IMG/VR virus record: IMGVR_UViG_3300033996_000972
Coordinates: 1-21,334 of that record
From: a virus
Strand: one strand, 5' to 3'
Length of the DNA stretch: 21,334 nt
Shown: one piece after another, positions 1 through 21,334 of the stretch
Layout: the number at the start of each line of letters is the position of its first letter
How positions within the stretch are numbered: the first letter of the stretch is position 1
Made by a program: the position numbers and the translations under genes
Notes under the pieces: generated by a model
The model's database searches: none
What the model saw: the letters and a program-made list of their open reading frames with translations, nothing else
What the model was told of the DNA's origin: nothing

Positions 1-74
1 CGGCGCTTGATAAGCTGGAGGCGTCCGTGCTTCTGGCCAAGAGCATGACGCAGGGGTCGGAGGGTCTCTCGTGA
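1..74 (+). CDS. 3' end of an unidentified upstream gene (partial)
   Basis: A reading frame open from the window edge (first full codon at 3) ends at TGA 72-74, giving a C-terminal tail ALDKLEASVL...GSEGLS. The stop overlaps the GTG start of the next gene (GTGA, 71-74), the same coupling used along this operon, which is the main reason to accept it. Too little is visible to assign a family. Its position before a recombination-type nuclease makes a replication or recombination protein plausible, but that is inference. Confidence 0.6.
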   Translation, partial: ALDKLEASVLLAKSMTQGSEGLS

Positions 75-913
75 GTCTGATCACCAACGTCCACGGCTTG
101 CCACAGAGTATCGTGGCAGCCGTGCAGAACGATCCGTACACGGGAGGTGGCGACATCTCCGCCACCAAGCTGATTGATGCGCCACAGATCAGCGAGCTGT
201 ACCGTGCGCACCGCGATCAGGTGGTGGTCGACGTATCGGAGCGGGTGTGGTCGCTGCTGGGACAGGCCGTCCATACGATCTTGGAACGGGCAGGACTGCA
301 GCAGGAAGGCATGATTGCCGAGCAGCGCCTGTTCGCCGAGGTGATGGGTTGGTCCGTGTCTGGCCAGTTCGATGTCATGAACCTCGACCTTGGCACCATC
401 ACCGACTACAAGGTGACCACGGTGTACAAGCATAAGGGGTCTGACAAATGGACCCAGCAGCTGAACATCCTGCGCTGGCTGGCGGCACAGAACGGCTACG
501 AGATCAACACGCTGGAGATCATCGCCATCTTCCGCGACTGGCGGAAGACGGAAGCCGAGCGCAATAACGATTACCCGCGAGCCGCCATCCAGTCGATCAG
601 TGTCCCTGTCTGGGATTTGCAGGAAGCGCAGGACTACATCGAAGAGCGCGTGTACCTGCACCAGCAAGCCCGAGCGGGGAACCTCATCCAGTGCACCGAC
701 GACGAGCGCTGGTACAGTGGCAGTAAGTGGGCCGTCGTGAAGGCTGGCGCGAGCCGTGCCCTGCGCGTGTACGACGAGGAGCCATCAGAAGGACAGGTGC
801 CCGAAGGCTACACCGTCGAGCATCGGGTGGGCGAGTACAAGCGCTGCCAGCACTACTGCGACGTGGCGCAGTTCTGCTCGCAGTGGCAGGAGGAGTTGCG
901 CCATGGCGCCTAA
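71..913 (+). CDS. PD-(D/E)XK nuclease, RecB/Cas4-like, with Cys cluster
   Basis: 280 residues; GTG start overlapping the upstream stop. The RecB-type nuclease core is visible: His67 in GQAVHTILE, Glu84 in AEQRL, Asp101 in GQFDVM, the catalytic pair Asp112/Lys114 in TDYKV, and Gln130 in the following QQLNIL helix. Four cysteines bracket the core on the C-terminal side (208, 259, 263, 269, spaced C-x50-C-x3-C-x5-C). This resembles the iron-sulfur clamp of AddB and Cas4, although those usually have C-x2-C in the centre. Such phage nucleases process DNA ends during recombination or replication. It lies directly upstream of replication genes and there is no Cas1/Cas2 nearby, so a CRISPR role is unlikely. 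Fold confident; cluster and substrate inferred. Confidence 0.85.
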   Translation: MSLITNVHGLPQSIVAAVQNDPYTGGGDISATKLIDAPQISELYRAHRDQVVVDVSERVWSLLGQAVHTILERAGLQQEGMIAEQRLFAEVMGWSVSGQFDVMNLDLGTITDYKVTTVYKHKGSDKWTQQLNILRWLAAQNGYEINTLEIIAIFRDWRKTEAERNNDYPRAAIQSISVPVWDLQEAQDYIEERVYLHQQARAGNLIQCTDDERWYSGSKWAVVKAGASRALRVYDEEPSEGQVPEGYTVEHRVGEYKRCQHYCDVAQFCSQWQEELRHGA

Positions 914-1127
914 AGAGTACTTCTACTTTCGGCACATGGGAAACCAGCCGAATGAAGAGAAGCGACAGATCGCCGCCATGCTGTACAACAGTGGCATGTC
1001 GCTACGCGAATGCGCGGAACGTATGGGCATCACGTTCCAAGCAGTCTACGGTCTCCTCAAACGCCACGGGGTGACACTTCGTGGCCGAGGTGGTAACCTT
1101 GGTGCCCACTCTCGTCGTAAGAAATAA
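903..1127 (+). CDS. Small helix-turn-helix DNA-binding protein
   Basis: 74 residues. The ATG at 903 is chosen because a strong AGGAGGAG site at 888-895 precedes it; the frame extends further upstream but without support. It overlaps the nuclease gene by 11 bp. Residues about 22-57 (EKRQIAAMLY...GLLKRHG) form a homeodomain/resolvase-like HTH, with the turn at GMSLRECAERMGI and a recognition helix near TFQAVYGLLKRHG. The tail is basic (RGRGGNL...SRRKK). It probably binds DNA as a small regulator or accessory replication factor, since it sits just before the initiator-like gene. A single copy of GGGGTGACAC, the arm of the palindrome at 14761, lies inside it at 1068-1077. Confidence 0.75.
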   Translation: MAPKEYFYFRHMGNQPNEEKRQIAAMLYNSGMSLRECAERMGITFQAVYGLLKRHGVTLRGRGGNLGAHSRRKK

Positions 1128-1144
1128 CCTCACCACACCCCGCC

Positions 1145-1861
1145 ATGCCGCATCTCTCTATCATCCCTGCCCATGCGGTCGCTGACAGCGAACTCAGCGA
1201 TACGCAGCTGCGCGTTCTCTGCGCGATAGGCACCTTTACCAACCGACTGGGCGGGAACGTCTGGGCCAGTGTCGCGACAATGGCCAAGACGTGCAACCTC
1301 TCTCCGCGTACCGTGCAGCGAGCGCTGCCGAAGCTGCTGGAGCGGGGATACCTGACCAAGGTCGAACGGACGGGGCGCACCACGGTGTACGATGTGGTGC
1401 TGCAGACCGGACCCCTGACGGAGGAGTCACCCCACCCCCGACTCAGCTCTGTCACCCCACCCCCGACACAGCTGCGTCACCCAAACGATGAGAGGAACGA
1501 GAAGAAGAACGATAGGGCCGAGCTTCGGTCCATTGCGCAGGAAGTCTGCAGCTGCATCTGGAGCGACTACCCAAAGCGGGATACGCCCCACCTGTATCCC
1601 CCTGCGCTTCGGGCCATCATGCAGTGCATCCAAGACGGAGCCGAACCGAAGGCGCTCGTAGTGGCCGCTGGCCTGTATGCGCAGGAGGTGGAGCGCAAGC
1701 AGATCGACTCGCGCTACGTGAAGACCATCCACAAGTTCTACGCGGATGGCGCATGGGAGCATTACAAGATGGAGCCGCGAGTACACGGGCGTACCCGTGA
1801 CGAGTGGGCGCGGTCTGGGCAGGATGTGGCCGAGTTCGACCGACTGGCGGGGGCGGCATGA
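1145..1861 (+). CDS. Winged-helix replication-initiator-like protein
   Basis: 238 residues. Residues about 16-85 are a winged helix (DTQLRVLCAIGTFTN, then NLSPRTVQRALPKLLERGYL and the wing TKVERTGRTTVYDV), typical of phage and plasmid replication initiators of the HTH_36/DnaD-like type. A Pro/Thr-rich linker (about 94-115) follows and is encoded by exact DNA repeats. The C-terminal domain (about 125-210) contains KFYADGAWEHY, a motif common near the end of phage DnaD-like replication proteins. No clear Shine-Dalgarno site precedes ATG 1145. The primase-helicase two genes downstream fits origin recognition and helicase loading. DNA binding is well supported; the initiator role is inferred from context and the repeats. 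A transcription regulator is the alternative. Confidence 0.75.
   Translation: MPHLSIIPAHAVADSELSDTQLRVLCAIGTFTNRLGGNVWASVATMAKTCNLSPRTVQRALPKLLERGYLTKVERTGRTTVYDVVLQTGPLTEESPHPRLSSVTPPPTQLRHPNDERNEKKNDRAELRSIAQEVCSCIWSDYPKRDTPHLYPPALRAIMQCIQDGAEPKALVVAAGLYAQEVERKQIDSRYVKTIHKFYADGAWEHYKMEPRVHGRTRDEWARSGQDVAEFDRLAGAA
1426..1488 (+). repeat. Iteron-like direct repeats inside the initiator gene (candidate origin)
   Basis: GTCACCC starts at 1426, 1451 and 1476, an exact 25-bp period. The first two copies share 17 identical bases (gtcaccccacccccgac, 1426-1442 and 1451-1467). The second and third are preceded by AGCT(CT/GC), giving AGCTNNGTCACCC at 1445-1457 and 1470-1482. Iterons lying inside the initiator gene are known from lambda O and related systems. 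The same core recurs at 14771-14803. Origin function is inferred. Confidence 0.65.
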
Positions 1862-2415
1862 GTCACAACATCAGCTTGCCGCGCCACCGCTATGTGTGGG
1901 TGGTGCCCTCGTTTGTGCTGCGCGATGCACTGGACAAGCCGCTGGTCCCCGCCGTCTGGATCGGCGTCAGCGTCACGCCGGGGCGGAGCCTTGGCTGTCA
2001 TGTCTTGCTAGAGAACGGCGCGATGGTGGTGGATCTCCCGCTTCATGCCCTGCGGGGAGCGCCCTCCCCGTGGATGCCAGTGCCACTGGATGAGGTCGTC
2101 GCGTGGGATTGCTACGGCTGGAGCGCCGAAGCATGGGAGCCGACGTACCTGTCTGGTCTGGAGTGTGCCATCCTCAGCGCGAACCACAAAGAAGCCGTGG
2201 ATCGCGGAACGCTATGGTTCTGTCTCGACCATGTGGGCGATGGCTTCAGCCTGTCGCCTGACCAACACAAGCACCTGTGGATCGTAGAGCGGGAGCGTGA
2301 CCATGCGTTGATGTTCCTGCCGCAGGACCGCGTCCTTATCGAAGAGCGCAGCTTCACGGAGATCGACGGAATCCCCCCCATCAAGCGCCAGTCGGTGATC
2401 TGGAGCGCCGAATGA
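1858..2415 (+). CDS. Hypothetical protein between initiator and primase-helicase
   Basis: 185 residues. The ATG at 1858 overlaps the initiator stop (ATGA), and its own stop overlaps the next ATG, so translation is likely coupled on both sides. The frame extends upstream, but only this start fits the coupling. I recognise no family. The protein is rich in Trp and beta-type segments (HRYVWVVPSFVLRD, VWIGVSVTPG, LWIVERERDHALMFLP), has no membrane segment and no obvious catalytic motif, and has scattered Cys residues that form no metal-site pattern. Its place between two replication genes suggests a replication accessory role, but nothing in the sequence proves it. Confidence 0.75.
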   Translation: MSHNISLPRHRYVWVVPSFVLRDALDKPLVPAVWIGVSVTPGRSLGCHVLLENGAMVVDLPLHALRGAPSPWMPVPLDEVVAWDCYGWSAEAWEPTYLSGLECAILSANHKEAVDRGTLWFCLDHVGDGFSLSPDQHKHLWIVERERDHALMFLPQDRVLIEERSFTEIDGIPPIKRQSVIWSAE

Positions 2416-4157
2416 ACACCCTCGACGCGCATGGTGTCCTGAAGGCGTACCTCCTGCGCAGCGGACGCAACGCGAAGAAGTCGGGCAAGAGCATCGCGTT
2501 CCGCTGCCCACGCCACAACGACTCAACGGCCAGCGCATGGCTGGGGGAACACGCATGGGGATGCAGTGCGTGTGGCTTCACCGAAGGACTGGTGTCGCTG
2601 GCCACCGAGCTTGGCGTTGATCTGCCCAAGCAGGACGGGGCGAGTGGGTTGACGATGGTGGAGTATGCGGAGCGGAAGGGACTGGCACTCGACACGCTGA
2701 CGAAGGCACAGGTGTACGACCTGACTGGCAAGTACGGGCAGCCCGTGGTCGCCATCCCGTACTTCGATCCGCAGGGGAACCTGATCCGCACCAAGTGCCG
2801 CACGAGGAAGGGCACGTTCTGGCAACCGGATGGGGTGGGGACGCCGCTGTACGGCCAGTGGATGCTGTCTGCGCTGAACGGGCCAGTGCTGCTGGTCGAA
2901 GGCGAGTCCGACTGCCATGCGGCATGGCAGCGTGGCGTGTGTGCGGTCGGACTTCCCGGCGCGTCGATGTGGAAGCCAGAGTTTGCGGCGTTGCTACAGG
3001 GCCGAGAGGTGGTGGTGTGGCAGGAGCCTGACGAGGGCGGGGCAACGATGGTGGCCAAGGTCTCCTCGTCCCTGCCAACGGCGCGAGTCTTGAGCAACGT
3101 CACGCATCGGGGCGGGGCGATCAAAGACCTGTGTGATCTGCATCAGTCGGTGCAGTCACACGGCGATGACTGGACACAGACATGGCGCACCGTCCTCGAC
3201 ACCGCCACGCCCATCGGCGCATCGGCTCCCGTCGTGGTGTTCGACAGCGTCAGTGGCGACACGCTCAACCATCTGCTGGAAGAGAAGCTCAAGCCCATCG
3301 ACTCCGTGCCGACCATGCTCGACACATGGAACGTCCTGTGTGGAGGCGGTGGTGGTGGGCGGGGGTTGGCCCGAGGATGGATCGTCACCATCGGAGCGAA
3401 TACCGGCACCGGCAAGACCCTGCTGGGGTTGAACCTTGCGCAAGCGGCAGCCAACGCTGGCGAGACCGCGTCCTTCCTGTCACTGGAGATGGGACGCAGC
3501 GAACTGGCCACGCGCTTGATGGCCATCGCCAGTGGCGAGAGTGTCGCCTGTCTGGATCAGGGGCCGTCGTTCAGCACCGAGTCCTTCCGTCGAGCGCAGC
3601 AGACGATGGATACCCTGAAGCAGCGCACGGGTGGGGAGGTATTGATGAACCGTCGTCCGCTGTCCAAGCTGACGGATGTGATGGCATCGATCCGCTACAA
3701 CGTGGAGACGCTAGGCAGCCGCTTCTTCGTGGTCGATTATCTGCAGCTGGTGTGGACGGCCAATGCGCATAGCATTGCCGAGCGCACCGAGATAGTCGCA
3801 CACCAGTTACGCGAAGCGGCGCAGCAGTACAACGTCGTGATGGTGCTGCTGTCCCAGTTCAACCGTGAGACCTCACGCAATCGGGCCGAGCGTCCGACGG
3901 CACAGGGACTGATGGGGGGCAGCGCATTAGAGAACGACTCGCATCAGGTGTTGTTGTTCGATCACTCCCGCTTCGTGCGCACCGCGAACTTGGCAGACAC
4001 ATGGCTCATCGTAGACAAGAACCGACACGGGGCGATCACCGATCTGCCCGTGCAGTGGGACTACCGGACGCTCCGGCTCTCGACCCGCATCCCGTCGATC
4101 ACCGAGTCGGAGGAGAAGCACGGGAGACTCCTGCCCAAGTGGAAGGAGCGACACTGA
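2412..4157 (+). CDS. DNA primase-helicase (zinc finger, TOPRIM, DnaB-like)
   Basis: 581 residues, a T7 gp4/Twinkle-like layout. The N-terminal zinc ribbon has Cys32, His35, Cys51 and Cys54 (CPRH, CSAC). The TOPRIM domain has VEGESD around Glu164 and EPDEGG at 205-210, so the usual Asp-x-Asp is Glu-x-Asp, as in some phage primases. The helicase domain has Walker A GANTGTGKT (328-336), Walker B FFVVDYLQL (438-446, Asp442), LLSQFNRE with Gln482, and KNRHG (536-540), an arginine-finger-like end. A Gly-rich run (311-316) precedes the helicase core. It should unwind the fork 5'-3' and make primers. The ATG overlaps the preceding stop. It stands beside a separate initiator-like protein, which suggests origin-directed loading. 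Confidence 0.92.
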   Translation: MNTLDAHGVLKAYLLRSGRNAKKSGKSIAFRCPRHNDSTASAWLGEHAWGCSACGFTEGLVSLATELGVDLPKQDGASGLTMVEYAERKGLALDTLTKAQVYDLTGKYGQPVVAIPYFDPQGNLIRTKCRTRKGTFWQPDGVGTPLYGQWMLSALNGPVLLVEGESDCHAAWQRGVCAVGLPGASMWKPEFAALLQGREVVVWQEPDEGGATMVAKVSSSLPTARVLSNVTHRGGAIKDLCDLHQSVQSHGDDWTQTWRTVLDTATPIGASAPVVVFDSVSGDTLNHLLEEKLKPIDSVPTMLDTWNVLCGGGGGGRGLARGWIVTIGANTGTGKTLLGLNLAQAAANAGETASFLSLEMGRSELATRLMAIASGESVACLDQGPSFSTESFRRAQQTMDTLKQRTGGEVLMNRRPLSKLTDVMASIRYNVETLGSRFFVVDYLQLVWTANAHSIAERTEIVAHQLREAAQQYNVVMVLLSQFNRETSRNRAERPTAQGLMGGSALENDSHQVLLFDHSRFVRTANLADTWLIVDKNRHGAITDLPVQWDYRTLRLSTRIPSITESEEKHGRLLPKWKERH

Positions 4158-4528
4158 CGTTCGACATCCCGTGGTCCGCGCTCTGCTCAGACAACCGCAA
4201 GTACGTCACGGGCTACACGCTCTCTCGCGAATACCGAGAGAGCAAGGCGTTCATCGCGGCATTGTCGGTGGCCGCCGCACGGAAGCACGGCTGGGTCTGC
4301 ACGACCGACAAGGTCGCGCTCACGGTGGTGGTGCGGGAGCCGGATCGACGACGACGAGACTTGAACTGGAGTAAGAACCTGAAGGATGGCATCAGTGCCG
4401 GTGGCGCGATCTGGGCCGATGACTGTCAGGTCCGCATCGAACATTGGGAAATGGACGAACGCTTGCCACGGTCGAAGGATACCGCTGGCGCAACCATAAC
4501 GATCACGGTATTGGAGACAGCAGTATGA
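4154..4528 (+). CDS. RusA-type Holliday junction resolvase (probable CTG start)
   Basis: About 124 residues. RusA-like endonucleases cut four-way junctions as dimers using clustered Asp residues. Here the signature is RRRDLNWSKNLKDGI followed by WADDCQVRI, matching the family pattern DxxN-x2-K-x3-D ... DD. The start is unusual: no ATG lies near the domain start. CTG at 4154 overlaps the helicase stop (CTGA) and has AAGGAG (4143-4148) five bases upstream. GTG at 4139 is the alternative and would add five residues (VEGAT), but its spacing to any Shine-Dalgarno site is poor. The stop overlaps the next ATG. Placement after the primase-helicase fits resolution of branched DNA before packaging. Family confident; exact start not. 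Confidence 0.82.
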   Translation: MTFDIPWSALCSDNRKYVTGYTLSREYRESKAFIAALSVAAARKHGWVCTTDKVALTVVVREPDRRRRDLNWSKNLKDGISAGGAIWADDCQVRIEHWEMDERLPRSKDTAGATITITVLETAV

Positions 4529-5313
4529 ACACGCTCACCTCAGTCATCCTATCGGCGTTGCAGGACACGCGAGACGGAGGATTGACCGTAGAAGAACGGG
4601 CCGAGACTATCGCTGACGCCGTTCGCGCCGAGACGTTTGAGCCACCGACTGGCGCGTTGGGCCAGTGGATTGCCAGCCTGCGCGTGGGCGACACGCTGAC
4701 CGTGGACGACATCCACCGATTCGTGCGCGTGGAACTGGCGCTGCGGAACGCGGACAAGCACCACCAGCAAGCGCGAGCTATGACCGCCGAGCGGGACGCG
4801 GCCATTGCCGAGTGCCATGAACAAGCGCGGCTCAACGGGATGGGCAGCGAGCGGGAAGCCAAGCTGATGGCCGAGCGGGACGCGCTGACCGCCCGCCTCG
4901 CCGCGTGTGAGCGGGTGGTGGAGGCGGTTGCCGACGAGGGGATGGACCCGCTCTTGGTTGTTCGCTTGCGCGAGTGTGTGCAAGACCTCTGGGACAGCGA
5001 GCAATACGCGCACATCCGTGGGACTCTGACAGAAGCAGCCGAGTACATCCTATCGGTAAAGGACGCACTCCGCGCCGCCGTCGCCACGGCTCATGCAGTA
5101 ACAGCGGACACTGTTGCAGTAAGAGCGGACGCCACGGCGCAGGGGGAGCACATCGCCACGCTGGAAGCGGGGATGCGCGGTGTCGGTCAGTACATGGGGC
5201 AGTTCTTGGTAGACATCGACGCTATGGACTGCGTTGACGTGAGCACGGAGAAGCCGTGGACCACCCCGCACGCGACCGACACCGACACCAGCGCCACGGC
5301 GCAGGGGGAGTGA
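4525..5313 (+). CDS. Coiled-coil hypothetical protein with TPHA/TAQGE tail
   Basis: 262 residues. The ATG at 4525 overlaps the resolvase stop. The N-terminal part (1-62) is globular; residues about 65-135 are Ala/Glu/Arg-rich with heptad-like spacing (NADKHHQQARAMTAERD, SEREAKLMAERDALTARLA), a likely coiled coil. Two short repeats AVTAD/AVRAD around 191-202 come from a 15-bp DNA repeat (5095-5109 and 5116-5130, one mismatch). ATAQGE occurs twice, at 203-208 and at the C-terminus, where it follows TPHA and also forms the ribosome-binding region of the next gene. No enzyme motif is seen. Function unknown; similar coiled-coil proteins are common in phage early operons. Confidence 0.75.
   Translation: MNTLTSVILSALQDTRDGGLTVEERAETIADAVRAETFEPPTGALGQWIASLRVGDTLTVDDIHRFVRVELALRNADKHHQQARAMTAERDAAIAECHEQARLNGMGSEREAKLMAERDALTARLAACERVVEAVADEGMDPLLVVRLRECVQDLWDSEQYAHIRGTLTEAAEYILSVKDALRAAVATAHAVTADTVAVRADATAQGEHIATLEAGMRGVGQYMGQFLVDIDAMDCVDVSTEKPWTTPHATDTDTSATAQGE
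5261..5310 (+). repeat. Gene-end repeat copy 1 (TPHA...ATAQGE / Shine-Dalgarno)
   Basis: Contains ccaccccgcacgcg (5261-5274) and gccacggcgcagggggag (5293-5310). It encodes the last residues of the coiled-coil gene and supplies the AGGGGGAG site just before ATG 5313. An extra copy of the second half lies inside the same gene at 5131-5148. Confidence 0.8.
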
Positions 5314-5528
5314 TGGCTACCTACAAGATCGTAGACACGGGACATATCGACATCCACGACGATCACGGCGAGTGGGTCACCCGCGTGCATATCTGCGGTG
5401 GTGACACAGCGAAGATGAGGCCGGAAGCGATGCAGGAGTTGGCCGATTTCGCGGAACAGTTTGCTCGCAGGAAGCGCCCCACCCCGCACGCGGGCGACAA
5501 CCGCGCCACGGCGCAGGGGGAGACGTGA
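5313..5528 (+). CDS. Small hypothetical protein with TPHA/TAQGE tail
   Basis: 71 residues. The ATG at 5313 shares one base with the preceding TGA (TGATG) and is preceded by AGGGGGAG, so start choice is firm. The body (MATYKIVDTG, HIDIHDDHGEWVTRVHICGG) looks like a beta-hairpin followed by a helix (PEAMQELADFAEQFARRK). The C-terminus is TPHAGDNRATAQGET, nearly the same tail as the previous gene. I recognise no family. It belongs to a run of short overlapping accessory genes, and the tail appears to be carried by a repeated DNA element rather than by common ancestry of the bodies. Confidence 0.72.
   Translation: MATYKIVDTGHIDIHDDHGEWVTRVHICGGDTAKMRPEAMQELADFAEQFARRKRPTPHAGDNRATAQGET
5479..5522 (+). 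repeat. Gene-end repeat copy 2 (TPHA...ATAQGE / Shine-Dalgarno)
   Basis: Second copy: ccaccccgcacgcg at 5479-5492 (continuing ggcg) and gccacggcgcagggggag at 5505-5522, both identical to copy 1 but with a shorter spacer (12 instead of 18 bases). It ends two bases before the GTG start at 5525. Confidence 0.8.
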
Positions 5529-5749
5529 GCCGCTATCGCGAACCCGTGAACGGCGTGGGCGTCCGCCTGCTCCCCGAGAAGATGCGCGAGGCCATTGCCG
5601 CCGTGCAGCACATCATGCCGCCGAACACGGGCGTGATCGTCTTCGCCTTCGACTTTGGTGGCGGTGGCATGAGCTACATCAGCAACGTGCAGCGCGACGG
5701 CGCCGTCGCGTCCCTCAAAGAATGGATCGCCTTACAGGAGCGTGCGTGA
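5525..5749 (+). CDS. Small hypothetical protein
   Basis: 74 residues. The GTG at 5525 overlaps the previous stop (GTGA), with the repeat-borne AGGGGGAG upstream. The sequence begins MSRYREPVNGVGVRLLPEKM, has a short hydrophobic strand (TGVIVFAFDFGGGGMSYISN) and ends in a helix (AVASLKEWIALQERA). The pattern of a Gly-rich turn, SYISN, and a C-terminal helix is common in small phage proteins of unknown function that act on no known substrate. No membrane segment or metal site is visible. Confidence 0.72.
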   Translation: MSRYREPVNGVGVRLLPEKMREAIAAVQHIMPPNTGVIVFAFDFGGGGMSYISNVQRDGAVASLKEWIALQERA

Positions 5750-6033
5750 TGGAAGTCCGCTACAATGATGGCCGCGTGGAGATGGAGTCGTTTGAGGATA
5801 TGGCCGCCGCCGAACGTGCCATGCGCGACAGGTTGGAGCAGGCCGATGTGCTGTTCGCTGGAATCCACAAGGTCGGCAGCGAAATCGTGCAGCGTGGACG
5901 GAGGTATCGCCTCAACGCGCTTGGTCAGTGGGAACGTGTCGGCAAGAAGCGTCGTGTCGTGGACGACGGGCACAAGGTGCAGGACGATTACGGAGACACC
6001 CCCACCCCGCACGCGGGCGGGCCGGATGCGTGA
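5749..6033 (+). CDS. Small hypothetical protein with TPHA tail
   Basis: 94 residues. The ATG at 5749 shares one base with the preceding TGA (TGATG), and an AGGAG lies upstream at 5736-5740. The N-terminus (MEVRYNDGRVEMESFEDMAAAERAM) looks like a small alpha/beta fold that reads DGRVE then a helix. The centre has EIVQRGRRYRLNALGQWERVGKKRR, a basic segment. The C-terminus TPTPHAGGPDA carries only the first half of the repeated tail found in the two TAQGE genes. No family recognised. Confidence 0.72.
   Translation: MEVRYNDGRVEMESFEDMAAAERAMRDRLEQADVLFAGIHKVGSEIVQRGRRYRLNALGQWERVGKKRRVVDDGHKVQDDYGDTPTPHAGGPDA
6002..6019 (+). repeat. Gene-end repeat copy 3 (TPHA half only)
   Basis: ccaccccgcacgcgggcg here matches copy 2 (5479-5496) over 18 bases. 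The following gccacggcgcaggg half is absent at this site, but a degenerate form, gccgtggcgcaggg, lies at 6246-6259 inside a later gene. Confidence 0.7.
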
Positions 6034-6229
6034 GGAACAGCAAGAGAAACACGCACTAGAGTGCGCGCAACACATCATCAAGATTTCTCGCGTTCACGCG
6101 GACGAGTATCGCGACAGTTGGCTCGGCGGTGAAAGCCATCTCGCGAAAGACTACATGCGTCTTCGTAACGAGGTGACGCGCCTGCGCGAAGCCCTCGCCG
6201 CCGCGCTGGAGGTGCCGCGTGACCAATAA
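6026..6229 (+). CDS. Small helical hypothetical protein
   Basis: 67 residues. The ATG at 6026 overlaps the previous gene by 8 bp; the frame extends upstream but this is the start that fits the gene chain. The protein is almost wholly helical and charged (MREEQQEKHALECAQHIIKI, AKDYMRLRNEVTRLREALAAALE), with a probable short coiled coil at the C-terminal third. No family recognised. It resembles small phage proteins that pair with other helical partners, but that is only an impression. Confidence 0.68.
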   Translation: MREEQQEKHALECAQHIIKISRVHADEYRDSWLGGESHLAKDYMRLRNEVTRLREALAAALEVPRDQ

Positions 6230-6404
6230 CCCCGGCAGCGACGAGGCCGTGGCGCAGGGCTGCACCTGTCCCGTGCTCGACAACGGGCACGGGCGTGGGG
6301 CCTATCAAGTGAACGGCGTGTGGCAGTTCTGGATCAACTGGGGCTGTCCCGTCCACATGGGCTACGAACCGCTGGTGGATGCCACCGACGAGGAGGATAC
6401 ATGA
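6219..6404 (+). CDS. Small Cys-containing phage protein (CxC, CPVH)
   Basis: 61 residues. The GTG at 6219 overlaps the previous gene by 11 bp. The sequence has VAQGCTCPVLDNGHGRG and, after a Trp-rich stretch (GVWQFWINWGCPVHMG), a second Cys and His. The pattern C-x-C ... CPVH suggests a small zinc-binding fold. Proteins with this GCTCP...CPVH arrangement occur widely as hypothetical proteins in phages of Gram-negative hosts, as far as I remember. Function unknown. The stop overlaps the next ATG (ATGA). Confidence 0.75.
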   Translation: MTNNPGSDEAVAQGCTCPVLDNGHGRGAYQVNGVWQFWINWGCPVHMGYEPLVDATDEEDT

Positions 6405-6664
6405 TCGGCTACAACGCGCACATCACGGACACTACGACCGGCGAGACTCGCGTGGTGTTTATGGACTTGGAGTGGGGTGATGGCTCAGACTTTTGGTGGA
6501 GCGAAGGCAACTTCGGATGTGACTGCAATCGTGGGAACGAGTACCACAACGGCGGGGAGAACCCGTGCGGAGATTGGCGCTACACCGTGCGGTGTGTGAG
6601 CATCGACGGAGTGACGTTGTACGAAGACGAAAAACAGGAGCAGACCAATGGCATGGATCACTGA
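6401..6664 (+). CDS. Hypothetical protein with FGCDCNRGN motif
   Basis: 87 residues. The ATG at 6401 overlaps the preceding stop and has GAGGAGG just upstream (about 6389-6395), so the start is firm. Features: MIGYNAHITDTTTGETRVVF, an acidic aromatic stretch (WGDGSDFWWSEGNFGCDCNRGNE as separate short motifs DFWWSEG and GCDCNRG), NPCGDWRYTVRCV, then an acidic tail. Four cysteines (GCDC, NPCG, VRCV) could bind a metal. I think similar short phage proteins exist, with unknown function. Confidence 0.75.
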   Translation: MIGYNAHITDTTTGETRVVFMDLEWGDGSDFWWSEGNFGCDCNRGNEYHNGGENPCGDWRYTVRCVSIDGVTLYEDEKQEQTNGMDH

Positions 6665-7022
6665 CCCGCCTGTCACCATTCTTTCCCCGTCGAGTCCCAA
6701 CGTCCCGAGCGCCGGGACATGGGCACGACTGGAGGGCGTCTTGATCTGGCAGGACGACGACGGCACGGCCCACATCGTGCCCGATCAGTTCATCTGGAAC
6801 GGCAGCTCCATCCCGCGCCTGTTGTGGGGCTGGATCGGGCACCCGTTCCGTAACCGCTACCTCCGCAGCAGTGCGCTCCACGATTGGCAGTGTCGGGAGC
6901 GGCGAGACCCGTCCAGCGTGGTGCATCGGCGCTTCTATGCGGGACTGCGAGCGGATGGGGTGTCATGGCTAGAGGCGCAAGCCAAGTGGCGTGGCTTGCA
7001 GATCGGTGGACCACGATGGTAG
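6648..7022 (+). CDS. DUF1353 family phage protein
   Basis: 124 residues. The ATG at 6648 overlaps the preceding gene by 17 bp and has AGGAG at about 6635-6639. The DUF1353 pattern is present: an early strand region (WARLEGVLIWQDDDGTAHIVP), FIWNGSSIPRLLW, a Gly-His-Pro turn, YLRSSALHDWQCR with the conserved ALHDW, and a late VVHRRFYAGLRADGVSW helix. DUF1353 proteins occur in many phages, often near structural or lysis genes; the activity is not known to me. The conserved His-Asp pair (ALHD) hints at an enzyme-like site. Confidence 0.85.
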   Translation: MAWITDPPVTILSPSSPNVPSAGTWARLEGVLIWQDDDGTAHIVPDQFIWNGSSIPRLLWGWIGHPFRNRYLRSSALHDWQCRERRDPSSVVHRRFYAGLRADGVSWLEAQAKWRGLQIGGPRW

Positions 7023-7033
7023 GAGCAGAAGGG

Positions 7034-7264
7034 ATGACTACGGAAGAACTGGCGGCGATTGAGGTCGAGATTATGTCAGATCCGACGTTGCAGAGCGGTG
7101 AGGTGAAACGGTACATGACGCTGGTGGCAGAAGTGCGGCGGCTGCGGAATCTGGTAATGGAGGCGTTTGAAGAGGGACAAGCGAACGGCGTGGCCGATGG
7201 GCACGGTAAGGCGCATGATGGCTGGTCCATGTCGTATGTCCGAAAAGAGATGGAGGGCGCATGA
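7034..7264 (+). CDS. Small helical hypothetical protein
   Basis: 76 residues. I chose ATG 7034 because AGGAG at 7021-7025 sits eight bases upstream; an in-frame ATG at 7016 would add six residues but lacks a ribosome-binding site. The protein is helical and acidic (MTTEELAAIEVEIM, GEVKRYMTLVAEVRRLRNLV), followed by a Gly/His-containing stretch (GVADGHGKAHDGWS). No family recognised. Its stop overlaps the start of a tiny membrane protein (ATGA). Confidence 0.7.
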   Translation: MTTEELAAIEVEIMSDPTLQSGEVKRYMTLVAEVRRLRNLVMEAFEEGQANGVADGHGKAHDGWSMSYVRKEMEGA

Positions 7265-7350
7265 TCACCTTTGTCTTAGGCATCATCGTCGGTCTGCTCA
7301 TCTCCATCGCCATTGAAGAACTCAACGGCTACATGGACGACGACACATGA
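7261..7350 (+). CDS. 29-residue single-pass membrane protein
   Basis: A 29-codon frame starts at ATG 7261, overlapping the stop before it (ATGA), and its own TGA overlaps the ATG of the next gene (7347), so it closes an otherwise empty gap exactly. Residues 2-18 (ITFVLGIIVGLLISIAI) are one hydrophobic helix, followed by an acidic tail EELNGYMDDDT. The likely topology is a single inner-membrane helix. Such micro-proteins in phages may affect the membrane or host uptake, but no role can be read from the sequence. Confidence 0.7.
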   Translation: MITFVLGIIVGLLISIAIEELNGYMDDDT

Positions 7351-7655
7351 GCGAGCATATCTACTTGGTAGAAGCGCGAGGCGTCTACATCCGTCAGGTG
7401 CTTGGTCTGTATCGCACCGAAGCCGAAGCAAAAACACGGTGTGAGCATCAGATCACCGACACGGCCTACTGGCGAGACGACAACTACGCCCACCAATTCA
7501 ACGGCGATGGGTGGCACCGCTATGTGGTGTGTCGTGCGCTGTGCGACGGCTCTGAACCAGAAGATTTGATGTGCTTACAGTTTGAGGTCGAGTGGGGAAA
7601 CCCGAAAGAAACCGGCACGTACATCTGGTCAGAACAGGACAAGGATTGGGGATGA
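7347..7655 (+). CDS. Hypothetical protein, YLVEARGVY-type
   Basis: 102 residues with overlapping start and stop (ATGA on both sides). It begins SEHIYLVEARGVYIRQVLGLY, then TEAEAKTRCEHQI; this layout of a strand, a strand and a helix whose role is to count residues into a small alpha/beta fold resembles short phage proteins that read like a sensor or RNA/protein-binding module, but I recognise no named family. The C-terminal half is Trp/Asp/Glu-rich (FEVEWGNPKETGTYIW). Four Cys do not form a clear metal site. Confidence 0.72.
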   Translation: MSEHIYLVEARGVYIRQVLGLYRTEAEAKTRCEHQITDTAYWRDDNYAHQFNGDGWHRYVVCRALCDGSEPEDLMCLQFEVEWGNPKETGTYIWSEQDKDWG

Positions 7656-7858
7656 GCGAACGACTGCTCAAGAAGCTACGCCTCATCGCACAACACGCCG
7701 AGACCGTGAGCGCCATGTGTCGGCGCGTGGAACGGGAAGTGACGAGCGCCATGTCACTGGGCGAACCGATCAACGAGGACAAGGTGCAGCGGAAGATCAG
7801 CGCCATCGAAACCCGTGCCATCGGCTTGGCACGGGAGGTGGGAGTCATCCGCCCGTGA
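7652..7858 (+). CDS. Small helical hypothetical protein
   Basis: 68 residues, ATG 7652 overlapping the preceding stop. The protein is nearly all helical and basic (MSERLLKKLRLIAQHAETV, RRVEREVTSAMSLG, KVQRKISAIETRAIGLA). This could be a helical hairpin that dimerises. It ends at TGA overlapping the GTG start of the tandem winged-helix gene, so the two may be made together. No family recognised. Confidence 0.7.
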   Translation: MSERLLKKLRLIAQHAETVSAMCRRVEREVTSAMSLGEPINEDKVQRKISAIETRAIGLAREVGVIRP

Positions 7859-8382
7859 AGTTCCAGCCGAACGATTACGTCAGCTACCGCGACCCGAAGC
7901 CTGAGGCGTTGTCAGCGGTGGTGATACGGATGCTGCGCGACCACGACGGACTGACCACCGCCGACGTGGCCGCCAGCATCCGGCGCTCCCCGCACCAGAC
8001 CGGCAACCTGCTCGTGCATCTGGAGAAGCATGGGTGGGTGATGGCGAAGCGAGGGAAGCGCATCGGCTGCGCTGGCAGAGCCGTTCGCACATGGCATCTC
8101 ACCACCCGTGCCAAGCGGGAGCCGTATCAGTCCCGTGCGTACCGAGACACGACCGACGTGGTGAAGGCGCTGCTGGAGACAGGGGCGTACACCCTGTCCG
8201 AAGTGGCGGGGAGTATCGACCGGCCTTATGACACGATCCGCAGCGCGATCCGCCTGCTGCTCAAGCGTGGCATCATCGAACGCTATGACGGACCAGACGG
8301 GGTGACGTATGCGGTGGTGGAGGACGATGGGTGGACCCCGCAGCGGTTCATCTCCAGCCTCCGCGCCAAGGTGCTGGCATGA
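7855..8382 (+). CDS. Tandem winged-helix DNA-binding protein
   Basis: 175 residues. The GTG at 7855 overlaps the previous stop (GTGA); the open frame runs upstream but is out of phase with the gene chain there. Two winged-helix units are visible. The first, about residues 20-85, has HDGLTTADVAASIRRSPHQT, NLLVHLEKHGWV and a basic wing AKRGKRIGCAGRAVRTWHL. The second, about 98-155, has TGAYTLSEVAGSIDRPYDT, IRLLLKRGIIERYDGPDGV and YAVVE. The two units look like copies of one MarR/DprA-like fold. Near the end of the early operon, it may regulate the switch to late transcription, but the target is unknown. Confidence 0.75.
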   Translation: MKFQPNDYVSYRDPKPEALSAVVIRMLRDHDGLTTADVAASIRRSPHQTGNLLVHLEKHGWVMAKRGKRIGCAGRAVRTWHLTTRAKREPYQSRAYRDTTDVVKALLETGAYTLSEVAGSIDRPYDTIRSAIRLLLKRGIIERYDGPDGVTYAVVEDDGWTPQRFISSLRAKVLA

Positions 8383-8693
8383 CGGACCTGCGCCATCCGG
8401 TCTTCCTCTGCCTCCCGAACCACGAGCCACGCCAGATCGGGACCATCAGTGCGCCATCCGACGAGGCGCTGGCTGCCCGTCTGCTGGCCCGATATCCGCT
8501 GCTGCCCCTGCACCATGTCCGCATCGGGGATCGTCCGTTGGCGGGGCTATTACAGGCGCTGGCACCCCCTCCGGTGAAGACACAGACCGAGGGACAGCGC
8601 CAGTGGCAGGAGCGCAAGCGGCGACAGCGACAGGCCGAGCAGTGGCGGCAGCACTGGATCGACAAGGACAACGCCAAACGGCAGCGCCGATAA
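8379..8693 (+). CDS. Hypothetical protein with basic C-terminal helix
   Basis: 104 residues, the last gene of the + strand early block. The ATG at 8379 overlaps the preceding stop. Residues 1-65 form a small mixed domain (HPVFLCLPNHEPRQIG, LLARYPLLPLHHVRIG, LAGLLQALAPPP). Residues about 69-104 are a highly basic, Gln/Arg-rich helix (QRQWQERKRRQRQAEQWRQ) which could bind nucleic acid. The gene ends five bases before a strong hairpin. No family recognised. Confidence 0.72.
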   Translation: MTDLRHPVFLCLPNHEPRQIGTISAPSDEALAARLLARYPLLPLHHVRIGDRPLAGLLQALAPPPVKTQTEGQRQWQERKRRQRQAEQWRQHWIDKDNAKRQRR

Positions 8694-8698
8694 ACAAC

Positions 8699-8732
8699 AA
8701 TCCCCCAGCACCCGAATGGGCACTGGGGGATT
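8699..8732. terminator. Bidirectional terminator hairpin between convergent blocks
   Basis: A perfect 10-bp stem, aatcccccag (8699-8708) with ctgggggatt (8723-8732), encloses a smaller ccc-gaat-ggg hairpin. On the - strand it is followed by a T-rich run (ttgttgttt), a good intrinsic terminator for the leftward cassette. On the + strand it is followed by cttgtctc, weaker but usable for the early operon ending at 8693. The 55 bp from here to the next gene hold nothing else I can identify. Confidence 0.75.
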
Positions 8733-8787
8733 CTTGTCTCTCACCAGAGGAGACGACCCCGCCAAGAGTCGCACTCCGAATATATCC

Positions 8788-10371
8788 TCAGCGCCACCGA
8801 GCGCCAAGGTACTGCGCCAACTTCCGAGCGAGGGCCTTGCCGTGTTCTGCCGTGACCGGCGCACCGAAGTGCCGCGTCATCATGGTCAGCTTGTCGCGGC
8901 GGAAGTCGTCCGAGACGGTGGCAGGGATGACCACCGACCCCACCAGATCGACGCCCTTCCGCCGCCACTCTCCGGCATCGACGTGGCCGTCCATCAGTTC
9001 GCCATCGGTGTAGATCAGCACCGCGTTCGCCCCTTGCATCTCCGCCTGCAGCGCCGTCAGGCTGTCGCGGATGTTCTCGCCCTGCAGGTGGGGGCACAGG
9101 CCAGCCAGCTCCGTGTCAGACAGGGTGGCAGGGAGTTCGCCCAGCATCCCGCCGCCGGTGCCGTACAGCTTGCCGGTGATGTCGCCGCTGCGGAGGAGGC
9201 GGAGCAGGGCGGCGGTGAACAGGCGACCGTGCGACTGCCAGTCCCGCGACATGCTGCCTGAGAAGTCCATCAGCATCACGAGGTGCGGCTTGCCTCCCGT
9301 CTTGCCGTAGTTGCGGAAGACCTGCTCGCTGCGGCTGGCGATGCCGGCGATGTGCAAGCGCGACCCGCTCGACGAGGTGCGCACCGAGTGCTGCGAAGCA
9401 GTGCGAGCGATGATCGTGCGCATCTCTGCCGCGATGGCGTCCGCTTCACGCGGGTCGATGGGCATGGCGCCGGTGTAGGTGCGGAAGCGGGTGAAGGGCA
9501 CCCGCTTGGGCAGCCGCACCGACACCGTGCTGGTGTTCGACGAGTTGCTGGAGACGGTGTGCACGGGGCTGGTCGTGCGCTTGTCGGACATCGCCGTGGC
9601 GCTGCCATCGCTGTCGCCCCCGATGGCATCCCCTGCCATCGTGCCACGGGGCACCGTCTGCGTGCTGCGCCCCCAGCCCTGCGCGTTCCAGTACTCCAGC
9701 CACTCCTGCGCGAGGTCGATCACGGCCCATGTGGTGGCCGCTGTCTTGATGCGGCGAGCGAAGTCTTCGACCTTCTCCTTCCAGTCCTTGGCGTGAGTGC
9801 TGTGATTCGGGTGAGTGTGATCGGTGAACGTGAAGCAGATCTCCGTCTCGTAGGTCACCATGTTGGCCAACGCATGGAGCGGGTTGGTCGCCCGATTGTA
9901 GGGCATGAACTGGTGCCATTCGAACTTGACCTTCTCCGCCTCACGGGCGAGGTGCTCCAGCCGCATGTCCTCCATCAGGTTCACGAGGAGGAACGGGATG
10001 CTCCGCGCCTTGCAGTTGGCCGCGATGGCCGCGAGGTCGCGCTCTGTCACGCGCCCATGCCACGCCTCGTGGCGGAGAATCTGGATGCCGAACAGGGTGG
10101 CTGCCTTGTCGCGGCCTGACTGGCTGCGAACGCCGAGCGCGTTGGGCTTCATGGCCTCGACGAAGCGAGTGCCAAGGCGGATGACATGCACCCCGTTCTG
10201 GAAGCACCATGTGCCCGTCACGCCGCCGTCTGCTTCCGCATTGACTCCGGCGTTGGTGGCGAAGACAAGGGCGTCGAGTGCCTCCCCCTTCCGGCTGGCT
10301 CGCTTGATGCACTGCTTGACAAGCGCGACGGGGGTGAGCGGAGCCTTGGGGGTCTTGATGGTGGTCGTCAT
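8788..10371 (-). CDS. CobT-like VWA protein with N-terminal metallopeptidase-like motif
   Basis: 527 residues. The ATG at 10371 is 14 bp after the ATPase stop and has GGAGATCCCGCC upstream; the frame runs on but lies inside the ATPase gene in another frame. The N-terminal half has HEAWH (101-105), then NLMEDMRLE (131-139), the HExxH plus NxxEDxRxE arrangement of the putative metallopeptidases fused to VWA domains (DUF2201-like). The C-terminal half is a VWA domain with the MIDAS motif DFSGS (369-373), preceded by KPHLVMLM, and IYTDGE (453-458). A Ser/Thr-rich linker (about 250-285) joins them. VWA proteins of this type work with MoxR/CobS-family AAA+ partners, here the adjacent upstream gene. 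Cobalt chelation is unlikely for a phage; the substrate is unknown. Confidence 0.85.
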   Translation of the reverse strand: MTTTIKTPKAPLTPVALVKQCIKRASRKGEALDALVFATNAGVNAEADGGVTGTWCFQNGVHVIRLGTRFVEAMKPNALGVRSQSGRDKAATLFGIQILRHEAWHGRVTERDLAAIAANCKARSIPFLLVNLMEDMRLEHLAREAEKVKFEWHQFMPYNRATNPLHALANMVTYETEICFTFTDHTHPNHSTHAKDWKEKVEDFARRIKTAATTWAVIDLAQEWLEYWNAQGWGRSTQTVPRGTMAGDAIGGDSDGSATAMSDKRTTSPVHTVSSNSSNTSTVSVRLPKRVPFTRFRTYTGAMPIDPREADAIAAEMRTIIARTASQHSVRTSSSGSRLHIAGIASRSEQVFRNYGKTGGKPHLVMLMDFSGSMSRDWQSHGRLFTAALLRLLRSGDITGKLYGTGGGMLGELPATLSDTELAGLCPHLQGENIRDSLTALQAEMQGANAVLIYTDGELMDGHVDAGEWRRKGVDLVGSVVIPATVSDDFRRDKLTMMTRHFGAPVTAEHGKALARKLAQYLGARWR

Positions 10372-10385
10372 GGCGGGATCTCCGG
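10372..10385 (-). promoter_or_regulatory. Repeated leader (ribosome-binding) of the VWA gene
   Basis: On the - strand this 14-bp gap reads CCGGAGATCCCGCC directly before ATG. It is one of five related leaders in the cassette; here it is reduced to the Shine-Dalgarno core, with the stop of the ATPase gene immediately upstream. Confidence 0.65.
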
Positions 10386-11855
10386 TTAGTTGGCGGTGAG
10401 GAGGCAGGTCTTGATGGCATCGACGGCGCTGCTGCAGGACGGGTCCGTCTCGCCGAGGTCGATCGACCAGTGGGCGCACGAGTCGGACACGCGGCTGGCT
10501 ACGTAGGTCAGCACCTCGCTGCCCTTGTCGGACCCTGCCAACTGGCAAGCGCGCTCCAGTGTGCGAATGTCGAGCGGGTACCGCACCGCGTTGCTCGCCA
10601 CGAGCGCACGGCTCATGGACACCGCTGCCGCGTAGCGCTTGCCCACCATGTCGGCTTCGCTGATGCCGTAGCTCTGCGCCACGGTGCTGGCCACGCCCTC
10701 GACGGTGGCGAGATCGAACCCGAAGCGAACCACATCCCAGCGGGACCAGAAGGCTTCCTGCGGGTGGCGAGCGCCGAGGTTGGCCGCTGCGACGATGTGC
10801 AGGTTGGCCACGGGGCATTCGATGGTTTCGAACGCGCCGTTCTCAAAGCGCCGAGTACGCAGCCGGTACACGCGCCCCGTCTGGGTCTTCACGCCCGTCA
10901 GGAACGAGAGCAGCGACTCCTGCGGACGGTCGCCCATGCGCAGCACCTCGTCGAGGAGGAGCAGCACCGTCTGCCCCTGCGAGGCGGCACGAACGGCCTG
11001 TGTCAGCACCCCGTCCACCACTTCGAAGCCTGCGCCCGTCGCGACGGGACCCCCGAGCAGCGTGGCCACCTCGTCGAGGTCATCGGTGCAGCCATGCTCC
11101 AAAAACAGGTCGTACTGCTTGCCGAACTCGCGGATGGTGAAGCTCTTGCCCAGCGAGGGGGGCGCGACGAGCAGCGCATTGGCCGGAGCCTCCTGCCCCA
11201 CCACGTAGCGCTGCTGCAGCGCCGCCATGATTGGGTTGCTGCTGCTGGCCTGTGCCACCGCCAGACGGGCACGAGACTGGGCCACCGCGGGAGACTGCAG
11301 CAACTGGCGCAGCGGTTCGATGGCGTCCTCGACGATGGCGCGCACTGCGGCCTCGTCCACCGTGGCCTTGGGCTGGAGCGCTTGGCGCAGGGTCTCCAGC
11401 GCGTCGGCTACGTCAGGCTGGGTCACCACGGGAGGCTGCGAAGTGGCAGCCTTGGCAGGGGCAATGGCAGCCGCAGACTGAACGTCGCCGGTGGCCGAGG
11501 GCATCGGCTCTCCGGCGAAGCGGGGACGGCCACGCTGGGTGACGAACTTCTCAGCGGGGATGCCACGGGCCAGCGCACACTCGACGTTGCCCATGTCGCG
11601 CCAGATGAACAGCACATCGCTGCTCTGCGCATCGCTGCGAATCACGATGCCATGCTCGCCCCCCTGCAGGGTGATCGGGTAGTCGCCGTTGCAGGTCACC
11701 TCTGCCGTGTCGCCGCTGTACGAGGACAGGTCGAGGGCGGTGCGAGCCTCAAGGGCAGGAGCGGTCTGCACCTTGAGCGACTTGGGGCCAAGCTTGACGC
11801 GGCGACCGAGGTCGAAGACGGTGCCAGTGGGGTACGCAGTCGGGATGAACGGCAT
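10386..11855 (-). CDS. MoxR/CobS-like AAA+ ATPase
   Basis: 489 residues; ATG 11855 has AAGGAG about eight bases upstream. The AAA+ core spans about 205-480. Walker A is NALLVAPPSLGKSFTIREF (Gly236, Lys237, Ser238; the usual first Gly is Ala231), Walker B is LLLLDE (298-303) and sensor 1 is IVAAANLG with Asn359. FWSRWDVVRFGF (369-380) gives the arginine-finger-type region seen in MoxR/CobS proteins. The first 200 residues are an unusual extension: a beta-rich domain (about 1-90) and a Pro/Ala-rich, partly helical linker (about 115-200). The downstream VWA gene, 14 bp away, is the expected partner. Together they would remodel or activate another protein, possibly by a MIDAS-bound metal, but the target is not evident. 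Confidence 0.85.
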   Translation of the reverse strand: MPFIPTAYPTGTVFDLGRRVKLGPKSLKVQTAPALEARTALDLSSYSGDTAEVTCNGDYPITLQGGEHGIVIRSDAQSSDVLFIWRDMGNVECALARGIPAEKFVTQRGRPRFAGEPMPSATGDVQSAAAIAPAKAATSQPPVVTQPDVADALETLRQALQPKATVDEAAVRAIVEDAIEPLRQLLQSPAVAQSRARLAVAQASSSNPIMAALQQRYVVGQEAPANALLVAPPSLGKSFTIREFGKQYDLFLEHGCTDDLDEVATLLGGPVATGAGFEVVDGVLTQAVRAASQGQTVLLLLDEVLRMGDRPQESLLSFLTGVKTQTGRVYRLRTRRFENGAFETIECPVANLHIVAAANLGARHPQEAFWSRWDVVRFGFDLATVEGVASTVAQSYGISEADMVGKRYAAAVSMSRALVASNAVRYPLDIRTLERACQLAGSDKGSEVLTYVASRVSDSCAHWSIDLGETDPSCSSAVDAIKTCLLTAN

Positions 11856-11887
11856 GGGAAAACTCCTTGGCGGGAGGTCTGGTGAGG

Positions 11888-11913
11888 CTGGCCCCGCGTC
11901 GGTGCGGGACCAG
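11888..11913 (-). other. Hairpin in the leader of the ATPase gene
   Basis: ctggccccgc (11888-11897) can pair with gcgggaccag (11904-11913). The only mismatch is a C.A on the + strand but a G.U pair in the - strand RNA, so the structure favours the leftward transcript. There is no U-run after it, so it is more likely a leader structure than a terminator. It lies just downstream of the promoter candidate at 11919-11947. Confidence 0.45.
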
Positions 11914-11918
11914 CATGG

Positions 11919-11947
11919 AACTTATCCAGGTGTCAACAACATGTCAA
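11919..11947 (-). promoter_or_regulatory. Candidate sigma70-type promoter for the ATPase-VWA pair
   Basis: On the - strand, TTGACA (revcomp of 11942-11947; 6/6) is followed 17 bases later by TAAGTT (revcomp of 11919-11924; 3/6). A second TTGACA lies between them. The site sits in the only gap over 100 bp in the cassette, so the ATPase-VWA pair may be transcribed independently of the upstream genes. Confidence 0.45.
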
Positions 11948-11967
11948 CGGCGTTGTCCTGCAACGAC

Positions 11968-12186
11968 TTAGCTCAAGTGCAGCGCCCTGCGAACGATGCG
12001 CATCGCTTCGCTGCGGGTCTTGCGACGGGTGATGCTGCCCGTCTGGATGCCGTGTCTGGCAGAGCGGAACAGCACCGTCACCTCCCACACCTTGGCGAGA
12101 GTGTCGGTGTGCTGCAGCAGGTCAACGCGGAGCGTGGTCTTGCCATTCGGCAGCGGGTACGAGCGGGAGAGCAGAATCGTGTACAT
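11968..12186 (-). CDS. Small basic hypothetical protein of the leftward cassette
   Basis: 72 residues, ATG at 12186, stop TAA at 11968. The sequence (MYTILLSRSYPLPNGKTTLR, DTLAKVWEVTVLFRSARHG, TRRKTRSEAMRIVRRALHL) looks like a small alpha/beta fold with beta-strands then a basic C-terminal helix. The basic tail suggests nucleic-acid or phosphate binding. No family recognised. The repeated leader precedes its start. The ATPase promoter lies after its stop. Confidence 0.68.
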   Translation of the reverse strand: MYTILLSRSYPLPNGKTTLRVDLLQHTDTLAKVWEVTVLFRSARHGIQTGSITRRKTRSEAMRIVRRALHLS

Positions 12187-12213
12187 GGCAGGTCTCTGAG
12201 AGGGTGAGAGAGA
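12187..12213 (-). promoter_or_regulatory. Repeated leader of the 72-residue gene
   Basis: Reads CTCTCTCACCCTCTCAGAGA then CCTGCC-ATG on the - strand. It shares the pyrimidine-rich CTCTCTCACC and the (G/C)AGA-N-CC(C/T)GCC core with the other leaders. The ribosome-binding core is weaker (CAGAGA). Confidence 0.6.
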
Positions 12214-12441
12214 TCAGTGGCGGTCAGTTTCGACAGTGACAGCGCCCTGCTCGTAGAGGGCGAGCCATGTCTTCGCGTCGGCATCGCTGCGCTGGGATAG
12301 CTGCACGATGACACTGCGAATGGCGGAAGCTTCGCTGTAGCAGCTGGTATCCCCATTCGAAGCGAGGAGGCGACCGTCGAGGATGGCGTAGGCGCATTCG
12401 CGCCACCCGTTCCGGCGAGCAGAGAGGCGAGCGGTGGGCAT
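12214..12441 (-). CDS. Small hypothetical protein of the leftward cassette
   Basis: 75 residues. ATG at 12441 is chosen because the shared leader (GGAGAACCCGCC) directly precedes it; the open frame continues upstream without support. The protein starts with a basic segment (MPTARLSARRNGWRECAYAI), then LDGRLLASNGDTSCYSEASA, a helix SVIVQLSQRSDADAKTWLAL and the tail GAVTVETDRH. No family recognised. Its neighbours suggest it belongs to the cassette rather than to the early operon, but nothing tells its function. Confidence 0.68.
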   Translation of the reverse strand: MPTARLSARRNGWRECAYAILDGRLLASNGDTSCYSEASAIRSVIVQLSQRSDADAKTWLALYEQGAVTVETDRH

Positions 12442-12470
12442 GGCGGGTTCTCCGAGAGAGAGGTGAGAGA
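12442..12470 (-). promoter_or_regulatory. Repeated leader of the 75-residue gene
   Basis: On the - strand: CTCTCTCACC, then CTCTCTCTCGGAGAACCCGCC split as CTCTCTCT and CGGAGAACCCGCC, then ATG. This is the clearest copy of the leader. A short hairpin (ggcgcg 12471-12476 with cgcgcc 12486-12491) lies just upstream, after the gp88-family stop; it has no T-run. Confidence 0.65.
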
Positions 12471-12503
12471 GGCGCGACCGAATGCCGCGCCCCAGAGGGA
12501 CGG

Positions 12504-13271
12504 TCAGAGGGAGCCGATCACGAACGAGGTGCGAGCCTTGCGGAGGCGACCCTTCGGGCGCAGCCCGACGATGACGCCCTTCGGGTCGAGGAAGCGCTGG
12601 TCGTGTACATCGCCATCGATCACGGGGAGCGCCGCGAGTGGATGCCACGGGTTGAGATCGCGGAGGAACAGCGGCATGGCCTCAGAGGGAGCGACCTTCA
12701 GCACAGCGGCAACGTTCCACCCAGCGCGGAGCGCTTCGCCGCACGCATCGAGGTTCTCGCCAGAGTACGAGAACGTCAGCGTGTAGTTTTTGGGCAGGTT
12801 CTGGCGCTTCGAGGGCGGAAGCTTCGTGTAGTCGTAGAACGTCACGTCGGCGAACTGTTCGAAGACGTCGCGGATGATGCGCTCCCACGGCACGTCCGAC
12901 GAGCCATTGAGCCGTACGGCAGGGAGCTTGCCGTTCTTGTGGCAGCGCTTGACATGCTTCGCAATGTCACTGACGAGCTGCGCCTTGAACGTGGCGAAGT
13001 CGTCGAAGAACAGCTGCGCTTTCCGAATGCGAGCATCCCGCACCGTGTTCGAGGTGTCGCCACGCTTGACGATGTCAGCGCGGCCAGAGTACAAGCCGAG
13101 ACAGCCGTTGATGCATCCGGCAGAGGCTCCGGCGCAGAGGTTGCCACGACCGGCGAACGTGTGGGGAGCGAGGTACAAGACGGCGGATTCATGCTGCAGG
13201 GTGAGACCGAGTTCGTGAGCGAGCTTGGGAGACGATTCGGCGGCGGTGAGCAGCTGGAACGTGGACGACAT
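12504..13271 (-). CDS. gp88-family phage protein (Cys-cluster, possible radical-SAM-like)
   Basis: 255 residues; ATG 13271 preceded by GGAGAATCCCGCC. The family resemblance to phage 'gene product 88' (PF17338) is strong: LLTAAESSPKLAHEL at the start, APHTFAGRGNLCAGASAGC near 36-53, RIRKAQLFFDD (81-91), RLNGSSDVPWE (120-130), FYDYTK (145-150), LTFSYSGEN (165-173) and VIDGDVHDQRFLDP (217-230), then GVIVGLRPKG. Cys46, Cys53 and Cys57 (C-x6-C-x3-C) resemble the C-x6-C-x2-C of phage Gp37/Gp68 proteins, which are considered radical-SAM-like. Phage proteins of this family lie in accessory regions; activity is not established. Its placement in this cassette beside an AAA+/VWA pair is unusual. Confidence 0.88.
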   Translation of the reverse strand: MSSTFQLLTAAESSPKLAHELGLTLQHESAVLYLAPHTFAGRGNLCAGASAGCINGCLGLYSGRADIVKRGDTSNTVRDARIRKAQLFFDDFATFKAQLVSDIAKHVKRCHKNGKLPAVRLNGSSDVPWERIIRDVFEQFADVTFYDYTKLPPSKRQNLPKNYTLTFSYSGENLDACGEALRAGWNVAAVLKVAPSEAMPLFLRDLNPWHPLAALPVIDGDVHDQRFLDPKGVIVGLRPKGRLRKARTSFVIGSL

Positions 13272-13298
13272 GGCGGGATTCTCCGGGAGAGGGAAGGA
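13272..13298 (-). promoter_or_regulatory. Repeated leader of the gp88-family gene
   Basis: On the - strand: CCTTCCCTCTCCCGGAGAAT then CCCGCC-ATG. The Shine-Dalgarno core is GGAGA. The upstream part is pyrimidine-rich as in the other copies but lacks the exact CTCTCTCAC element. Confidence 0.65.
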
Positions 13299-13463
13299 TC
13301 AGAAACCAGCGAGGAAGACGAGCAGCGCGGCGTGGAGGGTGTATTCGCACTGGTTCGCAGCGGCTTCACACTCGTAGCGCAGAGTGAGGCGGTTCATGCG
13401 GCCAGCGGTGAATTCACGACGGAGAAAGCGGAAGTACGAGAGCTGGGAGCGATTGGAGAGCAT
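13299..13463 (-). CDS. 54-residue protein, first gene of the leftward cassette
   Basis: The frame starts at ATG 13463 and ends at TGA 13299-13301. It encodes 54 residues: a basic N-terminus (MLSNRSQLSYFRFLRREF), then AGRMNRLTLRYECEAAANQC, then a hydrophobic end (LHAALLVFLAGF). It has the cassette leader upstream (GAGGATCACCGCC-ATG) and lies only 27 bp before the gp88-family start, which supports it. The last 12 residues could anchor it to the membrane. No family recognised. Confidence 0.6.
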   Translation of the reverse strand: MLSNRSQLSYFRFLRREFTAGRMNRLTLRYECEAAANQCEYTLHAALLVFLAGF

Positions 13464-13529
13464 GGCGGTGATCCTCGAAAGTGAGAGAGACTGAGAGAGA
13501 CTGCAGAGAGAGACGGCAGAGAGAGACTC
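13464..13529 (-). repeat. Leader with GA-rich direct repeats
   Basis: The + strand carries four copies of GAGAGAGAC followed by T/G (13483, 13493, 13506, 13519; spacing 10, 13, 13). On the - strand this is a pyrimidine-rich leader that leads into GAGGATCACCGCC and the ATG at 13463. It may be a protein- or RNA-binding element, or the source of the CTCTCTCAC elements before the other cassette genes. Confidence 0.6.
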
Positions 13530-13607
13530 TCGCAGGTGGCAAGGCTGTGAGAGAGCCAGAGCGACACGCTGGGGACGGTACCAGTCGGTTCGTGGTGCGC
13601 TCTGGGA

Positions 13608-13623
13608 ACTTGTCAGTTGTCAA
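13608..13623. promoter_or_regulatory. Operator-like repeat, copy 1
   Basis: acttgtcagttgtcaa is 14/16 identical to 13739-13754 (acttggcagctgtcaa). Both contain two half-sites of the T(G/T)NCA type and the reverse complement of TTGACA, so a protein bound here would cover the promoter element. Function is inferred. Confidence 0.45.
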
Positions 13624-13724
13624 ATAGCCGGTGCCATTGGTAGGGACCGTGTTGCGCAGTCACGCTCTCTGGATCGTGCAACGCTTCACAGCGTGGCGTC
13701 CGGCGTCATTCTGTCAACAACAAC

Positions 13725-13754
13725 ATGGTAACCCTCTGACTTGGCAGCTGTCAA
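13725..13754 (-). promoter_or_regulatory. Candidate leftward promoter of the cassette, with operator copy 2
   Basis: On the - strand TTGACA (revcomp of 13749-13754; 6/6) is followed after 18 bases by TACCAT (revcomp of 13725-13730; 4/6). The -35 element lies in the operator-like repeat copy 2 (13739-13754), whose half acttggcagct (13739-13749) has a perfect 11-bp inverted match at 13800-13810 (agctgccaagt). Transcription would reach the 54-residue gene after a leader of about 250 nt. Confidence 0.4.
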
Positions 13755-13921
13755 GGGTAAATATTTCTCCGCTCGCAAGTGCTGAATTCATGCGCACTTA
13801 GCTGCCAAGTGCCAAGGGCCGGGGTGGCGCTGGCCATGCTCCCTTGTGTCAATCGCTGCCACGCTCTGGCGCTGCAGAGTGAGCGCAGGGGGCGCAGAGG
13901 GGACGAGCGCTGACGGGCGCT

Positions 13922-14064
13922 CTCGTGGCGCTCGTGTCGCTCCTACTCGTGCGCGAGTCTGTCACATGGAGACGTGGCGCTGACAGCGTCCGCACACTGT
14001 CGCACGAGTGGCGCACGAGTGAGCGCAGCGCTCTCGGCGCGGCGTCGGCTGGCTCTCGGCGCGG
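13922..14064. repeat. G+C-rich region with CTCGTG/CACGAG repeats
   Basis: CTCGTG occurs at 13922, 13931 and 13946 and its complement CACGAG at 14003 and 14014, inside the direct repeat cgcacgagtg (14001-14010 and 14012-14021). gctctcggcgcgg repeats with a 22-bp period (14030-14042 and 14052-14064). Further CACGAG copies lie at 14211 and 14872 by the terminase genes. Repeated sites just upstream of the small terminase fit a packaging (pac/cos) site or a regulator-binding array; both are inferences. Confidence 0.5.
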
Positions 14065-14159
14065 ATAAGGCGTAGAACGGGCGCGAGGGGGGGGTGTCCC
14101 CCGGAGCGGCGAGCGTCCAGCGATATACCACCTCCACACGGTCAGATCACGCAGTGTAC

Positions 14160-14188
14160 TTGTCAACGATACGTCCCCGACGCATCAT
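14160..14188 (+). promoter_or_regulatory. Candidate promoter of the terminase operon
   Basis: TTGTCA at 14160-14165 (5/6 to the -35 consensus) and CATCAT at 14183-14188 (4/6 to the -10 consensus), spacer 17 bp. It is 34 bp before the small-terminase start, in the only intergenic region that precedes the operon. A phage-specific or middle/late activator may be needed. Confidence 0.4.
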
Positions 14189-14222
14189 GTGGAGGCACGC
14201 AGCACACACACACGAGGACTAC

Positions 14223-14723
14223 ATGTCAACGAAAGCACGGAAGACGCCCGTTGTCGCACAGGATGCGAAGGAGGCGAAGGACGCGGTGATGGAGCAGATC
14301 TTGCAGCGCATGGCGGAGGGCGAGACGGTGTCAGACGCGGTAACCAGCCTGAAGCTGACCGTGACCGCAGGCGCAGTACGGCAGTGGTTCCGGCGCGACG
14401 AAGCGTGGACCCAGCGCTATGAACAGGCGAAGAAGACGCTGGCACAGGCGCTGGCGGAGGAAGCGATCCGGGTAGCGCGGGATAGCACCAATCACTCCAG
14501 CGCGGCAGATCGGTTGCTGATTGACACCCTGAAGTGGGCGGCGTCGAAGGCCAATCCGGCGGAGTATGGGGAGCGCCAGACAGTCGAGCATCAGGGAGCG
14601 CAGACCTTGCAGATCAAGGTCGTGGAGGAAGAAACGCCGGTACGGAACGTCCAGACGCAGAAAGCGCTGGAAGCCGGTGCGATATCACTTCCTGCGCAAC
14701 TTCCCCAGAACATCCTGTCCTAA
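14223..14723 (+). CDS. Terminase small subunit (TerS)
   Basis: 166 residues; ATG 14223 with GAGGAC a few bases upstream. The N-terminal half carries a DNA-binding HTH (MEQILQRMAEGETVSDAVTS, then LTVTAGAVRQWFRRDEAWT), and the central helices (RYEQAKKTLAQALAEEAIRV) fit the oligomerisation core. DRLLIDTLKWAASKANPAEYG followed by ERQTVEHQG is the conserved stretch of the TerS-like family (COG5484-related). It recognises viral DNA and brings it to the large subunit. The large subunit follows after a 161-bp gap with structured DNA. Confidence is high for the role. Confidence 0.88.
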   Translation: MSTKARKTPVVAQDAKEAKDAVMEQILQRMAEGETVSDAVTSLKLTVTAGAVRQWFRRDEAWTQRYEQAKKTLAQALAEEAIRVARDSTNHSSAADRLLIDTLKWAASKANPAEYGERQTVEHQGAQTLQIKVVEEETPVRNVQTQKALEAGAISLPAQLPQNILS

Positions 14724-14725
14724 AG

Positions 14726-14761
14726 CACAGAAACCCCGAGGCAGGTTTCGGGGTTTCTGTG
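14726..14761. terminator. Hairpin after the small terminase gene
   Basis: A perfect 14-bp stem, cacagaaaccccga (14726-14739) with tcggggtttctgtg (14748-14761), and an 8-base loop. No T-run follows on the + strand, so it may be an attenuator, an RNA-stability or processing element, or a partial terminator rather than a full intrinsic one. It abuts a 24-bp palindrome. Confidence 0.55.
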
Positions 14762-14803
14762 GGGTGACACAGCTGTGTCACCCCTGACAGAGCTGTGTCA
14801 CCC
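14761..14803. repeat. 24-bp perfect palindrome and second cluster of origin-type repeats
   Basis: 14761-14784 is a perfect inverted repeat, each arm ggggtgacacag / ctgtgtcacccc. A second agctgtgtcaccc follows at 14791-14803. AGCTNNGTCACCC is the core of the repeats in the initiator gene (1445-1457, 1470-1482), and the match continues for 20 bases beyond, with mismatches (aacgat-agag-aac). The initiator-like protein may bind both places. Confidence 0.7.
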
Positions 14804-14832
14804 TAACGATAAGAGTAACCATAGTTAGATAG

Positions 14833-14867
14833 CGTAGAGACCATAGACTACGTATACGTAGAGACCA
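14833..14867. repeat. Direct repeat and 14-bp palindrome before the large terminase
   Basis: cgtagagacca occurs at 14833-14843 and 14857-14867 (24-bp period), and ctacgtatacgtag (14848-14861) is a perfect palindrome between them. This is the most A+T-rich part of the structural operon. It lies 17 bp before the GTG of the large terminase gene. A regulatory or DNA-binding site is plausible. Confidence 0.6.
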
Positions 14868-14884
14868 CGATCACGAGAGGACGA

Positions 14885-16228
14885 GTGCCCCCGAAGCCCA
14901 AGTTCAAACCGGGAACAAACGCAGTGAACGTCGTGCTGCCCAAGCGTCATCCGGGCCAGCAGGCTATTGCCAGCCATCCGGCGCGGTTCAAAGTGGTGAT
15001 GTGCGGACGCCGGTTCGGGAAGACGGCGGGCGGGGTCCGCGAAGCCTGTGATGTGGCCTTGGCAGGCTACCCCGTGGGCTGGTTTGCACCGACGTACAAG
15101 TACGTGCTGGAGGTCTGGCGTGAGCTGTTACAACGGCTCCAGCCGGTCATTGCGCGGTCGAACGATCAGGAACGGCGCATTGAGCTGGTGACGGGCGGGG
15201 TGATCGAAATGTGGACGTTGGACACCCCCGATCCGGGCCTTGGGCGCAAATACAAGCTGGCGATCATCGACGAGGCCGGGATTGTCCCGGACCTGCTGAT
15301 GATTTGGCAACGCGCCATCCGCCCGACGCTGGTGGATTTGAGCGGCGGGGGCTTATTTCTCGGCACGCCGCGAGGCAGACGGCATGGGTTTGTGGTGCTC
15401 TTCAACCGAGGCAACGATGACACCGAGCCAGATTGGGCGAGTTTCCGGGCCAAAACGCTGGACAATCCGTACATCCCGGTCGAAGAGGTCGAGGCGGCTC
15501 GCCGTGAGCTGCCACCGGAGGTCTTTGCGCAGGAGTTTGAGGGGGTGCCGACCGATGACGGGGCAAATCCGTTCGGACTGGACGCCATCCGACGCGCCGT
15601 TGATTCTGGCACAGGACATGGCCCCGGTGCAGAACATCATCAAGCGGTGGTCTACGGCGTGGACCTTGCCCGAAGTCTCGACTTTACCGTAGTGGTGGGC
15701 CTCGACGCCTACCGACGGATTGCCTTCCTAGAGCGCTGGCAGGCCCCGTGGGCCGTGACGAAGGCCAAGGTCAAGGAAATCGTCGGGCAGACCCCCATCG
15801 TGGCGGACGCGACCGGCGTGGGCGATGCGATTGTGGCGGATTTGCAGGCGATGGGGGTGGATGTGACCCCGCATGTCTTCACCCAGCCGTCCAAACTGCG
15901 CCTGATGCAGCGGCTGGTGGCGGCGTTTCAGGGCGATGAACTGAAAATCCCCGACGGCTGGCTGATCAACGAGCTAGAAAGCTTCGAATTCCAGTACACC
16001 GCGACCGGCGTGCGCTATGAAGCACCGTCAGGGTTCCACGATGACGGTGTGATGGCGCTGGCACTGGCCCTGTATGGGTGGGATCGGGTGCAAGGCGTGG
16101 TCCCCGAAGCCCCACCGGGGTTGCGGCTGGTGGTCGATGACCCGAATATTACAGAAGACCTGTCAGGCGCAGGCCGCAATGGCCATGTCGCTGGTGATTT
16201 TGCAGCGCAACTCCCCGGAGGCTGGTGA
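14885..16228 (+). CDS. Terminase large subunit (TerL)
   Basis: 447 residues; GTG 14885 has GAGAGG five bases upstream. ATPase half: Walker A CGRRFGKTAGG (40-50), Walker B LAIIDEAG (125-132), the C-motif-like LFLGTPRGR (157-165). Nuclease half (RNase H-like): YGVDLARSLDFTVVVGLD (Asp260), VADATGVGDAI (Asp308) and FHDDGVMALALALYGW (Asp386/387), giving the three acidic catalytic sites. It packages DNA into the prohead by ATP hydrolysis and cuts the concatemer. The start is not ATG but no better one is near. The stop is shared with the next gene (TGATG). Length is normal for the family. Confidence 0.95.
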   Translation: MPPKPKFKPGTNAVNVVLPKRHPGQQAIASHPARFKVVMCGRRFGKTAGGVREACDVALAGYPVGWFAPTYKYVLEVWRELLQRLQPVIARSNDQERRIELVTGGVIEMWTLDTPDPGLGRKYKLAIIDEAGIVPDLLMIWQRAIRPTLVDLSGGGLFLGTPRGRRHGFVVLFNRGNDDTEPDWASFRAKTLDNPYIPVEEVEAARRELPPEVFAQEFEGVPTDDGANPFGLDAIRRAVDSGTGHGPGAEHHQAVVYGVDLARSLDFTVVVGLDAYRRIAFLERWQAPWAVTKAKVKEIVGQTPIVADATGVGDAIVADLQAMGVDVTPHVFTQPSKLRLMQRLVAAFQGDELKIPDGWLINELESFEFQYTATGVRYEAPSGFHDDGVMALALALYGWDRVQGVVPEAPPGLRLVVDDPNITEDLSGAGRNGHVAGDFAAQLPGGW

Positions 16229-16542
16229 TGGCAGCAAAGAAGCGTGGCATGGAGGCGGTGATCGCGAAGAGCAGTGGCATCGGACGCCCGCGGAAGGCCG
16301 CGCTCCAGCGCAAAGGCAAGGGACCGGGCATTGCCATCATGATTGCCGTCGGCAAGCCAAAGCCGGGGATGGGCAAGGGGCCGATGGGTAAGGGGCCGAT
16401 GCGCGAGGCGATGGAAGAGAAGCCCAAGAGCAAGCTTGCCGCCCTTGAAGCGCGTATCGCGGAGCTGGAAGCGCAGTTGTCCAAGCTGGAAGAGGACGAC
16501 GAGGAGATGGACGACGAGGAGATGGGCGAGGACGAGGACTGA
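16228..16542 (+). CDS. Small charged protein after TerL (GKGPM repeats, acidic coiled-coil tail)
   Basis: 104 residues. ATG 16228 shares a base with the TerL stop (TGATG) and has GGAGG about eight bases upstream; an in-frame GTG at 16225 is a worse choice. Residues 1-60 are basic and Gly/Met/Lys-rich, with PGMGKGPMGKGPM near 46-58. Residues about 68-90 are a short coiled coil (LAALEARIAELEAQLSKLEE), ending in a run of Asp/Glu. A bipolar basic/acidic protein of this kind may be a packaging or head-assembly cofactor; no family recognised. Confidence 0.72.
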   Translation: MAAKKRGMEAVIAKSSGIGRPRKAALQRKGKGPGIAIMIAVGKPKPGMGKGPMGKGPMREAMEEKPKSKLAALEARIAELEAQLSKLEEDDEEMDDEEMGEDED

Positions 16543-16811
16543 TGGCGAAGTCCCCCGCGTGGCAACGCGCTGAAGGCAAGAATCCCGAGGGGGGCCTCAA
16601 CGAAAAGGGCCGCGCTTCTCTGCGTGCGCAGGGGAAAGACATCAAACCGCCCGTTTCCGCGTCAGCAGCGGCGGCGTCTCCCGAAAAAGCCAAGCGTCGA
16701 GTCGCGTTTTGCAAGCGCATGTCGGGCATGAAGCGCAAACTGACCAGCGCCAAGACCGCAAACGACCCGAATTCGCGCATTAACAAATCACTTCGAAAGT
16801 GGGACTGCTAA
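16542..16811 (+). CDS. Small conserved phage protein (SPAWQR...KWDC; DUF6321-like)
   Basis: 89 residues; ATG 16542 shares one base with the preceding TGA. The pattern SPAWQRAEGKNPEGGLNEKGR, RAQGKDIKPPVS, ARRVAFCKRMSGM (here KRRVAFCKRMSGM), and the C-terminal LRKWDC matches a small family I remember from marine phages (DUF6321, from memory). Conserved residues include Trp, GLNEKGR and two Cys. The protein may be a small virion or DNA-binding protein; function is not established. Confidence 0.78.
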   Translation: MAKSPAWQRAEGKNPEGGLNEKGRASLRAQGKDIKPPVSASAAAASPEKAKRRVAFCKRMSGMKRKLTSAKTANDPNSRINKSLRKWDC

Positions 16812-16812
16812 C

Positions 16813-17139
16813 ATGGCCGCTACGTTGCTTAAGTCTAGCGTGATCACCGTGTCTGCCGCTGAACAGGCGGCAACGGTGCTTGGATTGCCGTCTCCCGGCG
16901 CGGTTGCGGTACAGATTACCGGCACACTGTCCGCCACGATCACGTTTGAAGCCACGGTCGATGGCACAAACTGGGTCGCGTTTAACCTGCTTCCGGCGGC
17001 GTCCACGACGGCAGCCTCCACGGCCACGGCGGTTGGGATATGGACGGCGGACAGCAAGGGCATTGCAGGGTTCCGCGCCCGATGCAGCGCCTACACGAGT
17101 GGAGCGCCGGTCGTTACGGTGCGATACGCGGCGATCTGA
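16813..17139 (+). CDS. Beta-rich small virion protein candidate
   Basis: 108 residues, ATG 16813, one base after the previous stop. The sequence is beta-rich and poor in charges: AAVQITGTLSATITFEATVD (as AVAVQITG and SATITFEATVDGTNW), then ASTTAASTATAVGIWTADSKG and PVVTVRYAAI. The pattern of strands ending in an SGTxTFEGSVDGTNW-like turn is typical of small beta-sandwich decoration or head-fibre proteins near phage portal genes. It sits between terminase and portal genes. Role is inferred from fold and place. Confidence 0.7.
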   Translation: MAATLLKSSVITVSAAEQAATVLGLPSPGAVAVQITGTLSATITFEATVDGTNWVAFNLLPAASTTAASTATAVGIWTADSKGIAGFRARCSAYTSGAPVVTVRYAAI

Positions 17140-17411
17140 TGCTGGACATCCTCCCGCACCTGATTTGGGCTGGCGTGGTCGTCTTTTTAGCCAAAGACCT
17201 CAAGGCGTTTGCCCATGAGTGGAAGACGATGAAGGCGCTAGACCCACTCGCCCCAGTCGAAGTCCCAGAAGACCTGATTGCGCTGGCCAATCAAGAGCGG
17301 GAGACATGGGCGCAGGAAGAAACGCTCCGAGCGATGCGGGAGCGGTACGAAGCGTTGGGCGACTGGAACGGAGTTCGCGCCGCATTTGGCATTGGGCGGA
17401 GACACGCATGA
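17139..17411 (+). CDS. Small membrane-type protein upstream of portal
   Basis: 90 residues; ATG 17139 shares one base with the preceding TGA. Residues 2-18 (LDILPHLIWAGVVVFLA) form one hydrophobic helix, followed by a soluble helical domain (FAHEWKTMKALDPL, then DLIALANQERETWAQEETLR and AMRERYEALGDWNGVRAAFG). This resembles small phage membrane proteins with a cytosolic tail, sometimes found beside portal genes. No family recognised; membrane insertion is likely, function is not known. Confidence 0.72.
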   Translation: MLDILPHLIWAGVVVFLAKDLKAFAHEWKTMKALDPLAPVEVPEDLIALANQERETWAQEETLRAMRERYEALGDWNGVRAAFGIGRRHA

Positions 17412-17421
17412 GGATTAACCA

Positions 17422-19692
17422 GTGACGATACCGCCGCTTGACGAGTACGGCGCGATGGCAGACCCGACCTTCCAAGGCGCGGTCATGGAAGACGAGATGG
17501 CCCGCATTTTAGAGGGGCTGTCGAATAATCCGCTCTCGCCCAACGAACAGGTTGCGCCCAATCCGCCTAGTGAGGCGCTGGGGCTGTCTGGAGACGAAAC
17601 GCAGCAGGCGTTGATCCGGGCATTGTACGGAGACGACTGCCCGTTGGCGGACGAGCGGCTGGTAGAAGACCGATCCGCGTGGGCGTCATGGACGCGCAGC
17701 ATCTGGGAGTCGCGCCGAGAAGCGGTGCAGATGCACCTGCATTTGGTCGAGCGTAATCGTCTCTTCCGCGCCGGTCAGCAGTGGATTTCGGCGCAGGGGT
17801 TGGGGCCGTGGCGTGAGCCGTCCCGCCCTCGGGATGCGGCCCGCGTGGTCTACAACATGACGGACAAGGCGCTGGATCAGCGGCTCCAGATCATCATGGA
17901 TCAGCGCCCCGGCTTTAGCGTTACGCCAGCGACCAACGATCCGGACGACAAGCGCAAGGCGCAAGCGCAGCAAATGGCGCTGGAATATTTGTATGAGCAG
18001 TTGCAGATGGACCGCTTTGCGCGAGAAGCCGCGTTCTGGGCGCAGACGGATGGGTTGTCGTTCTGGCACTTGTTCTGGGATGCCGACCGTGGCCCGTGGG
18101 ATGAACGGTTGGGCGAGCGTCCGGGGCAGAAGAAGCCGCTGGGCGACATCGGCTGTCAAACGCTGCGTGTGGAACAGGTGCGCGTCTCGCCGAACGCGAC
18201 CGCCACGCAGCCGCCCAGTTGGGTGGTGGTGCGAGAAGTCATTTCGCGGCAAGAAGCGGTCTATCGCTATGGCGTTGCCGGTCTTGATGCGGCCAATACC
18301 ACGCTGTCCAATGGCAACGCCCCAACGTATGCCGGGTCAGAAGGCATTGGCGCATGGGTGCTGACACAGACCACGATTGGCGAAGGGCAGCGTCTCCGCG
18401 ACGAAGACGTCACCGAACGCTTTACGGTCTATCTTGCGCCACACCCCGACGTACTGCCAGACGGGATGCAACTGATTGTCGTCGGCAACGAAGTGGTGTT
18501 TGGGCCGAAGCCGCTGCTTTGGGGCGTTATCCCCGTCGTGCCAGTACGTGATGGGTCGAGCGATCCGTCCTACTATCCGCGCCCGATCATGGAGCAGTGG
18601 ATCGACCACCAGATGCGCGTCAATGCGCTACTGTCCAAGTGGGTCGAGAACATCCGCGTCAACGCGGGTGGCCGCTTCCTGACGCGCCCCAACGCGATTG
18701 CGACCGAGACGTTCATGGGCGGCGTGACCTCCATGATCGAAGTTCGTGGCGCTGGCAGCATGGGCGATTCCATCCAGCCCGTGAACGGGTTCTCGGTGGG
18801 TAACGATGTGAAGGAGGCGCTGGCGCTGGAACAGCGGGCGTTTGAGAACGCGAGCGGCTGGAATCAGGTCAGCCGAGGGCAGGCAACGGGCGAGTCGGGC
18901 CGAGCGATTATCGCCACCCGTGAACAGTTGGAGCGCGTGTTCTCGCCCGTCGTCTCTGCGATTGCCCAAGCCTACACCGATTTTGCCAAGGTGGCGTTGG
19001 CTGGGATGGCATGGGGCTACGATGTGCCCCGTGCTTTGGGGACTGTGGGCAAGGGCCGACCGGATCTGGCGCGAGCGATCTCGTCCAGCGACTTTGACGG
19101 GCAGGCCGATGTGAAGGTGGAGAAGGCGTCCATGATGCCGATGCCGCTAGCGTTCCGCATGTACATGCTGGACAACTGGTTGCAGACGGGCGTCATCGAC
19201 CTCAAGGAGTACCGCCGCCGCCAGATGTTTGCGCTGGCGTCAAACATCTCGTCGCCCGACGACGATCAGGAAGCCCGTGCCAAGCGCGTGGCCGATGCCA
19301 TCCGCACGGGGGAACCGATTCCCGAGCTGCGTTGGCAGGACAACGAAGCGATTCATCAGGATGTGCTAGAGCGCGACATCCTGCTGCAAGACGATTTGGA
19401 CCCGCAGATTATCGCCGTGGCGCAGGAACGGTGGACCGCCCTCGCCAATCAGGCTATGCAGAAGCAGGGTGGACCGCCGGGGGCACCCCCGATGGCACCC
19501 CCTGCGCCGGGAGCTGGACCCGAAGGCGGACCGCCCGCCGCCAGCGTACCATCGTTGCCACCGGGACAGTTGCCCCTCGCCGCCAGTAATCCCCCCATTG
19601 GGGTGGCCCCGCTCATGCAGCAGTCGCTGGCGGGCATCCCTGATGAAGAGATCGCTGCACGGCAAGCGGACATCTTATCCCGCCAGCAATAG
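17422..19692 (+). CDS. Portal protein (P22-like)
   Basis: 756 residues; GTG 17422 with GAGGA about eight bases upstream. The N-terminal region has DRSAWASWTRSIWESRREAV and YNMTDKALDQRLQIIMDQRP, the opening typical of P22-type portals. A central HLFWDADRG, VRVSPNA and VPVRDGSSDPSYYPRP follow; EQWIDHQMRVNALLSKWVEN is the conserved stem/crown helix. The last about 75 residues are Pro/Gly/Ala-rich (GGPPGAPPMAPPAPGAGPEG) and probably disordered, then a short helix. It forms the dodecameric entrance for DNA and nucleates prohead assembly with the scaffold. Length fits P22-type portals. Confidence 0.92.
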   Translation: MTIPPLDEYGAMADPTFQGAVMEDEMARILEGLSNNPLSPNEQVAPNPPSEALGLSGDETQQALIRALYGDDCPLADERLVEDRSAWASWTRSIWESRREAVQMHLHLVERNRLFRAGQQWISAQGLGPWREPSRPRDAARVVYNMTDKALDQRLQIIMDQRPGFSVTPATNDPDDKRKAQAQQMALEYLYEQLQMDRFAREAAFWAQTDGLSFWHLFWDADRGPWDERLGERPGQKKPLGDIGCQTLRVEQVRVSPNATATQPPSWVVVREVISRQEAVYRYGVAGLDAANTTLSNGNAPTYAGSEGIGAWVLTQTTIGEGQRLRDEDVTERFTVYLAPHPDVLPDGMQLIVVGNEVVFGPKPLLWGVIPVVPVRDGSSDPSYYPRPIMEQWIDHQMRVNALLSKWVENIRVNAGGRFLTRPNAIATETFMGGVTSMIEVRGAGSMGDSIQPVNGFSVGNDVKEALALEQRAFENASGWNQVSRGQATGESGRAIIATREQLERVFSPVVSAIAQAYTDFAKVALAGMAWGYDVPRALGTVGKGRPDLARAISSSDFDGQADVKVEKASMMPMPLAFRMYMLDNWLQTGVIDLKEYRRRQMFALASNISSPDDDQEARAKRVADAIRTGEPIPELRWQDNEAIHQDVLERDILLQDDLDPQIIAVAQERWTALANQAMQKQGGPPGAPPMAPPAPGAGPEGGPPAASVPSLPPGQLPLAASNPPIGVAPLMQQSLAGIPDEEIAARQADILSRQQ

Positions 19693-19700
19693 GATTGTTT

Positions 19701-20795
19701 GTGACTGCTCCTGTACTCGACATCAACGATGTCATCGCAGAAGCGGCTGCCGCCGCGCTGCCTGCTGCACCCGACCCCGTCGAATCCCCCAACGACGAGC
19801 CGACCGAATCCGACGCGCCAGCCGCAACGGATCTGGAAGAAGTCCCGACCGAGACCGCAGACACGGACGATCCGTCCGACGCGGAAGCTTCGGTGCAGGA
19901 TGACGTCGTCCTTCCTGACGGCTATGTCGCAGTGCCAACCCTTTCGGAAGGGCTGGCCACCGACTTTACGCTCTACGATGACGCGGGAGAGGTCGAAGTC
20001 CCAGCCTTGACCGTGGAATACAAAGCGAATGGCAAGGTGCGAAAGGACCGGCTGGATCAGGTCGTCAAGCTCGCCCAGTGGGGCGTGTACAACGAAGAGC
20101 GGGATAAGCGGGCGCAGGTCGTGGAACAGGAGTACCAGCAGACGCTGGCTGCCATGCAGCAGATGGAACAGGTCGTGGCCGAGCGCGAAGCGCAGATGGA
20201 GCGGTTGCTCCATGACGAGGCGTTTCTCGACGCTGTCCGCGATGCGTACTTGGCAGAAAACTCGCCAGAGAAACGCGCAGAACGCGCAGAGCGCGAAGCG
20301 GATAACTTGCGCGTGTCGTACCAGATGCAACAAATTCAAAGCAGTGGCGAGCAGTTTTATACCACAGAAGTCGTGCCAGCCGTTCAGATGATTATGAACG
20401 CACTGCCATCGGTGACTGCGGAAGAACTTGAGTCTCGCCTCCAGATGGTGATGCAAGCGCACGCGGACACGGCGCCGAACGGACAGCCGTATGTCCCCCC
20501 GTCACGCTATGACGCCATTCGACAGTACATCGTTGAAGACTTGGCTTTGTGGGCGCAAATGGTCAACGCCAAGCGTTCTCAGCCCGCCACGGCAAACAAG
20601 CAGGCCATTCAGGCGGAACTGGATAAGGCGCGGATTGAAGCGCAGAAAGCCAAGAACCTCGTCGGTCGGGCCACGAAGCCTACCGGACAAGCGGGCAAAT
20701 CCGCCGAAGGTCCGAAAGCGCCGAAGGCTCCGGCCACCGTCGATGACGCGGTAGATAGCGCGTTACAGGCGGCGCTTGCTTCATTCTCTCGTTAA
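19701..20795 (+). CDS. Scaffold protein
   Basis: 364 residues from GTG 19701, which has AGGA at 19691-19694; a TTG at 19695 would add two residues. The N-terminal 65 residues are Ala/Pro/Asp/Glu-rich and disordered. Then VEYKANGKVRKDRLDQVVKLAQWGVYNEE, a pattern frequent in phage scaffolds, leads to a long coiled coil (about 120-215; EYQQTLAAMQQMEQVVAERE and PEKRAERAEREADNLRV). The C-terminus is basic (AEGPKAPKAPATVDDAV). Position between portal and capsid genes supports scaffold. No protease motif (Ser-His) is seen. Confidence 0.85.
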   Translation: MTAPVLDINDVIAEAAAAALPAAPDPVESPNDEPTESDAPAATDLEEVPTETADTDDPSDAEASVQDDVVLPDGYVAVPTLSEGLATDFTLYDDAGEVEVPALTVEYKANGKVRKDRLDQVVKLAQWGVYNEERDKRAQVVEQEYQQTLAAMQQMEQVVAEREAQMERLLHDEAFLDAVRDAYLAENSPEKRAERAEREADNLRVSYQMQQIQSSGEQFYTTEVVPAVQMIMNALPSVTAEELESRLQMVMQAHADTAPNGQPYVPPSRYDAIRQYIVEDLALWAQMVNAKRSQPATANKQAIQAELDKARIEAQKAKNLVGRATKPTGQAGKSAEGPKAPKAPATVDDAVDSALQAALASFSR

Positions 20796-20807
20796 GGAAT
20801 CCATCAG

Positions 20808-21334
20808 ATGCCGAATCCTACCGTAATCTCGGATGCAGAACTGACAGGTCTGCTGAAGAACGTGTATTCGCAGTTCCGTGAGAAGGTCCAGAACCTTGTC
20901 ACGCCGCTTCTCGCCCAGCTCGAAAAGGGCAAGGCCGGTGGCCCCCGCAACATGCGCTGGGGCGGTAACAACGTCTTCTTCGACGTCGTCGTTGGTCGCC
21001 CCGCTGGCGCGACGTTCTCGCAGTCTGGCTACTTCCCGCCTGACACCACGGCCACGGAAGTGCAGGGCAACGTCGGCGTGGTCCGTGCCTACACGACCCG
21101 TCAGATCGACGGGCTGGCGTTCGTCGGCACCCAGAGCAAGGACGCGGCCTTCACGACCATCGCCACCAAGACGATGGAAGAAATCAAGGACGCCTCCAAG
21201 CTCCTCATGCAGCAGGCGCTGCACAACAAGCCGGACGGCATTGTCGCGCTGATCGGCACGGTGTCCAGCTCCACCTCCATCATCGTCTCGTCGCCCTACG
21301 GTCTGGCGGGCGCTGGGCAGGGGTCGCTGCTCCT
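20808..21334 (+). CDS. Major capsid protein (N-terminal part, runs off the window)
   Basis: ATG 20808 with AAGGA at 20794-20798, nine bases upstream; 175 full codons are visible. It begins MPNPTVISDAELTGLLKNVY, then SQFREKVQNLVTPLLAQLE, NVFFDVVVGRPAGATFSQSG, EVQGNVGVVRAYTTRQIDGL and DASKLLMQQALHNKPDG. The helix-then-beta layout and place after the scaffold fit a P22/HK97-fold capsid protein. No clear prohead-protease site is visible. The C-terminal part is missing, so length cannot be compared. Confidence 0.85.
   Translation, partial: MPNPTVISDAELTGLLKNVYSQFREKVQNLVTPLLAQLEKGKAGGPRNMRWGGNNVFFDVVVGRPAGATFSQSGYFPPDTTATEVQGNVGVVRAYTTRQIDGLAFVGTQSKDAAFTTIATKTMEEIKDASKLLMQQALHNKPDGIVALIGTVSSSTSIIVSSPYGLAGAGQGSLL

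Follow-up and report, generated by a model that had tools for sequence, protein, structure and literature searches.

The closest described counterparts of the locus analyzed here are gene pairs in which a MoxR-type AAA+ ATPase is encoded next to a VWA protein. The mechanism of one such pair, NorQD, has been described (PMC13036017, PMC9976466). In jumbo phages, an architecture consisting of MoxR and a metallopeptidase-vWA protein has been reported, and a role in virion assembly was proposed for it, with the tail of the archaeal virus ATV cited as a precedent (PMC7824862). The N4 gp24/gp25 pair belongs to the middle core genes of RN4-like phages and lies close to a structural module (PMC4193335). 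Phage MoxR-VWA pairs are widespread and have variously been called chaperones, peptidases, or cobaltochelatase; the pair described below is a divergent member of a type already known from other phages.

The window, by which we mean the whole 21,334-nucleotide stretch of viral DNA analyzed (IMG/VR record IMGVR_UViG_3300033996_000972), contains six leftward ORFs at positions 8788–13463, with the last stop codon at 8788–8790. In their order of transcription, these are s54 (13302–13463, 54 aa), gp88 (12507–13271, 255 aa), s75 (12217–12441, 75 aa), s72 (11971–12186, 72 aa), the AAA+ ATPase gene (10389–11855, 489 aa), and, directly downstream of it, the VWA protein gene (8791–10371, 527 aa). A GGAG/GAGG-type site precedes every start (GAGG in the case of s54, which heads the gp88 unit), with s72 having GAG only. 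The block is flanked by a rightward exonuclease and DnaB-type helicase/primase on one side and by rightward TerS, TerL, and portal genes on the other, so the ORFs, their ribosome-binding sites, and the flanking genes confirm the initial annotation of six leftward genes between rightward replication and packaging genes. The terminator that it described is also present after the VWA gene (8699–8732, leftward strand), where an intrinsic terminator with a 15-bp stem (fold z = −7.6) lies between convergent units. As that annotation claimed, the block has its own leaders, two in number and both on the leftward strand. The one before the s54-gp88 unit is pyrimidine-rich (CTCTCT, 13464–13560), is common to a related phage, L005, and lies downstream of a promoter-like site, TTGACA-N18-TACCAT (13725–13754). 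The one before the ATPase (11852–11950) contains a promoter-like TTGACA-N17-TAAGTT, weak in its −10 element (TAAGTT), followed by an 11-bp hairpin with a loop of 6.

Among near-identical contigs, codon changes in the ATPase gene are mostly synonymous (17 synonymous, 4 nonsynonymous), the VWA gene has less of a synonymous bias (26 and 15, respectively), and s72 has 3 synonymous changes and 1 nonsynonymous change. The ORFs s54 and s75 are invariant among these contigs, so that their coding status is argued from ribosome-binding sites and spacing only. Nucleotide searches of 50,697 phage records, as well as searches of Rfam and NCBIfam, gave no match.

The six leftward genes are very probably two separable modules on one strand, read here as adjacent transcription units, rather than one six-gene system. 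One unit would consist of the 54-aa ORF, gp88, and the two other small ORFs, and the other of the ATPase and the VWA protein. In distant relatives (L028–L033), one of which is a 35-kb contig that is probably a near-complete genome, the ATPase-VWA pair is found without gp88, and this ATPase family is absent from 45 of the 45 other gp88-bearing records that were searched whole. The pair thus occurs without gp88 and gp88 without the pair, which is the distribution under which the initial annotation had said that the six genes would not be one unit. In L005, the order gp88…ATPase-VWA is kept, with identities of 75, 55, and 50%, respectively; since L005 and the window are sister phages (TerL 67%, portal 72%), their shared layout counts once, not twice. 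Homologs of s54, s75, and s72 were not found in L005, where other ORFs occupy their places, and the three small ORFs are lineage-specific, with matches in near-identical contigs only. A resemblance of s72 to a small ORF of L005, suspected by eye, was unsupported (E 0.28). The sequence TTGACW-N17-TAGACT is present in exactly two copies in L005, one upstream of gp88 (TTGACA-N17-TAGACT) and one before the ATPase (TTGACT-N17-TAGACT), the latter together with a 12-bp hairpin positioned like that in the leader of the window (z of the leader hairpins, −3.5 and −3.8). All six genes occur together in near-identical contigs only. With the pair and gp88 each found alone, the small ORFs unconserved, and separate promoter-like sites preceding gp88 and the ATPase, the proposal of a single six-gene system is not upheld.

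By its sequence, the ATPase belongs to the CbbQ/NorQ/CobS branch of MoxR AAA+ proteins. It contains Walker A (APPSLGKS), Walker B (LLLLDE), sensor-1 (Asn-359), and a putative arginine finger (AFWSR). In eight ATPase homologs PPSxGK[ST], DE, and Asn-359 are invariant, and the first Walker A Gly is replaced by Ala or Ser. When compared by hhalign, the ATPase profile scored 86.4 against a CbbQ/CobS-like set (E 1.5e-11, 140 columns, with the helix-2 region spanned), versus 60.6 against MoxR, 55.4 against FtsH, and 50.6 against ClpB, for which the control was one sequence. These invariants and the best hhalign match agree with the original description of a MoxR/CobS-like ATPase. A search for this ATPase subfamily in 398 Pseudomonadota genomes gave only four weak matches of 35 residues.

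The VWA protein has an N-terminal metallopeptidase-like motif (QILRHEAWH…NLMEDMRLE) and a C-terminal MIDAS (DFSGSMS). The elements QxxRHExxH, which includes HExxH, and NLxEDxRxE are invariant across seven VWA proteins, the others of which are 23–97% identical to that of the window, and DxSGSM is present in all complete homologs. The fold of the VWA domain matches the MIDAS domain of Rea1 (Z 17.5, residues 295–527), MDN1 (Z 17.2), and the NorD VWA of NorQD (Z about 14), and a model of the N-terminal domain, built from a shallow alignment, is poor, with a pLDDT mostly below 50. The VWA protein is therefore of the MoxR-partner type, having a MIDAS-bearing VWA fold and a gene that adjoins that of the ATPase, and, judged by motif (HExxH and a downstream acidic ligand), it is also of the jumbo-phage metallopeptidase type. 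The invariant HExxH…EDxRxE and the fold matches to Rea1 and NorD thus bear out the earlier reading of a VWA protein with a metallopeptidase-like motif. Both pair proteins score under the Pfam cut-offs, the PHROG comparison for the pair gave "peptidase" (phrog_459) at E 0.2 only, a PDB sequence search with the pair and GP88 profiles had no significant match, and tblastn of both pair proteins and their distant homologs against the 50,697 phage records found none. We consider it very probable that the pair is a MoxR-VWA chaperone.

The VWA gene is directly downstream of the ATPase gene in every locus whose contig reaches far enough. In L030 and L031, the pair precedes the genes for an HTH-like protein and TerL and is co-directional with them, and L033 shows this arrangement as far as its contig extends. 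In L029, the pair adjoins a divergent TerL, and in the window and L005, it is divergent from TerS-TerL; in the window, it is opposed to the packaging genes and outside their operon. Because the pair adjoins terminase genes in three phage lineages (L030–L033 are related to each other), we propose a head, tail, or packaging client. This adjacency is circumstantial evidence, and the chance that the client is a virion-assembly or packaging protein appears to us evenly balanced. Were the pair to work like NorQD, CbbQO, and RavA-ViaA, its VWA domain would dock on the ATPase ring, the client would be selected by the MIDAS site and the N-terminal domain of the VWA protein, and ATP hydrolysis would remodel the client, with cleavage or metal loading as possible further steps. 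Complex formation, the client, and protease activity are what we infer for the pair.

The second gene of the block encodes a GP88 protein (PF17338), with a near full-length match of 126.7 bits (gathering cut-off 24.4, E 1.7e-36). Three cysteines (C46-X6-C53-X3-C57, or CX6CX3C) follow strand 1 and are invariant in 68 homologs; together with the PF17338 match, they substantiate the three-Cys gp88-family protein recognized at the outset. GP88 was found in hundreds of phage contigs; in several phage genomes its gene is one of the first, and in mycobacteriophages it lies in the right arm. No convincing family-wide neighbor was found; clustering of adjacent ORFs gave mainly alternative-frame artifacts. 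A search for the PHROG "peptidase" family over the gp88 records had no match but was uninformative, since its control had none either. When the predicted model of GP88 (pLDDT 89) was compared with the PDB, the best ten matches were all radical SAM proteins (Z 5.0–7.2; next match, Z 4.8), the best value being below 8, a range that the tool calls unspecific; Foldseek of the same model had no significant PDB match (E above 0.1). Conserved residues of GP88 cluster at the C-terminal strand ends (8 of 231 shifts reach this). Such strand ends are the catalytic face of radical-SAM-type barrels. The canonical CX3CX2C is absent from GP88, PF04055 (Radical_SAM) is missing from the list of 25 families obtained for the 68 members with an E limit of 1, and hhalign to radical-SAM sets was weak. 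Given the non-canonical Cys spacing and the absence of a sequence-profile match, we do not file GP88 as a radical SAM protein. The likeliest reading of GP88 is that of an enzyme that is expressed early and has a radical-SAM-like barrel, for which we infer Fe-S/SAM chemistry as well as the timing of expression.

Other roles for the pair were weighed against a virion client. A target in the host or in a defense system, which would make the pair a takeover or counter-defense moron, would fit its position outside the structural operon and opposed to the structural genes. In addition, MoxR-vWA modules reportedly occur in conflict systems. Against this role stand the repeated terminase adjacency, the fact that no effector domain was found, and a PADLOC search whose few matches were weak, concerned single members, and are attributed to chance. 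We regard it as unlikely, and nothing was found that points to the counter-defense function that had been suggested. It is very unlikely that the pair is a phage CobS-CobT that hijacks host CobN to make cobalamin, a role in auxiliary metabolism that has been suggested for archaeal tailed viruses and cyanophages; the CbbQ/CobS-like branch of the ATPase and the annotation of phage pairs of the same architecture as cobST (PMC8651126) favor this role, but the best matches of the VWA domain are Rea1 and NorD, viral CobST has been assigned its role as a chelatase by inference, and no cobalamin-linked gene was recognized among the window proteins searched.

A similarly low probability attaches to one system in which the ATPase-VWA machine activates GP88 or loads its metal center (chelatase- or NorQD-like Fe-S maturation), with the small proteins as accessories. 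The strand and order retained in L005, the three invariant cysteines, and the typical cooperation of MoxR-VWA pairs in target remodeling and metal insertion (PMC13036017) are consistent with it; the separate occurrence of gp88 (45 whole records) and of the pair (L028–L033), the two promoter-like sites, and the unconserved small ORFs argue against it, and the sole association of gp88 with the pair falls within one phage lineage. In its extreme form, in which the pair in this lineage is a metal-loading or activation machine dedicated to GP88, this reading is highly improbable. As for GP88 itself, we take seriously, while doubting it, the possibility that it is no radical-SAM-type enzyme but a barrel-like protein that binds zinc or Fe-S and has a structural or regulatory function. 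The CX6CX3C spacing, the missing Radical_SAM profile match, a DUF5131 comparison that reached only p about 0.05, and a best Z of 7.2 in the unspecific range support such a protein, whereas the ten top structural matches, all radical-SAM proteins ahead of a next Z of 4.8, and the clustering at catalytic-face strand ends, reached by few shifts, speak for the enzyme. We give a little under an even chance to the reading that GP88 represents an unrecognized radical-SAM-type (CX6CX3C) enzyme family that extends from mycobacteriophages to pelagiphages, is often encoded among the first genes, and would modify a host or phage molecule. The account as a whole, a MoxR-VWA remodeling pair with a virion client next to a separate unit with an early GP88 enzyme, has in our estimate about an even chance of being correct. 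The repeated terminase adjacency in small phage genomes makes the virion-assembly or packaging reading directly testable, and the GP88 model provides a concrete structural hypothesis for an uncharacterized family that hundreds of phages carry, among them mycobacteriophages that are genetically tractable.

Compared with known systems, GP88 resembles radical-SAM enzymes (NifB, ChlB, BlsE, spore photoproduct lyase, TYW1, and HydE) in its predicted partial barrel, the three cysteines after strand 1, and the conserved strand ends, and differs from them in having CX6CX3C instead of CX3CX2C and in lacking a sequence-profile match. By eye, it shares C-x6-C-x2-C, N-x2-SD-x3-E, TK, and N-x2-L-x2-S, in the same order, with DUF5131/phage Gp37-Gp68 (PF07505); one phage GP88-like protein carries the annotation Gp37/Gp68-like, and hhalign of the two families was marginal, with 5 of 100 shuffles doing equally well. 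Its own family, the mycobacteriophage gene 88 type, is without assigned function, and the copy in the window is the second gene of a small operon. Like NorQ-NorD, CbbQ-CbbO, and RavA-ViaA, the pair has a CbbQ/NorQ-type AAA+ gene adjoining a MIDAS-intact VWA gene, with a fold match to NorD, but it differs from these systems in its very low sequence identity, its N-terminal HExxH…EDxRxE, and being phage-encoded. Midasin/Rea1, whose MIDAS domain matches the fold of the VWA domain best, also over the segment preceding it, has its VWA within the AAA+ polypeptide and acts in the assembly of ribosomes. The pair of group 2.2 jumbo phages shares the AAA+ and VWA genes, and in those phages a metallopeptidase domain is joined to the N terminus of the VWA (PMC7824862); the "cobST" pairs of cyanophages and of archaeal tailed viruses and N4 gp24/gp25 likewise combine an AAA+ gene with a VWA gene (PMC8651126, PMC4193335). 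Unlike these phage pairs, that of the window is opposed to the terminase and has its own leader hairpin.

The six leftward ORFs described in the initial annotation (in gene order s54, gp88, s75, s72, AAA+ ATPase, and VWA) are present at 8788-13463, each start preceded by a purine-rich site (GGAG or GAGG in five of the six). They lie between rightward replication genes on the left (an exonuclease, phrog_2139, and a DnaB-type primase/helicase) and rightward TerS (phrog_1482), TerL, and portal genes on the right, and the block is closed by its own terminator, a 15-bp stem at 8699-8732. The window is a complete 21,334-base virus record, but probably a fragment. GTTGACA-like motifs, a possible late promoter or operator, are repeated around the TerS start (14148-14232) and are conserved in part in the sister phage L005.

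The six genes had been proposed to form one module. They are kept in the near-identical contigs L002-L004, as far as these extend. The informative relative for this question is L005 (67, 72, and 61% identity in TerL, portal, and helicase, respectively), which retains gp88 (75%), the ATPase (55%), and the VWA protein (50%) in unchanged order and opposed orientation. Homologs of the three small ORFs were not found in L005, where ∼2 kb of different ORFs separates gp88 from the ATPase gene. In the viral records L028-L033, the ATPase-VWA pair occurs without gp88 (ATPase identity ∼32-40%). One of these records (L273/L274, 35.4 kb) is probably close to a complete genome, because its ends are near-identical over ∼242 bases. 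GP88 is found in hundreds of viral contigs, and this ATPase family is absent from 45 of 45 other gp88-bearing records, each searched whole. From these distributions, we conclude that the pair is one module, gp88 is another, and the small ORFs are local; a six-gene system is not supported.

Within L005, the sequence TTGACW-N17-TAGACT occurs without mismatch at exactly two sites, upstream of gp88 and of the ATPase gene (with up to two mismatches, 3 matches compared with 0.39 expected). In the window, the promoter-like sequences TTGACA-N18-TACCAT and, weaker, TTGACA-N17-TAAGTT precede the gp88 unit and the ATPase gene, respectively. Judged by sequence, the block consists of two predicted transcription units, a gp88 unit and an ATPase-VWA unit. 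It does have its own leaders, two in number, one ahead of the gp88 unit and one ahead of the ATPase gene. The former carries a long pyrimidine-rich CTCTCT tract, common to both phages, just before the first gene (minus strand, 13464-13560; around 7960-8000 in L005). The latter has a hairpin (minus strand, 11852-11925; 10770-10838 in L005) placed directly after the promoter-like site and just upstream of the ATPase RBS; the two hairpins differ in sequence but share one layout, with a stem of 11 bp in the window and 12 bp in L005 and a 6-base loop (fold z -3.5 and -3.8). Because no U-run follows it, this hairpin may stabilize the 5' end of the mRNA.

The possible radical-SAM nature of GP88 (PF17338; 12507-13271, minus strand) is the most interesting remaining point of the block. 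Residues C46, C53, and C57 are invariant in 68 homologs, in which RLNG[TS]SD, YDYTK, NYxLTFS, and DGDxxDxRF are strongly conserved. A Foldseek search of the PDB with the confident GP88 model (pLDDT 89.3, pTM 0.85) gave no significant match. When the matches were realigned, radical-SAM entries filled the first ten places (Z values, among them NifB 7.2, ChlB 6.2, BlsE 5.6, SPL 5.6, TYW1 5.1, and HydE 5.0), followed by unrelated barrels at 4.8 and lower. As in radical-SAM enzymes, the three cysteines come after strand 1, and the C-terminal strand ends are more conserved than the N-terminal ends (2.84 versus 1.74 bits, a contrast equalled in 8 of 231 circular shifts). Unlike in these enzymes, the cysteine spacing is not canonical; in addition, none of the radical-SAM profiles matches GP88, and hhalign links it to DUF5131 at a marginal level, with 5 of 100 shuffles scoring equally well. 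For these reasons, we describe GP88 as a likely enzyme with a predicted radical-SAM-like fold and do not file it as a radical-SAM protein.

No paper mentioning PF17338 was found in a literature search. In the isolated phages Lo5R7ANS, HTVC115P, and CRP-143, gp88 is gene 2 or 3, and in mycobacteriophages it lies in the right arm, near the immunity repressor; these positions suggest that it is expressed early. At least some copies in bacterial genomes have phage genes close by; in Rhizobium anhuiense, one of these encodes a T7-like terminase. One phage contig (L017) has two gp88 paralogs (1930-2628 and 8001-8615), and a gp88-domain protein of Tunturi_5 (L024, 7380-8717) carries the label "minor head protein"; it has probably been misannotated or is a fusion.

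Eight homologs of the ATPase (10389-11855, minus strand) share PPSxGK[ST], a DExLR Walker-B segment, a sensor-1 N, and AFWSR. In profile comparisons, CbbQ/CobS-like proteins scored highest (86.4, E 1.5e-11), followed by MoxR proper (60.6), FtsH (55.4), and ClpB (50.6, a single sequence), which supports placement in the CbbQ/NorQ/CobS branch; we infer that the ATPase forms a hexamer. The VWA gene (8791-10371, minus strand) begins right after that of the ATPase in every contig reaching that far. Its product has QxxRHExxH and NLxEDxRxE invariant in 7 of 7 homologs and DxSGSM in all complete ones. The C-terminal half of its model, confident enough for fold matching, matches the MIDAS of Rea1 (Z 17.5) and MDN1 (Z 17.2) and the NorD VWA from NorQD complexes (Z about 14). 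Because the first 300 residues model poorly, the putative metallopeptidase is a motif-level assignment.

Three phage lineages have the pair next to terminase genes, in differing orientations. In L030 and L031 the genes for an HTH-like protein and TerL come after the pair and are co-directional with it, an order shared by L033 until the contig ends; in L029, TerL is near the ATPase gene and divergent; and at 8791-14720 of the window and in L005, the cassette is divergent from TerS-TerL. We take this adjacency, together with published proposals, as the best clue to function. A virion-assembly role, citing ATV tail development, has been proposed for the MoxR and metallopeptidase-vWA pair of jumbo phages (PMC7824862), and N4 gp24/25 are middle core genes that are near a structural module in RN4-like phages (PMC4193335). 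For related viral pairs, a cobalamin role has been suggested (PMC8651126); we retain it as a rival explanation. In NorQD, a finger of the VWA protein inserts into the pore of the ATPase, and hydrolysis of ATP remodels both the linker of the VWA protein and its client (PMC13036017, PMC9976466). By analogy, the VWA finger of the phage pair would enter the pore of its ATPase, whose ATP hydrolysis would remodel the VWA linker and its client. We class the pair as a new, divergent representative of a kind of phage chaperone that is already known.
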